Below are positions 1-64,000 of a stretch of DNA of 64,000 bases, one piece after another. Source of the DNA: Rubrivivax sp. (lineage in GTDB: Bacteria; Pseudomonadota; Gammaproteobacteria; Burkholderiales; Burkholderiaceae_C). The stretch is from assembly GCA_022843905.1 (NCBI GenBank), contig JALHMT010000029.1, positions 1 to 64,000 on the forward strand, read 5' to 3'. Position 1 is the first letter of the stretch. The number at the start of each line of letters is the position of its first letter. The translations under genes and the position numbers were made by a program. The notes under the pieces are model-generated. The model made no database searches and was not told where the DNA came from. It was given only the letters and a program-made list of their open reading frames with translations.

Positions 1-1059
1 CTGGACGCGCCGATTCAAGACCTGCTGCGCCTGGCGCACCAGTTCCCCAGCAGCACCACGGCCAAAGGGCCCCAATCCACCAGGGCATCGGATGACAACG
101 CATCGCATGAGCAAGACGCCGGAATGGTACGCGTGGCAGCACGCCAAGAAGCGCTGCAACGACCCGCGGGACAAGGAGTTCAAGCGGTACGGAGCGATGG
201 GGATTCGGATGGATCCGGCTTGGGAGGACAACTTCCCAGCGTTCCTGACGGAAGTGGGGCCCAGGCCGACGCCCGAGCACAGCCTCGATCGGAAGGATGG
301 GTCGAAGGGCTACGAGCCGGGCAACGTCCGGTGGGCGACGAAGGAGCAGCAGGCGCAGAACCGGCCGGGATTCGTTCGCCCGGTGACGCTGGGCAGCAAA
401 ACGCAGACAGTGGCCGAGTGGGCGCGAGAGTTGGGACTGCCGGCAACGACGGTGTACCAACGGCTCAACAACGGCCAGACGCCGGAGCAGGCTCTCGCAC
501 TGGAGTCGAGGCCGCGCGGAACGACTCCGCGGGATCTGACCCTGAACGGCAAGACAGACTCCCTGAAGGGGTGGGCGCGAACAGCCGGGATCAAGGCGAC
601 GACGCTGCGCGAGCGCCTGAAGCGGGGCTGGGAACTCGAGCGGGCGGTGCAGCCGATGTAGAAGCGCCGGCCCGCCGCGTGATCGGCAAGTACGGCCGCA
701 CCCCAAAGGCCGCCGTCGAGATCGAGCTGCGCCAGAACCCGGACGGCACGCTGACCCCGTTCGCCGACCGCTACGCGATGGTCGACTTCGAGAGCGGCGA
801 GCCCCTTGTCCTGCCTGCCGACATCACCGACGCGCAGGCGGCCAAGGCCATCCGCGATGCTGGCGTGCTCACGACCAAGGACAAGTTCTACGGGGTCAAG
901 GAAGACCCTGCTGCGCCAGCCGCGCCAGCCACTGCGCCCGAGGCGGCAAGCCCAGCGCCAGCACCGGCAGCCGCCGAGCGCCCGACCGCTGAAGCCATCG
1001 CAGCAGCACGCGCCAGGCTCGACGGCCTCAAGGCTCTGCTGGGGTGCCTGCAGTCATGA
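1..1059 (+). CDS. C-terminal part of a large polyvalent-type phage protein (cut by the left edge)
   Basis: The reading frame is open at the window edge and shows the last 352 residues of a longer protein. After about 30 ordinary residues, roughly 190 residues are a Gly/Ala/Arg/Asp-rich low-complexity stretch, exactly where gene 92-661 is encoded in another frame. From about residue 224 normal protein returns with IGKYGRTPKAAVEIEL and DRYAMVDFESGEPLVL, a type of segment I associate with DarB-like polyvalent proteins. An Ala/Pro tail and a short helix end it. Its stop overlaps the next start (ATGA). It may be the far end of the ORF leaving the right edge if the genome is circular; this is inference. 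Confidence 0.65.
   Translation: MDAPIQDLLRLAHQFPSSTTAKGPQSTRASDDNASHEQDAGMVRVAARQEALQRPAGQGVQAVRSDGDSDGSGLGGQLPSVPDGSGAQADARAQPRSEGWVEGLRAGQRPVGDEGAAGAEPAGIRSPGDAGQQNADSGRVGARVGTAGNDGVPTAQQRPDAGAGSRTGVEAARNDSAGSDPERQDRLPEGVGANSRDQGDDAARAPEAGLGTRAGGAADVEAPARRVIGKYGRTPKAAVEIELRQNPDGTLTPFADRYAMVDFESGEPLVLPADITDAQAAKAIRDAGVLTTKDKFYGVKEDPAAPAAPATAPEAASPAPAPAAAERPTAEAIAAARARLDGLKALLGCLQS
92..661 (+). CDS. AP2/HNH-type phage DNA-binding or homing protein, overprinted on a longer ORF
   Basis: The 189-residue product begins with a block typical of small phage AP2/HNH-like proteins: YAWQHAKKRCNDP, then RYGAMGIRM, GPRPTPEHSLDR and YEPGNVRWATKEQQ. Two short helical repeats follow (QTVAEWARELGLPATTVYQR and DSLKGWARTAGIKATTLRER), which look like helix-turn-helix units. 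Codons end mostly in G or C, as expected for real genes here. It lies wholly inside the frame of the left-edge ORF, shifted by one base. ATG at 92 has an AGGG element upstream; ATG at 106 is an alternative start. It is probably a mobile or homing-type gene that entered the larger gene; whether it cuts DNA cannot be told. Confidence 0.75.
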   Translation: MTTHRMSKTPEWYAWQHAKKRCNDPRDKEFKRYGAMGIRMDPAWEDNFPAFLTEVGPRPTPEHSLDRKDGSKGYEPGNVRWATKEQQAQNRPGFVRPVTLGSKTQTVAEWARELGLPATTVYQRLNNGQTPEQALALESRPRGTTPRDLTLNGKTDSLKGWARTAGIKATTLRERLKRGWELERAVQPM

Positions 1060-1388
1060 CCGAAGACCTGCCCAAGCTGCTGGCGCTGATCGAGTCGAGC
1101 CTGGCTGACATCGCTGGCTCGCTCGAACAAGCGCGCAAGTCGCACAGCTCGGCCGCGATCGAGAGCGCGATCGCCGACGTGGTGAGCGCGCTGGAGTCGC
1201 GCAAGGCCATGGACCTCGGGCCGCTGGTGGCCGCGATCAAGGCCATGCAGCCGGTGGTGAACGTGACCACGCCGGCCGCCGTCGTGCACGTCATGCCGGC
1301 CGCGGCACCAAGCAAGTGGAAGGTCACGCTGCCGGGCTCCGGCTACGGCATGCCTGACCGCGAGATGACGATCGAGAGGGTCGCATGA
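1056..1388 (+). CDS. Small phage protein of unknown function
   Basis: The product has 110 residues. I chose the ATG at 1056 because it overlaps the previous stop as ATGA; a GTG at 1044 is possible. The first two thirds are predicted to be helical (LPKLLALIESSLADIAGSLEQA and a second helix near residue 40). The end is a short beta-like segment (WKVTLPGSGYGMPDREMTIE). I do not recognise the family. Its stop overlaps the next start, so it is translated in series with the tail-appendage genes. Confidence 0.65.
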   Translation: MTEDLPKLLALIESSLADIAGSLEQARKSHSSAAIESAIADVVSALESRKAMDLGPLVAAIKAMQPVVNVTTPAAVVHVMPAAAPSKWKVTLPGSGYGMPDREMTIERVA

Positions 1389-1729
1389 CAAGACTGTTTG
1401 TCCTGCTGACGCTGGTGATCTGCAGCAGCGCATTCGCAGCCAAAGACCCGCGCATGTGCGGCGCCCCGGCCAGAGGCGCTGATGGACGGATCTTGCGCAG
1501 TGCCGGCGAGCTCGCCAGGTTTCGCTCGATCTACCCATGCCCGGCGACGAAGCGCAACCGAGGCGCATGCCCCGGTTGGGCTATAGACCACGTGATCCCG
1601 TTGGTCTGCGGCGGCTGCGACGCCGTCGTCAACCTCCAGTGGTTGCCAGTCGGCACGAAGTCGGCCAGCGGCCCGCTGCCGAAAGACCGCTGGGAGCGGC
1701 GCATCTACTGCAAGGCAAAGACCGCATGA
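1385..1729 (+). CDS. HNH endonuclease-like protein with a signal peptide
   Basis: The 114-residue product starts with MTRLFVLLTLVICSSAFA, a clear Sec-type signal peptide with AFA as likely cleavage site, so it should be exported to the periplasm. The mature part carries a compact HNH-like core, AIDHVIPLVCGGCDAVVNLQWL, in which DH and the later N are the expected metal/catalytic positions. Four or more cysteines could form disulphides or bind zinc. It overlaps both neighbours (ATGA). Exported HNH-like proteins are found in some phages near tail genes; possible jobs are exclusion of a second phage's DNA or breakdown of DNA at the cell surface. The function is inferred. Confidence 0.75.
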   Translation: MTRLFVLLTLVICSSAFAAKDPRMCGAPARGADGRILRSAGELARFRSIYPCPATKRNRGACPGWAIDHVIPLVCGGCDAVVNLQWLPVGTKSASGPLPKDRWERRIYCKAKTA

Positions 1730-2106
1730 GCACCTACATCGTCACCCGCAAGTCAGATGGCGCCGAGGTCTACCGCTACGGCAGCGAGGCCCCGATCGAG
1801 TGGGTGGGCATGGGGTTCGCCACGCACGACCACACGGCCGAGCCCGACCCCGTCGAGCCGGCACTTCCCACGCAGGCATACGAGTGGCCGCGCCTGGATT
1901 TCCTGCGGCGCTTCACGATGGCCGAGCGCATCGCCATCAGGGCGGCGCGCGTCACCGACCCGATCCTCAACGATTTTTTCTCACTGCTGGAGAGCGCCGA
2001 CAACGTGCGCAGCGCAAACGCAGACACCCAGGCCGGCATGGGCTATCTCGTGCAGCAGGGGCACATCACCGCTACTCGGCGGGATGAGATTCTTGGGGGT
2101 GCGTGA
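1726..2106 (+). CDS. Conserved phage protein next to tail-spike gene
   Basis: The product has 126 residues; ATG overlaps the preceding stop. The N-terminus is a short beta region (YIVTRKSDGAEVYRYG). The C-terminal half (FLRRFTMAERIAIRAA, then TQAGMGYLVQQGHIT) is a helical module of a kind often seen in small phage proteins encoded beside tail-fibre genes. A fibre-assembly or appendage role fits the location but no motif proves it. It ends in a TGATG overlap with the spike gene. Confidence 0.65.
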   Translation: MSTYIVTRKSDGAEVYRYGSEAPIEWVGMGFATHDHTAEPDPVEPALPTQAYEWPRLDFLRRFTMAERIAIRAARVTDPILNDFFSLLESADNVRSANADTQAGMGYLVQQGHITATRRDEILGGA

Positions 2107-4052
2107 TGGCTGAGTTCTATCTCGACACCAGCGCCATCGGTAACGAATACCAGGCATATACCGATACCCCGACCACATGGGCAGTGCCACAGGATGGCAA
2201 CGGCAAGGCTGGGCCAGGGCATGCAGCTGCCGTAGCGGTCGCAGAGGTCACATTCGCAGCGATCCCGACAACGGGTGCCTGTTCGGTGATGGGTACTACG
2301 GTGACGCTCACCGGTGTGCTCAGCGCTGCCAGCACCGATGCGGCAGCGACGGGTCTGGCGTCATCGATCAATACCACGGCGACAGCTACGGGAGCTGCTG
2401 TGTGCGCGGCCCTGTTGCCGCTGAATCGGTTCGTGTACGCCCGCGTCAAGCCGGGTGGCGGGGCCAACAACTCGATCGTGCAGATCATGTCCCGCTTTGC
2501 TGGGGCAGACCTCAACTACAACGCTGGGGCGAATACCAGCGCTCGGGTCACGAACACGTTCAACAACACGGCGATGACAAGCCCAGTGGATTTTGCTGGT
2601 GGGGCCGATGGCCCCTTTGCATACCTGAACGCTCCCATTGCGTCCTTTGGAAAGAACCTGTCCCTATGGGGAATGTGGACGAGCAATAAGGCGGGCACTC
2701 CAACTGACCCCGGCGCAGCCACAGACATCATCCACGTCCGCACGAAGCGAACCTCCAACTTGACGGTGTCATTCACCGTCTCGTCGGGGGGCTTTGCCAT
2801 CACGACTCCCGCCAGTACCCATCGCAACTTCTTGTTCGACGATGGGACGATCTGGAGCGGAGAGGACGGGCAGCTGCAGTTCAACCCCACATCGAATGGT
2901 GTATTTAGCAGCATGAATGCGGCAACTGCCAACTTCACGCTGCGAGTGGCCGCCCGCAAGAAGTACGGGTTGAAGATCACCTATACCGCCAACTCCACGA
3001 CGTACCACTTGATGCTCGGGAACGGGGCGCTCCTATTCACTGCCCTAGAGAATGTGCAGTTCGCGGAGGGGAGTTCAACAACACGGATTTTTGTCTACAC
3101 GGGCGGATCAAGTACAAACATCAGCTTCAAAGGCTGCAAATTTGACTATGCGGTGTCGCACACAATGCTTAGCAACTCGGGCATTACCAGTGCTGACTAC
3201 GCATCGTTTTACCGCTGGGATGACTGCGAGTTCACATGGACGGGGGTCGGCACCAACGTCACCGGTCTGTTTGCTGTTTCAAACCCCGCGTCGGTGGGGA
3301 CCGTGAGTCTGATGTGGTCGAAGTGCCGGTTTATTGTCGACTCCGGCAATTACAAGGTCACCGCTCCTGTTACGAATGGGTCGCTCTGGGGCTATGGTGC
3401 GCAACTGCAGGTCACGTTTGAACAATGCAGTGGGATGTCTGATTGCAGCGTTGGGGTAGCCGCTGCCGTTTACCCCCCGGCTGGCTTCTTCTTGTGGGAG
3501 TCCCCGGACTCCGACCGGCAGTTCCGCTACGAGTGCTCCAACTACATCATCGACTGGTTGGGGTCGTCGGTCCACCCGTACTACAACGCCACGCTCCCCA
3601 GCGGCAATGCCGCCTGCCACCGGATCGCCTGGGAGACTGCACGGATGCCATCCCTGCGTCCGGTGAAGGTGGGTAAGTACGCGGCCTTTCATCGGTCTGC
3701 CACTGCAGCACGAACGATCACGCTGGAGGTGCTCGCCCCGACTGCTGAGATCCCATCTACATCGCAGTGCTTCATGGTGGTCAAGTACATCAGTGGCGGG
3801 GCGGTTGTCGTCGAGAGCACGGCCAAACCGTATGCGCTTGAAGCCGCTGGCCTGGCTACCGACATGGTTGCCGGGGTGGGCACCGGAAGCTGGACGCTCA
3901 ACGGACTTACAGGGGCGTCGTCAGTCAAGCTCACCCTGACCACAGCCAGCAGCGTCGACATCAACACGATGATCACGGCTGACCTGTACCTGCAAGGCCC
4001 GCCAGCGAGCAACCGTTCGATCTACGTCAACCCTGATCTGCAGGTGACCTGA
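2106..4052 (+). CDS. Probable tail spike or tail appendage protein
   Basis: The product has 648 residues with no signal peptide. The N-terminal 130 residues are rich in Ala, Thr and Val, like an attachment domain. Between about residues 310 and 460 there are repeated short beta rungs that end in F/W-x-x-C-x-F (SFKGCKF, WDDCEF, WSKCRF, FEQCSG), which suggests a right-handed beta-helix of the pectate-lyase type, as in tail spikes. The C-terminus is beta-rich (RTITLEVLAP, SVKLTLTTASSVD). The gene looks poorer in GC than its neighbours, typical of host-range genes that are exchanged between phages. I see no catalytic residues of a known depolymerase. Confidence 0.65.
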   Translation: MAEFYLDTSAIGNEYQAYTDTPTTWAVPQDGNGKAGPGHAAAVAVAEVTFAAIPTTGACSVMGTTVTLTGVLSAASTDAAATGLASSINTTATATGAAVCAALLPLNRFVYARVKPGGGANNSIVQIMSRFAGADLNYNAGANTSARVTNTFNNTAMTSPVDFAGGADGPFAYLNAPIASFGKNLSLWGMWTSNKAGTPTDPGAATDIIHVRTKRTSNLTVSFTVSSGGFAITTPASTHRNFLFDDGTIWSGEDGQLQFNPTSNGVFSSMNAATANFTLRVAARKKYGLKITYTANSTTYHLMLGNGALLFTALENVQFAEGSSTTRIFVYTGGSSTNISFKGCKFDYAVSHTMLSNSGITSADYASFYRWDDCEFTWTGVGTNVTGLFAVSNPASVGTVSLMWSKCRFIVDSGNYKVTAPVTNGSLWGYGAQLQVTFEQCSGMSDCSVGVAAAVYPPAGFFLWESPDSDRQFRYECSNYIIDWLGSSVHPYYNATLPSGNAACHRIAWETARMPSLRPVKVGKYAAFHRSATAARTITLEVLAPTAEIPSTSQCFMVVKYISGGAVVVESTAKPYALEAAGLATDMVAGVGTGSWTLNGLTGASSVKLTLTTASSVDINTMITADLYLQGPPASNRSIYVNPDLQVT

Positions 4053-4480
4053 TGGGCGCGATCTCATTCATGGTCCCAGGCCCGCTTCCATTCGTGGACT
4101 GCTGCGGGGTCGACACGCTACTCCAGGGCATTCCGTGGTCGATTGGCGGGCAGGACAGCCACCAGAAGCTGCCAGGTGACGTGCTCGGCCAGATGACGCT
4201 CACCCTGACCAACGTGGTGGTGGGATCTCGCTACCGCATCGAGCGCCAGGGCGACGGCAGCCTGGCCACGCCGACAGCCAACGCCGAGGGCGTGGCCGGC
4301 GCGAGCACGGTGCCCATCACGCTCGACTACTACTCCAGCGGGAGCGCGAACAACGACCTGCGGATCAAGGTTCGCAAGGGCACTGCCGCGCCGAAGTACC
4401 AGCCCTTCGAGACGCTGGCAACAGTGGGCGCTGCCGACCAGTCGAGCTACATCGCCCAAGTGGCTGACCCCATCGCATAG
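4052..4480 (+). CDS. Small phage structural protein, unknown
   Basis: The 142-residue product starts in a TGATG overlap with the spike gene. It is beta-rich, with one central region (QMTLTLTNVVVGSRYRIER) that resembles a jelly-roll or Ig-like sandwich. The end (AADQSSYIAQVADPIA) is helical. No enzyme motif is visible. The position between appendage genes suggests a minor virion or appendage component. Confidence 0.6.
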   Translation: MGAISFMVPGPLPFVDCCGVDTLLQGIPWSIGGQDSHQKLPGDVLGQMTLTLTNVVVGSRYRIERQGDGSLATPTANAEGVAGASTVPITLDYYSSGSANNDLRIKVRKGTAAPKYQPFETLATVGAADQSSYIAQVADPIA

Positions 4481-4488
4481 GAGCGGCC

Positions 4489-6126
4489 ATGCCGATCAGC
4501 GCAGACTTCACGATCGACTACACCAACCGCCGCATCACGCATTCGTCTGGCACGACGCGGTACTCGGTCAACGCCCTCTACAGCTACTTCGCCGACCTGA
4601 TCGACGACGCGGCGCAGATGGACGACACCGTGCCGATGAGCGCGCAGACGCCCGTCGAGTACAGCCTGATCAATGGCTGGTTCATGGACGACGCGAGTTT
4701 CGGCTACCTCACCGGCGGCTCGATCCAGACCGTGGGATGGGATGCTGCGACCTACACCAACGGCGTCTACCTGCTGACGATGCAGGCCGGCGGCTACACC
4801 AACGCGGTGGCCGGCGACATCGGCAAGACCGTCACCGATGGCACGCGCAGCGGCGTGCTGCTGGCCTACGACAACACCTTGCGCAAGTGGTGGGTACGCC
4901 GCGGCACGGCCACGGCCTGGGCGGGAGCCTGCACCATCACCACCGGCACCGGCGCGGGCACGATCACCGGCAGCGTGACCACCGGTGAGGATGTGTGGGG
5001 CAACTTCTACAACCTGGGCACGCTCAAGACAGGCAGCGTGCTCTACATCGAGCAGGGCGGGGCGCTGATCGCTTCGCCACCAGGCTACACCGCGGATGCT
5101 ATGGACGTGCTGGTGCGCGTGCGGCAGTCCAGCACCGACATCAGCAGCCGCAACGTCAGCCTGTTCAGCCGCAACCTGGGCGACGACTACGACTGCTTTA
5201 CCGCGACGGCGACGGCCAGCGGTGGCCGCAACCCGGTGCCGATCTCGACAAAGACCGACACCAACGACAGCAGCGGCACGGCCAGCGACGGCGGCATCAC
5301 GATCACCGTGGGCACCACGAGCCAGGACATCGGCGATGGGGCTGGAGCCCAGAACTACGACGTGCTGATCGACGGCAACGGCATGACCGTGGCCAACGTC
5401 TACAAGGCCATCAAGTACCGCACCAGGCGCCAGAACACCGCCGCGATCGGGAGTGGCAGCTCGGTGCTGGGACAGTTCTACCGCACTGCTAACGGCAGCT
5501 ACGCCGAGGTCAAGAACAGCCCGTTCGGCTTCCAGGCCGGCGCGACCTTCTTCGGCGCCCGGGGCGTCTACCTGACCAACGTCAGCGACCCGAACAACCG
5601 CAGCCTGATCGATGCCGCCGGCAACGTGCGCACCCCCCCGGTCTCCATAACGGTCACGGTGTCGGGCGTGGTCAGCGGCGACCGCGTGCTGGTGGCCCGC
5701 AGCGCGGCCGGCGTCATCAACAAAAGCCAGTTCACGCTCAACGGCACGCACACCGCGGCGACCACCATCGTCGTCAACGAGACCGTGGGCAACGACATCC
5801 CGACATCCGGCGTGATCCGGGTCGGTGACACGCGCTTTACCTACGGCGGCCTGAATCGCGGAACCAAGACCTTCAGCACCCTGTCGGCAGCCGTGACCGC
5901 GGCGTCAGGCAGCGGGGCTTACGTGCCGCTGATCGACGACGTGGCGGCCGGCGCGACGATCGCCAGCCCGGCCATGACCTACGTCGCGGACATCGACATC
6001 ATTGCCCGCGCTCGCAAGTACGGCGGGGCCGGAGCGTCGATCCTGCCCTTCGAGATCACCGGCACCGTGACCAACGCCGGCCTGACCGTCAGCGCCATCC
6101 GCACCGCCGACACCATCGTGACCTGA
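4489..6126 (+). CDS. Large beta-rich tail-associated protein
   Basis: The product has 545 residues and a good ribosome site (AGGAG) eight bases before ATG. The start FTIDYTNRRITHSSGTTRYSVNALYSYF is of a kind seen in virion proteins encoded beside phage fibres. The rest is Gly/Thr/Ser/Asn-rich beta structure with many short repeats such as TGTGAGTITGSVTTGED. The C-terminus contains two segments that look like beta-sandwich domains. A fibre or appendage role is likely from composition and neighbours; no enzymatic motif was found. Confidence 0.65.
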   Translation: MPISADFTIDYTNRRITHSSGTTRYSVNALYSYFADLIDDAAQMDDTVPMSAQTPVEYSLINGWFMDDASFGYLTGGSIQTVGWDAATYTNGVYLLTMQAGGYTNAVAGDIGKTVTDGTRSGVLLAYDNTLRKWWVRRGTATAWAGACTITTGTGAGTITGSVTTGEDVWGNFYNLGTLKTGSVLYIEQGGALIASPPGYTADAMDVLVRVRQSSTDISSRNVSLFSRNLGDDYDCFTATATASGGRNPVPISTKTDTNDSSGTASDGGITITVGTTSQDIGDGAGAQNYDVLIDGNGMTVANVYKAIKYRTRRQNTAAIGSGSSVLGQFYRTANGSYAEVKNSPFGFQAGATFFGARGVYLTNVSDPNNRSLIDAAGNVRTPPVSITVTVSGVVSGDRVLVARSAAGVINKSQFTLNGTHTAATTIVVNETVGNDIPTSGVIRVGDTRFTYGGLNRGTKTFSTLSAAVTAASGSGAYVPLIDDVAAGATIASPAMTYVADIDIIARARKYGGAGASILPFEITGTVTNAGLTVSAIRTADTIVT

Positions 6127-6127
6127 C

Positions 6128-6655
6128 GTGGCCCTGAGCTACAACTACTCCACGCTGCGCATCGGCGTCCCGCAGGTCGAGGCGGCGCCGATCCTGATGC
6201 AGGTGCTGATCAACAGCATCCGCGCGCAGGAAGCCGGCGAGCAGGGCATCACCTACGACCAGATTGCCGACGCGACGGGCAAGAACGACCTGGGCGGCGG
6301 GGTCAGTACCGGGATCACCGTAGCCCTGCGCTCGACGTGGAAGCTCGACTTCGCGGCCGGCGCGTACCAGGCCTCGGTCAGCGGCGGCAACCTGGCCGAC
6401 GCGCTCGCCCGCATCCACAACACCGGGAACCCGCAAGTGCTGGTGCTGGCCAGCGCCGCGGCGACGCTGGTTGAAACCGGAACCTCGGGCCTGACGAGCG
6501 GAGAGTCGGCGCTGCTGGCGGGCATTGCAGACGTGCCGGCCGACACCGTGACCGCGCTCAACGCCGCAAGCATCCCGGTCAACATCAAGAAGGTCAACGA
6601 CGTGACCATTGCTGGGGCTGGCGTGGCAGGGTCCAACCCCTGGCGGCCGGCATGA
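6128..6655 (+). CDS. Conserved tail-appendage accessory protein
   Basis: The product has 175 residues. GTG at 6128 is the start, one base after the previous stop. The N-terminal part (VEAAPILMQVLINSIRAQE) is helical. The middle is beta-rich (GITVALRSTWKLDFAAGAYQ). The pattern is familiar from phage proteins encoded next to the large beta-rich protein upstream, but I know no function. It ends in an ATGA overlap with the next small gene. Confidence 0.6.
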   Translation: MALSYNYSTLRIGVPQVEAAPILMQVLINSIRAQEAGEQGITYDQIADATGKNDLGGGVSTGITVALRSTWKLDFAAGAYQASVSGGNLADALARIHNTGNPQVLVLASAAATLVETGTSGLTSGESALLAGIADVPADTVTALNAASIPVNIKKVNDVTIAGAGVAGSNPWRPA

Positions 6656-6846
6656 GCGGCGACGCCTGGGGTGGCGCGTGGGGAGACTGCTGGGGCGGCT
6701 CCTGGGGCGCTGACGAGGCTGTCGAGAGCGCATCGCCATTCACATCCGGCGGCCCGGACGCACCGCGGCGCCGAACCGACTTCACCGACGACGATCTTCT
6801 GCAGATCGCCGTCGCAATCATTGTCAGTGGCGCCCTTGACGGGTAA
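6652..6846 (+). CDS. Small Gly/Trp-repeat phage protein
   Basis: The 64-residue product starts in an ATGA overlap. Residues 3-21 are a run of four WG-type repeats (GDAWGGAWGDCWGGSWGAD). The C-terminal half contains an amphipathic helix (DDDLLQIAVAIIVSGAL). Such tiny Trp/Gly-rich proteins occur beside phage appendage genes, and a role in adhesion or virion assembly is only a guess. It is followed 14 bases later by the giant gene. Confidence 0.6.
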   Translation: MSGDAWGGAWGDCWGGSWGADEAVESASPFTSGGPDAPRRRTDFTDDDLLQIAVAIIVSGALDG

Positions 6847-6860
6847 CCAGGAGATCACCC

Positions 6861-9800
6861 ATGGGATCGTTGTCTGCGTGCCTGAAGCAAGTCGGCAAGG
6901 CCGTGTCGAAGGAGGACCGCGACACCATCATCGCCAGGTCGGCCGTGCTGCGCGATGGCGGCATGGTCAAGGCCGAGGCAGACCTGCAGGCCACGCGCGA
7001 GCTGTTCGGCCGGCTGCGTGACGAGTTCAAGGGCATGGAGGCGACGGCGGCCGACCCGGTGGGCGCTCCCGCACCGGCCGCAGCAGAACTGCCGCTTGAA
7101 TTGCCGCCAGGAGACTACCGGCCCAGCGGGACTTTCGAGTTCGATGGTCGGACGTGGCGCATACGCTCTGTTCTCCACACTGGCGCCGGCCTGGAGGCGT
7201 CAACGGTGTTCGACGGGAAGCCAGCGCGTACCGAGAAGTTCGCCATAGGGCAGGACAGCGCAGCGCAGCAAGAAGCCGAGCAGGCCGCAGCGAAGAAGGC
7301 CGAGGAAGAAGCGGCGCAGCAGCGCAAGGCCGCGATCGAGGCCCGCCGCACCGAGCGCGAAACCGAGCGCCGCGTGTTCCGCGAGTTCGTCAAGAACCCG
7401 GACATGGTCGGCCTCCCGCTGGAGAAGGTACGGCTGTTCGCCGAGGCGAGGCTGCCAGACATGCCTGCGCCGCGCCGCGACATCCTGGCCAGGGCCATCC
7501 ACAAGGAACTGGCCGAGAAGGCTGTCGAGCTGGCCAAGCAGAAGAACCGTGACCCGGCCGTCAAGGCAGCGGCCGTGTCGGCCGCCATCGCCGACAAGTT
7601 CCCGGACGGCCTGCAGCCCGATCACGCGGCGGCGGTGCACGCCGGCTTCGACCACGCGCTGGCCGGCAAGACCAAGAGCACGCTTTCAGGCGAGTTCCTT
7701 CTGCGCATGAACATTGGCTACGACGCCGCGCAGGCCTGGATGAAGACCGAGGAGGGCGCGGCCTGGTACGAGGGCCGCCCGGTCAACAAGCTGCAGAACA
7801 CCGGCCTGGACCTGCGCCGCTGGTACGAGCAGATGCGCGAGCAGATGAAGGCCGGCGAGTCCGACATCAAGAAGGCCTGGAAGCAGATCGATCGCGCGAC
7901 GAACCGCGCTGACCTGTTCGCCCCACTGCTGCCGGACGGGGTGACGCCGGGCTTCCGGCTGTACGTCACCGAGGTGCGCGACCAGGTGCGGCCGTTCAAG
8001 GCCTGGCTCGACGACTCCTACCGCTGGGATGGTTCGATTCACAGCAAGTACGATGGCGACGACAAGAGCAACATCGACCTCATGCTGGAGGGCCGGCGCT
8101 ACCCGGACACCTACCAGCACAACGGCAAGACCATCACGCAGGAGGAGGCCGATTCCTTCTCCTCAGACGAGGCGTATCGCGCGCAGTGGCTGCGCGAGCG
8201 TGCACGCGAGTACATCGAGCAGGTGCGCGGCATCACGTCTGTTATCGAGGGCGCGTCATCGGTGGCCGAGGCCGCGCAGAAGTGGCACGAGCGCTTCATC
8301 CAGACGTTCAGCGACAAGCGCTGGAACCTCGATTCGTCGATGCTCACCCCTGGCGGGCAGGCGCTGGTGTCCAGCAGGAACGGCATCGACGCCTGGACCG
8401 GCGAAACCTCGGACGTGATGGGGCTCAGCCACCAGTCGGCCTGGACCAAGAACCTGATCGACAACGAGAAGACCGTCGCGCTGCCCGACAGGGCCACCCC
8501 GCTGGTGCCCCCGCGCCTGGACCGTGTCTCGCGCGATGGCGGTACCGACTACCGCAAGGGCGAGAACGTCACGCCCGAGCAGTTCAAGGCCACGTTCGGC
8601 ATGGCCGATGTGGGCTTCGGCACCTGGGTCGGCGCCAAGGAGGACCAGGACCACCTGAACTACAGCTTCGACGCGCTCAGCGACCTGGCCAAGCACTTCG
8701 GCACCGACGCCAAGAACCTGGGCTTCGGCGGGGCCATGCACTTCACCATCGGCGCGCTGGGCCACGGCAAGCACGCGGCGCACTTCAGCCCGAACCAGCC
8801 AAGCCCGATCGGCCCGGTGCAGGTGATCAACGTCACCAACACCAAGGGCGACGGCACGGTCTATCACGAGTGGGCGCACGCGCTGGATCACTTCATGGGT
8901 GGCCAGTGGAAGTCGCTGGTGCGTCGCCGGCTGCTGGAGATCCTGCAGCACGGCGTATTGACGCCCGAGCAGGTCGAGGCCCGTGCGCGCCAGTTCCTCA
9001 CCGGCGGCTGGTACTTCAAGGGCGACAAGAACGGGGACAAGGTCGGAGCGGCCCTGCGCGGCTTCGGCCGCTGGGACCGCCCACAGTCGGCCTACAAGAC
9101 CAATGCCGACCAGCTCGGCAAGGACTACTGGGGCAACGAGAAGGAGCTGATCGCGCGCGCGGCCGAGGCATGGGCCTACGACACGCTGCCGCACGCCAGC
9201 ACCTACCTGGTGAACGCCTGGGTGGCTGACGGCAAGGTCACGCAGGCCGCCGGCTACCGCGGCACCCCGTACCCCACCGGGCAGGAGCGCAAGGAGTTCA
9301 ACCTGGTGATGGGCGCGCTGGCCAAGGCGACTAAGTGGGAGAACGGCCGCCCGACCGTGAGCCTGGACGCCTTCAATGCGGCGCTGCCCGACGAGGTCAA
9401 GGCCGGCGAGCGCCGGATGGCCGAGCTCGGCAAGCGCGAGGCCATGCAGGCCTACTACGACCGGCTGCTTGCCGAGAAGGCCGACAAGGCTGCGGCCGAC
9501 GCGCAGGCCAAGGCTGACGCAGCCGCGGCCGAGCAGCAGCGCCTGGACGAACTGGCCGAGCAGAAGCTGAAGGATCTGCAGCCGCCGCCGGTGGTCGACG
9601 CCCCGCCGCCGTCGAGCGCGCAGGGCCCGCTGTCGGACCAGGAACTTTCGGACCTGTTCGACCAGGCCGCGGCCGAGGTGCGCGAGGAATCGCAGGAGAA
9701 GCCCGAGGAGCCGCCGCCCGGCGAGCCGGAGGAGGACCGCGACCGCTGGACGGCCGAGGACTGGGCCGCGATCCACCGGCTGCTGGCCAAGGGCACGCCG

Positions 9801-12800
9801 GTGCTGCTGGCCGAGGACGGCCACGGCATTCCGACCATCCACGAGTTCGGCCGCACCGGCCAGACCGACATGGTCGGCTACGGCGTGTTCAAGACCGTGG
9901 GCGACGGCTGGACGGCAAGCTGGGAGGGCGGCAGTGCAATGGACCGCACGCCCAGCGGCAAGGCGTACACCACGGTGCAGTTCACCGGTGGCGCGGTGCC
10001 GGCGGCAGCCTACAACCTGCAGGCAGCGGCTGATGCGGCGCTGGCGAACCGGCGCGCGGCAGAAACGCCGGCCGCCGGCCAGAAGCAGGCACCAGCCGTC
10101 ATCGCCAACTTCAAGACCGCACGCGAGCTCGATGCGTGGCTGGCGCAGGAGGTGGGCGATCAGTACCAACTGGCCAGGGAGACGCCAAAGGGCAAGCTCA
10201 AGGACCAGGGCGTCAAGCTGCTGGTGCTCGACCCCGGCAAGCAGGTCTTCAACGGCCCGACCAGCACCAGCGGTGCAACGACGGTCGGCGCCGATGTCAG
10301 CCTCGTCTACCATTTGATCGACGGGCGCCTGGTGTGGTGGGACCACAAGACCGGCAACGTGAACACGGTCGACCCGGCCGACCCGAGGCTGGAGGCCAAC
10401 CCGGACTACGACGAGTTCGTGCCGTCTCCCGCTGGCGCCGACACCGAGGGCACCATCCTTCCCGAGTGGGCTGTCCGAATCGTCAGCCAGCACGACAAGG
10501 TTGATTTCAGGTTCGAGGGCGACCAGTTCGTGGCGCTGTTCGACGGGCAAGAGGTCGGCCGCATGGAGGCAGCAGCCGCTCGCAAGGGCGGCTTCATGTC
10601 GCGCGCCTTCCTCGAAAACGCGATCCTCGATGCAGTCCTGAAGTCCCTGGGCGTCGACCGCGTGTCGGCCGACGCCGGCACAGTCGACAACGGCCCAGCC
10701 CAACGGGCCAAGAAAGAGGCCGAGGACGACCGGCGCCACCGCGCCAGGACCGCCCTGCGCGACGCTCTCGAAAAGGCGAGGGCGGCAGGGGCCACTCAGG
10801 TCGTCGGCACGATCCAAAGCATGATCTCCGGCGTCGGACATGGCGTGGGGCCAAAGCAGGCCTTCGAATACGCCGAGAACGTCGACCGCGCCATCCAACG
10901 CGAACTGGACAAGAAGGAAAGCGAACAGGCAGACAAGACCGCCCGCGACCTGATCGCCGAAGCTGCCAAGCTCGGCGTGAAAGGCGCCGACCAGGCCCTG
11001 GCCGGCCTGGCCAAGCTGTTCGGCAGCAAGGCGGGCCGGCTCAACTCGTTCCCGGCCGGCTTCGACGAGGAGGCCTACAACGAGGCCAAGCCGCTTTTCA
11101 AGGACGCGCTCAAGTCGTTCCAGGAGGCGGGGAAGACCCTCAAAGACCTGTTCAAGCTGCTGATCCAGCAACTGGGCGACGGCATCAAGCCCTACGCCAT
11201 GCAGTTCGCCAAGGACGAGGCGCTGGGCAACAACCTGGAGCAGCAGGCCGCCGCAGCGCCGGCCGGCTCGCCGTCGATTGCCCTGGCGCGCGACATCGAG
11301 CGCTACCTGCTGCACACGGCCGCGCCGATGGACTGGCGCACCCTGTTCAACATGGCCGATCGCCACTTCGGCGGCACGCAGGCCGAGGGCAAGTACACCC
11401 CGAAGGACGCATACGACGCGCTCGAAGCGGCCATCAACCTGCGCATCCTGCGCTCGCCGTCGCTGTTCAGCCCGGCCGTGACCGAGGAGGACGCGCAGCT
11501 CGCGGTAGGCACGCTCACCAGGCTGCTGGAGAAGGTGCCCACGCAGACCAAGCGCACGGCAGAGCAGGATCGGCTGCAGCAGTTCAGCACCGTCCCGCCG
11601 CTGGCCTTCGTGGCGAACTGGGTGGCCAACGTGCGGCCGACCGACGTGATGCTCGAACCCTCGGCGGGCCTGGGTGGCCTGGCCGTGTTCTCGCGCCTGG
11701 CCGGCGCCCGGGTGGTGCTCAACGAATGGAACGCGCGCCGGGCCGACCTGCTGCAGCAGGTGATGCCGGATGCCCGGGTGTTCCGCGAGGACGCCCAGTA
11801 CCTGCACAACATCCTGCCCGACGATGTGCGGCCGACCGTCGTGATCATGAACCCGCCGTTCAGCAACTCCATCGGCGGCGTGAAGGACACCATGGTCGGT
11901 GCCCAGCACGTCGAGCAGGCGCTGGAGCGGCTGCCGCAGGGTGGCCGACTGGTGGCCATCGTCGGCGAAGGCATGGCCATGGACAAGCCGGCCTTCCGCG
12001 ACTGGTGGAAGAAGATCGGTGCCAAGTACGACGTGCGCGCGGCCGTGCCCATGGACGGCTCGGGCTATGCCAAGTACGGCACCACGTTCGACAACGTGAT
12101 CCTGGTCATCGACAAGGTGGCTCCGAGCGGCAGGAAGCCCGTCACCACGAAGATGACGGACTACACTGATCTCGTCCACCTGCTTGCAGAGGTGCGCAAT
12201 GGCAGACCCGAACATGAACTTCCAGTCACGGATCACAGCGCTGAACCAGACCCCCGAGGGGGAACTGGCGACGCTGCTGCTGCAGGGGACGCCCCAGCAG
12301 CCGACACCGGACCGGCTGGCCCTGGCGGTGCTGCTGGAGTGGGCACTGGACAACCTGGCGGCAAAACCGGGGTGGGCCGAGGCGGTTCGTCAGGCGGCCG
12401 GTCTGGCCGAGGATCGAAATCCCGAGGCGATGCAGGCCGCGATCCTGCCGGCGGGGCTGATGCAGGCACGAACGCTGACGGAAGCGGGCAAGCTGATGCT
12501 GCAGCAGGTGGTCGACCTGATTCCACCGGGGACCAGTCCGGCGTACCCGTTGGTTCGAACACGGCTGTAGCCGGCGAGATGACCGATTCGGTCTTCGAGG
12601 GCTATCAGCCGCAGCGTCTGCAGATTCCCGGCGCCAAGCCGCACCCGGGCCCGTTGGTGCAGTCGTCGGCCATGGCGTCGGTGCTGCCGCCGGCACCGAC
12701 CTACACGCCCAACCTGCCCAAGGAAACGATCGAGAAGGGCCTGGTGTCGATCGCGCAGATCGAGGCCGTGGTCTACGCCGGGCAGTCGCACCAGCAACTG

Positions 12801-15800
12801 CTGGAAACCAAGGTCGGCGACACCGAGGCGCGCGACTACGGGCTGAAGGCGGGCACGCCCTACCGTCGCGGGTTCTTCATCGGCGACGGTACCGGGGTCG
12901 GCAAGGGCCGCGAGATCGGCGCCATCCTGCTGGACAACATCCGCCAGGGTCGCAAGAAGCACGTCTGGGTCAGCGAGAAGCAGGGCCTGATGAACGACGC
13001 GGCGCGCGACTTCGCCGGCATCCAGGACGGGGTGACGGCCGAGAGCGTGCTCAAGTCCAAGGGCATCTTCAACCTTGGCGACACCAAGGCCGCGGGGTCG
13101 GTGAGCCAGGCCGAAGGGGTGCTGTTCACCACCTACGCCACGCTGCGCAGCGAGGCCAAGGACAAGGAGCCGGGCGGGTTCAAGAAGGGCGACGAGGTGC
13201 AGGTCGGCCGCGCGTTCGGCCCGCCGGGCAGCCCCGACTTCGACAACACCAAGCTGGTGAAGATCGACAAGAAGAAGAACACCGTCACCGTGGAGTGGGC
13301 TGGTGGTCGCGTCATCGAGCACCCGTTTGCGCAGATTCTCAGCATTGCTGGCGACTCCGCGTGGACGAACACCCTGCGCGACGGCGCCAGGAAGCCCAAG
13401 ACCCGCGTCGACCAGATCGTGGAATGGCTGGGCCCCGACTTCGACGGCGTGATCGCCTTCGACGAGGCGCACAACGCCGGCAACGCGGTGCCCATCAAGG
13501 GCTCGCGCGGCGACAGCGAGCCATCGGCGCAGGCCCTGGCCGTGGTCGAGCTGCAGCGGCGCCTGCCTGGCGCCCGGGTGGTCTACGTGTCGGCCACCGG
13601 CGCCACTGAGGTGAGCAACCTGTCCTTCGCCAACCGGCTGGGGATCTGGGGCCCGAGCACGCCTTTCGCCAGCGTCAACGAGTTCATCAGCCAGATGACG
13701 GCCGGCGGCCTGGCCACCATGGAACTGGTGGCGCGCGACCTCAAGCAGACCGGCGCCTACATGGCCCGCAGCCTGAGCTATGACGGGGTGAACTACTCGC
13801 GCATCGACCACGAGCTCAACCCGCTGCAGCACGACATCTACAACCGGCTGACCGACGCCTGGCAGGTGGTGCTGAACAACATCGAGGAGGCCCTGAAAGC
13901 CATCGGTGCGGTCACCGACTCAGGCAAGGTCAAGAACAGCAAGGCCAAGTCCAACGCGATGTCGGCCTTCTGGGGTGCACAGCAGCGGTTTTTCAACCAG
14001 ATCATCACCAGCATGCAGATGCCATCGGTGATCGACGCGGTCGAGGCCGACATTGCCCGCGGCGACGCGGTGGTGCTGCAACTGGTCAACACCAACGAGG
14101 CGCAGCAGGAGCGCGCCCTGGCCAAGCGGCAGGAGGAAGGCGAGGAATCCGACCTCGAAGACCTGGACCTGACCCCGCGCGACCAGCTCATCGACATGGT
14201 GCGCAAGTCGTTCCCGGTGCAGCAGTTCCAGGACGTGATCGGCGACGATGGAAAGCGCACGACCGTGCCCTTGACCGACTCCAACGGTGACCCGGTGCTG
14301 AACAAGGCCGCGGTGGCCATGCGCGACAAGCTGATCGAGGATCTGCAGCAGATCAGCGTCCCGGACGGCCCGCTGGAGATTCTGGTCAACCACTTCGGGC
14401 CCGAGATCGTGGCCGAAGTGACGGGCCGCAAGCAGCGCGTGGTGGCCGGGCGCTGGAACAAGAACCACAGGGGCGACGGCGAGCCCAAGGCGTTCACCGA
14501 CAAGCGCGGACCAGCCTCCGCGCGCGCGGATGCCGACGCCTTCATGGCCGACAAGAAGCGCGTGCTGATCTTCAGCGATGCCGGCGGCACCGGCTTCAGC
14601 TTTCACGCCGACCTGAAGAAGGTCAACCAGCGCAAGCGGCAGCACTACCTGGTGCAGCCGGGCTGGCGCGCGAACAAGGCCGTGCAGGGCCTGGGCCGCA
14701 CGCACCGCACCAACCAGAAGTCGGCGCCGCACTACAAGCTGGTGGCGACGAACATCCCGGCGCACAAGCGGTTCCTGTCGTCGATCGCCCGCCGGCTGGA
14801 CCAGCTCGGCGCCCTGACCAAGGGCCAGCGCGACACCAGCAGCGGCGGCCTGTTCAGCGAGAAGGACAACCTGGAGAGCAAGTACGCCGAGCGCGCGGTG
14901 CGGGCGTTCCTGTTCGACGCGAAGGCCGGGCAGATCGAGGGCCTGGACTTCAACGACCTGCTGCAACAGCTCGGCCTGAAGGACATGGTGAACAAGGACA
15001 CCAACCAGATCACCGAGTCGAAGATCCCCGAGGTGCGGCAGTTCCTCAACCGGCTGCTGTCGCTCAAGCTGGAAACCCAGGAACTGGTGTTCCACGGCTT
15101 CATCAGCCGCATGGAGGAAATCATCGAGCAGGCCGCCGAGCGCGGCGAGCTCGACACCGGCATGCAGACCATCCGGGCGCTGGAGTCCAGGGTCACGCAC
15201 GAGGAAATTGTCTTTACCGAGGAGCGCACCGGCGCGGAAACCTCCTACGTCGAGCTCGAACTGACGCACCCGACGCGCATGCACTCGTTCCCCGAGGAAA
15301 AGGCGCAGGGCGCCAAGATCGAGTGGATCGTCAACGCGCAGAGCGGCCGGGTGTGGGGCCGCGTGCGCAGCGGCAACCAGACGCTGAAGAACGGCGCGGT
15401 GGTCGAGCGCTACCGCATGCTGGGCACCGGCGGCATGGCCTTCCGCACCGAAGAAGACTTCAGGAACAAGGCGGCCTGGAAGACGATCACTGAGGACGAG
15501 GCCCGCCTGAAGTGGGACCAGGAAACCGCCAAGAAGCCCCCGACCTACACCACCAAGACCCACATGATCGTCGGCGCCATGCTGCCGATCTGGGACCGGC
15601 TCAAGACCGAGGGCACGATGCAGGTGGCGCGCACGCAGACCAGCGACGGCCGCCGGCTGCTGGGCCGCGTGATCCACGAGAGCGACGTGGCCGAACTGCG
15701 CAAGCGGCTGAACATCGCTGCGCCCGAGAGCAAGCTGCCGCCGGCCGACGTGCTGGCCCGGGTGCTCAAGGGCGAGACGGCCGAACTGGCCAACGGCTGG

Positions 15801-18800
15801 AAGCTGGAGCGCGCCCGCGTGTCCGACGACCTGCGCGTCGAGATCAAGGGCCTGCCGTCGAACGTCGGCCCGGCGCTGCGCCGCGAACTGCTCGACGCTG
15901 GCGTGATCGAGGAGCGCATCCAGTGGAACACGCGGTACTTCATGCCGGTTAACAAGCCCGAGGTGCTGGGCGCCGTCATCAAGAGCCGCCCGGTGGTTGG
16001 CCTGGCCAAGCCGGCCGACCAGCCCAAGCTCAAGCAGGGCCTCGCTGGCGCTGGCGTGCCGGTCGACGAGCTGCGAAGCCTGGTCGCCAAGGTGGCGGCG
16101 AACTGGTCAGGCGTCGATGCCTACGTGGTGCCCACGATCGACGACCTGCCGGCAAACATCCGGGCATCGCTGTTCAACCAGGGTGCGCTCGGCGACGTCC
16201 GCGGCCTGATGGTGCCGAACGGCAGCGTCTACCTGATCGCCAACCGCATGCCGTCGCTCGACGAGGCGCAGGGCATCCTGTTCCACGAGGTCTACGGCCA
16301 CGTCGGCATGCGCGCCTTCCTGGGCGACGAGTACGCAGCGCAGATGCAGCTGCTGCGCATGGCCAACCCGACCCTGGCGGCCGAGGCAAACGCCTGGTAC
16401 GCCAACTACTCCCGCGGGCACATCGGCGCCCGGGTGCAGCGCGGCATGAGCCGCCTGGACGCCGAGGCCGAGGTGCGCCTGCTGGCGGTCGAGGAGGCCC
16501 TGGCCGACCGGGCCGGCAACGCGCCGCCGCCCAGCGGCTGGAAGGCGCTGATGGCCAAGCTGCAGCAGGCGCTGCGCCGCCTGGGCCTGGGCTGGGTGGC
16601 CGACAAGCTCGAAAGCATGACCGAGGCCGAGACGCACGCGCTGCTGATGAACGCGCGCCGGGCCGTGACTCGCACCGGTGGGCCGATGCACGTGCTGGCC
16701 GGGATGCCTGCCGGCCTGCAGGATCCCGCGAACTCGGCCGTGGCGCCGATATGGACCAGCGCGCTGCTGGCCGAGGTGAGCAAGGCCCCGATGAAGGCCG
16801 GCGACGCCACGGCCTGGACCCAGTACCTGGATGCCATGGTCAAGCGCGGAGCGGTGAAGGCCGACGAGATCGAATGGACCGGGCTGCGCGAGTGGCTGGC
16901 CTTGCAGGCAGACGGGGCGAAGGGAGCCGCAGCCGTGGAGGCTGCCGAAGGCGCTGACAGCCCGTTCACTCAACTGTGGAAGTCGACCAACCCCGCCAAG
17001 ATCACGCGCGAGGCGGTGGCCCAGTACCTGAGCTCCAACGGGGTGCTGGTGAAAGACGTGGTGCTGCGTGACGCGCGCACTCTCGTTTCCGACCTGAACG
17101 AAAAGTTCGTGGACTACGGTTACTCGGTCGACTACGACAACATCGACGACGAGGCCGTTTTCTACAACGAAGACGGGGATCTGGTCGACTTCATCGACTT
17201 GCCTGCAGAGCTGCAGGATCTTGTCGACAGGCACAGCGATGCGACTGTCTTTGGAAGGACGCGGTACGGCCAATACACCCTGCCAGGCGGCACCAACTAC
17301 CGCGAGGTGCTGCTGACGCTGCCGGCCAAGGACACGATCACCACGAAGCGCGTGGCCGCGCCCAACGGCTGGGGCGACACCGATGGCGGCAACGTCGGCA
17401 TCGAGCGCACTGGCGACACCCGGGCCGACTACCGCAGCGGCCACTGGGACCAGGCAAACGTGCTGGCCCACATCCGCCTGAACGACCGCATGGCCGACCG
17501 CCCTGGCGTTGACTTGAACGAGATCGGCGAGCGCATCAGGCAGGCCATCGACACCCGGGAGCAGGCATTCCGGCAGTGGTTCGGCGACAGCCAGATCACC
17601 TACCCGGACGGCAAGCCGCGCGTGATGTACCACGGCACCGGGGCCGACATCTACGAGTTCCGCGGCAAGCAGGCCGGCGCGATCTTCGTGACGCCGGAGC
17701 CGATCGTGGCGCAGGCCTACGCCGGCTCCTCGGTCAACTGGCTTGACCGCAACGGCATGGTCGGCGGCCAGTCGGTGATGCCGCTGTACGTGCGCGCCGA
17801 AGACCCGTTCGACTTCGAGAATGCTGACCACGTGGATGCGCTGGTGGATCGCGCTTTCGAGCGCATCAACACCTACACCCAGGGCGACGGTGAGCAGGCG
17901 CTGCTGGACGGTGAGGAGCAGACCCTCTACACGCGCGACGTGCTGCGCTATGCCCTGACCGAGGGCCAGTGGTCCCTGATCGAGAACCCGGAGATTCAGG
18001 CGGCCATCAAGTCGCTCGGGCACGACGGCTTCTACGTCAGCGAAGACGGCTTCAAGAACCTCGCCGTCTACCAGGCCAACCAGCTCAAGAGCGCCATCGG
18101 CAACCGAGGCACCTACGACCTGGGAAGCGACAACATCCTGCTGAGCCAGCCCCCCGTCGACCCGGTGCTCGAATCCGCCAAGCGCAAGGCAGGCCTGCGC
18201 GGGCCGCGCACGCTGGGCGACAAGGTGCGGGCCTTCTACGGCCGCGCGCTCGAATCGGTGCGCAGCCGCGAGGTGATCGGCCAGACCCTGCGCCAGGAGG
18301 TGCTCGACCAGTTCTACGGCATCCTGCGCGCCGAGCGGGCCGAGCTGGGCGCGCTGCCGGCCGAGCAGAGCCTGTACGTCACGGCCAGGCTGGCCAACGG
18401 CGGCACGAGCTCGGTGATGCGCGGCCTGATGCTGCACGGCCAGGCCCGCTGGGGCAGCACGCAGCAGCACCTGGAGAAGGTGCCCGACAGCAAGGGCCTG
18501 CTGGACATCCTCAAGCCGCTGGGCAACGACATGAACGACTGGTTCGGCTGGATGGTCGGCAACCGGGCGGCGCGGCTGCTGACCGAGGGCCGCGAGAACA
18601 ACCTGACGGCCGACGAGATCAAGGCGCTGCAGGGCCTGGCCGACACGCCGGACAAGGAAATCCTGTTCCGGCGCGTGTCGCTGGAGTACGCAGCCTTCAA
18701 GCGCAGCGTGCTCGACGTGGCGCAGGAGGCCGGGCTGATCAACCCCGAGTCGCGCCGGGTGTGGGACCACGCCGACTACATCCCCTTCTACCGCGAGATC

Positions 18801-20828
18801 GACGAGAAGTCGCTGTTCAGCCCGACCGGCAAGAAGGGCCTGGCCGGGCAGTCTTCGGGCATCCGCCAGCTCAAGGGCGGCGAGTCCGAGCTCAACGACC
18901 CGATGGAGAACCTGCTGATGAACTTCAGCCGGCTCATCGACGCCAGCCTGAAGAACAACGCGATCAAGCAGACGATCGAGGCCCTGGGAGAAACCGACCT
19001 GGTGCAGAAGGTCGGCTACAGCATGACGCCGGCCATCATCCCGCGAAAGCAGATCGTGGAGGAACTGGTGCGCGCCGGCACGCCCGAGAGCATCATCGCC
19101 ACGCTGCCCGACGAGGTGTTCGAAGGCATGGCCAAGATGTGGGCCATCCAGGCGCCGACCGATCCCGACGTGGTGCGCATCATGGTCGGTGGCAAGCCGC
19201 AGTTCTACCGGGTCAACGACCGGCTGCTGCTGAAGGCGCTGACGAGCTTCGTGCCGTTCGACTTCCCGGGGCTGGAACTGGCCCGCGGCGCCAAGCGGCT
19301 GCTGACCTCGATGGTCACGAGCACGCCCGAGTTCATGATCAGGAACTGGGTGCGTGACTCGATGGCCGCGCAGGCGATCACGCAGACGCCGTTCAACCCG
19401 CTGGAGTCTGTCAAGGGCATCCGCCGGGCCTACAAGGAAAGCGGCGGCTACGAGGCGATGTTGTTCGCTGGCGCGAGCTTCCAGTCTGGGCACGTGAACG
19501 CTGGCGATCCTGGCGGCACGGCCGTGCACATGCGTCGCGCGCTGCGCGAGCGGGGTTTCCGGGCAGCCGCATCCGAGGCCGGCGCCTGGCAGGCGACCAA
19601 GGACTGGACGGCCAGGCGCTGGGAGTCCTACCGCCAGATCGGCGAGGCCATCGAGAACGCCAACCGGGAAGCGGTGTACGAGGCGGCCGTCAAGGCCGGC
19701 AAGTCGGCGACCGAGGCGGCCTACGAGGCCAAGGATCTGATGGACTTCAGCCTGCGCGGTAGCGCTGCGGCCTACCAGCTGCTGGCCGACGTGCTGCCGT
19801 TCTTCAACGCCCGGGTGCAGGGCCTGTACCGGCTGGGCCGGGCCGACCGGGCCCGGCTGATGAAGATGGGTGCCATCATGATCACGGCCACCGCGCTGCT
19901 GGCCCTGGCCAACGGTGGCGAGGACTGGTACGAGCAGCTGCCCGACTGGGACAAGGACACCTACTGGCACTTCAAGATCGGGGGCGCGCACTTCCGGGTG
20001 CCCAAGCCGTTCGAGATCGGGGTTCTGTTCGCCACGCTGCCTGAGCGCATCGGCCGCGGTCTGCTGGGCCTGGACAGCGGCAAGAAGACGCTCAATCGCG
20101 TGTGGGCCAACGTGCGCGACCAGCTCGCCTTCGACCCGATGCCGCAACTGGTGCGCCCGGTGGTGGATGCGTGGGCCAACAAAGACACCTTCCGCGACCG
20201 GCCGATCGAGGGCATGGCCGACGAGGGCATGCGCCCGCACGCCAGGTCGGACGCGCGCACGTCTGACACCATGCGCGTGCTGGCCGAGTCGGCCGCGCCG
20301 GTGGCCGACTGGCTGGAGCTGGGGCCAAAGAAGATGGAGTTCCTGGTCAACGGCTACCTTGGCACCGTGGGCATGTACGCCCTGTCCGTGTCCGACGCGG
20401 TGATCCGCACGCTCGAAGGCAAGCCAGACCGGCCCGCCGTGCGCGCCGACGACCTGCCCATCATCCGGACCTTCTACCAGGAGGACCCGGCGCGGGCGAC
20501 GGTCTTCGAAAGCGACGTCTACAAGATGCGCAAGGAGGTCGAGGCCGTCATGCGCGAAGTGATGACCGCGGCCAAGAGCGCCGACCCCGGCAAGCAGCAG
20601 AAGGCGCGCGACCTGATGGCCGAGGAGGCCGACAAGATCAAGGTGCGCGGCCTGGTGTCAGGTGCAGCGCAGGGCCTGAGCGTGCTCAACCAGCAAATCA
20701 GCAAGGTCTACTCCGACCCGAAGATGACGCCGGACGAGAAGCGGGCCAAGGTCGACGCGCTGCAGCAGAAGAAGAACGACATCGCCCGGAAGGCGGCCAC
20801 CGACCCGAAGGTGCGCGAGGCGTTCTAG
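6861..20828 (+). CDS. Giant polyvalent protein: metallopeptidase, N6-adenine methylase, strawberry-notch helicase, ART-like and LPD38-like domains
   Basis: The product has 4,655 residues; ATG has AGGAG nine bases upstream. In order: a helical Ala/Glu coiled coil (about 130-175); a zincin-like HEWAH at 669-673; an N6-adenine methylase with EPSAGLGG at 1599 and NPPF at 1664-1667; a Gly/Ala/Asp linker 1780-1904 overlapped by another gene; a strawberry-notch-type SF2 helicase with Walker A GDGTGVGKG at 2008, DEAH at 2201 and GLGRTHR near 2610; a second metal-site motif HEVYGH at 3142; an ADP-ribosyltransferase-like domain from YHGT (3590) to NQLKSAIGN; and an LPD38-like C-terminus with PHARSDARTSDTMR near 4455 and one hydrophobic segment near 4340. 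Known polyvalent proteins such as P1 DarB enter the cell with the phage DNA and block restriction. The same role is likely here but inferred. Confidence 0.85.
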   Translation: MGSLSACLKQVGKAVSKEDRDTIIARSAVLRDGGMVKAEADLQATRELFGRLRDEFKGMEATAADPVGAPAPAAAELPLELPPGDYRPSGTFEFDGRTWRIRSVLHTGAGLEASTVFDGKPARTEKFAIGQDSAAQQEAEQAAAKKAEEEAAQQRKAAIEARRTERETERRVFREFVKNPDMVGLPLEKVRLFAEARLPDMPAPRRDILARAIHKELAEKAVELAKQKNRDPAVKAAAVSAAIADKFPDGLQPDHAAAVHAGFDHALAGKTKSTLSGEFLLRMNIGYDAAQAWMKTEEGAAWYEGRPVNKLQNTGLDLRRWYEQMREQMKAGESDIKKAWKQIDRATNRADLFAPLLPDGVTPGFRLYVTEVRDQVRPFKAWLDDSYRWDGSIHSKYDGDDKSNIDLMLEGRRYPDTYQHNGKTITQEEADSFSSDEAYRAQWLRERAREYIEQVRGITSVIEGASSVAEAAQKWHERFIQTFSDKRWNLDSSMLTPGGQALVSSRNGIDAWTGETSDVMGLSHQSAWTKNLIDNEKTVALPDRATPLVPPRLDRVSRDGGTDYRKGENVTPEQFKATFGMADVGFGTWVGAKEDQDHLNYSFDALSDLAKHFGTDAKNLGFGGAMHFTIGALGHGKHAAHFSPNQPSPIGPVQVINVTNTKGDGTVYHEWAHALDHFMGGQWKSLVRRRLLEILQHGVLTPEQVEARARQFLTGGWYFKGDKNGDKVGAALRGFGRWDRPQSAYKTNADQLGKDYWGNEKELIARAAEAWAYDTLPHASTYLVNAWVADGKVTQAAGYRGTPYPTGQERKEFNLVMGALAKATKWENGRPTVSLDAFNAALPDEVKAGERRMAELGKREAMQAYYDRLLAEKADKAAADAQAKADAAAAEQQRLDELAEQKLKDLQPPPVVDAPPPSSAQGPLSDQELSDLFDQAAAEVREESQEKPEEPPPGEPEEDRDRWTAEDWAAIHRLLAKGTPVLLAEDGHGIPTIHEFGRTGQTDMVGYGVFKTVGDGWTASWEGGSAMDRTPSGKAYTTVQFTGGAVPAAAYNLQAAADAALANRRAAETPAAGQKQAPAVIANFKTARELDAWLAQEVGDQYQLARETPKGKLKDQGVKLLVLDPGKQVFNGPTSTSGATTVGADVSLVYHLIDGRLVWWDHKTGNVNTVDPADPRLEANPDYDEFVPSPAGADTEGTILPEWAVRIVSQHDKVDFRFEGDQFVALFDGQEVGRMEAAAARKGGFMSRAFLENAILDAVLKSLGVDRVSADAGTVDNGPAQRAKKEAEDDRRHRARTALRDALEKARAAGATQVVGTIQSMISGVGHGVGPKQAFEYAENVDRAIQRELDKKESEQADKTARDLIAEAAKLGVKGADQALAGLAKLFGSKAGRLNSFPAGFDEEAYNEAKPLFKDALKSFQEAGKTLKDLFKLLIQQLGDGIKPYAMQFAKDEALGNNLEQQAAAAPAGSPSIALARDIERYLLHTAAPMDWRTLFNMADRHFGGTQAEGKYTPKDAYDALEAAINLRILRSPSLFSPAVTEEDAQLAVGTLTRLLEKVPTQTKRTAEQDRLQQFSTVPPLAFVANWVANVRPTDVMLEPSAGLGGLAVFSRLAGARVVLNEWNARRADLLQQVMPDARVFREDAQYLHNILPDDVRPTVVIMNPPFSNSIGGVKDTMVGAQHVEQALERLPQGGRLVAIVGEGMAMDKPAFRDWWKKIGAKYDVRAAVPMDGSGYAKYGTTFDNVILVIDKVAPSGRKPVTTKMTDYTDLVHLLAEVRNGRPEHELPVTDHSAEPDPRGGTGDAAAAGDAPAADTGPAGPGGAAGVGTGQPGGKTGVGRGGSSGGRSGRGSKSRGDAGRDPAGGADAGTNADGSGQADAAAGGRPDSTGDQSGVPVGSNTAVAGEMTDSVFEGYQPQRLQIPGAKPHPGPLVQSSAMASVLPPAPTYTPNLPKETIEKGLVSIAQIEAVVYAGQSHQQLLETKVGDTEARDYGLKAGTPYRRGFFIGDGTGVGKGREIGAILLDNIRQGRKKHVWVSEKQGLMNDAARDFAGIQDGVTAESVLKSKGIFNLGDTKAAGSVSQAEGVLFTTYATLRSEAKDKEPGGFKKGDEVQVGRAFGPPGSPDFDNTKLVKIDKKKNTVTVEWAGGRVIEHPFAQILSIAGDSAWTNTLRDGARKPKTRVDQIVEWLGPDFDGVIAFDEAHNAGNAVPIKGSRGDSEPSAQALAVVELQRRLPGARVVYVSATGATEVSNLSFANRLGIWGPSTPFASVNEFISQMTAGGLATMELVARDLKQTGAYMARSLSYDGVNYSRIDHELNPLQHDIYNRLTDAWQVVLNNIEEALKAIGAVTDSGKVKNSKAKSNAMSAFWGAQQRFFNQIITSMQMPSVIDAVEADIARGDAVVLQLVNTNEAQQERALAKRQEEGEESDLEDLDLTPRDQLIDMVRKSFPVQQFQDVIGDDGKRTTVPLTDSNGDPVLNKAAVAMRDKLIEDLQQISVPDGPLEILVNHFGPEIVAEVTGRKQRVVAGRWNKNHRGDGEPKAFTDKRGPASARADADAFMADKKRVLIFSDAGGTGFSFHADLKKVNQRKRQHYLVQPGWRANKAVQGLGRTHRTNQKSAPHYKLVATNIPAHKRFLSSIARRLDQLGALTKGQRDTSSGGLFSEKDNLESKYAERAVRAFLFDAKAGQIEGLDFNDLLQQLGLKDMVNKDTNQITESKIPEVRQFLNRLLSLKLETQELVFHGFISRMEEIIEQAAERGELDTGMQTIRALESRVTHEEIVFTEERTGAETSYVELELTHPTRMHSFPEEKAQGAKIEWIVNAQSGRVWGRVRSGNQTLKNGAVVERYRMLGTGGMAFRTEEDFRNKAAWKTITEDEARLKWDQETAKKPPTYTTKTHMIVGAMLPIWDRLKTEGTMQVARTQTSDGRRLLGRVIHESDVAELRKRLNIAAPESKLPPADVLARVLKGETAELANGWKLERARVSDDLRVEIKGLPSNVGPALRRELLDAGVIEERIQWNTRYFMPVNKPEVLGAVIKSRPVVGLAKPADQPKLKQGLAGAGVPVDELRSLVAKVAANWSGVDAYVVPTIDDLPANIRASLFNQGALGDVRGLMVPNGSVYLIANRMPSLDEAQGILFHEVYGHVGMRAFLGDEYAAQMQLLRMANPTLAAEANAWYANYSRGHIGARVQRGMSRLDAEAEVRLLAVEEALADRAGNAPPPSGWKALMAKLQQALRRLGLGWVADKLESMTEAETHALLMNARRAVTRTGGPMHVLAGMPAGLQDPANSAVAPIWTSALLAEVSKAPMKAGDATAWTQYLDAMVKRGAVKADEIEWTGLREWLALQADGAKGAAAVEAAEGADSPFTQLWKSTNPAKITREAVAQYLSSNGVLVKDVVLRDARTLVSDLNEKFVDYGYSVDYDNIDDEAVFYNEDGDLVDFIDLPAELQDLVDRHSDATVFGRTRYGQYTLPGGTNYREVLLTLPAKDTITTKRVAAPNGWGDTDGGNVGIERTGDTRADYRSGHWDQANVLAHIRLNDRMADRPGVDLNEIGERIRQAIDTREQAFRQWFGDSQITYPDGKPRVMYHGTGADIYEFRGKQAGAIFVTPEPIVAQAYAGSSVNWLDRNGMVGGQSVMPLYVRAEDPFDFENADHVDALVDRAFERINTYTQGDGEQALLDGEEQTLYTRDVLRYALTEGQWSLIENPEIQAAIKSLGHDGFYVSEDGFKNLAVYQANQLKSAIGNRGTYDLGSDNILLSQPPVDPVLESAKRKAGLRGPRTLGDKVRAFYGRALESVRSREVIGQTLRQEVLDQFYGILRAERAELGALPAEQSLYVTARLANGGTSSVMRGLMLHGQARWGSTQQHLEKVPDSKGLLDILKPLGNDMNDWFGWMVGNRAARLLTEGRENNLTADEIKALQGLADTPDKEILFRRVSLEYAAFKRSVLDVAQEAGLINPESRRVWDHADYIPFYREIDEKSLFSPTGKKGLAGQSSGIRQLKGGESELNDPMENLLMNFSRLIDASLKNNAIKQTIEALGETDLVQKVGYSMTPAIIPRKQIVEELVRAGTPESIIATLPDEVFEGMAKMWAIQAPTDPDVVRIMVGGKPQFYRVNDRLLLKALTSFVPFDFPGLELARGAKRLLTSMVTSTPEFMIRNWVRDSMAAQAITQTPFNPLESVKGIRRAYKESGGYEAMLFAGASFQSGHVNAGDPGGTAVHMRRALRERGFRAAASEAGAWQATKDWTARRWESYRQIGEAIENANREAVYEAAVKAGKSATEAAYEAKDLMDFSLRGSAAAYQLLADVLPFFNARVQGLYRLGRADRARLMKMGAIMITATALLALANGGEDWYEQLPDWDKDTYWHFKIGGAHFRVPKPFEIGVLFATLPERIGRGLLGLDSGKKTLNRVWANVRDQLAFDPMPQLVRPVVDAWANKDTFRDRPIEGMADEGMRPHARSDARTSDTMRVLAESAAPVADWLELGPKKMEFLVNGYLGTVGMYALSVSDAVIRTLEGKPDRPAVRADDLPIIRTFYQEDPARATVFESDVYKMRKEVEAVMREVMTAAKSADPGKQQKARDLMAEEADKIKVRGLVSGAAQGLSVLNQQISKVYSDPKMTPDEKRAKVDALQQKKNDIARKAATDPKVREAF
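12199..12570 (+). CDS. Overprinted small gene inside the giant polyvalent gene
   Basis: This ORF encodes 123 residues starting MADPNMNFQSRITALN, in the frame one base ahead of the giant gene. AGAGG lies six bases before the ATG. Codon use is that of a real gene here: runs of CTG, CAG, GAG and GCC and nearly all third bases G or C. The giant frame over the same bases has mixed third positions and encodes only Gly/Ala/Asp/Arg/Pro low complexity. The product is helical with a balanced composition (ALAVLLEWALDNLAAKPG; KLMLQQVVDLIPPG). I know no homologous family. It may act with the polyvalent protein, for example as a partner or a virion component; this is inference. Confidence 0.7.
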   Translation: MADPNMNFQSRITALNQTPEGELATLLLQGTPQQPTPDRLALAVLLEWALDNLAAKPGWAEAVRQAAGLAEDRNPEAMQAAILPAGLMQARTLTEAGKLMLQQVVDLIPPGTSPAYPLVRTRL

Positions 20829-21049
20829 AGTCGGTTCAGGAACTGCCAGGCGGCCTGTGCGAAGACCATCATCGCGCCCAGGCCGCCCAGCAGCATCACC
20901 ACGGTGATGAACCCGCTGTCGTCGCGCGACAGCGTGGACCTGGCCGACACCCACCAGGCGCCGACGATCAGCAGCATGCCAAGAAGGGCCGACGTGGCCA
21001 GCAGCAGCATGCCGGCGATGGCCAGGAACAGCGAGACCGGGAGTCGCAC
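20825..21049 (-). CDS. Small membrane protein with two transmembrane segments
   Basis: Starting at GTG 21049 the product has 74 residues with two hydrophobic helices (LFLAIAGMLLLATSALLGML and FITVVMLLGGLGAMMVFA) separated by a short polar loop. Longer forms upstream are low-complexity and unlikely. It converges on the giant gene, and the two stops overlap in CTAG. No lysis or transport motif is visible; it could be an inner-membrane protein made during early infection or lysogeny. Confidence 0.5.
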   Translation of the reverse strand: MRLPVSLFLAIAGMLLLATSALLGMLLIVGAWWVSARSTLSRDDSGFITVVMLLGGLGAMMVFAQAAWQFLNRL

Positions 21050-21118
21050 CGGCGAACTGTAGCGCCGCGGGGCGGGGCGGCAATCCAGGCGGTGAGGATT
21101 GTCAGGCCCCACAAAGAC

Positions 21119-21152
21119 GAAGCCCAGACCGTGGATGGGCGGCCTGGGCTTC
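21119..21152. terminator. Strong hairpin, probable transcription terminator
   Basis: Perfect 9-bp stem GAAGCCCAG / CTGGGCTTC with a 16-base loop. It can be extended outward by pairing of flanking CCCC/AAAG with CTTT/GGGG. It lies between the convergent giant gene and the leftward HNH gene, and could stop transcripts from either side. The U-tract is short on both strands. Confidence 0.6.
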
Positions 21153-21237
21153 TTTGGGGGCGCCGTTCGATCGACCGGACCAGTAGGCGCGTGAAGCAAC
21201 TGAAGGCGCCCAGTGTAGCGCAGCGCCCGGCGACGAC

Positions 21238-21723
21238 TCAATCGAGTGGCGGCTTTGCCGCCTTCCTAAGATTCTCGTCCCACCGCAAGACCTGAAGGTT
21301 TCCTTGAACGTGCAGCCCGCTCACGGTCTTGCCTCGAAGCGGAATGACGTGGTCGACGTGATACTGAATCCCAGTCTCGTTGGTCATCCGCTGGGCTTCA
21401 ACGTAGTGGGCCATGATCGCCTCGTTGCTCGCCCATGGCGGCTTTTGCGTGGCCTCGCGGAATCTCCTGGCTGCCGATGAACTCCTGCGGGCTGCGCGCG
21501 CCAGATCCCTGGTTTCGCGGGCGGCGTTTAGCAAGAACTGCTGATGCTCGACGTTGGTCAAGTCTCCGGCGGCTGCAATCACCAAGGCAAGATTTTTCTT
21601 GCCTTCTTCCTGCCTAAACCTTCGGTCGGCCTGCCACCTTTTCAGCCCATCAGGAAGGCCAGAAGCGGAACGTTCGTTTTCTAGATGCGGAACGACTCGC
21701 TGAATGTTAGTGTCTACACTCAT
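21238..21723 (-). CDS. HNH endonuclease
   Basis: The product has 161 residues. The C-terminus carries a typical phage HNH core, YHVDHVIPLRGKTVSGLHV followed by GNLQVLRWDENLRK: HVDH supplies the metal-binding His/Asp and the later N is the middle Asn. The N-terminal 110 residues are helical and charged (RDLARAARRSSSAARRFREA) and may bind DNA. It lies between attP and a terminator, 17 bases downstream of the tRNA-like segment. It may be a free-standing homing or packaging-associated HNH; which cannot be told. Confidence 0.8.
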   Translation of the reverse strand: MSVDTNIQRVVPHLENERSASGLPDGLKRWQADRRFRQEEGKKNLALVIAAAGDLTNVEHQQFLLNAARETRDLARAARRSSSAARRFREATQKPPWASNEAIMAHYVEAQRMTNETGIQYHVDHVIPLRGKTVSGLHVQGNLQVLRWDENLRKAAKPPLD

Positions 21724-21740
21724 TGCAACCCACTAAACGC

Positions 21741-21797
21741 TGGTGCCCGGGGCCGGACTCGAACCGGCACGCCTTGCGGCGGGGGATTTTGAGTCCC
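21741..21797 (-). other. attP core: 3' half of a tRNA-Leu(CAA) gene
   Basis: Read on the minus strand, these 57 bases give the anticodon arm (stem GGGA/TCCC, loop CTCAAAA with anticodon CAA), a long variable arm as in tRNA-Leu, the T-arm with loop TTCGAGT, and an acceptor end finishing in CCA. The 5' half (D-arm and first acceptor strand) is absent: upstream bases do not match a tRNA. This is what a phage attachment site looks like when the phage integrates in a tRNA gene and rebuilds its 3' end. It lies 98 bases downstream of the integrase stop. Confidence 0.85.
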
Positions 21798-21894
21798 TGA
21801 TACAAGTGGCGCCGTTGTTGGCCAGGAAGGTCGAAACGTTCCGCATTCTGCCTTCGATTCGCACGAGTGAGCCCAGCAAGGAAGCGGAACACTT

Positions 21895-22923
21895 TCAGCG
21901 GGCCGGTTTCAGCGCCTTCACGACGCTGGGATAGTGCTTCGCGGTCAGCCGCTGATCGTCGTGCTGCAGCAGCTCGGCCGCCGCTGCCAGGCTTCCTGCC
22001 TTGCGGCTTGCCACCTTGCGCATGTCGCGCAGGTACATGGCCCTGATGCTGGCCGCAAGATCGGTGTCGCCGGCAGCATCAGCAGCTTCGGCGGCGGTCT
22101 TGCGCGCCCGATCCCACCGGCCGCGCAGCATGCCCTCGGTGACTGGCCGCCCGGTCTGTGTCGACAGCAGCATCAGGTGTGTCGCGCGCATGACTCGCCG
22201 ACGCGCCAGGATCGCAGGCAGTACGGCCGACGCGGCCGGGTCAATGTCAGCGGCCTTTCCGGTCTTGCTCGCAACCAGGCGCAGCGCCTCGCCCTCGCGC
22301 GGCAGAAGGATCTCGCGGCAATCGGTCAGGCGCATCCCGGTGGCGCTGGCCAGGTCCATGCAGTCGCGCAGCACCTGGTCGGCCTGCAAGTAGACGGCTG
22401 CGAACATGGCGTCTGTCGGCCGCAGCGCGCGGGCCTGCTCCTTGTTCTTCCACCGGCTGCGGGACATGCCGGCCGCCGGCCAGGGCAGCTCGGTGTAGCC
22501 CTCGATCCGAGCCCAGTTCCAGACCAGGCCGAACAGCGCCATTTCCCTGTTGGCCTGCGTCTTGCCGGTGCGCGCTTCGAGGTAGCCGCGCAGGTCGCGC
22601 AGCATCACGCCGTCCCATGTGGCCTCGCCGAACACCGGGCGCAGCTTGCGCAGCGCTTTGGCGTATCCCTTGCGCGTCTCGGCTGACTCGTAGGTCGGCA
22701 GCACGCGCGCCTCCCACTCTCCGAATGCCTCCTCGATGGTCCCGGCAATGCGCGGCGCGCGGTTGTGCAGCTCGTCCCAGCGTCGCAGCGCCGCCTCGTG
22801 GTCGGTGCCAAGCGGCACGTCAGGCAGGCCCTCTGGCCGGCGGTCATAGAGGTAGTACGTGACCACCTTGCCGCTCTTGCGGCGGCGGGTGTGCGAGCGC
22901 AGGCGCGGATGCTTGTTGGTCAC
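21895..22923 (-). CDS. int: Tyrosine recombinase integrase
   Basis: From GTG 22923, which overlaps the excisionase-like stop as GTGA, the product has 342 residues. The N-terminus (KHPRLRSHTRRRKSGKVVTY) is basic and fits an arm-type DNA-binding region; a core-binding domain follows (about 70-170). The catalytic domain shows Arg in GMRLTDCREI, Lys in ASKTGK, Arg in YLRDMRKVAS, His in LLQHDD and the nucleophile Tyr in LTAKHYPSV. The usual His before the second Arg is replaced (YLRDMR instead of the common HDLRR). With attP just downstream it should catalyse integration at tRNA-Leu. Confidence 0.9.
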   Translation of the reverse strand: MTNKHPRLRSHTRRRKSGKVVTYYLYDRRPEGLPDVPLGTDHEAALRRWDELHNRAPRIAGTIEEAFGEWEARVLPTYESAETRKGYAKALRKLRPVFGEATWDGVMLRDLRGYLEARTGKTQANREMALFGLVWNWARIEGYTELPWPAAGMSRSRWKNKEQARALRPTDAMFAAVYLQADQVLRDCMDLASATGMRLTDCREILLPREGEALRLVASKTGKAADIDPAASAVLPAILARRRVMRATHLMLLSTQTGRPVTEGMLRGRWDRARKTAAEAADAAGDTDLAASIRAMYLRDMRKVASRKAGSLAAAAELLQHDDQRLTAKHYPSVVKALKPAR

Positions 22924-23135
22924 GATGCTGCTGACAGGTTCGGGCGGCGGGTCGGCGCCACCGGCTGGCCGCTGAGCCACAACCTGGCGTGGTGCCGCGA
23001 CACCAGCAGCCGCCGGCCGACGATCTTGTGCGGGATGCCGGCGCGAGTCAATGCCGCCGCCTGGGCGTCGATCGACGGAGCGCCGCCGGCCAACGCCTTG
23101 ACATCGGGCGGGGTCAGGAATTCGGGCTCGTGCAC
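22920..23135 (-). CDS. xis: Excisionase-like DUF4224-type DNA-binding protein
   Basis: The GTG at 23135 follows a strong AGGAGG seven bases upstream, which decides the start. The 71-residue product begins EFLTPPDVKALAGG, then AAALTRAGIPHKIVGRRLLVSR, a short winged-helix pattern like DUF4224 proteins found upstream of phage integrases. It overlaps the integrase start. It is probably the directionality factor for excision; the symbol is by position and fold, not proven. Confidence 0.7.
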   Translation of the reverse strand: MHEPEFLTPPDVKALAGGAPSIDAQAAALTRAGIPHKIVGRRLLVSRHHARLWLSGQPVAPTRRPNLSAAS

Positions 23136-23136
23136 G

Positions 23137-23832
23137 TCATCTCCTCCTGAGCAGCTCGCGCATCTCGCGTTCGGCCGTCGAAGCCTTGCCGTCCATCTGC
23201 ACCAGCAGCGCCCGGATCTGCGGCGCAAAGACATCGTGCTGATCCAGCGCCCACAGAGCCCGGCCGGTCGACCCGCAGGCCGTGCACAGCACGACGGGCG
23301 ATGTGTAGCCGCCGTTGAATGACCGGCCGGCGCAGGATGCGCACACGCTGTCGAGCCAGATCCGCATGGCCTTGGCCGCGATGCTCTCGACGATGTCGGG
23401 CTGCAGGCCCCAGCGCTTGGCGATGGAGAAGCGCTGCGCGAACCTGTGCACCGCGGCCGACGTGCCATGTAACGACTTCAGGTAGCTCATCGCCAAGACC
23501 CGCGCCGTCTCCGCGCTGGCCCTGGCCGTTGCCGTGTCGGCCGCGGCCTCGCTGGTCAGGCGCAGCGCGAGCACCGCGTCACCCGTGCGCCGCGATGCCC
23601 GCATGGCCCGCAGCGAGCGGAACTCCAGCGTCCGAACGTGCCGCAGCGCCAGCCGGTAGTCGCCCGCGGCCATGTCCCATTCGGTGGCCAGCCGGTACAG
23701 CAGAACCCCGAGCGTCTCGGTGATCATCCCGGCCGCGATCAGGTAGTCCACGTCGACCCGCTCGGAAGCGAGGTTCTTGCTGCGGACGGCCTGGCTGTAG
23801 CGCTCGTCGGTCGCGGTGCGCTCGTCGGTCAT
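23137..23832 (-). CDS. Helical protein with C-terminal zinc ribbon
   Basis: The product has 231 residues. The first 150 are almost all helix, with basic and Ala-rich parts. Around residues 165-190 two CxxC pairs (CASC ... CTAC) spaced about 20 residues apart form a likely zinc ribbon. It lies between the excisionase-like gene and a small SANT-like gene, with an ATGA overlap upstream. Zinc ribbons of this layout occur in phage antitermination and replication proteins, but the rest does not let me choose. Confidence 0.6.
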   Translation of the reverse strand: MTDERTATDERYSQAVRSKNLASERVDVDYLIAAGMITETLGVLLYRLATEWDMAAGDYRLALRHVRTLEFRSLRAMRASRRTGDAVLALRLTSEAAADTATARASAETARVLAMSYLKSLHGTSAAVHRFAQRFSIAKRWGLQPDIVESIAAKAMRIWLDSVCASCAGRSFNGGYTSPVVLCTACGSTGRALWALDQHDVFAPQIRALLVQMDGKASTAEREMRELLRRR

Positions 23833-24017
23833 CCGGTGGTGTCCTTGATGCGCGCCAGCGTGCGGCGCTCGATGTCGGCCGCGCTGCGGCTGCGCGTGAT
23901 GCCGAGCTCGACCTTCAGGGCCTTGATCACGGCCCCGGTGGTGATCGGCCGCGCGAGGATCTCGTGCTCTGCTGCGGTCCATGGAGAGCGGTTGTGTGGG
24001 CGTTGCTTGACTGGCAT
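23829..24017 (-). CDS. Small SANT/Myb-like DNA-binding protein
   Basis: The product has 62 residues. The N-terminal part RSPWTAAEHEILARPITTG resembles the first helix of SANT/Myb-like domains; the C-terminal part is basic and helical (SAADIERRTLARIKDT). It is translationally coupled to the zinc-ribbon gene. It is probably a small regulator or DNA-binding accessory protein. Confidence 0.55.
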   Translation of the reverse strand: MPVKQRPHNRSPWTAAEHEILARPITTGAVIKALKVELGITRSRSAADIERRTLARIKDTTG

Positions 24018-24018
24018 G

Positions 24019-24489
24019 TCAGAGTCCTATGGCTCGCTCGACGATCCGCCGCGCGCCGGCGTCGAACATGGCGAGCCGTCTGAGCGTCATGCGCGTTTGG
24101 TTCGCCCACAGTGGTTCGAGCTCGCGGCGCCGCTCCTTCGGGAACATCGCCCTTTGGTCAAACCCACCGTGGCAGTCCGACGCGCCGACCGTGCACAACG
24201 GGAAGCAGTCGCGGTCATCGGTCTTCATTCCCATGCCCTTGCCGGTGTTCGGGTGCGCGGCCTGGGTGAACCCAACAGCCCCGCAGCAAATGCACTTGAG
24301 GGTGGCCACCAGGCGCCGGTACTCGACATCGTCCAGCAGGTCAGCCTTCGGCACCGGCACCACCATCCTGTCCAGGCCATCGGCCGCCAGCACGGCCTTG
24401 GCCGGCGGCGTACGCGGCCGCGGGGTGTACGTGCACTGCGTTGCCTCGCGCCGCGGAGTGGCCTTGCGGTGGATGGCGGCGCGCCTCAT
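24019..24489 (-). CDS. DUF968-like HNH recombination nuclease
   Basis: Starting at ATG 24489 (ATGA overlap with the upstream gene) the product has 156 residues. The core has CICCGAVGFTQAAHPN, then DDRDCFPLCTVGASDCHGGF: a CxxC pair, a conserved His and the C/H pair seen in DUF968-like and NinG-like phage HNH proteins. These act in phage recombination on branched DNA. A NinB homologue is encoded in the same operon, which fits a lambda nin-type recombination set. Confidence 0.7.
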   Translation of the reverse strand: MRRAAIHRKATPRREATQCTYTPRPRTPPAKAVLAADGLDRMVVPVPKADLLDDVEYRRLVATLKCICCGAVGFTQAAHPNTGKGMGMKTDDRDCFPLCTVGASDCHGGFDQRAMFPKERRRELEPLWANQTRMTLRRLAMFDAGARRIVERAIGL

Positions 24490-25151
24490 CACTGCGGATT
24501 CGTCTCGTCCGCGCCCATCGTGGCCGCGGTATTGACGATCTGCTGCAGGTTGCGGACGTTGGCCGCGCCCATGCCGTGCACGATCACGTCGTCGCCAACC
24601 CTGGCGATGAAATCGGTGTCCATCGTGCCTGGCTTCAAAAAATTCGAGCCACTGAAACGCTCGACCCACATGCGTCGAAAATCGGTGTCAGGGTTCAACG
24701 TGCCGTCGATCACGTCTTGCACCGCTTGCTGCACTAGCGCCGCCGCGGAAATGTCGTCGGCCGCAACAAACTGGCCAGCAAAGTTGATCGGGTGCAGTAT
24801 TCGCGGAACGTCGTCAACAGCAGGCTTGGTGCCCGGGTCTAGCGCAAAGACCAGGATCTCGTGCGTCGCGCCGTCGAGGCCGACCGTGGCCTTCGGGAGG
24901 CCGGGCACTTCGCGCAATGCAACGCACATGATCGTGTAGTGCGACCACAGCGGGTGAGCGTAGGCTGCGCTGGCGATCCAGCACGGCAGCGTCACAGCGG
25001 CGCGCGGGTCGTTCACGATGCCGCGGCGCCGGCTGACTGCCTCCATGTCGATCAGCCAGGCATTGCCAAGCCTTCCGCGCATCGTCGGTTCGGTAGTCTC
25101 GGTAAGCTGCAGCGTGCTGCTTGTGTTCACGTCTTTCCTTTCGTTCGTCAT
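24489..25151 (-). CDS. Conserved phage protein of unknown function
   Basis: The product has 220 residues; GGAG lies six bases before ATG. It mixes beta and helical segments (THEILVFALDPG, AAALVQQAVQDVIDG). No catalytic motif or membrane segment is visible. It sits between the DUF968-like nuclease and small DNA-binding genes in the leftward early operon, so a role in DNA metabolism is likely. Confidence 0.6.
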   Translation of the reverse strand: MTNERKDVNTSSTLQLTETTEPTMRGRLGNAWLIDMEAVSRRRGIVNDPRAAVTLPCWIASAAYAHPLWSHYTIMCVALREVPGLPKATVGLDGATHEILVFALDPGTKPAVDDVPRILHPINFAGQFVAADDISAAALVQQAVQDVIDGTLNPDTDFRRMWVERFSGSNFLKPGTMDTDFIARVGDDVIVHGMGAANVRNLQQIVNTAATMGADETNPQ

Positions 25152-25163
25152 GCCAACTCCAGT

Positions 25164-25238
25164 TCAAGTTGCCTGTGATCCGATCGAGCGCGCCACGGCG
25201 AATCGCCGCAGCTCCCGACCGCAGTTGGCGCACTTCAT
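25164..25238 (-). CDS. Possible 24-residue CxxC micro-protein
   Basis: A very short ORF (MKCANCGRELRRFAVARS...) starts in an exact ATGA overlap with the stop of the winged-helix gene upstream and ends 12 bases before the next start, filling the only gap in this tightly packed operon. It has one CxxC knuckle followed by a basic helix. The precise coupling supports translation, but the size leaves doubt. Confidence 0.4.
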   Translation of the reverse strand: MKCANCGRELRRFAVARSIGSQAT

Positions 25239-25690
25239 TCGCCGCACCACGCCCACTGCTGCGATCGCTGGTCGCTGCTGCCCCAGGGCTTTACGTAGCC
25301 GAGCTGGTGCATGTCCATCAGCCAGCCGCGCGCCGTCTCGACATCCAGCGCCAGGTCTTCGGCCAAGGTGTAGAGGTTGATCTGCCGGCCGCGCAACGCT
25401 GAGCGCACTGAGAAGATCACCCGGGCATACGCCAGCCGGTCTGGCGTCTGCAGCCGCTTGGCCACCATCGAGCGCAGCCTTGGGCCGCATCGGTAGACCA
25501 CACCCTCGTCGGTCGTGGCCTTGTCCAACATCCCGTTGCGCACGCTGGCGGCCAGATAGGCCGTCACGCTGTCATGCCGAAGGCCCCAGCGGGCCTCGAT
25601 GTCGGAGGTGGTCAGCTCCTCGTCGACCGCGCTGGAGAAGTACAGCAACACCTCAAAGGCTTTGGATGCGCTCGGGCCAGGGGCTTTCAT
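25235..25690 (-). CDS. Winged-helix DNA-binding protein
   Basis: The product has 151 residues. The N-terminal half reads as a winged helix: AFEVLLYFSSAVDEELTTSD, IEARWGLRHDSVTAYLAASV, then a beta wing around VVYRCGPRL. The C-terminal half has a second helix-turn-helix-like unit (LYTLAEDLALDVETARGWLM). Two such units suggest a replication initiator-like or regulatory protein. It is coupled to NinB by ATGA. Confidence 0.6.
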   Translation of the reverse strand: MKAPGPSASKAFEVLLYFSSAVDEELTTSDIEARWGLRHDSVTAYLAASVRNGMLDKATTDEGVVYRCGPRLRSMVAKRLQTPDRLAYARVIFSVRSALRGRQINLYTLAEDLALDVETARGWLMDMHQLGYVKPWGSSDQRSQQWAWCGE

Positions 25691-26106
25691 GCGTCGACTC
25701 CTTCCGGCGATTCCTCGTCAATCTCGACTCCGCGATCCGCGGCAGTCGCTTGGATGAAGGTGATGAAGTCGGCAAACTTCTTGCGGCCGAACTTGCTGGT
25801 GCGCTTGCCCAACAGGACCATGCCGCCGTTCAAGCCCATGGCCACGCGCTGCGTCTCCTGCTCGAAGGCAGCGGACAGGATGTCCTTCCACTCCTCGGGG
25901 TCCAACTTCACGCGATCGCCGTTGACGGGCCAGTCGAGCTGATCGCTGAAAGCCTGCATCCAGACCCACATCAGCGCGTTTTGCTCAAGGTTCCTGGTCG
26001 GCTCTTTGACCTCGACGACGTAGCCATCGGGTGCGTCAGCAACGGCCGACATAGCCCGGCGTCGAGCCTCTGAGTGCACCAAGCGGAACAGGCGCTTCTC
26101 GCTCAC
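25687..26106 (-). CDS. ninB: NinB family recombination protein
   Basis: The GTG at 26106 overlaps the previous stop (GTGA) and gives 139 residues, the usual NinB length. The family pattern is clear: RLFRLVHSEARRRAM, PTRNLEQNALMWVWMQAF, the segment PEEWKDILSAAF and the end GRKKFADFITFIQATAADRG. NinB (lambda Orf) helps load single-strand annealing protein in phage recombination. It fits with the ERF protein and YqaJ-type exonuclease encoded in the rightward block. Confidence 0.85.
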   Translation of the reverse strand: MSEKRLFRLVHSEARRRAMSAVADAPDGYVVEVKEPTRNLEQNALMWVWMQAFSDQLDWPVNGDRVKLDPEEWKDILSAAFEQETQRVAMGLNGGMVLLGKRTSKFGRKKFADFITFIQATAADRGVEIDEESPEGVDA

Positions 26107-26369
26107 GAAGCGCTCCCGATTGGCGGGTGCACGCGCCGCGCCGGCGCCTGCAGCACCTGCTTGCGGATGACGGCCGCGTCCAGGTATCCCAGGCACAGGG
26201 CCGTACCGCCGTTCGCCGAGTGCACGCTCCAGTCGTTGAGCCGGGCGCCATGGGCCGGGATCGTCGCAACGTACCGCGCGCAGCGGATGCGCACCGTGCA
26301 GTGCATGCTCGGCTCGCACCAGGCCTCGTCAGGATCCAGGCGTAGCGCTGGGTCTCGTTCGTGCGTCAT
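26103..26369 (-). CDS. Small phage protein, unknown
   Basis: The product has 88 residues and overlaps ninB by GTGA. The composition is normal for a globular protein (WCEPSMHCTVRIRCARYVAT, SVHSANGGTALCLGYLDAAV). No family is recognised. It is the first gene after a 270-base gap that follows the HNH gene. Confidence 0.5.
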   Translation of the reverse strand: MTHERDPALRLDPDEAWCEPSMHCTVRIRCARYVATIPAHGARLNDWSVHSANGGTALCLGYLDAAVIRKQVLQAPARRVHPPIGSAS

Positions 26370-26638
26370 GCGGTCCTCGTATCGTTGAACGCAAACAACT
26401 CAACAACCTCTCTCTACTGCTCTGCTTTCTTCGCTGCCCTTTGGTGAACGGACCCAGCCTTGCCTGCTGGATCCCTTCACTACCTGCCCTTCGGAGCCAC
26501 GTAGACCCGCCAGACGTTCGACGCTTGGGCTCTGGCTTCGCCACCCTTCCCCCTGCCTCCGCGTCTCGCCACCAGTAGGGGTGTCGTGTCCCGGGCGCTG
26601 GTGCCTGCTTCGCGTCCGTCCGGGGCATCGAGGTCGGG
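26370..26638. other. Unassigned 269-base gap in the leftward operon
   Basis: This is the only sizeable gap within the leftward early operon. The plus strand is rich in CT. A minus-strand ORF from 26628 could encode about 100 residues, but its composition is strongly basic and low-complexity and it would overlap the next gene. I see no clear terminator or promoter. It lies directly behind an HNH gene and could be a remnant of that element. Confidence 0.4.
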
Positions 26639-27280
26639 TCACAAGAGAAACCCCTTCTCCTGCATAAACCTGATCGGGTCTTTGGCGCCTTTGCGCAGGT
26701 TGCAAGTCGGGCAAAGCAACTGCAGGTTGAGTCGATCGTTCGACCCTCCATTCGCCAGCGCAACGACGTGATCGACATGAAACTCGTCCCCAAGACGAAC
26801 GCGACATGCAATGCACTTGCCTCGCTGCTTGACGTAGAGAGTTGCGACATCAGCCTGCGTGTGAGTTCCGCTGGCGCCGAGCTTTCTGGCGCGGCGTATC
26901 GCCGCGTTCAACCGCAGCTTGTCGGGGTTTTGTTTCGCCCACAGTCGATTCATCTCACGCTTGCGCTCGATATTCGCTGCCGCGTACTCAGCAAGTCGTT
27001 CTGGATTGGCTTCTTTCCAAGCCCGGCTCAATTCAATCTGGCGCTCTGGGTTCGCTTTGCGCCACGCAGCGCTAGATTCGGTTGACGAAGTCGGGTTCTT
27101 TTCCCTCCACGCCTTCATCCGTTCGCATTCAGCCTCTCTGTTCCGGCGATGCCAATTCAACCGGGATTCGCGCTCATTGGCGAGAAGCTCAGGAGACAGC
27201 GATGCTCGCCGTTCGCGCTGATACGCGCGCCTATGCTCAAGAAAAGCAAGATGCTCTGGGCTGCCTCGCTCAAGCTTCAT
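26639..27280 (-). CDS. HNH homing-type endonuclease
   Basis: From ATG 27280 the product has 213 residues. The N-terminal two thirds are repeats of a basic helix with N-P (KANPERQIELSRAWKEANPE, KQNPDKLRLNAAIRRARKLG), typical of DNA-binding arms of phage HNH homing enzymes. The C-terminal core is complete: CIACRVRLGDEFHVDHVVAL, GGSNDRLNLQLLCPTCNLRK, with two CxxC pairs for structural zinc and HVDH/N/H-like catalytic positions. It starts in an ATGA overlap with the primase stop, so it has inserted exactly at the end of that gene or been adopted into the operon. Confidence 0.85.
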   Translation of the reverse strand: MKLERGSPEHLAFLEHRRAYQRERRASLSPELLANERESRLNWHRRNREAECERMKAWREKNPTSSTESSAAWRKANPERQIELSRAWKEANPERLAEYAAANIERKREMNRLWAKQNPDKLRLNAAIRRARKLGASGTHTQADVATLYVKQRGKCIACRVRLGDEFHVDHVVALANGGSNDRLNLQLLCPTCNLRKGAKDPIRFMQEKGFLL

Positions 27281-28161
27281 GCTTGCACCACATATCGAGC
27301 TTTGGAAAGAACCAAGCGCTCCAGTTTTCTTGCCGCGCCTTCGCCAATTTCGTGGAGGTAATCGCACCAGTCAGAGCCTTCAATACCGTCCGGGTAAGCA
27401 ACTCCGCAGCCGATCAACACTGCGGCGTTGTTGGCCTTATCAAGGCCCGGGTTGAAGCCTCGTTTCGCAAGCGTTTTCCAATCATGGTCAGCGCAAATCA
27501 CCACGCTTCCGGTAGGCCTGATGCGGTCCACCACCGGCAGGATGTTTCCGGCGTCGAAGGCCACGATCACGCGGGCCTGTCGCACCGACTGGAACACCGC
27601 AAGCCCGGTGGCCAGGCCTTCCACGATCGCCGTGACGGCCGCGCGCTGGCGGTCGATGACGTAGGCCCCAGCCTTGACCGGTGCGCCCGGCCAGAAGCGC
27701 TTTGTGCCGTCCGGGTGGATCGTCTGGACGCTGATCAGCGTGTCGCCAAGCCACACCGGCACCACCAGCAGACCGTCATGCTGGCGCAGGCCAGCGCAAC
27801 CCAGCGGGGCCAGGCCCTTGCGCTCGATGTACGGATGCGGCCGGTTCAGCGCCCGCGCGTTGTGCCAGAAGGCGCGGGCGCTGCGGATGGCCTGCGCGCG
27901 GTAAGCCCGCTCGCGCTGCATGCGCAGCTTGGCCTCGTCGACCGGCGCGGCCCGGCTCGCGCTGTCGTCGCGCCACGAACTGATGCCGCTCTCGGTGGCC
28001 CAGTTGCGCCAGTAGCCGCGGCCGTCCGGGTGCAGGACGTAGGCCCCGTTGCGCTTCTTCGGGTGATCGTCGGTGGCGCAGCGGCGCCACTTGCTGTCGG
28101 CCACGATGGCGCGCGGGTGCAGGCCGGACAGGCGCATGGCCTGGTCGAAGGTAACGCTCAT
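27277..28161 (-). CDS. Toprim-domain DNA primase-like protein
   Basis: The product has 294 residues; ATG overlaps the helicase stop. The N-terminal part (YVLHPDGRGYWRNWATESG) is like the region before Toprim in phage primases. The Toprim domain spans about residues 185-275: EGLATGLAVF supplies the catalytic Glu and ICADHDW the Asp pair, with a further segment PDGIEGSDWCDYL. It should make RNA primers at the phage fork together with the helicase encoded just upstream. No zinc finger is seen, so recognition may rely on the partner. Confidence 0.8.
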   Translation of the reverse strand: MSVTFDQAMRLSGLHPRAIVADSKWRRCATDDHPKKRNGAYVLHPDGRGYWRNWATESGISSWRDDSASRAAPVDEAKLRMQRERAYRAQAIRSARAFWHNARALNRPHPYIERKGLAPLGCAGLRQHDGLLVVPVWLGDTLISVQTIHPDGTKRFWPGAPVKAGAYVIDRQRAAVTAIVEGLATGLAVFQSVRQARVIVAFDAGNILPVVDRIRPTGSVVICADHDWKTLAKRGFNPGLDKANNAAVLIGCGVAYPDGIEGSDWCDYLHEIGEGAARKLERLVLSKARYVVQA

Positions 28162-29768
28162 TGCGCAGCCCTCGGCTCGCCCCAGTTCTCGGGCATCTGG
28201 CGCACGCTCGGCGGCGACGCCTTCTCGCGCCCCTTGCTGAAGCGGATCTGCTCGGCCCGGATGCGATTGCGCACCTCGGGCGTCGGATCGACAGGCACGG
28301 TGGTGTCGAACCACTTGCCCTTCGGGAAGGATCCCGTCATGCCGCGATAGATCGCCAGCGCCTGTTTCTTCGCGGCCTCGCCCTGGCGGCGCTCCAGCAC
28401 GTAGCCGCAGACCTGCGGCCACAGGTCGCGGTCCAGCTGCGACTGCCACTTGCCGCCGCCGGCCAGCAGCTCCTTCAGCGTGCCGGGCACGTGCTCGATG
28501 GCGCGCTTCTTCGGGTAGACGTGGCCGCAGTTCGGGCAGTGCGGCATGGGCTTGTGCAGATGACCGCAGGACGGACACTTGATGGCCTCGGCATCCTCCT
28601 TGTCCTTGGGCTTCTCCTTGGGCTTCTTCACGCCGTCGTCGAGCTCGCTGACGCCGTGCTCGAAGAAGTCCTGCATGTCGGCCCAGAACCGCGAGCAGTT
28701 GCCGGAGTGATCCAGCACGATGCAGTCCTCGTACAGGTCGGAGATTCTCAGCCCCCGGCCGAAGAACTGAATGTGCTCGGCCAGCGACTTGCGCAGCGGC
28801 CGGGCCATGATCACCGCGCCGATGTCGGCCACGTCGAAGCCCTTCGAGGCTGCAGTGACGGTGATCAGCCCGCGGATCGTGCTGTCTTTCTTGCGGTACT
28901 CGGCCACCGTCTCGGCCCGGTCTTCGTCGCGGTCCTTGAAGGTGTAGGTGGCGCAGTTGATGCCGGCGGCCAGGAACTGACGCTGCAGCTCCTCGACGTG
29001 CGCGGTGTCGACGGCGCTGCAGATGAACTTGCGGTTCTCGCCGTGCTTGATGTACTCGGCCACCACGTCACCGACGACCTGCAGGGCGCGCTTCTGCGTC
29101 TCCTTCTGCTCCCACTCGCCGGCCACCACCTTGACGCCGGCCATGTCCGGCTCGACGCAGGCGAAGATCCGGTACGGAGCCAGGAAGCCCTCGGCGATCA
29201 GCTTGTTCGTCGTGGTGACGTTGATCACGCAGTCGTACAGCTTGGCCAGGCCCTTGGTGAATGGCGTGGCCGTCAGGCCGATGGTGATGGTGTCGCGCGG
29301 GGTGATGCGCTTGCTGACAGTCTCGGTGACGGTGTGCGCCTCGTCCACCAGGATCAGGTTCGCATCGGGCCAGCGGCGGCGCGCGACGGTCTGCTGGCTG
29401 CAAATCTGAACCGGCAGGCTCGGCCGGAAACGCCAGTGCGACGCCTGGATGATCCCGTGCTCGATGCCGTAGCGGTCGAACGTCGCGCTGGTCTGCTCGA
29501 TCAGGCTGATGCGGTCGACCAGAAAGATGCTGCGCCGGCCCTTGCGCATCGACTCGTTGATGAGGTAGGAGCCGATCACCGTCTTGCCGGCCCCGGTGGG
29601 CGCGCAGATCAGGATGTTGCGCTTGCCTTCTCGGATGGCCTGGCGCGCAGCCTCGACGGCGGCGATCTGGTAGTCGCGCAGCTCGATCAGGAACCCGTCG
29701 CGGCCGGGCGCGTTGTCGGCCACGAATGCCGCGGCCTCGGCAACAGGGGTGGGCTCGAACAGAGTCAC
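28158..29768 (-). CDS. SF2 DEAD/DEAH-type helicase with zinc fingers
   Basis: GTG 29768 overlaps the ParB-like stop and gives 536 residues. Motifs: Q-like RDYQIAAVEAARQA, Walker A CAPTGAGKT (motif I), LVDEAH (motif II), LTATPF (motif III), VTAASKGFDVADIG and FFGRGLR (motifs V/VI). After the motor there is a zinc-ribbon pair CPSCGHLHKPMPHCPNCG near residue 420. The fold resembles the UvsW/RAD25-type phage helicases that open origins or remodel forks. It precedes the primase directly, so both likely work as the replication pair. Confidence 0.85.
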   Translation of the reverse strand: MTLFEPTPVAEAAAFVADNAPGRDGFLIELRDYQIAAVEAARQAIREGKRNILICAPTGAGKTVIGSYLINESMRKGRRSIFLVDRISLIEQTSATFDRYGIEHGIIQASHWRFRPSLPVQICSQQTVARRRWPDANLILVDEAHTVTETVSKRITPRDTITIGLTATPFTKGLAKLYDCVINVTTTNKLIAEGFLAPYRIFACVEPDMAGVKVVAGEWEQKETQKRALQVVGDVVAEYIKHGENRKFICSAVDTAHVEELQRQFLAAGINCATYTFKDRDEDRAETVAEYRKKDSTIRGLITVTAASKGFDVADIGAVIMARPLRKSLAEHIQFFGRGLRISDLYEDCIVLDHSGNCSRFWADMQDFFEHGVSELDDGVKKPKEKPKDKEDAEAIKCPSCGHLHKPMPHCPNCGHVYPKKRAIEHVPGTLKELLAGGGKWQSQLDRDLWPQVCGYVLERRQGEAAKKQALAIYRGMTGSFPKGKWFDTTVPVDPTPEVRNRIRAEQIRFSKGREKASPPSVRQMPENWGEPRAAQ

Positions 29769-30751
29769 GCGGCCACCTTGGCGTGCTGCCGGTAGAAGGC
29801 CTCGACCAGGGCCGGGATCTTGGTGGCATCGCGCTCGCCGAACAGCTTGCCGATGCGCACCATGCGGTTGTTCAGCTGCTGCAGCTCGCGCTCCAGGCGG
29901 GCAGCGTTGCCCATCTTCTCGTCGGCCGTGCGCTGGGCGTGCTCGTAGGCTCGGCGCCACTTGATCGCCTCGGCCTTCAGGTCGTCGGCCGCGGCCGCGG
30001 CCAGCAGGGCGCGCAGTTCGTCGACCTCCACCTGAATGCGCTGCAGTTCGGCGATGGCCTCGTATGGGCTCATCCCAAAGTCGTCAGCATCCTCGGGTGC
30101 TTCGGTACTTGCTTGCACTGTGCTCACCGGGCCCGGGGCGCGCTGCTCGGGCGTGACGGTCGATGCTGTCTCGGTGGCCACCGTGGGGGCGGGAGCGGGT
30201 GCAGCGGCCGGTTGGGGAGGATCTGCAGCCGGCGGCTTCTTGGCCTCGGTCACCGCGGCATGCGCCTGCGGCAGCGACACCTCGCCGTGCGCCACCTGCC
30301 GGGCCAGTTCGGGGTCGGCCCGCGCGACCTGGTCGGCCATCCGCTGCGTGCGGTCGCTGGCGCCGGACTGCGCCGTCCGGTCGGCAACGGTCGATAACCC
30401 GGCAACGTTGCCGGGTTTCCCGGCAGGCCGGCCGCCCGGCTGCGCCAGCGCCCAGTCCTGCGCGCTGGCCACGATCGCGGCCTGCTGGCCGGCCGTCAGG
30501 TGCCGGCGGTGCAGGTTCGCCGACAGCACGAACGACACCGCGCTCGTGCCGGTGAACTCCACGAACTCCATGCGGGCGCCGGTTTCCTGGCAGGCCCGGT
30601 AGCGGTTGCCTCCGTCGAGCACCATGCCGTCCAGCAGCACGATCGGTGTGCGCAACCCGTTGGCCTTGATGTCCGCGCACAGGGCCGCGAACTCCGCGCC
30701 GGACATGCGCGGGAACAGGGTGCACAGCGGGTGCAGTTCGAGGTTCATCAT
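29765..30751 (-). CDS. ParB/Srx-like nuclease-domain protein with coiled-coil C-terminus
   Basis: From ATG 30751 the product has 328 residues. The first 100 are a ParB N-terminal-like domain: FAALCADIKANGLRTPIVLL, DGMVLDGGNRYRACQETG, FVLSANLHRRHLT. A helical region follows (MADQVARADPELARQVAHGE), then a Pro/Ala linker and a C-terminal coiled coil (AEKM...LERELQQLNNRMVRIG). Phage ParB-like proteins of this type bind DNA or nick it and often accompany replication genes. The gene contains one copy of a 22-bp palindrome that recurs in the genome. Confidence 0.75.
   Translation of the reverse strand: MMNLELHPLCTLFPRMSGAEFAALCADIKANGLRTPIVLLDGMVLDGGNRYRACQETGARMEFVEFTGTSAVSFVLSANLHRRHLTAGQQAAIVASAQDWALAQPGGRPAGKPGNVAGLSTVADRTAQSGASDRTQRMADQVARADPELARQVAHGEVSLPQAHAAVTEAKKPPAADPPQPAAAPAPAPTVATETASTVTPEQRAPGPVSTVQASTEAPEDADDFGMSPYEAIAELQRIQVEVDELRALLAAAAADDLKAEAIKWRRAYEHAQRTADEKMGNAARLERELQQLNNRMVRIGKLFGERDATKIPALVEAFYRQHAKVAA
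30392..30419. repeat. Copy 1 of a 28-bp repeat with a perfect 22-bp palindrome (in ParB-like gene)
   Basis: The half-site AACCCGGCAAC at 30396 is followed at once by its exact inverse. The 28 bases around it (read on the minus strand) are identical to 62376-62403. Here it encodes KPGNVAGLS in the ParB-like protein. A third copy with one central change lies at 49254-49275. Confidence 0.8.
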
Positions 30752-31035
30752 GGCTTCACGAAGTCGAAGCCGTGGCAGCACGCAAGCTGCAGCGGCGATG
30801 TCGGGAGGCGCAGCGCGCAGGTGCGGCTGCGTTGAAAGTTGCTGCACTCGCAGCAGATCCGGCGCTCGTCCAGGTCGGCATCGCGGGCTGACAGCCGGTC
30901 GCCCAAGGCTTTGGCCTGGTCCTCGGTCATGCCGCGGCGCATGAACAGCGCAACCCTGAACTTGAAGCGGGCGATCTTCCTGTCGCACCACGGCAGGTCC
31001 AGGCGCTGCGACGGGGGGATGACGGCAGGCGTCAT
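30748..31035 (-). CDS. Small cysteine-containing phage protein
   Basis: From ATG 31035 the product has 95 residues; a longer form from TTG 31062 is possible. It has a basic helical middle (DRKIARFKFRVALFMRRGMT) and a likely zinc-binding end with RRICCECSNFQ, CALRLP and CCHGFD. It is coupled to the ParB-like gene by ATGA. The position suggests a DNA-binding partner of ParB-like or helicase proteins. Confidence 0.55.
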   Translation of the reverse strand: MTPAVIPPSQRLDLPWCDRKIARFKFRVALFMRRGMTEDQAKALGDRLSARDADLDERRICCECSNFQRSRTCALRLPTSPLQLACCHGFDFVKP

Positions 31036-31129
31036 GTGGTTCACCGCACAGACACCGTGCAATCAGTCAGGCCACCATGTGGCGGGGCGATGCCGGCCAT
31101 TGACGCCGCGCAAAGAAGAAAAGCGCCAG

Positions 31130-31378
31130 TCATGCTCTATCCCGTTCGACTGGATTGCGCCCGGCCATCCGAAGCACGAGAGTCATGTCCGACAAGCGGC
31201 GGTTGATGTACTCGTTGACCGCGACCTCGATCAGCTCCTTGCGGTTGCTGCCGTCGATGCGGGCCAGGCCATCCAGACCGGCGGCCTGGTTGATGGTCAG
31301 GTCAAAGCGGATAGGGACGACATCGCGGTCGGCGTTCGGCGCTCTACTGCACTTCGGAAGGGGAAGGGGGTCTGTCAT
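31130..31378 (-). CDS. Ribbon-helix-helix-like small regulator
   Basis: The product has 82 residues. VPIRFDLTINQAAGLDGLAR, then GSNRKELIEVAVNEYINRRL, matches the strand-helix-helix layout of Arc/CopG-like proteins. No good ribosome site is seen before ATG 31378, so the exact start is not certain. It follows the cro-like gene in the leftward operon and may be a second early regulator. Confidence 0.6.
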   Translation of the reverse strand: MTDPLPLPKCSRAPNADRDVVPIRFDLTINQAAGLDGLARIDGSNRKELIEVAVNEYINRRLSDMTLVLRMAGRNPVERDRA

Positions 31379-31484
31379 GGCTGATCAGGAGTGGAGTCAG
31401 GCTGCAGTGGCGGCGATGCTTCAGCGGGTGATGCAGCAGGTGCGCATGGAATATTTACGCCTGGCTGCTGAGCTGCGGCGGTGA
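31377..31484 (+). CDS. Possible 35-residue helical peptide
   Basis: The ATG at 31377 is preceded by an unusually good purine ribosome site (GGGGAAGGGGG, six bases upstream). The peptide MADQEWSQAAVAAMLQRVMQ... is amphipathic helix to the end. It is antisense to the leftward transcript, starts back to back with the RHH gene (shared CATG) and ends one base before the cro-like stop. It may be real or chance. Confidence 0.3.
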   Translation: MADQEWSQAAVAAMLQRVMQQVRMEYLRLAAELRR

Positions 31485-31485
31485 G

Positions 31486-31698
31486 TCAGGCCGCGGCCTT
31501 GGCGGGCGTCCGCTCTGGCTCCTGACCAAGCGCAGCAGGTGCCAAATGCTTTCGTGCGATAGCCGCAACAACCCGATCAGCGATTCGGTCTGGCAAAGGG
31601 TCAGGCCACTTCTCAACAGCCTGATAGGTGATGCCGATTGCTTCGGCGACCGAGGAGACGGAGCCCCCCAGGAGTTCGATGGCTTTTGCCTTGCGCAT
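31486..31698 (-). CDS. Cro-like repressor
   Basis: I place the start at ATG 31698 (70 residues): an operator covers the upstream ATG at 31713, and the predicted transcript begins at about 31698. KAIELLGGSVSSVAEAIGIT and YQAVEKWPDPLPDRIADRVV show the short helix-turn-helix of Cro/YdaS-type proteins. It is first in the leftward early operon and divergent to the CI-like gene, the standard lambdoid arrangement. It should bind the TGAACTATGGTTCA-type operators. Confidence 0.75.
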   Translation of the reverse strand: MRKAKAIELLGGSVSSVAEAIGITYQAVEKWPDPLPDRIADRVVAAIARKHLAPAALGQEPERTPAKAAA

Positions 31699-31703
31699 GC
31701 CGC

Positions 31704-31742
31704 ATTGAACCATAGTTCATGGGCGCGCGCAACCATAGTTCA
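31704..31742 (-). promoter_or_regulatory. Leftward early promoter with two operator sites (immunity module 1)
   Basis: On the minus strand there is TTGCGC (31732-31727), 17 bases, then TTCAAT (31709-31704), a sigma-70-like promoter. Two near-palindromic sites overlap it: TGAACCATAGTTCA at 31706-31719 and GCAACCATAGTTCA at 31729-31742, 23 bp apart. The same arrangement occurs in the opposite direction at 33071-33109. The -10 element ends five bases before the cro-like ATG, so the transcript may be leaderless. The CI-like gene starts 26 bases away on the other side. Confidence 0.8.
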
Positions 31743-31767
31743 CGATGGCGGCGGTAGCCTATCGGCG

Positions 31768-32217
31768 GTGAGTACCGGCGACTACAAGGACCGTTTCGCG
31801 GAGGCTATGCGGCTGTCTGGCAAGTCGACGCATGACATTGCCGAGGCGCTCGGCGTGTCCTACCAGGCGATCAAGAAGATCGAGCTCGGCACGTCAAAAA
31901 TGCTGAAGGCAGACCACAACTCGGTGGCAGCGAAGTGCATGGGCGTCAGCGCTGAATGGCTGGCGACTGGTGATGGCTGCGCCGTGCCCGCCCCCGCCTC
32001 TACCTTGTCCCTCGCCGCGCAAGAGCTGGCGGCGCGCTTTGATGAGGTGCCAAACGGCGACGAGAAGCTCCGCTTGTACGCTCGATTGCTGAACGAGATC
32101 CGCGTGGCAACGCCAAGCACCCCAGGGCCTCCAGCGCGACAGCCTGTCGAGCAGCCCACTCTGTCGCAGGTTGGTCGCCCGCGAACGGCGCACGGCAAAT
32201 CCCGAGTTGCGCCATGA
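31768..32217 (+). CDS. CI-like repressor without peptidase domain
   Basis: From GTG 31768 the product has 149 residues. FAEAMRLSGKSTHDIAEALG and VSYQAIKKIELGTSKM form an XRE-type helix-turn-helix; CMGVSAEWLATGDG is the usual end of that domain in phage repressors. No S24 peptidase (Ser/Lys dyad) follows, only a helical segment and a Pro/Arg tail. It is thus shorter than lambda CI and probably not RecA-cleaved. It faces the cro-like gene across the operator pair and should maintain lysogeny. Confidence 0.8.
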   Translation: MSTGDYKDRFAEAMRLSGKSTHDIAEALGVSYQAIKKIELGTSKMLKADHNSVAAKCMGVSAEWLATGDGCAVPAPASTLSLAAQELAARFDEVPNGDEKLRLYARLLNEIRVATPSTPGPPARQPVEQPTLSQVGRPRTAHGKSRVAP

Positions 32218-32530
32218 GTTCAGCGTACTCGCCGGCAACGTCAATGACCTCAGCTTGCAACACCAGGGCAGTCGGCGTGCGAATGGCGGGCTCAAAGATG
32301 GCGACCCCATGAGCGCCGCGCAGCCAGTCATCCGCAGTCAAGCACAGCGCCGCGCCGCGGTAGTCGGCCACCTGGCCAGCCGCACCAGTCTCGCGCAACC
32401 AGATGGCGTTATCTCTCAGCAGTGCGGCGCTTACAGCTGGCGTGACGATGCCGGTCACCGACAGGCGGGCCAGCCCGTTGTCGATCGTCGCAACAACCGC
32501 AACTGTGGCGTAGGTCCATCGCCAGTCCAT
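32000..32530 (-). CDS. Unknown protein antisense to the repressor end
   Basis: The product has 176 residues, of which about 135 look like a real protein (WTYATVAVVATIDNGLARLS, ALCLTADDWLRGAHGVAIF, EVIDVAGEYAELMAQLG). The last 40 are Arg/Ser/Ala-rich and may be an extension into the repressor gene. It converges on the CI-like gene and overlaps it by about 218 bases. An 11-base homopolymer lies eight bases before its ATG, where the ribosome site should be. It is perhaps a lysogenic-conversion gene. Confidence 0.5.
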   Translation of the reverse strand: MDWRWTYATVAVVATIDNGLARLSVTGIVTPAVSAALLRDNAIWLRETGAAGQVADYRGAALCLTADDWLRGAHGVAIFEPAIRTPTALVLQAEVIDVAGEYAELMAQLGICRAPFAGDQPATEWAARQAVALEALGCLALPRGSRSAIERTSGASRRRLAPHQSAPPALARRGTR

Positions 32531-32537
32531 AAGAGTC

Positions 32538-32548
32538 GGGGGGGGGGG
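32538..32548. repeat. 11-base G/C homopolymer
   Basis: Eleven consecutive G on the plus strand, in the intergenic region between the leftward ORF 32000-32530 and the rightward lipoprotein gene. It is the longest homopolymer I noticed. Such tracts slip during replication and are a classic basis of phase variation; sequencing error is also possible. Confidence 0.7.
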
Positions 32549-32664
32549 AGCACATGGAGGTCACATTGTCGGTGCGGCAGCCCACAGAGAGCACCTGTAA
32601 TGGGTCACACCGCACGTTTGAGCGGGCGGGAAGACCCCTGCCGGACGAGGCGGCAATCATTGCT

Positions 32665-33006
32665 GTGGATCAATGTCGCGCGCCACATCGCCAACTCCAG
32701 AACTCGATCGTCGTGCTGGTCGCCGCCGCGCTGGCTGCGTGCGCCACTGAGCCGCCGCCGGCAATCCAGTGGAAGCGCGTCGGGCCGCCGGTCGCTCAAC
32801 ATCAGATCGACCTGGACCTGGTCGCGTGCCGCGGCTCAGCGCAGGCGCAATCGGCAGGCATTCCACAACCGGATGTCGGCGGCAGGACCAAGGGCCTTGC
32901 CTACGGCGCCGCCATGGGCGGGCACGCGAAGTCGGTGAGGGACACGTACAGCGTGGTCCTGTTCGGATGCATGGCCGATCGAGGATGGCTCGCCAGCAAC
33001 CGCTGA
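32665..33006 (+). CDS. Lipoprotein in the immunity region
   Basis: From GTG 32665 the product has 113 residues: a short polar start, the hydrophobic IVVLVAAALAAC with Cys in a lipobox, then ATEPPP. The mature part has two more Cys (VACRGS, FGCMADRGW) that could pair. It should be anchored in the outer membrane. It lies between the repressor gene and the rightward early promoter, followed by a good terminator, the typical place for genes expressed in lysogens, such as superinfection exclusion or surface-change proteins. The exact function is unknown. Confidence 0.65.
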   Translation: MDQCRAPHRQLQNSIVVLVAAALAACATEPPPAIQWKRVGPPVAQHQIDLDLVACRGSAQAQSAGIPQPDVGGRTKGLAYGAAMGGHAKSVRDTYSVVLFGCMADRGWLASNR

Positions 33007-33037
33007 CCGCCCCGTAAACCGCTGCGCCCGCACAACG

Positions 33038-33059
33038 CCTGCCACTGAGCAGGTTTTTT
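33038..33059 (+). terminator. Rho-independent terminator after the lipoprotein gene
   Basis: Stem CCTGC / GCAGG with a 6-base loop, followed by six T. It closes the rightward lysogenic transcript just before the second promoter-operator module. Confidence 0.85.
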
Positions 33060-33070
33060 GTCTTTTGGTG

Positions 33071-33109
33071 TGAACTATAGTTGCGCGACGTTGTGAACTA
33101 TGGTTCAAT
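33071..33109 (+). promoter_or_regulatory. Rightward early promoter with two operator sites (immunity module 2)
   Basis: TTGCGC (33081-33086), 17 bases, TTCAAT (33104-33109). Operators TGAACTATAGTTGC at 33071-33084 and TGAACTATGGTTCA at 33094-33107 are 23 bp apart. Compared with module 1 read on the other strand, 32 of 39 positions agree and the only block that differs is six bases of spacer. It should drive the rightward early block beginning at 33147 under control of the CI-like and Cro-like proteins. Confidence 0.8.
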
Positions 33110-33146
33110 CTTTCCACTCCGCAGCCAAAGCGGAGCAGGAGCAGAG

Positions 33147-33413
33147 ATGGCAACCGAACAGGCAGTGGCGCACTACAGCGCGATGTCGGCGCAGGCCAGG
33201 CGCGAGGGTTTGACGGCCCTGCTCGCTCAGGCTCGGCAGGGGTTCGACGAGCAGTACGACTTCAGCGACGACTACACCTTCTGGTGCGCGCAGAACGAGA
33301 AGGCCCGCACGATCCGCTGGGCGCAAAACGAACTGGCGGCGCTGGGCGGCGAGGCCGAGCGCTTCGAGGCCAACCGCGTTTACCTCGAGGCTGCAGCGGG
33401 GTGCGAAGCGTGA
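33147..33413 (+). CDS. First rightward early gene, unknown small protein
   Basis: The product has 88 residues, with GGAG 9 bases before ATG. It is helical and acidic (EGLTALLAQARQGFDEQYDF, TIRWAQNELAALGGEAERFE). Being first after the repressed rightward promoter, it may be an early host-takeover or anti-repressor-type protein, but no motif shows this. Confidence 0.65.
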   Translation: MATEQAVAHYSAMSAQARREGLTALLAQARQGFDEQYDFSDDYTFWCAQNEKARTIRWAQNELAALGGEAERFEANRVYLEAAAGCEA

Positions 33414-33511
33414 TCGCCGCCATCGTCATCGGCTGGATCGCGCTGGCAGCGGCTGTCGTTGGCGTGTTCGCCTGCGCATCGATCGTCAGCGGCCGGCGCC
33501 CGGGGGAGTGA
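33410..33511 (+). CDS. 33-residue single-pass membrane peptide
   Basis: GTG overlaps the previous stop (GTGA). The peptide VIAAIVIGWIALAAAVVGVF... is one transmembrane helix followed by a short basic end (SGRRPGE). Its stop overlaps the next ATG (TGATG). The tight coupling on both sides supports it as a gene. Confidence 0.55.
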   Translation: MIAAIVIGWIALAAAVVGVFACASIVSGRRPGE

Positions 33512-33621
33512 TGAAGCACGACCCCGCCGACCAAGACCTCGGCGCATGGCGCTGGGACGACCTCGCCATTGCTGCCGGTCTGGTGGCCTTTCTTGCGGCC
33601 TGCGCTGCCGGGTGGCTGTGA
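33511..33621 (+). CDS. 36-residue single-pass membrane peptide
   Basis: MKHDPADQDLGAWRWDDL is a polar start, then LAIAAGLVAFLAACAAGWL is one transmembrane helix to the stop. It is coupled by TGATG overlaps to both neighbours. With the 33-residue peptide before it, it may form a small membrane pair; the function is unknown. Confidence 0.55.
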   Translation: MKHDPADQDLGAWRWDDLAIAAGLVAFLAACAAGWL

Positions 33622-33848
33622 TGGGCACGCTGCACCTGATCAACACCCGGCGCATGGCTGAAGACGAGTTCGTCAGCACGCTGCCGCCGGCCGATCCACA
33701 GCCGTCGCGCTGGCCCTTCAATCCGCCCGAGGCTGCGTCGGCAGTGAGCGAGTTCGGCCACGACGACCCGCCGCCGCTCCCGCAGACCATCACCGTGCTG
33801 CAGCGCATCAAGCGCAAGTTGCGTGCGCTGGCCCATCGTCGGCGGTAA
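33621..33848 (+). CDS. Small Pro-rich early protein
   Basis: The product has 75 residues, starting in a TGATG overlap. A Pro-rich middle (LPPADPQPSRWPFNPPEAAS) is followed by a basic helical end (ITVLQRIKRKLRALAHRRR) that could bind nucleic acid. No family is recognised. Confidence 0.5.
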   Translation: MGTLHLINTRRMAEDEFVSTLPPADPQPSRWPFNPPEAASAVSEFGHDDPPPLPQTITVLQRIKRKLRALAHRRR

Positions 33849-33875
33849 CCGGCTTGCGCCCACACAGGAGCAACG

Positions 33876-34142
33876 ATGACAACGACCATTGCCGGCGCAA
33901 GTCCGGTTGACCAACCAGTTGGGCGGCCGCGTCCGAAGCGGTACGAAGGCGGCCGTATCAAGGGCGGGTGCAGTCTGCACGATGCCGAGAAGGCCGAGCT
34001 TTGCAAGAAGCACCTGCAGCGCTGCCCGGAGCCGCGCACGGTGGACTGCTGCGGCGTGGAGGACGACCACGACATCGTGGAGTGCTCCCGCTGCGGTAGG
34101 CAGTGGACAGTGCCTTGCAGCTTTGACGAGGACTACTCATGA
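33876..34142 (+). CDS. Small zinc-ribbon-like early protein
   Basis: The product has 88 residues. Cys residues occur as CSLH, CKKHLQRC, DCCG and ECSRCGRQW, enough for one or two zinc sites. The end CSRCGRQWTVPCSFDED resembles a C4 ribbon. A ribosome site (AGGAG) precedes the ATG by seven bases. It is probably a nucleic-acid or protein adaptor. Confidence 0.6.
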   Translation: MTTTIAGASPVDQPVGRPRPKRYEGGRIKGGCSLHDAEKAELCKKHLQRCPEPRTVDCCGVEDDHDIVECSRCGRQWTVPCSFDEDYS

Positions 34143-34378
34143 CCTACCACTGGCTGGTTGAGAACTTCACCAAGGAAGGCCAGTCCACAGGGCTCTACAT
34201 GGCCTGCCAAGTGGACATGACCCTGACAGCCGACGTGAACGCGGCGCGCAAGTTCCGGCGCCAGCGCACGGCCGAGTTCCGCGCGCTGGACATGCGCGGA
34301 GCTAGGCGCGGCGACTGGCGAGCCGTGGAGCACGGCTTCGATGACAGCGAGCCGCCCATCAAGAGGATTAAGCCGTGA
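34139..34378 (+). CDS. Small early protein, unknown
   Basis: The product has 79 residues with ATGA overlap at the start. It begins with a beta strand (YHWLVENFTK) and continues with a basic helix (NAARKFRRQRTAEFRALDMR). No motif is seen. It lies within the run of small coupled genes before the ERF gene. Confidence 0.5.
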   Translation: MTYHWLVENFTKEGQSTGLYMACQVDMTLTADVNAARKFRRQRTAEFRALDMRGARRGDWRAVEHGFDDSEPPIKRIKP

Positions 34379-34743
34379 TCCAGATCGTTCAACCGAAGCT
34401 GCCGCGCGTCGAGTTTTACCCGGCCGCTCCTGGCACTCAGTACCGCCCATGCAACGGAAGCGAAGGCGAGCATTTCCACGCCATGTGGTGCGAGGAATGC
34501 GAGCGCGACAAGGTGATGAGCGGCCAAGCCACGGTGGAGGACGCCGACAGCGACCCGAGCCTTTACTGCGAGATCCTGAACCGCTCATTCCGAAGCGATG
34601 AGCCGCTGCCTGATTGGACCTATGGCAAGGACGGCCAGCCGTGCTGCACGCAGTTCGTGCCGCGAGGCCAGCCGATACCGACCCGCTGCGAGCACACGGC
34701 AGACCTGTGTTCTGGCTGCGACCAGCAGGTTTCCAACCCCTGA
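34375..34743 (+). CDS. Cys/His-rich early protein
   Basis: GTG overlaps the previous stop. The product has 122 residues with three possible metal clusters: HAMWCEECERD, YCEILN and CCTQ ... CEHTADLCSGCD. The layout is like small phage zinc proteins of unknown role. No catalytic residues are evident. Confidence 0.55.
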   Translation: MIQIVQPKLPRVEFYPAAPGTQYRPCNGSEGEHFHAMWCEECERDKVMSGQATVEDADSDPSLYCEILNRSFRSDEPLPDWTYGKDGQPCCTQFVPRGQPIPTRCEHTADLCSGCDQQVSNP

Positions 34744-34826
34744 GTTTGGTGGATCCGGCCTTTGCGTGGCCCGCGCGGATGGGCAGTTCTGGGCGGCCGG
34801 ATCCACCCCCAACCAACGAGAGACAC

Positions 34827-35618
34827 ATGAGCGACACCACCGAAGTCACCGACATCACGCCGATCAAGGCCGGCGCAGTTGCCGCCGCGCCGCAAGGTCA
34901 GGTCGTGACCACCCCCGACGACCTGCTGCGCATGGCCGTGGCGCAGGGCGCGAGCCTGGACTACCTCGAACGCCTGATGGTCATGAAGGAGCGCTTCGAC
35001 GCCCTGGCGGCCCGCCGCGCGTTCGTCGAGGCCATGGCCAACTTCAAGACCGAGCCGCTGGACATCTTCAAGAAGAAGTCGGTCGGCTACACCACGAAGG
35101 AAGGCGACTTCGTGGGCTACAAGCACGCCGAACTGAGCGACATCGCCGACGTGGTGGTGCCGGCGCTGGCCCGGCATGGCCTGTCGCATCGCTGGCAGGT
35201 CAAGCAGGAGGCCGGGCGCATCACCGTGATCTGTGAGGTGACGCACCGCTCCGGGCACATGGAGAGCGTGACGATGGACGCGGCGCCCGACTCCAGCGGC
35301 AAGAAGAACCAGATCCAGCAGGTCGCCAGCGCGATCACGTACCTGCAGCGCTACACGCTGCTGGCTGTATGCGGGCTGGCCACCAAGTCGGAGCACGACG
35401 ACGACGGGCGCGCTGCCGGTGGTGCTGCTGAAAACACCGAGTCGGACGTGCTGGCCACGCTGCTCGAAGACCTCAAGGAAAAGCTGACCGACGAGGACGC
35501 GCTCAAGCACTACACCGGCAACGTCAAGACGCTCGGCAACGTGAAGCTGCAGAGCCAGTTCAAGGCCGCCGTCGTCGCGCACCGCGAGGCCCTGAAGACG
35601 CAGGGAGTGACGGCATGA
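34827..35618 (+). CDS. erf: ERF-family single-strand annealing protein
   Basis: The product has 263 residues. ATG follows a GAGAGA-type ribosome site after an 83-base gap. The core of the ERF family is visible: DFVGYKHAELSDIADVVVPA, then QQVASAITYLQRYTLLAVCG and the acidic KSEHDDDG. P22 Erf-like proteins anneal complementary strands during phage recombination and circularise terminally redundant genomes. The exonuclease that would supply single strands is encoded directly after it (ATGA overlap). Confidence 0.88.
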   Translation: MSDTTEVTDITPIKAGAVAAAPQGQVVTTPDDLLRMAVAQGASLDYLERLMVMKERFDALAARRAFVEAMANFKTEPLDIFKKKSVGYTTKEGDFVGYKHAELSDIADVVVPALARHGLSHRWQVKQEAGRITVICEVTHRSGHMESVTMDAAPDSSGKKNQIQQVASAITYLQRYTLLAVCGLATKSEHDDDGRAAGGAAENTESDVLATLLEDLKEKLTDEDALKHYTGNVKTLGNVKLQSQFKAAVVAHREALKTQGVTA

Positions 35619-36322
35619 CCATCATCTTCAACCTCGCGCCGCAGGGCAGCGAGGAATGGCTGGCCGCGCGCCAGGGCGTCATCACCGGCTCGCGCTTCCG
35701 CGCCGCGCTGGGCCGCAAGATGGACGGCACCATGACCGCCGAGGCCATGGGCTACGCCTACGACCTGGCCCGCGAGCGTGAGGGCGGCAAGGCCCCGGAA
35801 ACCTACGTCAACGCGGCCATGCGCCTGGGCACGCAGGAAGAACCCGTTGCCCGCCTGACCTACGAATCCGAGACGGGCCAGTTCGTCGAGGAAGTCGGGT
35901 TCGCGCACACCGAGGACAAGAAGTTCGGCTGCAGTGTCGACGGCTTGATCCCGCCGAAAGGCATGTTGGAGATCAAGACCATGGTCAGCAGCGTTGTGCT
36001 GTTCAAGGCCATGGTCGACGGCGACATCAGCGAGTACCGCCACCAGTGCGTGGGCGCGATGTGGTTGCTGTCGCTGGACTGGTGCGACCTGTGCCTGTGG
36101 GCGCCGGACCTGAAGGCGCTGCACGTTGTCCGCATCGAGCGCAACGAGGACGAGATCGCCAAGCTGGAAACCGACCTGCTGGCGTTCGACAGGATGGTGG
36201 AGCAACTGCGCGTGAAGCTGCGCGCCAAGCTGACGCAGGCCGCAGAGCCCGCCCCCGTCGCCACCACCCCCGCCGCCCCTGCAGCCGCATCGGCTGTTGA
36301 CCTGCTGGCACCGGCCTTCTGA
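35615..36322 (+). CDS. YqaJ-type recombination exonuclease
   Basis: The product has 235 residues and is coupled to erf by ATGA. SEEWLAARQGVITGSRF and GTQEEPVARLTYESETG are the usual front of YqaJ/lambda-exo-like nucleases. The PD-(D/E)xK site is CSVDGL then MLEIKT, with Asp, Glu and Lys in place; YRHQCVGAMW is the conserved helix after it. It should resect double-strand ends 5' to 3' for the ERF protein. The Ala/Pro tail after residue 210 is probably flexible. Confidence 0.88.
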   Translation: MTIIFNLAPQGSEEWLAARQGVITGSRFRAALGRKMDGTMTAEAMGYAYDLAREREGGKAPETYVNAAMRLGTQEEPVARLTYESETGQFVEEVGFAHTEDKKFGCSVDGLIPPKGMLEIKTMVSSVVLFKAMVDGDISEYRHQCVGAMWLLSLDWCDLCLWAPDLKALHVVRIERNEDEIAKLETDLLAFDRMVEQLRVKLRAKLTQAAEPAPVATTPAAPAAASAVDLLAPAF

Positions 36323-36332
36323 GGAGCGCGCG

Positions 36333-36785
36333 ATGAAACACGGCCAGTGCATCCACTTCACAGGCGCGCAGCACAGGCTGTGTGGCCGCGGGGTGCTTTA
36401 CGCCCAGTTCGCGCCCGGCCTGCCGTGCATCCAGTTCATGCACAAGTCAGCGCGCGGCGGCACCTACCTGAAGGCCGGCGAATTGCCGGCAGAGACGAAG
36501 CCCTGGCCAGGAGCGCTGCCGAAGGAGCGCTGCCCGTTCTACGCCGAGCCCACGGACGAGCAAGTGCAGGCCGATCGCGCCGAAATGGACGCGCACGTTG
36601 AAAAGACCATGGCTGCGATGAAGGTGGCCAGCACCTGGCGCGTGAAGCCAAAGCCCGCCCAGGACCGGCGCGAAACCGTGGAGTGCCCGGTCTGCAAGGG
36701 CAGTCTGCACCTGAGCCAGAGCGCCTACAACGGCCACGTGCACGGCAAGTGCGAGACGGCCGATTGCGTGGCGTGGATGGAATGA
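36333..36785 (+). CDS. Protein with C-terminal zinc finger, unknown
   Basis: ATG at 36333 gives 150 residues. N-terminal Cys/His (CIHFTG, RLCGRG) and ERCPFY may bind metal. The C-terminal ECPVCKGSLHLSQSAYNGHV ... CETADC is a clear zinc-ribbon-like unit. It lies 10 bases after the exonuclease gene and may be an accessory factor in recombination. Confidence 0.6.
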   Translation: MKHGQCIHFTGAQHRLCGRGVLYAQFAPGLPCIQFMHKSARGGTYLKAGELPAETKPWPGALPKERCPFYAEPTDEQVQADRAEMDAHVEKTMAAMKVASTWRVKPKPAQDRRETVECPVCKGSLHLSQSAYNGHVHGKCETADCVAWME

Positions 36786-36796
36786 GCGAGGACACC

Positions 36797-37171
36797 ATGA
36801 GCATGACCCAACGCTACGCCGGCATGCTGCGGCGCCATGCATTCGACTGGGACAAGCGCGACATGCCGGTGCAGGCCGAGTGCTGCCGCCAGGCCGCTCG
36901 CCACATGGAGGAACTGCAGGCGAAGGTGGACGCGGTACAGAGCCCGTGGCAACCGATGAAGACGGCGCCCAAGGATGGCTGGGGCGTGCTGGTGCTGCTG
37001 GATGGCTCGGATATGCCGCACGGCGCGCGCTGGCTGCGCGGCAAGGACGACCCGCGTGCAACCGAGGCCACCGAAGGGCCTGGCTGGCACCTGACCTGGG
37101 ACGGCTCGCCGGTGGCTGAGCACGACGGACCGCGCTACTGGATGCGCTGCCCCAATGACCCTGACGCCTGA
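36797..37171 (+). CDS. DUF551-like small phage protein
   Basis: The ATG at 36797 sits in a 19-bp start cassette that is repeated before the next gene; ATG 36782 (ATGA overlap) is the alternative. The product has 124 residues. The segment WQPMKTAPKDGWGVLVLLDG resembles the start of DUF551-type proteins found in many phages. It has a likely beta fold and unknown function. Confidence 0.6.
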   Translation: MSMTQRYAGMLRRHAFDWDKRDMPVQAECCRQAARHMEELQAKVDAVQSPWQPMKTAPKDGWGVLVLLDGSDMPHGARWLRGKDDPRATEATEGPGWHLTWDGSPVAEHDGPRYWMRCPNDPDA

Positions 37172-37184
37172 CCAAGAGGACACC

Positions 37185-37406
37185 ATGAGCATGAAGCCAT
37201 GGCGCTGCTCGATCTGCGGAAAGCGCAAGTCGAGCCAGAACGCGGTCTACGGCCACGCGCGGGATGCGCACAAGAAGCCGGCCGAGGCAATCAAGGTCGT
37301 GCGCAAGAACGACGACGACGAGTCATACGCAGACCGCGCGATCGAGGCCGACATTGACCGAGCGGCCGGCATCTACAACCCAGATCAGGAGTGGCTACTG
37401 CCATGA
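37185..37406 (+). CDS. Small C2H2-like zinc-finger protein
   Basis: Starting at ATG 37185 the product has 73 residues. WRCSICGKRKSSQNAVYGHA followed by RDAH gives CxxC-x12-H-x4-H, a classical C2H2-type spacing, then a charged helix. ATG 37155 is a longer option, but the 19-bp cassette with GAGG before ATG 37185 favours the shorter start. It is likely DNA-binding. Confidence 0.6.
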   Translation: MSMKPWRCSICGKRKSSQNAVYGHARDAHKKPAEAIKVVRKNDDDESYADRAIEADIDRAAGIYNPDQEWLLP

Positions 37407-38677
37407 CCGAACTCGAATTCCCTGAAATCATCGACGCCCCGCGCGCCGACGTTGCCGTGGCCGCACCGGCTGCGCTGGACCTCCGCAAGGTAGACCTGAC
37501 CGACGTTGCCCTGGCCAAGTTCGGCGACTGGCGCAAGGAAACGGCCGACACCAAGGCCGAACTCGACAAGCTCGCGCTGGACCTGAGCACCCAGGCTCGC
37601 ATTGACGAGGCCGTGTCGCTGCGTCATCGCAAGATCAACGCCCCGCTGGCCCTGGCCCGCAAGGCGTCGGCCGGGCTCAAGTCCAAGCTGACCAGCGTGA
37701 GCAAGTCGGTCGGCGCCGAGCTTGAAGCGATCGAGTCCGCTTGGGCCGACGTGGCTACCGCCATCACGCCCCAGATCGATGCCGCCCAGAAGAAGATCGA
37801 CGACGCCAAGGAAGCCGCGCGCCAGGCCGAGAACGCGCGGCTGGCGAACCTGCGCATCAACGTCGACGGCATCATGAGCCGGTGGGTAGATCGGTGCATG
37901 GCCGCCGACATCACGGCCGAGCGCATCGGCAACGGCATCGCCGCGCTGCATGAACTGCCAATGCCGCAAGAGGTGGCCGACGTTGCCGCGTACTGGACGC
38001 AAGCCAAGGCCGAGGCGCTGTCGTCGATGACCAGCCTGCAGCATGAGGCCGCGGCGCGCGCCGAAGCCGCCCGCCTCGAGGCCCAGCGCATCGAGAACGA
38101 GCGCGTGGCCGCCGAGCAGAAAGCCGAGGCTGAGCGACTGGCCGAGCAGCAGCGCCTGCTGGCCGAGCAGGCGGCAGAACTGCAGCGCAAGGCCGAGGCC
38201 ATCGCAGCGCAGGAGCGCGCTGCCGCGGACGAGAAGGTCAGGCTGGCGCAGGTTGCGCAGTTTGAGAAGGACATGGCCGCCGGGTCGGCTGTTGTGCCGG
38301 CAGAAGCCGCCCGCATCACGGGAGGATGGTCAGACGACTACATCCCGCCCGCGTCAACGGTCGACGAACTGCAGCCGCAGACCGAGGCCGAAATGGTCGC
38401 GGCCGATGGGCCAGAGGTTGACCTGCCGCCGGCAAAGCGCGTCATCGCTATCGAACTGGAACCTGCAGACCCGATCGCGCTGCCGCCAGTCGAAGAACCG
38501 GCCACGCTGAACCTGGGCGCGATCAACGCATGGCTGGGATTCACCGTCAACGCGGCTTTCCTGACCGTGCTCTGCATCGAGCCCGCCGGCCGCAACAAGT
38601 CCGCGGTGCTGTTCCGCGAGAGCCAGCGGGCGCAGATCAAGGCCGCGCTGATCAAGCACATCGAGGGCCTGCAGTGA
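37403..38677 (+). CDS. Long coiled-coil protein of the recombination block
   Basis: From ATG 37403 (ATGA overlap) the product has 424 residues. Residues about 45-160 are helical with heptads, and 215-290 form a long Ala/Glu/Arg coiled coil (RLEAQRIENERVAAEQKAEA). The C-terminal 90 residues are a separate small domain (GAINAWLGFTVNAAFLTVLC). Phage recombination operons often encode such coiled-coil proteins after ERF and exonuclease; a Gam- or SbcC-like partner is possible, not shown. Confidence 0.6.
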   Translation: MTELEFPEIIDAPRADVAVAAPAALDLRKVDLTDVALAKFGDWRKETADTKAELDKLALDLSTQARIDEAVSLRHRKINAPLALARKASAGLKSKLTSVSKSVGAELEAIESAWADVATAITPQIDAAQKKIDDAKEAARQAENARLANLRINVDGIMSRWVDRCMAADITAERIGNGIAALHELPMPQEVADVAAYWTQAKAEALSSMTSLQHEAAARAEAARLEAQRIENERVAAEQKAEAERLAEQQRLLAEQAAELQRKAEAIAAQERAAADEKVRLAQVAQFEKDMAAGSAVVPAEAARITGGWSDDYIPPASTVDELQPQTEAEMVAADGPEVDLPPAKRVIAIELEPADPIALPPVEEPATLNLGAINAWLGFTVNAAFLTVLCIEPAGRNKSAVLFRESQRAQIKAALIKHIEGLQ

Positions 38678-39354
38678 CCAAACGCAAGCGAGGGGCGCGG
38701 CTGATGTGGACGGGCTACGCCAAGATCCTGCGCATGCTGGTCGACGGCCGGGTGACGTGGCGCCACCTGGCAGACGGCCTGCAGGTCGCGCGCAGAGAAA
38801 GCTCGCACACGATCCTGTACGGGCTGCGCGCGGCCGGGATGGCGCACATTGCCGGCTGGGAAATGGATGGCGACGCGCGCAGCCGGCGGCCCGCATTCGC
38901 CTTCGGACCTGGGCCCGACGTGCCGTGGCCTGGTGGCGAGAGGCATCGGTCCCGCAAGGCGCCACCGAGCGAGCTGCTGGCCTTCATCGTCGCTGTTCGA
39001 TCGCTGATGGACGAGCCGCGCCACGGGAAGGGGTTGGCCAAGCTGACAGGCCAGGCGCCATCCACGGCCCGCCGCGTCATCAAGGCGCTGCATGCCGAGA
39101 GGCTGGTCTACATCGACCACTACGACGACCGAGAGCGTGCCGGGGCCGGCTATCCGCTGTATGCGTGGGGGCCTGGCGAGCCCGATGCAAAGAAACCGCG
39201 TCCGCAGTCCAACCGGGCCCTGCAGCGCAAGCACGCCGCATACCGAAGGACTCTCAACGCAACCGCAAACCTGCTGCACGCGATTGCCGGATCGTCGCTG
39301 CGCAGCACCAGACAACTGGCTCACAACGCCGCAATCGTCGGCGCTGCGACCTGA
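38674..39354 (+). CDS. Protein with two winged-helix-like units
   Basis: GTG overlaps the previous stop (GTGA) and gives 226 residues. The first winged helix is TGYAKILRMLVDGRVTWRHL with ESSHTILYGLRAAGMAH; the second is GKGLAKLTGQAPSTARRVIK with ALHAERLVYIDHY. The C-terminus is basic. This layout suggests a DNA-binding regulator or replication-initiator-like protein of the early block. Confidence 0.6.
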   Translation: MTKRKRGARLMWTGYAKILRMLVDGRVTWRHLADGLQVARRESSHTILYGLRAAGMAHIAGWEMDGDARSRRPAFAFGPGPDVPWPGGERHRSRKAPPSELLAFIVAVRSLMDEPRHGKGLAKLTGQAPSTARRVIKALHAERLVYIDHYDDRERAGAGYPLYAWGPGEPDAKKPRPQSNRALQRKHAAYRRTLNATANLLHAIAGSSLRSTRQLAHNAAIVGAAT

Positions 39355-39469
39355 CGTTTTCCAAGGGCCATGCGCGTGGGGTGAACCTCCCTGTCTCCCT
39401 CCTGAATTCCCATGCGCGCCGCAAGGCAGCCCTTTCTTTCACCCCCAACACGCCAAGGAGGCGTCGATC

Positions 39470-39826
39470 ATGAGCGTAAGACCCATCCAAGAAACCCTGG
39501 CCCGCCTGCAGGGCGGCCTGTTCCTCAGTGAGTGCTCGGACAAGCTGGCCGAGTGCGTGCGAGGCGTCGATGAAACCGGCAAGGCCGGCAAGCTGACGAT
39601 CACGCTGGACCTGAAGAAGTCTGCCGGCGCCATCGAGATCGTCGCCAAGGTGACGAACAAGACGCCCGAGCCGCGCCCGGACAGCGACCTGCTGTGGCCG
39701 ACCGTCGAGGGCAATCTGTCGCTCGACAACCCGAACCAGCGAAAGCTCGATCTGCGCGTGGCCGACTCCAAGCCGGCCGAGATCCGCACGATCGATATGA
39801 GCACCGGCGAGATCAAGTCGGCCTGA
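39470..39826 (+). CDS. Small conserved early phage protein
   Basis: ATG at 39470 has a strong AAGGAGG site. The product has 118 residues: a helical start (QETLARLQGGLFLSECSDKL) and beta strands (KLTITLDLKKSAGAIEIVAK). It is probably made in quantity, judging from the ribosome site. The family is common beside DUF2303-like genes in phages; the function is unknown to me. Confidence 0.6.
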   Translation: MSVRPIQETLARLQGGLFLSECSDKLAECVRGVDETGKAGKLTITLDLKKSAGAIEIVAKVTNKTPEPRPDSDLLWPTVEGNLSLDNPNQRKLDLRVADSKPAEIRTIDMSTGEIKSA

Positions 39827-39857
39827 TCACCACCACCCCGTCACCACGAAAGACCAC

Positions 39858-40715
39858 ATGGACCAGACCACCAAGAACCTTGCCGAAACCCTGGCCGAAG
39901 TGCTGCCGCAGGCCAAGATCGTCCACGAGAACGCCACCGGCGTGCCTGGCCTGAGCATCGCGCACGCCGCGGTGCCCAAAGGCTGCGAGCTCAAGGAGAT
40001 CAAGCTCGATCTGGAGAAGTACCTGGACCACCCGCGCCGCACCGTGGCCAAGGCCAGCTTCTCCAACGTGCCCAGCTTCCTGGAGTACGTGAAGCGCCAC
40101 GCCGACCCGGACACCACCGTCGCGTGGTGCCGCTTCGACCCGCAGACCTACACGCTCGACTTCACCGCGGTGTTCGACGATCACAGCCCGGACGCGGCCG
40201 GCTGGCGCGGCCACAAGGCCGTGCTGGTGCCCGAGTTCTCGGCCGAGTGGAAGGCGTGGAAGGGCAAGAACGCCCAGTCCTTCGCGCAGGTGGCCTTCGC
40301 CGAGTGGATCCAGGAGCACGAGGACGACATCGCCACCGCGAACGGCCTGCCGACCAGCCTGCAGATGCTGACCATGGCGACGAACTTCGTTCTGAACGAA
40401 GAACGCACCCTCAAGTCGAGCGTGCGCCTGCAGAGCGGTGGCGTGCGGCTGACCTATATCGCGGACCCCGACAAAAACACCACCGAGGACATGCAGATGT
40501 TCGAGCGATTCGGGCTCGGCATCCCGGTCTTCCACGGCGGCGCCGCGTGGTCCATTGGTGCCCGGCTGAAGTACCGCAACAACAGCGGAAAGCTGTCATT
40601 CAGCTACGAGCTGGTGCGCGCCGACAAGGTACACCAGGGCGCGGCGATGGAACTCATCGAGCAGGTGCGCGGCGGCCTGGGCGCGGTGCCGTTCCTCATG
40701 GGCTCATCGGAGTAG
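39858..40715 (+). CDS. DUF2303 (YfdQ-like) protein
   Basis: The product has 285 residues. ASFSNVPSFLEYVKRHADPD, WKGKNAQSFAQVAFAEWIQE and a beta-rich end (GARLKYRNNSGKLSFSYELV) match the DUF2303/YfdQ type seen in many prophages' early regions. Its role is not known. It follows the small gene 39470-39826 as in other phages. Confidence 0.75.
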   Translation: MDQTTKNLAETLAEVLPQAKIVHENATGVPGLSIAHAAVPKGCELKEIKLDLEKYLDHPRRTVAKASFSNVPSFLEYVKRHADPDTTVAWCRFDPQTYTLDFTAVFDDHSPDAAGWRGHKAVLVPEFSAEWKAWKGKNAQSFAQVAFAEWIQEHEDDIATANGLPTSLQMLTMATNFVLNEERTLKSSVRLQSGGVRLTYIADPDKNTTEDMQMFERFGLGIPVFHGGAAWSIGARLKYRNNSGKLSFSYELVRADKVHQGAAMELIEQVRGGLGAVPFLMGSSE

Positions 40716-40717
40716 CC

Positions 40718-40969
40718 ATGTCCAGGCGCGCACGCCAAAGACAGCAGGCCATCGAGGCCAAGCGCGCCGCGGCCTGGTCGGGGCCTGACCCCGACCCGGT
40801 CGACAGCGATGGCGGCGAGCCGGACAGGCGCCCGATGTGCGCGTGCCATGCGGTGGCCGTGGTCACAAGAGGCTCGGATCGACTCTTATGCAGTCTGCCG
40901 TGTCGTCTAACGCCAGTTACACCGCACCCCGCGGCGCGAACGGTGTTACGCCGCGGTAGCGGTCTTTGA
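40718..40969 (+). CDS. Small basic protein at the end of the early block
   Basis: The product has 83 residues; ATG is two bases after the DUF2303 stop. The N-terminal RRARQRQQAIEAKRAAA is basic helix; CACHAVAVV and CSLPCRL could bind zinc. It ends inside the start of the candidate late promoter region. Confidence 0.45.
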   Translation: MSRRARQRQQAIEAKRAAAWSGPDPDPVDSDGGEPDRRPMCACHAVAVVTRGSDRLLCSLPCRLTPVTPHPAARTVLRRGSGL

Positions 40970-41006
40970 GGCAACCGCCCCAACGGGCCCGGCCGGCTGC
41001 TATAAC
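40961..41006 (+). promoter_or_regulatory. Candidate late promoter A, before the lysis genes
   Basis: GGTCTTTGAGGCAA at 40961-40974, then 26 bases with a GC-rich inverted repeat, then TATAAC (41001-41006), an extended -10-like element with TG before it. The same 14-bp box occurs at 59493 with exactly 26 bases to its -10-like hexamer. The distance rules out a normal -35, so the box could be an activator site. It is followed by a 200-base leader before the lysis genes. Confidence 0.6.
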
Positions 41007-41210
41007 CGCGGCGCGTGGCAGGTAACCGCAGCCGCGCACCACCAGGGCCAAGCGCCCCACACCCCCGGCGGCCGTGCCGCCTGACCCCGTTCCGACCGGG
41101 GACCAGTGAGGGGCGAACTACGTCCCTACGAAACCACAAGAAGGCTTACAGATGGCAGCAAACATTGCTCGCGCGCCGTCATGGTGCGCCATCGTTCACG
41201 GGTGTTCGAC
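41007..41210 (+). other. Leader between candidate late promoter and lysis genes
   Basis: No gene is evident. Two small hairpins are possible: GGCGG/CCGCC near 41067 and CCCCG/CGGGG at 41085-41101. A short purine region, GAAGGC, follows. It may be a 5' leader of the lysis transcript. Confidence 0.4.
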
Positions 41211-41555
41211 ATGACGCCGCGTGATTGCCCCGGGCCCGACAACTGCGCACCCGTGCGTGCGGCAGTCAGTGGCGGGTGGCATGTGAAGAAGGAAATCCAG
41301 ATAGGCCACCTACTCACGACGCTGAGCATGTTCATCAGCGCTGTGCTGTTTGTGCTGGCCATGGACAAGCGGCTGCTGGTGGTCGAGACCCGGCAGGAGT
41401 CGATGATGGCCGCGCAAATTGAGCGCGATGAACGCCAGGACAAGAACTCAACGGAGTCCGTGACGCTGCTGCGCACTCAGCTGGGCAAGATCGACGAGAA
41501 GCTGGACCGGCTGATCGAGCGCGGCAGGCCCGACCAAAACCAACCCCGCCGCTGA
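41211..41555 (+). CDS. Single-pass membrane protein with coiled coil in the lysis block
   Basis: From ATG 41211 the product has 114 residues. After a polar N-terminus, IGHLLTTLSMFISAVLFVLA is a transmembrane helix, followed by a charged coiled coil (LLRTQLGKIDEKLDRLIERG). Proteins like this occur in phage lysis cassettes as holin or antiholin partners. GTG 41284 is a shorter start option. Its position directly before the endolysin supports a lysis role. Confidence 0.55.
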   Translation: MTPRDCPGPDNCAPVRAAVSGGWHVKKEIQIGHLLTTLSMFISAVLFVLAMDKRLLVVETRQESMMAAQIERDERQDKNSTESVTLLRTQLGKIDEKLDRLIERGRPDQNQPRR

Positions 41556-41566
41556 AGTAGGTAGCG

Positions 41567-42994
41567 ATGCTGACCCCTGGCCTGCTGCGCGCCGCGACAG
41601 GCAGCAGCACCGACAACGCAGCCCTGTACGCGCCGCACCTGGCCGCCGGCTGCGAGCTGTACCAGATCAACACGCCGACCAGGCTGGCCGCCTTCTTGGC
41701 CCAGATCGGCCACGAGAGCGCCGGCCTGGCGGTGGTCGAGGAATCGCTGAACTACACGCCAGCGGGCCTGATGCGCACTTTCGGCCGGCGCATCAGCAAC
41801 GAGGACGCGCAGCGCCTGGGCCGCATCGACGGGCGCAAGGCTGACCAGCGCGCGATCGCAAACGCCGTCTACGGTGGCGAGTGGGGACAGGAGAACCTGG
41901 GCAACTGGCCTGGCACCGAGGACGGCTGGGCCTTCCGCGGGCAGGGACTGATTCAGCACACCGGCCGCTACAACGCCCGCCGGCTGACCCGCAGCCTGCG
42001 CGATCGTCTGGGCCCGGCCGAGGTGCCCGACTTCGAGGCCGAGCCCTGGCGGCTGCAGGAACCCCGGTGGGCAGCACTGAGCGCCTGCGACTTCTGGGAC
42101 CGCACCGGCTGCAACGCGCTGGCCGATGGGACCGACTTCGATGCGCTCACCAGGCGCATCAACGGCGGCATGAACGGCGCCGACGACAGGCGCAGGCGCT
42201 GGGAGATGGCCAAGCAGGCCCTGGCCGAGCACCCGATTGCCGCGCCAGCACCACCAGCCAGCGTCGAGCCAGCGCCTGCTGCAGCCGCACCGGCAGCGCC
42301 TGCAGCCCAGCACCACCAGACCGAGTGGGAGCTCAACAACCCGCCGGCACCGGAGAAGCCCATGCCGCTACCCATCGCTGCCAGCCTGGCCATCGGCCTG
42401 GCGCAGAGCCTGTTCACGGCCTTCGCGCCGCTCGCGCAGGAGAAGCTGACCAAGGAGCTGGGTCGCCACACAGACCGACCCGAGGTGGCCGCGCAAATCT
42501 CGCAGGCCGCGGTGTCTGCTGCCATGGCGCTCACCGGCAAGCCGGACCCGGTCGAAGCAGTGATGACTGCCAAGGCCGACCCGGTCATCATCCAGCAGGT
42601 GCAGACCAGCACGCTCGACGAGCTGGAGAAGCTCGCGCCGCTGCTGGAGCGCATGGCCGCGCTGGATGCCGCCCAGTTCCAGGCCGAGGAAGCCAGCCGT
42701 GAGGCGGCCGAGCGCCGCGCTCAGGCCAGCAGCAACGACCAGGATCCGTTCCTGACGCGCTCGATCGTGCAGATGGTGGTCGGCATCCTGATCGGTGGCG
42801 CCGTGCTGACCGGATTCCTGGCGTGGCTGAAGGTCGACGTGCAGGTGATCCTCGGTGCCCTGATTGCGCTGATTGGTGCGGTCAGCGGGAAGTTCCAGAC
42901 CAGGTACGACCACAGATACGGCAGCAGCGCCGGCAGCGCGAACAAAGATGCGATCCGCGACGCGGCGCTGAGCCAGATCGTGCGCAGGCCGTGA
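41567..42994 (+). CDS. GH19 endolysin fused to holin-like membrane domain
   Basis: The product has 475 residues. Residues 1-215 are a GH19 (chitinase/lysozyme-like) catalytic domain: LAAFLAQIGHESAGL carries the catalytic Glu, GWAFRGQGLIQHTGRYN and INGGMNG are conserved family segments. A Pro/Ala linker (about 223-262) leads to a C-terminal part with helices and two transmembrane segments (IVQMVVGILIGGAVLTGFLA and VQVILGALIALIGAVSG, about 405-445). The C-terminal part is like a stand-alone phage holin-type protein. The fusion would tie peptidoglycan hydrolysis to the inner membrane. Confidence 0.8.
   Translation: MLTPGLLRAATGSSTDNAALYAPHLAAGCELYQINTPTRLAAFLAQIGHESAGLAVVEESLNYTPAGLMRTFGRRISNEDAQRLGRIDGRKADQRAIANAVYGGEWGQENLGNWPGTEDGWAFRGQGLIQHTGRYNARRLTRSLRDRLGPAEVPDFEAEPWRLQEPRWAALSACDFWDRTGCNALADGTDFDALTRRINGGMNGADDRRRRWEMAKQALAEHPIAAPAPPASVEPAPAAAAPAAPAAQHHQTEWELNNPPAPEKPMPLPIAASLAIGLAQSLFTAFAPLAQEKLTKELGRHTDRPEVAAQISQAAVSAAMALTGKPDPVEAVMTAKADPVIIQQVQTSTLDELEKLAPLLERMAALDAAQFQAEEASREAAERRAQASSNDQDPFLTRSIVQMVVGILIGGAVLTGFLAWLKVDVQVILGALIALIGAVSGKFQTRYDHRYGSSAGSANKDAIRDAALSQIVRRP
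42362..42994 (+). CDS. Internal start: possible separate holin-like protein
   Basis: In the frame of the endolysin gene, GGAG at 42352-42355 lies six bases before ATG 42362. Translation from here gives 210 residues starting MPLPIAASLAIGLAQSLF, exactly at the beginning of the C-terminal membrane part. This would produce a holin-like protein without the hydrolase, as in dual-start lysis genes. Sequence shows the site; use is inferred. Confidence 0.5.
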   Translation: MPLPIAASLAIGLAQSLFTAFAPLAQEKLTKELGRHTDRPEVAAQISQAAVSAAMALTGKPDPVEAVMTAKADPVIIQQVQTSTLDELEKLAPLLERMAALDAAQFQAEEASREAAERRAQASSNDQDPFLTRSIVQMVVGILIGGAVLTGFLAWLKVDVQVILGALIALIGAVSGKFQTRYDHRYGSSAGSANKDAIRDAALSQIVRRP

Positions 42995-43012
42995 AGCCAG
43001 AACAGGTGTGAC

Positions 43013-43318
43013 GTGCCGGTCGAGGTGTGGTTGTGGCTGCTGGCTGGCATCCTGGCCGGCGGCCTGGCCTCCGCGCTGTGGGAAATCCGCTCGCTGCACC
43101 AAAAGCTGATGCGGGCATGGGTCCGGGCAGACGAGCTGCGCGAGCGGCTGCGCGTTGAGCGGCATGAGCTGATCCGCACGCGCGACGTGATGCTGCGCAA
43201 GCTGTGCTCAATCAGCGAGCGGTCGGACGAACTCGAAGAACTGGCGCACGCGCTGGCGCAACTGGCGCCGCTGCAGGAGATGCGCGAGACGAGCGAGTTC
43301 GGCCGGCTGCGCGACTAG
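43013..43318 (+). CDS. Inner-membrane spanin-like (Rz-type) protein
   Basis: GTG 43013 gives 101 residues. VWLWLLAGILAGGLASALW is an N-terminal membrane anchor; the rest is a long charged coiled coil (RADELRERLRVERHELIRTR). This is the layout of i-spanins, which span the periplasm to fuse the membranes at the end of lysis. I find no overlapping Rz1-type lipoprotein; the lipoprotein at 58623 is far away. Position after the endolysin supports the call. Confidence 0.6.
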   Translation: MPVEVWLWLLAGILAGGLASALWEIRSLHQKLMRAWVRADELRERLRVERHELIRTRDVMLRKLCSISERSDELEELAHALAQLAPLQEMRETSEFGRLRD

Positions 43319-43337
43319 GCTGCATGAAAGGAAAAAG

Positions 43338-43360
43338 CCCCGAGGCGATCAACCTCGGGG
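43338..43360 (-). terminator. Rho-independent terminator of the leftward accessory cassette
   Basis: Stem CCCCGAGG / CCTCGGGG with a 7-base loop. On the minus strand it is followed by five T, so it ends leftward transcripts from 44951-43477. The hairpin may also slow rightward transcripts from the lysis genes. Confidence 0.8.
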
Positions 43361-43476
43361 CCCGTCCTCTTGCAGTCTGACCGGTAAGCATCACGTCAAC
43401 CCGACACCACGCGCGAGGTGCCCGCCTACTCGTATCCGGGTTCGGTCAAGTGGGCGCGAATGTACGGCAGAAACGC

Positions 43477-43692
43477 TCAGGTGGGAAGCCGCTTGAACGC
43501 AAGCGGCGCTGGCGCGGCAGGTTTTGCCGGCTCGCGTGCGCTGTCGATGCGATCCCGGAGCCAGTCGGCGGGCGTCTTGGTCGGCCCGGCCAGACGATCC
43601 AGCTTCGCGCGCTGCTTGGGCGTCATGCGGATCTCGACGCGCTCGGTCAGGGCCTGGCCGGGCGGAAGTGGCTTGCGGCCGGCGGACGTCAT
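43477..43692 (-). CDS. Small RHH-like DNA-binding protein
   Basis: The product has 71 residues. ERVEIRMTPKQRAKLDRLAG is the strand-helix of CopG/Arc-like proteins, and TPADWLRDRIDSARE the second helix. It is last in the leftward accessory cassette. It may repress that cassette; TGTACGGCAG repeats nearby could be its sites (inference). Confidence 0.6.
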   Translation of the reverse strand: MTSAGRKPLPPGQALTERVEIRMTPKQRAKLDRLAGPTKTPADWLRDRIDSAREPAKPAAPAPLAFKRLPT

Positions 43693-43925
43693 TCGTCAGT
43701 TGCCGTGTGCGTGACTTCGAGCCACTCGCCGTCGTTCAGTCGGCCGGCAGCGTCTTGCGCGCTGTGGATGTCCTGCGCGTCGATGTCGCTGCGGTTCAGC
43801 TTGTAGGCCTCGGCGTAGTCGTCGGCGTCGAACAAGCGGCCCGCTTCGACGTAGAACTTGAAAGCGCCAAAGTCGGGGTCGGTTACGGTCCTGAAGCTCA
43901 GGGTGTACGTGGTGGTGTTGCTCAT
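43689..43925 (-). CDS. Small beta-rich accessory protein
   Basis: The product has 78 residues and is coupled by ATGA to the RHH gene. TTTYTLSFRTVTDPDFGAFK and GRLFDADDYAEAYKLN are beta and short helix; the end EWLEVTHT is a strand. A ribosome site AAGGAG precedes ATG. Function unknown. Confidence 0.55.
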   Translation of the reverse strand: MSNTTTYTLSFRTVTDPDFGAFKFYVEAGRLFDADDYAEAYKLNRSDIDAQDIHSAQDAAGRLNDGEWLEVTHTATDE

Positions 43926-43971
43926 GGTGTTGCTCCTTGGCGAGTGTGATTGGTGTACGGCAGATTCTCAG

Positions 43972-44100
43972 TCATCGAGGCGTGACCCAAAGCGGGGCGG
44001 TGACGTAGGCCACCAGCACCGCGAACGTGATGAGGAACAGGACCCGGTCATCCAGGCCGTTGATGGCCCGGACGAGGCGGTCGATGAGGCGGGCGAGCAT
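43972..44100 (-). CDS. 42-residue single-pass membrane peptide
   Basis: MLARLIDRLVRAINGLDD is an amphipathic start, then RVLFLITFAVLVAYVTAPLW is a transmembrane helix. The ATG overlaps the stop of the next upstream gene (TGATG). It belongs to the leftward accessory cassette. Confidence 0.5.
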   Translation of the reverse strand: MLARLIDRLVRAINGLDDRVLFLITFAVLVAYVTAPLWVTPR

Positions 44101-44255
44101 CACTCGAACTCCGCGTCCACCACGATGCCGGCCTCGCGCACCAGGCGGGCCGGGAGCACCTTGGCGCGGCCGACGTGCTGCCATTGGTCCAGGTGGGCGC
44201 AGGTGCCCACGTAGCGGTGGGTCTTGCGGACTTCGAGGTGAATGGTCGAGGCCAT
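44100..44255 (-). CDS. 51-residue accessory protein
   Basis: The minus-strand ORF gives MASTIHLEVRKTHRYVGTCA and ends VREAGIVVDAEFE. It fills the space between two other small genes, three bases from the upstream gene and overlapping the downstream one. It has AAGGAG before the ATG, normal codon use and a beta-rich start. Function unknown. Confidence 0.55.
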   Translation of the reverse strand: MASTIHLEVRKTHRYVGTCAHLDQWQHVGRAKVLPARLVREAGIVVDAEFE

Positions 44256-44258
44256 GGT

Positions 44259-44456
44259 TCACTCCTTGTGGGAAGGGTGGCGCACCTTCACGTGGAAGTA
44301 GTCGCAGTAGGCCTGCGCCGCTTCCTCCTTGGTGGGCCGGATGAAGATTGCCAGGGGCACGGCACGGCCCCTGGGGTGGCAGATGGCGCGGTGCTCGCCG
44401 TCGACAACGTCGAACTTGGCGCCGCGGTGCTCAGCGAGAGCGATGAAGTCGGTCAT
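44259..44456 (-). CDS. 65-residue accessory protein
   Basis: The product is a compact alpha/beta protein (FIALAEHRGAKFDVVDGEHR, RPTKEEAAQAYCDYFHVKVR). It is coupled closely to its neighbours in the leftward cassette. No motif is recognised. Confidence 0.5.
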   Translation of the reverse strand: MTDFIALAEHRGAKFDVVDGEHRAICHPRGRAVPLAIFIRPTKEEAAQAYCDYFHVKVRHPSHKE

Positions 44457-44465
44457 GACGATGGG

Positions 44466-44951
44466 TCAGGCCACCCGCTTCAGGTGCAAGGTGCCATCCT
44501 GGCTGCGCCAGTCGTCGCCGACCTTGGCCGTATCGATCCAGCCGCGGCCGGCCTCGTAGCCGGACAGCTTCTGGTAGGCGTCGTGCCAGTCGAGCCACGC
44601 GTCGCCCGCCTGGGTGTCGCCGACCAGGAACTTGCAGCGATCCTCGAACTCGTTGCTGACCACGATGCCCGCCTCGCGCATCAGGTCAACCGCCTCGCCC
44701 GGCAGGGCCATGATGCCGTCGTACGCCAGCAGCGTGCGCGTGCCCTTGGCGTCGATCGTGAAGGTCAGGCCGATCTCCTCAACCGTGTAGAGGCTCGGGA
44801 TGTCCCACTCGATGAACCCGGTGTCGTCATCGCGCAGATAGAGGTCCATCGTGCTGGCGTGGGTGCCAACCTCGCGGCTGCCCCACGAACCGTGCATGTG
44901 CATGGCCGCGGTGAAGGTCTTACTCAGGACTGGGGTGGGTGAAGTGCTCAT
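44466..44951 (-). CDS. First gene of the leftward accessory cassette, unknown
   Basis: From ATG 44951, with GGAG six bases upstream, the product has 161 residues. It has beta strands and loops rich in Asp/Trp (GFIEWDIPSLYTVEEIGLTF, GDAWLDWHDAYQKLSGYEAG). It is acidic, with no membrane segment or catalytic motif. As the first gene of a cassette with its own terminator, placed between lysis and packaging genes, it may be expressed independently of the late genes. Confidence 0.55.
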   Translation of the reverse strand: MSTSPTPVLSKTFTAAMHMHGSWGSREVGTHASTMDLYLRDDDTGFIEWDIPSLYTVEEIGLTFTIDAKGTRTLLAYDGIMALPGEAVDLMREAGIVVSNEFEDRCKFLVGDTQAGDAWLDWHDAYQKLSGYEAGRGWIDTAKVGDDWRSQDGTLHLKRVA

Positions 44952-44987
44952 TGGGTGCTCCATCGGGCTCCATGCCCGTGCCATTAC

Positions 44988-45032
44988 TGTACAGCAGAAA
45001 TAGAGCCGCAGGCAAGTATTTGTGTACGGCAG
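44988..45032 (-). promoter_or_regulatory. Promoter region of the leftward accessory cassette with repeated TGTACRGCAG
   Basis: On the minus strand TTGCCT is followed after 18 bases by TACAGT, a fair sigma-70-like pair reading toward 44951. Two sites with the pattern TGTACAGCAG (44988-44997) and TGTACGGCAG (45023-45032) flank it. The second form recurs at 43954-43963 and 43461-43470, all within the cassette. Confidence 0.5.
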
Positions 45033-45050
45033 GAATGAAGGGGGCCGCAC

Positions 45051-45707
45051 ATGGCTGATGCGAAGGACAAGCCAGTGCAGAAGCAGGCCGTCGACTGGGA
45101 GCGCATCGAGGTCGAGTACCGCGCAGGCGTGCTCTCTCTGCGCGAACTCGCCAAGCTGCACCCGGGCACGAACCACGTCGCCATCACGCGCCGCGCCAAG
45201 AAGGAGGGCTGGCCGCGCGACCTGAGCAAGAAGATCCGGCAGCGCGTCGACGAGCTTGTAACGCGCGCTGCTGTAACGCCAGAAGAAACAGCGCAGCGTG
45301 TTGCAACCGAGCGCGAGGTCATCGAGGCCACCGCGCTGCAGATTGCCAGGGTCAAACGCGAGCACAGGGCCACTGGCGCGCGCATCAACGCGCTCGGCCT
45401 GGCGCTGCTGCGAGAGGTCGAGATACAGACGGCCGACCCCGCGTTACTGGAACAGCTCGGCGAACTCATGCGCCAGCCTGACGACAACGGCATGGACAAG
45501 CTGAACGACCTGTACCGCAAGATCATCAGCACCCCGAGCCGAGTCGACTCAGGCAAGAAGGCCGCCGAGATGCTGAAGTGCGGCATCGGCATCGACAGAG
45601 ATGCTTGGGGCCTGGCGGAAGCGGCGCCTTCGAACCCGCTGGAGTCGATGAGCGAGGCCGAAATGCTGGCCGAACTGGATCGGCTGAAGAACGCGCTGGG
45701 CCAGTGA
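45051..45707 (+). CDS. terS: Terminase small subunit
   Basis: The product has 218 residues. The N-terminus has a helix-turn-helix: WERIEVEYRAGVLSLRELAK and VAITRRAKKEGWPRDLSKKI, as in many phage TerS proteins. A long helical middle (REVIEATALQIARVKREHRA) fits the oligomerisation part, and the acidic end (LESMSEAEMLAELDRLKN) the portal/TerL contact. It is directly before, and overlaps, the large subunit gene. It recognises phage DNA for packaging. Confidence 0.85.
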   Translation: MADAKDKPVQKQAVDWERIEVEYRAGVLSLRELAKLHPGTNHVAITRRAKKEGWPRDLSKKIRQRVDELVTRAAVTPEETAQRVATEREVIEATALQIARVKREHRATGARINALGLALLREVEIQTADPALLEQLGELMRQPDDNGMDKLNDLYRKIISTPSRVDSGKKAAEMLKCGIGIDRDAWGLAEAAPSNPLESMSEAEMLAELDRLKNALGQ

Positions 45708-47149
45708 CAGCAGCAGTCGCAGCGCGCCGCGCCGACCTGGCCGCGCAAGTCGCCATCCTGCGCGAGCTGGAGCGCCGCAGAGCCAGGCGCAGGCTGTGGA
45801 GCTACTTCCCCGACGCCGGGCCGCTGCGCCGCGAGCTGTACCCGCAGCACCTGGCGTTCTTCCGCATGGGCGCGACCTGCGCAACGCGGTGCTTCATGGC
45901 CGCGAACCGGGTCGGCAAGACCGAAGGCGGCGGCGGATACGAGACGGCCCTGCACCTGACTGGTCGCTACCCTGACTGGTGGGAGGGCCGGCGCTTTGAT
46001 CGTGCCATCGACGCATGGGCGGCCGGCGACACGAAAGAGACGGTGCGAGACATCATCCAGGCCAAGATGGTCGGCCCTGACAACGCCTACGGCACCGGGA
46101 TGATCCCGGGCGACGATCTGGTCAAGGTGGTGCGCCGCCCGAACGGCAATGGCGCACTCGACTATGCCGAGGTGCGGCACGTTAGCGGCAAAACCAGCCG
46201 ACTCGGATTCAAGAGCTACGACCAGGGCCGCGAGGCATTTCAGGGCACCGAGAAAGACCTGATCTGGCTCGACGAGGAGGCGCGCGAGGACATCCGCAGC
46301 GAGTGCGTGATGCGCCTGATGACCACCAACGGCTCGCTGATCGAGACGTTCACGCCGCTGCGAGGGCTGACGCCCATCGTGCTCACGTACCTGGGCGAGG
46401 ACGCCGAGGTGCCGGCCGGGCGCGTGTCGGCGACTGTCGACCGTGGCATCGTGATGGCAGGCTGGGACGATGTTCCGCACCTGAGCGAGGAACAGAAGGC
46501 CCGCATGCTGGCCGAGGCCGAGGTGCACCTGCGCGACGCGCGCTCGAAGGGCATACCGAGCATCGGTAGCGGCGCGATCTACCCGGTGGCCGAAGACCAG
46601 ATCGTGGTCGAAGACTTCGCCATTCCTGCGCACTGGCCGCGCGCCTACGGGCTCGACGTGGGATGGAACTGCACCTGTGCCGTGTGGGGCGCGCTGGACC
46701 GGGAAACCGACACGCTCTACCTCTACAGCCTGCACTACCAGGGCGCGCAGGAGCCAAGCACTCACGTTGCAGGCATTCGCGGACGCGGTTTGTGGATCCC
46801 TGGCGTGATCGACCCCGCGAGCCGTGGGCGCAGCCAGAAGGACGGCGAGCAGCTGCTGCAGATTTACACCGACCTTGGCTTGGTCCTGATCCCGGCCGAC
46901 AACAGCCGCGAGTCGGGCCTGTACGAGGTGCACCAGCGCCTGGCCACCGGCCGGCTCAAGGTGTTCAAGTCGCTGCGCCCTTGGCTTGCCGAGTACCGCA
47001 TCTACCGCCGCGACGAGAAGGGCCATGTCGTGAAGGAGCGTGACCACGCCATGGACGCCACTCGCTATCTGGTGGTCAGCGGCATCGAGGTCGCCACCAC
47101 GAACGCCAGCGGATCAGCCGCATCCTTCCGCCGCTTGCGCGGCTACTGA
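45704..47149 (+). CDS. terL: Terminase large subunit (packaging ATPase and nuclease)
   Basis: GTG 45704 overlaps terS by GTGA and gives 481 residues. ATPase: Walker A MAANRVGKTEGG near residue 65, Walker B DLIWLDEEA near 186, coupling motif after it (TNGSLIETFTP). Nuclease: GLDVGWN, PGVIDPASRG and the end DHAMDATRYLV supply the acidic residues of the RNase H-like fold. It pumps DNA through the portal and cuts it. Length and motifs are typical of short-tailed phage terminases. Confidence 0.92.
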   Translation: MTAAVAARRADLAAQVAILRELERRRARRRLWSYFPDAGPLRRELYPQHLAFFRMGATCATRCFMAANRVGKTEGGGGYETALHLTGRYPDWWEGRRFDRAIDAWAAGDTKETVRDIIQAKMVGPDNAYGTGMIPGDDLVKVVRRPNGNGALDYAEVRHVSGKTSRLGFKSYDQGREAFQGTEKDLIWLDEEAREDIRSECVMRLMTTNGSLIETFTPLRGLTPIVLTYLGEDAEVPAGRVSATVDRGIVMAGWDDVPHLSEEQKARMLAEAEVHLRDARSKGIPSIGSGAIYPVAEDQIVVEDFAIPAHWPRAYGLDVGWNCTCAVWGALDRETDTLYLYSLHYQGAQEPSTHVAGIRGRGLWIPGVIDPASRGRSQKDGEQLLQIYTDLGLVLIPADNSRESGLYEVHQRLATGRLKVFKSLRPWLAEYRIYRRDEKGHVVKERDHAMDATRYLVVSGIEVATTNASGSAASFRRLRGY

Positions 47150-47167
47150 CCCCATCGAGGACCGCTG

Positions 47168-49240
47168 ATGCGCCTGCTGCCACCACTCGACGACGCTGCC
47201 AAAGTCAAGCCCACCCACGACCTGGTCAAGGGCAAGGGCGGCTACAGCCTGCATGCGCTCGAAACCCTGCTGCGCGACTGCGAAGACCAGCCGGTGTGGC
47301 GCGACATGGCCGACCTGTGCTGCGCCTACTACGACGGCTCGCAACTGAGCGCCCAGCAGGAGTACGAGTACAAGAAGAACAAGCTCGATCCGCGCGTGAC
47401 CAACCTGATCGGCCGCGTGGTGAACGGCGTGCTCGGCCAGGAAGCCAAGAGCAGGCGCGACCCGCGGCTGGAGCCCGACGACGACGCTTTCGCCGACGTG
47501 GCCGACGTGCTCAACGTGCGCCTGAAGGAGGCCCAGCGCGAGACGTGCGCCGACATGGCGGTGAGCAACGGATACGGCGGCCAGGTCAAGGCCGGCGTGG
47601 GCTGGGTCGAGGTCAGCCGCGACGCGGACCCGTTCAACTACCCGTATCGGGTCATCGACATCCACCGCGACGAGATGTGGTGGGACTGGCGGGCCAAGCG
47701 CATCGACCTGTCGGATGCCCGCTGGCTCTGCCGCCGGCAGTGGAAAGACCTGGACGAGGTCGTCGCGTCGATGCCCGAGCACCGCGAGGCGCTGGAGAAC
47801 TCGCTCAACAACTGGTCCAACTGGCTGATGGACGACGCCGGCACCGAGGAGATGCTCAAGGGCCAGAACCCCTGGTACGTGACCGATCGGGCCTTCAAGG
47901 TCAGCCGCGCCGAGTGGATCGACGGCGGCCGGCGCCGCGTGCGCATGTACGAGGTCTGGTATCGCGTGCCCGCCGAAGTGGTGGTGATGCGCGTTGGCCA
48001 TCGGTGGATCCCGCTCGACGAGCAGAACCTGACGCACATCGAGGCAGTGTCGCGTGGCCTGGTGAAGCTCAAGCGGGTGGTGACGCTGCAGGTGCGCCGC
48101 GCGATCTTCGCCGGGCCCTACCGGCTGCTGGACGAGGCGACCACGAAGCGCCGCTTCCCGTACATCCCCTTCATGGCCTTCCGGGCTGACAAGGACAACA
48201 CGCCCTACGGCCTTGTCCACGGGATGATCGCGCCGCAGGACGAGTACAACGAGCGGCGCATGCGCATCCAGTGGATGCTCAAGGCCCAGCAGCTGATGGT
48301 CGACCGCGACGCGCTGGACCCCGAGTACAACAACATCGAGGACATCGCCGCGACGCTGATGCGCCCCGACATGGTGGCCGTGCTCAACCCGAACCGGCGC
48401 AACGCCAACGGCATGCAGTTCCGCAACGATTTCCAGCTGCAGAAAGAGCAGTTCGAGATGATGCAGGACGCCAAGGGCAACGTGCAGGACGTGCCCGGCA
48501 TCTACAGCGCGCAGCTGGGCGACGCGCCGACCGGGGTCACGTCTGGCATTGCGATCAACAGCCTGGTTGAGCAGGGGATCGTCGCCATGGGCGAGCTCAA
48601 CGACAACTACTCGCACGCGCGCCGCCTGGTCTACGACACGCTGGTCGACCTGATCGCCGAGGACCACGCCACGCGCGACATGCAGGTGCAGATCGGCGCC
48701 GGCCAGACCCGCCGCACGGTGGTGCTCAACACCAAGGATCCGAAGTCCGGGCAGGCGATCAACGTGGTCAAGGACGCGCAGGTCACCACCGGCCTGGCCG
48801 AGGTGCCCGCGACGCCGGCCTACATGATGCAGATGAGTGTGCTGATGTCCGACATGATCCGCGCGCTGGCCGGTACGCCGCAGGCCGGGCTCCTGATCCC
48901 CGCCTGGGTGGAGAACACCAGCGCCTTCGGGTCCAGCCGCAAGATGCTCGCCGACGACATGCGCCGCATGTCCGGCCTTCCGGTGTCCGGCGATCGCCAG
49001 ACCGCGCAGGCCTGGCAGGAGCAGCAGCAGAAGCAGGCCGCCGAGCAGGCGCAGCTCGCGCAGATGGCCGCCAAGGCCGAGCTGGAAGCCAAGAGCGCCA
49101 AGACCCTGCTCGACGTGTCCAAGGCCCGCCTGACCAACGCGCAGACCGCGCAAGCCCTGGTCCAGGCCGACTCGCTGGCCAACGACCCGGACGAGCAGGC
49201 GCTGATCGACGAGTCCATCAAGGAGGCCATGGCCGCATAA
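47168..49240 (+). CDS. Portal protein (P22-like)
   Basis: The product has 690 residues, close to P22 gp1 (about 725). Typical segments: YYDGSQLSAQQEYEYKKNKL, DPRVTNLIGRVVNGVLGQEA near the start; FNYPYRVIDIHRDEMWWDW; PYIPFMAFRADKDNTPYGLV; the long helix with MRIQWMLKAQQLMVDRDALD; and a C-terminal coiled coil rich in Gln/Ala (from about 610). It forms the ring for DNA entry and exit. It follows terL by 18 bases. Confidence 0.88.
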   Translation: MRLLPPLDDAAKVKPTHDLVKGKGGYSLHALETLLRDCEDQPVWRDMADLCCAYYDGSQLSAQQEYEYKKNKLDPRVTNLIGRVVNGVLGQEAKSRRDPRLEPDDDAFADVADVLNVRLKEAQRETCADMAVSNGYGGQVKAGVGWVEVSRDADPFNYPYRVIDIHRDEMWWDWRAKRIDLSDARWLCRRQWKDLDEVVASMPEHREALENSLNNWSNWLMDDAGTEEMLKGQNPWYVTDRAFKVSRAEWIDGGRRRVRMYEVWYRVPAEVVVMRVGHRWIPLDEQNLTHIEAVSRGLVKLKRVVTLQVRRAIFAGPYRLLDEATTKRRFPYIPFMAFRADKDNTPYGLVHGMIAPQDEYNERRMRIQWMLKAQQLMVDRDALDPEYNNIEDIAATLMRPDMVAVLNPNRRNANGMQFRNDFQLQKEQFEMMQDAKGNVQDVPGIYSAQLGDAPTGVTSGIAINSLVEQGIVAMGELNDNYSHARRLVYDTLVDLIAEDHATRDMQVQIGAGQTRRTVVLNTKDPKSGQAINVVKDAQVTTGLAEVPATPAYMMQMSVLMSDMIRALAGTPQAGLLIPAWVENTSAFGSSRKMLADDMRRMSGLPVSGDRQTAQAWQEQQQKQAAEQAQLAQMAAKAELEAKSAKTLLDVSKARLTNAQTAQALVQADSLANDPDEQALIDESIKEAMAA

Positions 49241-49253
49241 GGCCGGGCCCCGA

Positions 49254-49417
49254 AACCCGGCAACGCTGCCGGGTTTTCGCCAAGTTTCAGCCGGCCCGGG
49301 TGTCGCCGCACCCCGGGCTGTGTATCCGCGGCAGCCCGCACCAGGCCTCGTCCAGCCCGGTGCGGAGATCCATTGGACGGTAACGCGAGCCCGCGCTGGA
49401 GCAATCCGCCGCGGGCT
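49254..49417 (+). terminator. Three hairpins between portal and scaffold genes, including palindrome copy 3
   Basis: The first (49254-49275) is the 22-bp palindrome with one central change, followed by TTTT, and works as a normal terminator after the portal gene. The second (about 49292-49319) is GCCCGGG/CCCGGGC with a mismatch. The third is AGCCCGCG (49388-49395) / CGCGGGCT (49410-49417) followed by TTGTCGTTT. Together they fill most of the 223-base gap and may set the ratio of coat to portal mRNA. Confidence 0.6.
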
Positions 49418-49463
49418 TTGTCGTTTCGGCGGCGGCCGTCAAGCGCACGGAGAGAGCAACACC

Positions 49464-50330
49464 ATGGGACCACTCGCAAGCGAAGACTTCACACCCGACG
49501 AACTGGCCTTGATCCCGCCCGATGACGGCGAAGGCGAGCGCTCAGCTGAGCCGCAACCTGGCGGGCAACAGCCCCCGGCTGCAGCCCAGCAGGTGCAGCA
49601 GCCCGAGCCGCCGGCCGCGCAACCGGCAGCGCAGGCAACACCGCCTGCGGCCGAACCCACCGCGCAGCCCACGGGCGATGTGCGTGCAGCCCTGCGGGCC
49701 GCGCGCCGATCCGAGCACCGAGCCCGCGAGGAGGCTGACCGCCTTCGCCGCGAGAACGAGGCGCTCAAGGCCAAGGTGCCGACCCAGCCCGACCCTGACG
49801 CTATCTCCGACGAGGAGATCCGCCAGGCCGAGCGCGTCGACCCGCTGCTGGGCAAGGTGGCCAGGCTGGCATCGCGCGCAATCGCCGCGCCGGCCGCCGA
49901 GGCACCACCCGCCCAGCAAGCCGAGTTCGTGCCGCCCTACCTGCCGCCTGTCGTGCAGGAGGCTGTCGACGACGTGCCGCAGCTCTTGCAGTGGCAGACC
50001 AGCCCCGACCAGACCGCGTTTCGCGCGGCCATCGAGGCTGATCGCTACCTGCAGACCCTGCCGGCGTGGAAAGACAAGTCGATGGCCGAGCGCTTCGCTG
50101 AAGTCGTCAAGCGCGTGTCGCAGGACCACGGGACCGCTCTCCCGAACACCCCCCCTCGATCCGACCCCAGAGCCGTCATCGACGGCGTGCCGCGGCAACT
50201 GCCGAACACGCTGAGCGACATCGGCGGCGGGGCCGGCAAGCAAACGGAGCGGTCGCAGCTCGAAAAGTGGCAGCAACCCGGCGTATCGGACGAACAAATC
50301 CTCGCCGACCTTGCCCTGAGCGGTGACTGA
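49464..50330 (+). CDS. Scaffolding protein
   Basis: ATG 49464 with GGAGAGA upstream gives 288 residues. It has the usual scaffold features: acidic start, Pro/Gln/Ala-rich region (about 30-75), a coiled coil (RRSEHRAREEADRLRRENEA), a helical middle with PLLGKVARLASRAI and a charged C-terminus (SQLEKWQQPGVSDEQILADL) that could bind the coat. It lies directly before the coat gene, as scaffold genes do. Confidence 0.75.
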   Translation: MGPLASEDFTPDELALIPPDDGEGERSAEPQPGGQQPPAAAQQVQQPEPPAAQPAAQATPPAAEPTAQPTGDVRAALRAARRSEHRAREEADRLRRENEALKAKVPTQPDPDAISDEEIRQAERVDPLLGKVARLASRAIAAPAAEAPPAQQAEFVPPYLPPVVQEAVDDVPQLLQWQTSPDQTAFRAAIEADRYLQTLPAWKDKSMAERFAEVVKRVSQDHGTALPNTPPRSDPRAVIDGVPRQLPNTLSDIGGGAGKQTERSQLEKWQQPGVSDEQILADLALSGD

Positions 50331-50358
50331 GCCATCCCCTCTTTGACGGAGTAGCTCA

Positions 50359-51660
50359 ATGAGCACGACCTCGATTGCGACCACCAGCGGCCTCGCGCCC
50401 AAGAAGTGGTCAGACGCCCTGTTCGCCATGGTCGGCAAGCAGCCGACCCCGGTGAACAGCCTGTCGGGCCCCGCCCCGACGATGGACAAGTCCAGCAAGG
50501 TGCTGCGCCGCCAGTCCACCACCGACATGCCGATCGTGCGGGTCAACGACCTCGCCCAGTCGGCCGGTGACACGGTGCGCGTGGACTGCGCCAACATCGT
50601 CAAGCTGCGCGCGGTGATGGGTGACGAGAACGCTGAAGGCAAGGGCGCCAAGCTCGACTTCAGCTTCAGGGACATCCGCATCGACATGGCCACGCTGCCG
50701 GTGAGCGCCGGCGGCAAGATGACGCAGAAGCGCTTCCAGCACGACCTGCGTCAGAACGCCCTGGCCCAACTGAAGGGCGGCATCCCCAACTTCCTGTGGC
50801 AGCGCATCCTCACGCTGCTGGCCGGCTCGCGCGGGCAGCAGGACGGTGTGGACTGGATCCTGCCGCTGGCGACGGACCCCGAGTTCGACGCGATGATGGT
50901 CAACTCCGTCAGGGCGCCGAGCTTCAACCGCCATTACGTGGTCGACGGCAATGACCTGATCCAGGGTGGCGCGCAACTGGCCTCGATCGACACCACCGAT
51001 GCGCTCAAGCTCGTGCACATCGACGTGCTGTCGGCGCTGATCAGCGAGCTCACGCTGCGCATGATGCCGATCCGCATCCCGGGCGACCCGGCAGCCGGCG
51101 ACGACCCCATCAAGGGCGTGCTGATGCTGGATCACCTGACCTGGAACTCCATCATCACGGACACCACGGCGAGCAACAACATTCGCACGTGGCAGGCCAA
51201 CGCGATGGAGCGCGCGAGCTACGGCAACCTGCGTGCGCACCCGCTGTTCTCCGGCAGCCCGTGGCTGTGGAACGGCATCCTGGTTCGCAAGATGGGTGAC
51301 TTCGGCATCCGCTTCCTGGGCAGCACGACCACCAAGCACATCACGTCGGCCAACCGCTACACGGCCACCGAAACCGACGTGACCATCCCGGCACTCAGCG
51401 GCACCCACCAGGTCAACCGCTCGCTGCTGCTGGGCGCGCAGGCCCTGGCCATGTGCTCGGGCGTCAACACCCAGACCGAGGTGCCGTACTCGATGTTGGA
51501 GAACACCACCAACTTCGGGCGCAACCTGGAGATGGCCGGCGAGCTGATGTGCGCGGAAGAAAAGCTGCGCTTCAGCCTGCCGGACGGCCTGGGCAACAAC
51601 GAGCCCACCGACGTTGGCGTGATGGTGATCGACAGCGTCACCCGGCGCGTCACGGCCTGA
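50359..51660 (+). CDS. Major capsid protein (N4-gp56/F116-like)
   Basis: The product has 433 residues. The pattern SSKVLRRQSTTDMPIVRVND, GDTVRVDCANIVKLRAVMGD, DIRIDMATLPVSAGGKMTQK and PLFSGSPWLWNGILVRKMGD matches the N4-gp56 (DUF4043) coat family. The fold is an HK97-type capsid. It is encoded after the scaffold, before small head proteins. High-expression features are a clean start and a terminator two genes downstream. Confidence 0.85.
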   Translation: MSTTSIATTSGLAPKKWSDALFAMVGKQPTPVNSLSGPAPTMDKSSKVLRRQSTTDMPIVRVNDLAQSAGDTVRVDCANIVKLRAVMGDENAEGKGAKLDFSFRDIRIDMATLPVSAGGKMTQKRFQHDLRQNALAQLKGGIPNFLWQRILTLLAGSRGQQDGVDWILPLATDPEFDAMMVNSVRAPSFNRHYVVDGNDLIQGGAQLASIDTTDALKLVHIDVLSALISELTLRMMPIRIPGDPAAGDDPIKGVLMLDHLTWNSIITDTTASNNIRTWQANAMERASYGNLRAHPLFSGSPWLWNGILVRKMGDFGIRFLGSTTTKHITSANRYTATETDVTIPALSGTHQVNRSLLLGAQALAMCSGVNTQTEVPYSMLENTTNFGRNLEMAGELMCAEEKLRFSLPDGLGNNEPTDVGVMVIDSVTRRVTA

Positions 51661-51718
51661 TGAACATGGCGGGCCTTCGGGCTCGCCTCCTCAACCAACC
51701 CCTGAAGGGAAACTTCAA

Positions 51719-52171
51719 ATGCCTTCTTTCAAGAGCTCGGGGTACTTCGCCCCTCAGTACATGCCCGGCGACGGCGTCGGCATGGCCCTCACCGACTTCG
51801 TCACGCTGTCGGCCAACCCGCTTGTCAACGACACGCTGGACTTCCGCATCCCGGCCGGGATGGAGGTGGCCAGCATCGAGATCGACTCCACGCGGATCGA
51901 CACCAACGGCGCCCCGACCCTGGCCTACCAGGCCGGCTACGCGCCGATCCAGGCCGAAACGATCTACAGCGCGCAGCCGACCTACTTCGGGGCGGCCTCG
52001 TCGATCACGGTCGGTCGGGTGGTCAACGGCAACCGCGCCGTGCTGAACTTCAAGCCCATCAAGTTCGAAGAAGACGTGATGCTGCGCTTGACTGTGAACG
52101 CCAACGCCGCGACGTTCGCGGCCGGCGAGGTCCGGGCCATCATCTACGGCTCTGCGCGCGGCGTTCGCTGA
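51719..52171 (+). CDS. Small head protein, possible capsid decoration
   Basis: The product has 150 residues, starting 59 bases after the coat gene behind GAAGGGAAAC. It is almost all beta (MEVASIEIDSTRIDTNG, SITVGRVVNGNRAVLNFKPI). It is followed by a strong terminator, so it is transcribed with coat and should be abundant. A decoration or cement role is likely from position and size. Confidence 0.6.
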   Translation: MPSFKSSGYFAPQYMPGDGVGMALTDFVTLSANPLVNDTLDFRIPAGMEVASIEIDSTRIDTNGAPTLAYQAGYAPIQAETIYSAQPTYFGAASSITVGRVVNGNRAVLNFKPIKFEEDVMLRLTVNANAATFAAGEVRAIIYGSARGVR

Positions 52172-52219
52172 TCTGGTTGTCTCCTTCCGCGGTTTAACGA
52201 GCTGGGCCGCGGTTGCCTT

Positions 52220-52253
52220 GGGGCGGGCCTTCACGGGCTCGCCCCTCTTTTTT
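52220..52253 (+). terminator. Rho-independent terminator after coat genes
   Basis: A 10-bp GC-rich stem (GGGGCGGGCC with GGCTCGCCCC, one G-U pair), 6-base loop, followed by TCTTTTTT. A clear intrinsic terminator between the coat/decoration genes and the next head genes. Confidence 0.9.
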
Positions 52254-52264
52254 GGAGCATCGCA

Positions 52265-52642
52265 ATGCAAGTGCAGTACATCGGCAACAAGCCGCTGAAG
52301 ACCGACAACGTGGCCGGCACCGGGCTGGTGTGGAATGGCCACGGCGACGTGCAGGACGTTCCTGAAGCCGCTGCAGCCAAGCTGCTGCGTCACCCCGACG
52401 TGTGGGCGCTGCCTGCCGTCGAGACGGAGCCCGAGAAGGAGCAGCAGGGCCTGGACTCGAAGCCCGACTTCAAGCTCGCCGGCCCCGACGACACGGTGAT
52501 CGACCTGGCCGAGATGGACGACAAGGCCGTCAAGGCATTCGCCACCGAGCACAAGCTCGACGTGGACCTGCGCAAGAAGGGCGACGCGCTGCGCGGCGCC
52601 GTCATGGCGGCCATCGACGCGGCAGCCAAGCCGGAGGGTTGA
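52265..52642 (+). CDS. Small head-completion or virion protein
   Basis: The product has 125 residues; GGAGCATCGCA with ATG. The first 50 residues form a beta domain (VQYIGNKPLKTDNVAGTGLV); the end is helical and charged (VKAFATEHKLDVDLRKKGDA). Short proteins of this type in podoviruses lie before the adaptor genes. The function is inferred from order only. Confidence 0.55.
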   Translation: MQVQYIGNKPLKTDNVAGTGLVWNGHGDVQDVPEAAAAKLLRHPDVWALPAVETEPEKEQQGLDSKPDFKLAGPDDTVIDLAEMDDKAVKAFATEHKLDVDLRKKGDALRGAVMAAIDAAAKPEG

Positions 52643-52645
52643 GCC

Positions 52646-53305
52646 ATGGGCACGCTCACCGGACAGCAGATCATCGACCGCGCGTGGATCAAGAGCCACG
52701 ACACGGGCGCCGGTGGTGGCGTGCGCTGGCCATCGACCGAGGGCCTGCTGTGGGTCAACGACGGGCAGCGCGAGATCGTCAACGTGCTGCCCAAGTCCAA
52801 CGCCAAGTCGGGCACCGGCGTGACATTGGCCGGCTCACGCCAGACGCTGACCGGGCTGGGCCTGACGGACGGCCTCGAAGTGCTCGACGTGGTGCGCAAG
52901 ATCAGCGGCGGGCCGATCACGCTGCGACCGCGCGCCTGGTTCGACGACAACCGGCCCGGGTGGCACGCGGAAGCCGGCGACCCGTACCACTGGACGCAGG
53001 ACGAGCGCGACCCGAAAGCGTTCTACCTGTGGAAGCAGAACGCCGGCACATCGATCGAGGTGGTCTACGCGGCCAACCCGACCGACCTGGCCTCGCTGGC
53101 CAATGTGATCACGCTGGACGACATCTACGCCAACGCCCTGCAATGGTTCGTGCTGTTCAGCTTCTACAGCAAGGACACCAAGTACACGGCCAGCGCCCAG
53201 CGCGCGGCGATGTACTGGGAGCTGTTCAAGTCTTCGCTGGGCATCCGCGAGAAGTCGATCATCACCAACGACGCGAGCGGCCAGGCCAAGGCCGCGGGGA
53301 GCTGA
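52646..53305 (+). CDS. Head-to-tail adaptor-like protein
   Basis: The product has 219 residues. TGQQIIDRAWIKSHDTG and VRWPSTEGLLWVNDGQREIV are the typical front of the phage adaptor/connector family in N4/F116-like podoviruses; the C-terminal ALQWFVLFSFYSKDTKYTAS is a helix. It probably forms a ring below the portal. Confidence 0.65.
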   Translation: MGTLTGQQIIDRAWIKSHDTGAGGGVRWPSTEGLLWVNDGQREIVNVLPKSNAKSGTGVTLAGSRQTLTGLGLTDGLEVLDVVRKISGGPITLRPRAWFDDNRPGWHAEAGDPYHWTQDERDPKAFYLWKQNAGTSIEVVYAANPTDLASLANVITLDDIYANALQWFVLFSFYSKDTKYTASAQRAAMYWELFKSSLGIREKSIITNDASGQAKAAGS

Positions 53306-53308
53306 CGC

Positions 53309-53947
53309 ATGATCATCAGCCCCGCGTCATTCAAGACCTGGGCCGAACTGGCCCCGTGGGTGACGATGCACGTCAAGCAGGTGCCGACCTTCATGGTCGA
53401 GGACCAGCTCATCGTCGCGGCGCGCGAGTTCTTCCGGCGATCGTGCGTGTGGCGATCGCAGGCGATCACGCTGGCCACGACCGTTGCAGCGCAGCAGGAA
53501 TACGCCTACTCGCCACCGAGCAACGCGGAGCTCAACCGTGTGCATGTCGCGTGGATCGCTGGCGTCGAGATCGGCCTGGCCACCGTGTCGGACCTGGCCG
53601 CTGACAACGGCACAACGACCGATGACACCTTCGCGGTGGGCGCACGGCCAACCAACGTCGCCTTCCTGGTGCCGGCTCCCATGTCGGCCGGGCAGGTGAT
53701 CAAGGCGCGCGTGTCCTACAAGCCATCGACCGCGGCAACCGGCATCCCCGTCGAGGCCTTCGACGCCTGGCGCGAGGCCATCGGGGCCGGCGCGGCAGCG
53801 GTGCTTCTGCGCATGCCGGACAAGCAGTGGACGAACCCGGCTGCCGCTGGTGCGCTGGACGCCCAGTTCATGGCAGGCGTTTCCGACGCCGCGCTGCGTG
53901 GTGGCCGCACCGGCGGGCGGCTGAAGGTCACGGTGGCCCCATGCTGA
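53309..53947 (+). CDS. Second adaptor/connector-like protein
   Basis: The product has 212 residues, three bases after the previous gene. VPTFMVEDQLIVAAREFFRR, then beta strands (ELNRVHVAWIAGVEIGLATV) and a helical end (LDAQFMAGVSDAALRGG) resemble the paired tail-adaptor proteins that follow the first one in such phages. It overlaps the next start by seven bases. Confidence 0.6.
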   Translation: MIISPASFKTWAELAPWVTMHVKQVPTFMVEDQLIVAAREFFRRSCVWRSQAITLATTVAAQQEYAYSPPSNAELNRVHVAWIAGVEIGLATVSDLAADNGTTTDDTFAVGARPTNVAFLVPAPMSAGQVIKARVSYKPSTAATGIPVEAFDAWREAIGAGAAAVLLRMPDKQWTNPAAAGALDAQFMAGVSDAALRGGRTGGRLKVTVAPC

Positions 53948-55563
53948 TCTTCGCCGACGAGCTGTTCCTGTCGAGCAACCTCTCGACGAACCCGAAGAAG
54001 CTCGCGGACGGCATCGGCGTCAACGCGGCCGACCTGGACACGACGCAGCAGGACTTCCGCGGCCGGCGCGCGGCCACCACCGTGCACACGCTGAGCGGCT
54101 ACGGTGCGCAGCAGGCGGCGATCTACCGCATGGGGCGCGAGACGGCCAGCGACACCCAATACTGGCTGGCCTACGCGGCCGATGTCGACTTTGTGCGCTC
54201 GCTGCTGGCCAGCGACCCGACCGAGCGCACATACGGTGTGGCTGGCGGGTTCGGAGCGCCGGTCTACACCGACAACACGCTCATCACCACCCCGCCGTAT
54301 GGCGCAACCGGGTGGATCCTCGGCATCCCTGCGCCTGCTGCCGGCACCGCGGCGGCAATCGGCAGCGCTGGCGCTGGCGCCACCGAAACGCGCACCTACA
54401 CGCAGACCTTCGTGCGCTACAACAACGACGAGGGCCCGCCCTGCACGACGCCGGTCAGCATCAGTTGCCCTGGCGGCTCGACGATCAACCTCACCGGGCT
54501 TCCGGCCGGGCCAGGCTCGACCGTTGGCACAGTCGGCGTCGACAGGCGCCGGATCTACGTCAGCACCGGCGGCGACTACAGGCTGGTGCTGGAGCAGGCC
54601 GTCGCCACCACCACGGCCAGCGACACCGGCACGCGAGGCGCGATCCTGCAGACGGGCGGCAGCACCACAAAGCCCGACTGGCTCGAACCGCCGATCAACA
54701 TGCGCGGCCTGATCGAGCTGTGGTCTGGCATGCACGGCGCGTTCGTCGACAAGGCCTACATGACCTGCGTGCCGTACAACCCGCACGCCTGGCCGGTGCA
54801 GTTCAAGCGCCAGGTGCCAGACCGCATCGTCGGCTCGGCAAAGTGGGAGCAGTCATGGCTGCTGGCCACCACCGGCACGCCGCGGGTCGCGTTCGGCACC
54901 ACGCCGCTGGCGATGGTCGACGCGCCGATCCCGCTGCGCCAGGGCTGCGTGGCCAAGCGTTCTGTCGTCGGCGTGGGGCATGGCGTGTGCTGGGCCAGCA
55001 ACGACGGCCTGTGCTACCACGGCAAGCTCGGCACCTATGTGATGACGAAGTCGCTGCTGACCAAGGCGCAGTGGCGAGCCCTGCTGCCCGACACCATCAT
55101 CGGCGCAGCCTGGGGCGACTGGTACGTCGGCTTCTACAACGACGGCACGCGCAAGTCCTTCATGGTCAACACGCTCAAGCCAGACGGCCTGATCTGGCTG
55201 ACGCAGGGCGCCTTTGCCGTTTTCAGCGACCCGCTGTCGGAAACCCTGTACCTGCTGGACACCGGCAACACGATCAAGAAGTGGGACGCCGGCTCGCAGG
55301 TCAGCGCCACCTTCAAGTCGCGCGTGAAGCGCACGCGGCGCGAGACGAACCCGGGCGTGGCCCGGATCATCGCCACGACCTACCCGGTGACGTTCAACCT
55401 GTGGGGCGACGGCACGCTGCGCGCTGGTCCCTACACGATCACGAACGACGACCCGTTCAGGCTGCCTGGCGGCTACATGGCCGAGGAGTGGCAGTACCAG
55501 ATCCAGGGCGTCGGCCCTGTCGAAGGCGTGTTCATCGGTGAAGAAATCGACGACCTGCCATGA
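53941..55563 (+). CDS. Large beta-rich tail-hub or stabilisation protein
   Basis: ATG at 53941 overlaps the adaptor gene. The product has 540 residues, with FADELFLSSNLSTNPKKLAD at the start and many short strands (YGVAGGFGAP, WGDWYVGFYNDGTRKSFMVN, LLDTGNTIKKWDAG) that look like blades of a beta-propeller. The end PVEGVFIGEEIDDLP is a small domain. The position after adaptors and before the fibre suggests a tail tube/knob role in a short tail. Confidence 0.65.
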   Translation: MLIFADELFLSSNLSTNPKKLADGIGVNAADLDTTQQDFRGRRAATTVHTLSGYGAQQAAIYRMGRETASDTQYWLAYAADVDFVRSLLASDPTERTYGVAGGFGAPVYTDNTLITTPPYGATGWILGIPAPAAGTAAAIGSAGAGATETRTYTQTFVRYNNDEGPPCTTPVSISCPGGSTINLTGLPAGPGSTVGTVGVDRRRIYVSTGGDYRLVLEQAVATTTASDTGTRGAILQTGGSTTKPDWLEPPINMRGLIELWSGMHGAFVDKAYMTCVPYNPHAWPVQFKRQVPDRIVGSAKWEQSWLLATTGTPRVAFGTTPLAMVDAPIPLRQGCVAKRSVVGVGHGVCWASNDGLCYHGKLGTYVMTKSLLTKAQWRALLPDTIIGAAWGDWYVGFYNDGTRKSFMVNTLKPDGLIWLTQGAFAVFSDPLSETLYLLDTGNTIKKWDAGSQVSATFKSRVKRTRRETNPGVARIIATTYPVTFNLWGDGTLRAGPYTITNDDPFRLPGGYMAEEWQYQIQGVGPVEGVFIGEEIDDLP

Positions 55564-58535
55564 ACATCACGGACGGCGACGAGCAGATAGCGGACCTCCC
55601 GCCGCTGTCCCCTTACGCGGACATCGACGAGATCCGCCTGTACCTGCAGCGGCTGGACCAGTGGCGGCGCTCGCGCGAGCCCGTGGCCGCCGGCTCGGTG
55701 CTGACCAAGTACGTGACCAACGGCGCCCTGGTGGCGCGAGGGCTGCTGGACTTCAACGGCGGCACCGAGGGCGGCGGCAGCGACAACTTCAGCCCGGACG
55801 GCGCACTGACGGCCTCGGGCGGCCTGGACGGCGCCAACGGAGCTGACGCGCCCATCGTCACGCTCACCAGCACCGGGCAGGCGTTCATCACGCCGGCCAA
55901 CGGCGGGACGATCACGCCGGCATCGGTCACGCTGACCGCAACGGCCGTCAACATGCCGGGCGCGACTTACCAGTGGCTGGTCAACGGCGTGGTGGACGGG
56001 GCGGCGACAACGAACACCTACACGGTCAATTCGTTCGCACCAGGAACCTCCAAGCTGATCCGGGTCAACGTGACGAGCTCGACGGCCGTCACGGTGTTCG
56101 ACTCGATGAGCATCTTCAGCCTGAAGGAGGGCAGCGACGCGCTGTCGGCAGGCCTGGAGAACGAAAACCAGACGATCCAGTGCAGCTACCTTGGCACCCC
56201 GGTGCCCGGCAGCTTCCCGGTGACATCGGTCATGGTGGTGGCGCGAGGCGCGACCTTCCTCGCGGCGCCTGACGTGACCTTCTCGGTGGTCGAGAGCACG
56301 GGCATTGAGTCGGCCGGCACCACCACCGGCGCCAGCGCCAATGTGTCGATCAACTCGGCAGGCGCCATCACCATCGGCAAGATCACGTCGAACTACGCCG
56401 AGGCCAAGTTTCGCGCCACCGTGGGCGCGGTCACGATCGACAAGGTGCTGACGCTCAACAAGAGCATCAACGGCGGCGACGGCAGCGCAGCCACAACACT
56501 GTCCTTGTCGGCCACCGGGTTCGCGTTCATCTTCGCCGACGCCAACGCCACGACGGCCACCACGCCAGCGCAGGTCGACTTCACGGCAGCGCTGCAGAAC
56601 ATCGGCGGCTCGGTGACCTGGGCGGCAACCGCCTACAACGCGGCGGGCGCCAGCCTTGGCGCGGTCACGCTGACGCTGCAGACGGCCACGACCTGCAGGC
56701 TGACCGCGGCCAACTTCGTGACCTACGCCGGCACGCGCACGGTGAGGGTCACGGCCACGCTGGGCGCGCTCAGCGACAGCATGACGGTCTACCGTGGCGA
56801 CAACGGCACGTCGACCGTGCAGGTCATCCTGAGCAACGAGTCTCACACGCTGCAGGCCAACAGCGCCGGCACGGTGAGCAACTACTCGGGCTCTGGAACG
56901 ACGATCCGGGTCGCAGAAGGAACCACGGAGCTGACTTGCCAGTCACCTGGAACGGCGGCGGGCACGTGGTACGCCAGCGCTTCCGCGTCCGGCATCACAG
57001 CGGGCACGCTCACGGACTCTGGCATCTTCATGACGGTGGGCGACCACAGCAACATGAGCGCCAACCAGGCGTCTGTGACCTACACGGTAACGGGCACCAC
57101 GGCCACCGGCGCGGCCTTCTCGTTCACCAAGGTGCAGAGCCTGGCAAAGAGCGTGGCCGGCAGCGACGGCACAGGCTCAGCAGGCGCTCGCGGCTCGCTG
57201 ATCCTCTACTCGTCGAGCGTCAGTCCCACGCTGAATTTGTCGGGCACGACCTGGCCGCTCGACACCGTGGCGCCGTTCGGCACGAACGACAACCAGGCCC
57301 TGAAGATCGTCTGGCAGGCGCTGGGCAACTCGGCCGCGAGCTTCGTCACCGACTCGGTGAGCCACATGCGCATCGGCGACACGGTGACGCTGGTCAACGC
57401 TGGCGGCACTGTTTCGCTGCAGCGGTACTGGACCGGAACCTACTGGGCTGACCCGGGCACGGTCATCAGCGGCAACCTGCTGGTGGGCGGGACGATCAGC
57501 GGGGCGGTGGACCTCAACATCACCGGGTTCGGGAAGTTCGAAGGGGCGAACAGCTACACGGTAAACATAAACGGGTCTTCAACCACGGCAACCACAGCCC
57601 TGTTGGCGAACTCAACAGGCGTTAGCCAGTATGGCGCGATAGGCCAGTCAACCACAGCCGGTGCAGCGGGTCTGTACGGCTACAACTCAAGCTCATTTGG
57701 AACTGGCGTTGGCGGGTATTCACCAAACTTCGGTGTTTCTGGGTTCGGGGGTGTCGCTGGCGTTTATGGGCAAGCAGTTGGCGCGGCGGCAGGCGTTAGA
57801 GGAGAAAGCGGAGCAACAGCCGGCGCTGTTGGCGTTGCAGCAACCAACGCAGGCAACTCATCCAATTTCGCGCTATCGGTGGCAGGGAAATCAACTTTCT
57901 CAGCCCAGATCACCAGCACCTTGTCTTCTGGCACGGCCCCGTTCGCAGTCAGCTCGACGACGGTCAATGGCAACTTCAACGCCGACCTGCTGGACGGCTT
58001 CCACGCCGGCAACTCATCAAGTCAGATCCCGATCAGCAACGGCTCGGTGTGCTCCACCCTGAATGCTGACCTGCTGGACGGCCAGCACGGCAGTTACTAC
58101 AACGACGCGGCGAACCTGAGCGGCAACATTGCAGCCGCGCGCATGTCGACCAACATCATGTCGGCGATCGGGTACACGCCGGTCCAACAAGGCACAGGCA
58201 CCGGCCAGGCCGGCAACGCGGTCAAGATCGGATGGGACGGGTCAAGCGCACTGCGGCTGCAGATCGACTTCACCGACTTCGTATCAACCTGGCCGATCGG
58301 CATCAGCGGCAATGCGGGCGGGCTGTCATCGGCCGCGTGGGCATCCCCTGGCGCCATTGGGTCGACCACGCCGAACACCATGCGGTGTAGCAGCCTGCGC
58401 ATCGACCAGACGCCGACGACGGGGTTCTCCACGGCAACCGTGGCCACAACGACCAAGCCTGGATCGTCATCCACCAACTCGTGGCTGTCGGTCAACCTCA
58501 ACGGCACCACCTACTACATCCCTGTCTGGACATGA
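55560..58535 (+). CDS. Tail fibre protein
   Basis: The product has 991 residues. The N-terminus (IDEIRLYLQRLDQWRRSREP) is a helix for tail attachment. The middle holds several Ig-like repeats (SVTLTATAVNMPGATYQWLV; PAQVDFTAALQNIGGSVTWA). Around residues 660-790 there is a GVxG-type glycine repeat region (GGYSPNFGVSGFGGVAGVYG). The C-terminus contains NADLLDGFHAGN and NADLLDGQHGSYYN, the usual marks of phage fibre tips. The gene is a mosaic, with bases 57541-57930 poorer in GC. It should decide host binding. Confidence 0.85.
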   Translation: MNITDGDEQIADLPPLSPYADIDEIRLYLQRLDQWRRSREPVAAGSVLTKYVTNGALVARGLLDFNGGTEGGGSDNFSPDGALTASGGLDGANGADAPIVTLTSTGQAFITPANGGTITPASVTLTATAVNMPGATYQWLVNGVVDGAATTNTYTVNSFAPGTSKLIRVNVTSSTAVTVFDSMSIFSLKEGSDALSAGLENENQTIQCSYLGTPVPGSFPVTSVMVVARGATFLAAPDVTFSVVESTGIESAGTTTGASANVSINSAGAITIGKITSNYAEAKFRATVGAVTIDKVLTLNKSINGGDGSAATTLSLSATGFAFIFADANATTATTPAQVDFTAALQNIGGSVTWAATAYNAAGASLGAVTLTLQTATTCRLTAANFVTYAGTRTVRVTATLGALSDSMTVYRGDNGTSTVQVILSNESHTLQANSAGTVSNYSGSGTTIRVAEGTTELTCQSPGTAAGTWYASASASGITAGTLTDSGIFMTVGDHSNMSANQASVTYTVTGTTATGAAFSFTKVQSLAKSVAGSDGTGSAGARGSLILYSSSVSPTLNLSGTTWPLDTVAPFGTNDNQALKIVWQALGNSAASFVTDSVSHMRIGDTVTLVNAGGTVSLQRYWTGTYWADPGTVISGNLLVGGTISGAVDLNITGFGKFEGANSYTVNINGSSTTATTALLANSTGVSQYGAIGQSTTAGAAGLYGYNSSSFGTGVGGYSPNFGVSGFGGVAGVYGQAVGAAAGVRGESGATAGAVGVAATNAGNSSNFALSVAGKSTFSAQITSTLSSGTAPFAVSSTTVNGNFNADLLDGFHAGNSSSQIPISNGSVCSTLNADLLDGQHGSYYNDAANLSGNIAAARMSTNIMSAIGYTPVQQGTGTGQAGNAVKIGWDGSSALRLQIDFTDFVSTWPIGISGNAGGLSSAAWASPGAIGSTTPNTMRCSSLRIDQTPTTGFSTATVATTTKPGSSSTNSWLSVNLNGTTYYIPVWT

Positions 58536-58622
58536 CCGGTACAGAACGACTGCATTGCATGCCTGCATAACTTGAGGCTTGATGCAAGCAGCGGCAATCC
58601 GCCCGCACAACGAGGACGAACC

Positions 58623-58922
58623 ATGAAACACAGCCTCCTACTTCTGCACTCGCTTATCGCAGCGGCAGCCATCGCCATGACCGCATGCGGCGGCGGCGAT
58701 GACGGGCCAGCCGAGAGCCAGGCCTGCATGCCTGCCGTCGACCACGCCAAGCTGATCAAGGACGGGACGCTCAAGCCACGCCCATCCCTGCGAGCCGGCG
58801 ACCTGTGGGTCGACCCGTGGCTGATGCGCAAGACGGGCACCGGCCAGCAGGGCAGCCTCTACACGCCCGAGGGCCCGTACTTCGTGGCCGGTGAAACGCC
58901 AGGGTACGTGTGCAAGCCATGA
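58623..58922 (+). CDS. Small lipoprotein
   Basis: The product has 99 residues. MKHSLLLLHSLIAAAAIAMT followed by AC is a lipoprotein signal with Cys 22; Gly/Asp follows (GGGDDG), so the outer membrane is the likely site. Two more Cys could pair. It lies between the fibre and the internal-protein genes. It may act in lysis (o-spanin-like) or exclude other phages at the surface; neither is proven. Confidence 0.6.
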   Translation: MKHSLLLLHSLIAAAAIAMTACGGGDDGPAESQACMPAVDHAKLIKDGTLKPRPSLRAGDLWVDPWLMRKTGTGQQGSLYTPEGPYFVAGETPGYVCKP

Positions 58923-59101
58923 ACCCGCTCGACAGGCAGACCCTGCAGGTGCTCGACGCAATCCTGCGCGACAACCTGGGCAACCGGATCACGCCGGCCC
59001 TGGTGAACGGGATCGTCAACACGCTGCACGACCACATGGCAGCGCGGCCGGCGCAGGCCGCGCCGCAGGATCAACCCACGCCGGCCGCGCCGGCACCCTG
59101 A
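58919..59101 (+). CDS. 60-residue helical protein
   Basis: ATG overlaps the lipoprotein stop (ATGA). Two helices (RQTLQVLDAILRDNLG and PALVNGIVNTLHDHMAAR) and a Pro/Ala/Gln tail. Function unknown; part of the small-gene group after the fibre. Confidence 0.5.
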   Translation: MNPLDRQTLQVLDAILRDNLGNRITPALVNGIVNTLHDHMAARPAQAAPQDQPTPAAPAP

Positions 59102-59110
59102 AAGGCAACC

Positions 59111-59467
59111 ATGGCCAAGAAGCTCACCAAGCTGTTCCCCACGCCCGTCAACAGCCAGATCGATTGTCTGCCCGGCAAAAGCTCGCCTGCCCTCCGATGG
59201 TTCGGCGTGCTGGCGGGCCTGATCAATGCGCTGCCCGAGGGCGACCGCCAGACGGCCACGATCTACATCACCGCCGAGCGCGGGGTCGAGGTCTGGTACA
59301 GCCGCACCGTCAGTGACGCCGAAGTGAACCAAGAGCAGGAAATGCACCTTCTCAACGCGCTGCTGCAGACCCCGATCAAGGACATGAACGAGGACTGGCG
59401 CACCGCCGTCATCGAGGGCTACCACCGCATCGAGGTCGGCGACCCGGGCCCGGCGCAAGGGGTGTAG
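59111..59467 (+). CDS. Small protein, unknown
   Basis: The product has 118 residues. A mixed start (PALRWFGVLAGLINALPEGD), strands (TATIYITAERGVEVWYSRTV) and a helix (EQEMHLLNALLQT). It is the last gene before candidate late promoter B. No family is recognised. Confidence 0.5.
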   Translation: MAKKLTKLFPTPVNSQIDCLPGKSSPALRWFGVLAGLINALPEGDRQTATIYITAERGVEVWYSRTVSDAEVNQEQEMHLLNALLQTPIKDMNEDWRTAVIEGYHRIEVGDPGPAQGV

Positions 59468-59492
59468 CAGTTCGCGCAGCCTCTCAGGCTTA

Positions 59493-59538
59493 GGTCTTTG
59501 AGGCAAACCACGATCTAGGCCGATTCCGGCCGTAGATT
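59493..59538 (+). promoter_or_regulatory. Candidate late promoter B, before internal virion genes
   Basis: GGTCTTTGAGGCAA at 59493-59506, 26 bases that include the inverted repeat GGCCG/CGGCC, then TAGATT (59533-59538). Box and spacing are the same as at 40961-41006. It is 26 bases before the ATG of the gene at 59564. Confidence 0.6.
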
Positions 59539-59563
59539 CGACCAACCCACGAGAGAGAGCGCC

Positions 59564-61027
59564 ATGGCCGGTCTTTCAGACGCCACCGCAGGATCGGGGC
59601 GCAAGTTGACGCCCGAGCAGTTGCGCGAGATCCTGGCCATGCGCCAGTCGCAGCAGTCTGTGAGCAACGGGGGCGACACTGGCTATACGCAGTGGTCCGA
59701 CCCGAGCAAGACCTACGACCCGGCCACCGACACGCACGGGTACACGCTCTATCGCCAGCACGGCTGGAACCAAGAAGGCAGCGGCGACGCGATGACGCCG
59801 CGCCGTGATGTGTCCAAGGACCAGGAATACATCATGCAGGTCCGTCCAGGCACGGACGGCAAGCTGGGCGACAAGTGGGACTTGGAAGGCAACTACATCG
59901 GCACCTACGAGGCGCAGGATGGCGGCGGCAAGCAGTTCAACCAAGCCGCGGTGATGTTTGGTGGTGCGTTGGGCGGCATGTACGCGCAGGGGATGCAGGG
60001 CACCAACGCTGGTGGCGCAAGCACATCCGGCGCGTGGAACGGCGTCGACTTCAGCGGCACGGCGGCGAGTGGCGCCAACACTTCGGCCGGCACTTCAGTT
60101 CTCGACTCGTTTGCCACTGGCGGCGGGTTTGCGGCCGGCGAGGGCGCGACGCTCACCGGCTCGTCGGCCCTGACCAGCGGCGCCGGCAACACGGTGCTTG
60201 GCACGACGATCGCCGACGCCGGGCTGATGACCACGGCCGGCGGCAGTGCGGCCGGCGGCCTGACACTGGCTGATGCTGGTACTGCCGTATCCGGCGCCAA
60301 CCAGGTCAGCAATGCCGCCAACAACGGCAACCAGCGCACCAACCTGCCGGCAAACGGCTGGGACACGCTGGCCCGCATTGGCACGGGCGCGGTTGTGTCT
60401 GCGGTTGCTGCTGACGCTGCATCGGATCCGGTCGATACCGGCAAGTTCGATCAGTTGTTCAATGCCATGCTGACCGAGCAGACGCGCAACAGCGCCCGCA
60501 GCGAGGATATGTGGCAGAACTACCTGACCACCTTCCGACCGCTGGAGCAGAAGCTGGCCACGGCCGCCGCCGGCTACGACACGCCCGAGCGCCGCGAGCG
60601 CGCCGCGCAGGAGGCGAGCGGCCTGGTGGCGAGCAGCTACGACGAGCAGCGCACGCAGGCCGAGCGCGAGATGGTGCGCGCGGGCATGGACCCGAGCACG
60701 ATCCAGGCCCTGGGCGGATCGAGCCGGCTCATGCAGGCCAAGGACGAGGCCGGCGCAGCCAACAAGGCGCGCACCGACACCGAGGCGACAGGGCTGAACC
60801 TGCTGAGCAGCGTGGCCAACTTCGGCCGCGGCAACGCGAACATCGGCCTGCAGGCTTCGAACGCGGCGACCTCGAACACCAGCGGCGCGAACAGCGCGGC
60901 CACCACTGGCGCGAACGCGCAGAACAACAACACCAACCAGCGCAACAGCATCTTCGGTGATGTGCTGGGGGCTGGCTTGCAGGCCTGGGGCATGGGCCTG
61001 TTCGACGCGAAACCGGCGGGGAACTGA
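59564..61027 (+). CDS. Probable internal virion (DNA ejection) protein
   Basis: The product has 487 residues. An ordered start (LTPEQLREILAMRQSQQS) leads into a long Gly/Ala/Thr/Ser region (about 135-255), a helical part with FDQLFNAMLTEQTRNSARSE, and an Asn/Ala-rich end (GANSAATTGANAQNNNTNQR). The composition and position match internal core proteins of podoviruses, released into the cell with DNA. Confidence 0.6.
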   Translation: MAGLSDATAGSGRKLTPEQLREILAMRQSQQSVSNGGDTGYTQWSDPSKTYDPATDTHGYTLYRQHGWNQEGSGDAMTPRRDVSKDQEYIMQVRPGTDGKLGDKWDLEGNYIGTYEAQDGGGKQFNQAAVMFGGALGGMYAQGMQGTNAGGASTSGAWNGVDFSGTAASGANTSAGTSVLDSFATGGGFAAGEGATLTGSSALTSGAGNTVLGTTIADAGLMTTAGGSAAGGLTLADAGTAVSGANQVSNAANNGNQRTNLPANGWDTLARIGTGAVVSAVAADAASDPVDTGKFDQLFNAMLTEQTRNSARSEDMWQNYLTTFRPLEQKLATAAAGYDTPERRERAAQEASGLVASSYDEQRTQAEREMVRAGMDPSTIQALGGSSRLMQAKDEAGAANKARTDTEATGLNLLSSVANFGRGNANIGLQASNAATSNTSGANSAATTGANAQNNNTNQRNSIFGDVLGAGLQAWGMGLFDAKPAGN

Positions 61028-61028
61028 C

Positions 61029-62180
61029 ATGGCTGAAGGACTCGGACTCCAATCGGCGCTGCGCTCCTACACGCAGGGCGTGGCCTGGAAGCAGGGCCAA
61101 GAGCAGATCGCCCGGCAGCAGGCCCAGCAGCAGGCCATGGACGAGGCGAACAAGGCCGCCACCGGCGTGATCGATCAGAGCAAGGCTGAATGGGCGCTGA
61201 ACGGCGCGCAAGGCGAGTACCGCCCCAACAGCCAGACCATGTTCCGGGCCGCCGAGGCCAGGGGCGCCGCGCTGTCCAAGGCTGGCCTGTGGGATCAGTT
61301 CCTGGAGAACGAGGCTCGCATCGCGCCGATGCGGCTGCGCACCCGGGCCGATGCCATGCAGCAGTACCAGGTGGACGGCGACGTGGACAAGCTCGCGCGC
61401 CAGGTCTACCCGACGCTGTTCGACGGCAAGACCATTCAGGGCAGCGAGCGGATCGAGGGCGCCGAGGCTGTTGCTGGCCTGCCCGCGCGCAGCTCGAAGC
61501 TCAAGCTCAAGCTGTCGGACGGCACCGAGCACGTGCTGGACCCGCAGCAGCTGGTGGCGCAGATCAAGATGTCGCTGGACCCGGACGCGCTCAAGCGCGA
61601 GGCGATGCTGAACTTTGAGCGCGCGAAGGCCAACGCCAAAGCCGAAGCCGACATCATCGTCGAGCGCGAGAAGGGCGGCCAGGCCCGGCAGACCGAGGGC
61701 GTCAAGGGCGAGAACAAGCGCCGCGAGCTGGACATCAACCACGACTACGGCCTGCAACTAGCCGACGTGAACAACGCATCGGCCGAGAAGCGCGCAGACA
61801 CCAGCGCCAGCGCCACGCGGTACTCGGCCGACCAGGGCCTGAAGGGACGCAAGTACGCTGCCGACTCCAGCGCAGGGGCCAGCCGCTACTCGGCCGACCA
61901 GGGACTATCGGCTGCAGGCATCAGAGCCAAGAACGGTGGAGCAGACGGTGGTGCTGGTGGCGGCAAGCGCGATCAGGTGTTCGACCAGATCCACGATGAA
62001 CTGATCCGTGGTTTTGGTGAGAAGGATCCCATGTCCACGTCCAGCACGAAGCTGGGCGACGAGTACACCGTGCGAGCTGCCCGCTATGCGCAGGATCTGG
62101 TCGAGAAGGAGGGCATGAGCATGCGCGATGCCCTGCTGAAGGCTGGCGCTGAACTGAAGAAGCGCCGCCCGCCGAAGTGA
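61029..62180 (+). CDS. Internal virion protein with RYSADQG repeats
   Basis: From ATG 61029 the product has 383 residues. The N-terminus is a Gln-rich helix (WKQGQEQIARQQAQQQAMDE). Long helices follow, then the repeat TRYSADQGLKGRKYAADSS / SRYSADQGLSAAG (about residues 264-295). A basic end (DALLKAGAELKKRRPPK) could bind DNA. It is likely the second ejection protein. Confidence 0.6.
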   Translation: MAEGLGLQSALRSYTQGVAWKQGQEQIARQQAQQQAMDEANKAATGVIDQSKAEWALNGAQGEYRPNSQTMFRAAEARGAALSKAGLWDQFLENEARIAPMRLRTRADAMQQYQVDGDVDKLARQVYPTLFDGKTIQGSERIEGAEAVAGLPARSSKLKLKLSDGTEHVLDPQQLVAQIKMSLDPDALKREAMLNFERAKANAKAEADIIVEREKGGQARQTEGVKGENKRRELDINHDYGLQLADVNNASAEKRADTSASATRYSADQGLKGRKYAADSSAGASRYSADQGLSAAGIRAKNGGADGGAGGGKRDQVFDQIHDELIRGFGEKDPMSTSSTKLGDEYTVRAARYAQDLVEKEGMSMRDALLKAGAELKKRRPPK

Positions 62181-62193
62181 GCCAGGAACCTCA

Positions 62194-64000
62194 ATGGCCC
62201 TGAACCCTGACGACTACTTCGGCGACACCGCGACAGCGCCGCCGCAAGCAGCGCCAGCGGCCAAGCCGCGCTATGCGCCAGCGCCGACCACGCAGGAAGG
62301 CGCCGACGCGCGCATTGCCGAGGTCCAGTCGGCCGAAGAAGACATCCGCGTGTGGGCCGAGAGCAAGCGGCTGAAGAAACCCGGCAACGTTGCCGGGTTA
62401 TCGGCCGCAGCAGCACCGAAGCCGGCGGCCGAGCGCAAACCGCTCAACCCTGACGACTATTTCGATCCGCCGCCAGAGCCGCCGGAGCCGAAGAAGCCCG
62501 GCCTGATGGCTCGCGCCGGCAAGTTCCTGGCCGAGGGCCGCAGCCAGCCCGACCCGTCGCTGTCTGGCATCACGGCCGAGCAGGCCCGCGGACTCACCGG
62601 AGGCGAGGATCCGCAGCCGCCACCTGTCGAGCCCAAAGGGCTGGATGCGGCCGTGCCGCGTGGCCGCCGCCAGGGAGGCTTGCGGTCTGAGGTTCGGCCC
62701 TACGTGGCGGGCGACGAGCCGGCGCCATCAGACGAAGCCCAGAGCCAGGCCGGTGCCGGCCGCGGCTTTGTGCGCGAGGCCCCGGGTGCCCGCGCTGCCC
62801 ACGTGGGCGGCAACATGCCGTTCAGGTCCAAGGCCGAGGCGATCGACGAAGCGGTCAACCTGCTGGACGAGGGCGCAGACCCGCAGAAGGTCTACGACAC
62901 CTTCCGCACGTCTGGCTGGCAGATCACGCGGCCGGAGATCGAGGCCCGCGGTGTGTCGCGCGGATCCCCGTTCTTCGCGCCGCAGAAGACCCGTCCGGCG
63001 GACAACGCGATCCTGGCCGGGCAGGGCGGATCCGACAGCATCAAGGCCGACGACATTTCGGCGCCGCGAGACGTGCTCAATGCGGTGCGCCGCGGCGGCG
63101 AGCAGGTCAAGCGCACGCTTGACACCGGGCTGTGGATGGCCGGCGCGACGGGCGACAGCGACTTTGCCGAGCAGCTGCGGGCCGGCGAGCGCCGCACCGG
63201 CGCGATGGCCCCAGCGGATGCCACGCAGGCAGGCCTGGATCGCCTGCAGGACGCCAACAAGACCGGCGAGTGGGGCAAGGTGCTGTCGGCCGTTGCCCAG
63301 CCGCAGAACTGGCGTGCGCTGGCCTCGATGGTCCTGGAGTCGGCGGTCGGATCGGCGCCGGTGATGGTGGTCGGTTCGCTGGCTACCGCTCTCGGCGGCG
63401 GCATGGCCGGCATGCCCGTCACCGCGGCAGCCAGCTTCGCGCAGGAGTACGCGGCAGCGCTCGGCGAGGAAATGGAGAAGCGCGGCGTCAGTGCTTCCGA
63501 TCCTGCGGCCGTCGTCGCGCTCTTGCAGGACCGCGGGTTCAGGCAGGACATCGACAACCGCGGCCGGATCCGTGGGGCCGCCGTCGGCGCCTTCGACTCG
63601 ATCACGATGGGCTTTGCCGGCGCGCTCGGCAGGACGCTGCACAAGGCCCAGGCTGCCGGCACGTTGACCCGCGGCCAGGCCATCCGTGGCGCAGCTGCTG
63701 GCGCAGGCGTCGAGGTCGGTGGCGGCATGGGCGGCGAAGCGCTTGCACAGGCCGGGGTCGGTGACAGCAAGCCGCTGGACGTGGTTGTCGAGGGCCTGGC
63801 CGAGGCCCCAAGTGGCGTGGCCGACGTGGCTGCAGGCTTCGCAAAGCAGCGCAGCGTTTCAGGGCCCGATCGCGCGAATCAGGCGCTCGAGCGCTACATG
63901 GAGCCTGCGGCCCAGCAGGACGCACCCCCATCCGAGATCCGCGCCGGCGCAGTGCGCCGCTTCGACGAACTGGTGGCCGCGTTCGGCCTGAAGCCGGCGG
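62194..64000 (+). CDS. N-terminus of a large polyvalent/internal virion protein (cut by the right edge)
   Basis: ATG 62194 with AGGA upstream opens a frame still open after 602 residues. LNPDDYF occurs at residues 3-9 and again near residue 87, each followed by a Pro-rich stretch. Between about 380 and 480 come Gly/Ala-rich helices (SAPVMVVGSLATALGGGMAG, AFDSITMGFAGALGRT), which could cross or bend membranes. The pattern is like the start of giant injected proteins of related phages. It carries palindrome copy 2 at 62376-62403. Enzyme domains, if any, lie beyond the window. Confidence 0.65.
   Translation, partial: MALNPDDYFGDTATAPPQAAPAAKPRYAPAPTTQEGADARIAEVQSAEEDIRVWAESKRLKKPGNVAGLSAAAAPKPAAERKPLNPDDYFDPPPEPPEPKKPGLMARAGKFLAEGRSQPDPSLSGITAEQARGLTGGEDPQPPPVEPKGLDAAVPRGRRQGGLRSEVRPYVAGDEPAPSDEAQSQAGAGRGFVREAPGARAAHVGGNMPFRSKAEAIDEAVNLLDEGADPQKVYDTFRTSGWQITRPEIEARGVSRGSPFFAPQKTRPADNAILAGQGGSDSIKADDISAPRDVLNAVRRGGEQVKRTLDTGLWMAGATGDSDFAEQLRAGERRTGAMAPADATQAGLDRLQDANKTGEWGKVLSAVAQPQNWRALASMVLESAVGSAPVMVVGSLATALGGGMAGMPVTAAASFAQEYAAALGEEMEKRGVSASDPAAVVALLQDRGFRQDIDNRGRIRGAAVGAFDSITMGFAGALGRTLHKAQAAGTLTRGQAIRGAAAGAGVEVGGGMGGEALAQAGVGDSKPLDVVVEGLAEAPSGVADVAAGFAKQRSVSGPDRANQALERYMEPAAQQDAPPSEIRAGAVRRFDELVAAFGLKPA
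62376..62403. repeat. Copy 2 of the 28-bp repeat with a perfect 22-bp palindrome
   Basis: Identical over 28 bases to 30392-30419 read on the other strand; the palindrome itself is 62378-62399. It again encodes KPGNVAGLS, here in an unrelated protein near residue 62. Confidence 0.8.

Follow-up and report, generated by a model that had tools for sequence, protein, structure and literature searches.

A probable nested gene in the methylase-helicase linker of giant polyvalent protein genes

In the account of polyvalent proteins by Iyer et al. 2017, the third most prevalent domain is a methylase that is nearly always fused to a helicase, and the helicase of this dyad has the Strawberry-notch form "in a few instances" (PMC5512222). 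The host gene analyzed here is alike, with a methylase-like part before a Strawberry-notch helicase and with LPD and ART domains; no nested gene was met in that account, and the words "overlapping" and "linker" occur 0 times in its main text (PMC5512222). The preliminary description of the present locus, which was made from its sequence, knew of no described gene inside a polyvalent protein gene. This is not strictly so, as phage P1 iddB is annotated wholly inside ddrB, a gene of the P1 Dar anti-restriction set, and is listed as nonessential and "internal to ddrB". It differs from our case in being antisense and in having another host gene, and the inner gene described here is not of this antisense-within-ddrB type.

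We analyzed a 64,000-nucleotide stretch of a Rubrivivax sp. contig (hereafter, the window), which carries the phage gene families of terminase, portal, major head protein, and endolysin. Its giant polyvalent gene combines the Strawberry-notch helicase and the LPD/ART domains in one polypeptide (Table 1). The Pfam scan returned no methylase match in the giant, and the name methylase was taken from the annotation of homologues (methyltransferase/helicase). Between the methylase and the helicase, the giant frame had been described as a Gly/Ala/Asp linker, in agreement with a composition in which 89% of the residues are G, A, D, S, P, R, T, Q, or N. An ORF lies over this linker, wholly inside the open longer frame and on the same strand, and its coordinates, its 123 residues, and the AGAGG six bases before its ATG are all present as the preliminary description gave them. 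From sequence comparisons, we conclude that it is very probably a real nested gene in the +1 frame of the giant, with a separate product that would arise by internal initiation. Ribosomes would load at the internal Shine-Dalgarno on the giant mRNA, and a separate 123-residue protein, predicted to be helical, would be made alongside the giant.

Table 1. Positions of the features of the giant polyvalent gene and of the nested genes (plain numbers are positions in the window; L-numbers denote collected loci)
Feature	Position	Strand	Remarks
Giant polyvalent gene	6861..20828	+	4,655 aa, ~14 kb; open frame; Pfam LPD1, AAA_34, Helicase_C_4, ART-PolyVal, LPD38
Adenine-methylase-like part of the giant, left anchor	11541..12152 (approximate boundaries)	+	MNPPF motif; homologues' annotation
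AGAGG, Shine-Dalgarno-like	12188..12192	+	6 nt before the inner ATG; within giant codons of the motif L..[IV]R[ND]
Giant-frame linker over the nested gene	12198..12575	+	Gly/Ala/Asp/Pro/Ser-rich, poor codon fit; near-neutral in relatives
Nested +1-frame gene (probable)	12199..12570	+	123 aa; ATG 12199-12201, stop TAG 12568-12570; mildly acidic, predicted six-helix
Strawberry-notch-type helicase part of the giant	12576..15167	+	Profile anchor starts ~12,576; end = Helicase_C_4 match, residue 2769
Second nested family	L192 and L189 (Skulduggery): 3001-3387; L188, L190, L191, L193 start at 3001		+1 frame of the giant

The two frames differ sharply in composition over the inner ORF. Read in the inner frame, these bases have a third-position GC of 0.813; read in the giant frame, they have 0.476, and the remainder of the giant has 0.920. 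The difference (+1 minus giant) is +0.337 here and at most -0.008 in 441 windows elsewhere in the giant. The codon index relative to the rest of the giant is 0.448 for the inner frame, above the maximum of 0.392 among 221 +1 windows elsewhere, and 0.211 for the giant frame over the same bases, below the minimum of 0.485 found elsewhere in the giant. These values bear out both the GC-ending codon use of the inner frame and the degraded codon use of the giant frame that had been noted from the sequence. The inner ORF is also the sole +1 or +2 ATG ORF of at least 70 codons in the giant with a Shine-Dalgarno match of GGAG, GAGG, or longer. Its length is a different matter. If the +1 frame of a Gly/Ala/Asp linker were open anyway in GC-rich DNA, a long ORF could be present by chance and have no product, and in line with this, the ORF length is not significant by synonymous shuffling in the window (p 0.09, measured from an upstream TTG, 128 codons) or in many other loci. 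The shuffle test is weak locus by locus and was left out of the evidence; the inner ORF is beyond chance by its composition and conservation, not by its length.

A search of the 123-residue protein against 5.8 billion predicted proteins, which the preliminary description had proposed, returned 6 relatives (115-117 aa, 59-70% identity) on contigs of 0.5-3.9 kb. When a profile of 69 family members (see below) was used in a word-based search of the same 5.8 billion proteins, 18 relatives were found, those 6 included, all on contigs of at most 6.2 kb. The nearest relatives end about 8 residues earlier, at a conserved ...PGTSPA, and for this reason the last 8 residues of the window's inner protein (YPLVRTRL, 12544-12567) look like a local extension. 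When the window protein or a close profile was searched directly against DNA, viral contigs, genome contigs, plasmids, and phages all gave no match, a weak negative because two of these searches missed L003, a viral contig with a nested protein of 71% identity. As the protein-database relatives were so few, loci were gathered via the methylase-helicase region, 6 viral loci first and then at least 80 viral loci, at least 80 genome loci, and 5 plasmids. A long +1 ORF starts from the same place in 6/6 of the first viral loci, with flank identity down to 42%.

Three loci that repeat the window (L001, L002, and L009) were removed first, leaving 177 loci with the window included. The domain anchors were placed by profiles, regular expressions having missed 54 of 180 loci, and both domains were placed in 164 of the 177. 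Removal of the 13 loci without a placed domain pair, 5 repeats of L003-L007, and 4 loci with the two domains in different frames (L085, L125, L148, and L179) gave 155 same-frame loci, which formed 141 clusters after 14 near-duplicates were set aside. Loci from L180 upward were excluded from the cluster counts, and these counts refer to the matches listed. The giant frame is stop-free between the domain anchors in 153 of the 155 same-frame loci, and the two giant-frame stops (L015 and L115) sit in domain matches, outside the linker. In L015 (plasmid MEALZ_p of Methylotuvimicrobium alcaliphilum 20Z, with the nested gene at 8668-9009), the stop is at the start of the methylase match, an annotated helicase gene begins just past it, and the nested gene and the later giant frame are open.

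The linker is at least 370 nt long in 89 clusters and shorter in 52, with the cut of 370 nt chosen after the lengths had been seen. The preliminary description had considered that homologous phages might keep the linker open and lose the inner frame; instead, among the matches listed, 86 of the 89 long-linker clusters have a +1 ORF of at least 80 codons from a start near the methylase end, with the caveat that long linkers by themselves permit long ORFs. The three others (L080, L088, and L114) have a long linker without an inner ORF. The starts of the 86 inner ORFs are 80 ATG, 4 GTG, and 2 TTG, and a Shine-Dalgarno match precedes 77 (4-nt) or 61 (5-nt) of them, figures that are inflated by a start picking that favored both start type and Shine-Dalgarno. 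A total of 21 nested copies are on bacterial contigs titled gamma-, delta-, and alphaproteobacteria, clostridia, Bacteroidetes, and planctomycetes. Two contig scans for the host gene supplied 76 of the 86 nested copies among the matches listed, which, set against the 18 members in 5.8 billion predicted proteins, points to an annotation gap. In the short-linker group, 27 of 52 clusters have some +1 ORF of at least 80 codons, as a chance opening of this frame would predict; 22 of these ORFs lack a Shine-Dalgarno, and no match to the inner profile was found in the short-linker loci.

The inner ATG straddles a giant Asn or Asp codon that is followed by G. For the start tests, the site was located by the giant protein motif alone, by which 69 of the 89 long loci were scorable and 20 lacked the motif. 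The Asn/Asp codon is T-ending in 68 of the 69 sites, compared with 28.1 expected from each locus's own Asn/Asp usage, and the sole exception is L080, one of the loci without an inner ORF. The motif occurs in 1 of the 52 short-linker clusters, where the codon is C-ending. When the giant residues are kept and codons are sampled according to the usage of each locus, ATG is expected as the +1 codon at 25.9 of the 69 sites and is seen at 67, and a Shine-Dalgarno of at least 5 nt is found at 47 (18.5 expected) and of at least 4 nt at 59 (42.8 expected). These counts indicate that the ATG is strongly held beyond the giant protein's needs and the Shine-Dalgarno less so, with part of the latter signal supplied by the giant's own residues. 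A Shine-Dalgarno of at least 5 nt also precedes 58 of 80 inner ATGs and 214 of 5,707 other +1 ATGs in the same giants, a contrast that is overstated because the starts were picked partly by Shine-Dalgarno score. A start test giving log10 P -31.8 was discarded as biased, ATG starts having been preselected, and the motif-only tests were used instead.

Two other uses of this site were considered. Slowing of ribosomes at internal Shine-Dalgarno-like sites has been proposed, and the site in the window is located just past a domain, so a translational pause could let the methylase fold before the helicase, with the inner frame untranslated. A pause site could do without an ATG and would not call for purifying selection over more than 100 codons of the inner frame, and we regard this explanation as hardly credible. 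The inner frame could also be entered by ribosomes that shift by +1 while translating the giant, which would yield a fusion of the methylase and the inner protein, and in the window the inner frame is open for 14 codons upstream of the ATG. An in-frame stop is present within 1 codon before the start in 19 of the 86 loci and within 5 codons in 37; stops so close before the start therefore speak against a frameshift fusion, as does the conservation of the ATG itself (67/69), and we give this reading almost no weight.

To compare the two frames, the four classes of sites were separated in ten disjoint pairs of relatives. The inner frame has a dNN/dSN of 0.50 at sites nonsynonymous in the giant and a dNS/dSS of 0.39 at sites synonymous in the giant (only ~21 sites), and the corresponding values of the giant linker are 1.15 and 0.91, near neutral. 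In the four closest pairs, the values are 0.40 and 0.27 for the inner frame and 1.09 and 0.73 for the giant. Across 19 pairs, which share sequences, the amino acid identity of the inner protein exceeds that of the linker in all 19, and the inner third position changes most in 18, the exception being L046/L069, without a third-position excess. The clearest pair is L004/L005, with 4, 5, and 24 changes by inner position. The pair of the window and L003 is weaker than the pool, with 22, 21, and 30 changes and identities of 0.71 (inner) and 0.67 (linker). In a scan along the giants, the largest excess of first- over third-position changes falls on the nested gene in the window/L003 pair (9 at 12303-12542; next, 8 at 6849-7028), in L004/L005 (16; next region, 9), and in L006/L007 (12; no other region flagged).

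These substitution patterns indicate that the inner frame is under purifying selection and that the giant frame over the nested gene evolves almost neutrally, apart from staying open and linker-like. The preliminary description had placed the constraint on the inner gene and had suggested a comparison of rates in both frames, which came out in its favor, less clearly in the window's own pair. It had also called the inner gene overprinted. That term implies that the inner gene came second; the data fit either order of origin, and the giant-frame linker could just as well be the one that was overprinted. Giant first-position changes also equal or exceed third-position changes between relatives in other stretches (window 6849-7088, 15999-16361, and 17046-17387; L004:2745-3119), which could be loose linkers or more nested coding.

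Most of the inner proteins belong to one family. A profile iterated from the window protein recovered 69 of the 92 inner proteins and took in none of the decoys, which were 899 real ORFs from alternate frames and 1,840 shuffles. Members of this strict family are found in 63 of the 86 nested clusters, including loci of 39-40% GC (L107 and L102). The 23 inner proteins outside the strict family comprise a planctomycete set of five and many singles. In the planctomycete loci (L116, L117, L118, and L129, all with a start near 4674, and L119 with a start at 2198), an AGGAGG and an inner protein outside the strict family occur at the same place, and this protein may be a diverged or a replaced nested gene. 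The notion of a chance ORF does not account for the conserved start codon, the third-position pattern, the reversed dN/dS, or a single protein family that excludes the decoys and reaches into loci of such GC, and we consider it very improbable. The conserved ATG, the selection on the inner frame, the single family, and the upstream stops led us to reject the chance ORF, the pause site, and the frameshift fusion.

On a tree of the host domains with 134 of the 141 clusters, nested and non-nested states require 4 changes, compared with a mean of 42 and a minimum of 32 with shuffled labels. A total of 51 of the 54 clusters without the nested gene form one clade with a support of 0.992; several of the deeper nodes have low support. 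Nested proteins outside the strict family are mostly in mixed clades with members, and one clade of 8 stands apart. All 82 family matches among 22,826 six-frame pieces of all loci are at the linker position, and no copy of the nested gene was found outside the methylase-helicase linker among these pieces. Matches to the inner family are also present in L120, one of the 13 loci without a placed pair, whose contig ends before any placed helicase, and in L125, which has its domains in different frames. When 398 genomes of the phylum were searched with a profile, the hits were the window and one further genome, whose copy is again nested in +1 between the methylase and the helicase, an out-of-sample success for the family profile; a narrower profile returned only the window from 300 genomes of the order. 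The short-linker clade shows that the methylase-helicase dyad can exist without the nested gene.

The preliminary description had called the inner protein helical, and this agrees with the AlphaFold prediction (72 sequences), which gives six helices with a mean pLDDT of 82.2 and a pTM of 0.75, the C-terminal residues 110-119 being below 50. No fold or sequence relative of the inner protein was found, in searches that were weak and included DNA mimics. We tentatively suppose that this protein acts together with the methylase-helicase pair; coming from the same mRNA, it could be a subunit, a regulator, or a folding partner. Co-inheritance is the one line of evidence that links the product to the dyad, and a partner role is our first guess because the gene is found only with the dyad, whether the DNA is a viral contig or a conjugative plasmid.

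Two other roles come next as guesses. The nested gene could encode a free acidic DNA-mimic anti-restriction protein that blocks host enzymes in trans, like ArdA, Ocr, and ArdD. Acidic proteins prevail in the family (its median pI is 4.8, and 62 of the 69 members carry a net negative charge), the host gene resembles in kind that of DarB, described as an anti-restriction protein (PMC5512222), and ardD is an anti-restriction gene described inside another mobile-element gene (PMC3533173). The window's own protein, with 12 D+E and 9 K+R, is no more than mildly acidic, and it matched no known mimic in the searches, weak as these were, so we think such a role unlikely. Somewhat less likely again is a helper for delivery of the giant, either by packaging in the virion or by passage through the conjugation channel. 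A DarB-like giant is reported in virions of Burkholderia phage JC1 (PMC9144972), which can be set beside this phage by description only, and P1 Ulx is listed as aiding DarB localization (PMC9024508). Delivery of this kind fits poorly with the occurrence of the same family on a conjugative plasmid (L015) and on viral contigs, which use different channels.

A second nested family was detected in the giants of 6 isolated phages (8 records), namely Klebsiella phage ZX1, Serratia phage Parlo, Pseudomonas phage Skulduggery, Ruegeria phage 45A6, and Vibrio phages D274 and 1.232.O. Several of these giants are annotated as DarB-like, and only the giant is annotated at the nested site. The ORF is in the +1 frame, has 120-131 aa with an ATG and a Shine-Dalgarno match, and has 26 relatives among predicted proteins. 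It lies upstream of the methylase in 5/5 phages with the methylase located (Skulduggery apart). Between ZX1 and Parlo, there are 31, 29, and 57 differences by inner position, with identities of 0.64 (inner) and 0.47 (linker); the two Vibrio phages, which are nearly identical, have 7, 4, and 10 differences and identities of 0.91 (inner) and 0.92 (linker). A further member, on the viral contig L094, has an ATG without a preceding Shine-Dalgarno. The second family has no detectable relation to the first by hhalign (probability 0.3 percent).

Other giants gave mixed results. In that of Aeromonas phage phiARM81mr, a 64-codon +1 ORF with GAGGT and an ATG (L194:3557-3748) reads like a real helical protein and is perhaps a third nested gene. 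Vibrio phage 1F273_PE002 has a 71-codon +1 ORF with GAGG and a doubtful composition. No +1 or +2 ORF of at least 80 codons with GGAG, GAGG, or longer was found in P1 darB, and by the same length and Shine-Dalgarno thresholds no nested ORF was found in Bacteroides phage BS-TP4, which has both domain matches, or accepted in the Azospirillum and Geminicoccaceae plasmids. In L186 and L187, the ORFs are only outside the host gene or, in L187, a +2 ORF of 464 codons, which was discounted as a nested gene for its skewed composition. Vibrio phage 252E42.2 has no nested ORF of at least 60 codons, and its best Shine-Dalgarno is only AAGG. On the Azospirillum plasmid (L186:1-9404), the short-linker methylase-helicase gene adjoins type I-E cas genes and a phosphorothioated-DNA-binding restriction gene. 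With moderate confidence, we propose that polyvalent linkers are gene sites, and that at least two unrelated families of small helical proteins with their own +1 starts would be companions of the giant, in an anti-defense layer that gene callers discard.

A nested gene would explain the length, the low complexity, and the poor codon fit of the linker. It is conserved in position across many sequences of viruses, plasmids, and bacteria and is rare in protein databases, and as a missed companion of the Strawberry-notch branch of the dyad it is a candidate partner for a poorly understood machine. We recognized no paper describing it among those listed in searches of the open-licence PMC literature. 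Nested phage genes are known, and to our knowledge none is this widespread and conserved in the linker of polyvalent anti-defense genes. The product of Rz1 is the partner of the product of its host gene, Rz. The embedded class of Rz1 in tailed phages, as described for that class, resembles the present gene in being on the same strand, fully nested, and in another frame (PMC9144972). Rz1 and Rz differ in being lysis proteins encoded by a short gene, whereas the gene in the window lies within one of 14 kb and its product is predicted to be helical. ArdD of Tn5053, compared here by description only, likewise comes from a small gene nested in a mobile-element gene, tniA, and has anti-restriction activity; unlike the nested gene of the window, it is antisense and lies in a transposase gene (PMC3533173).
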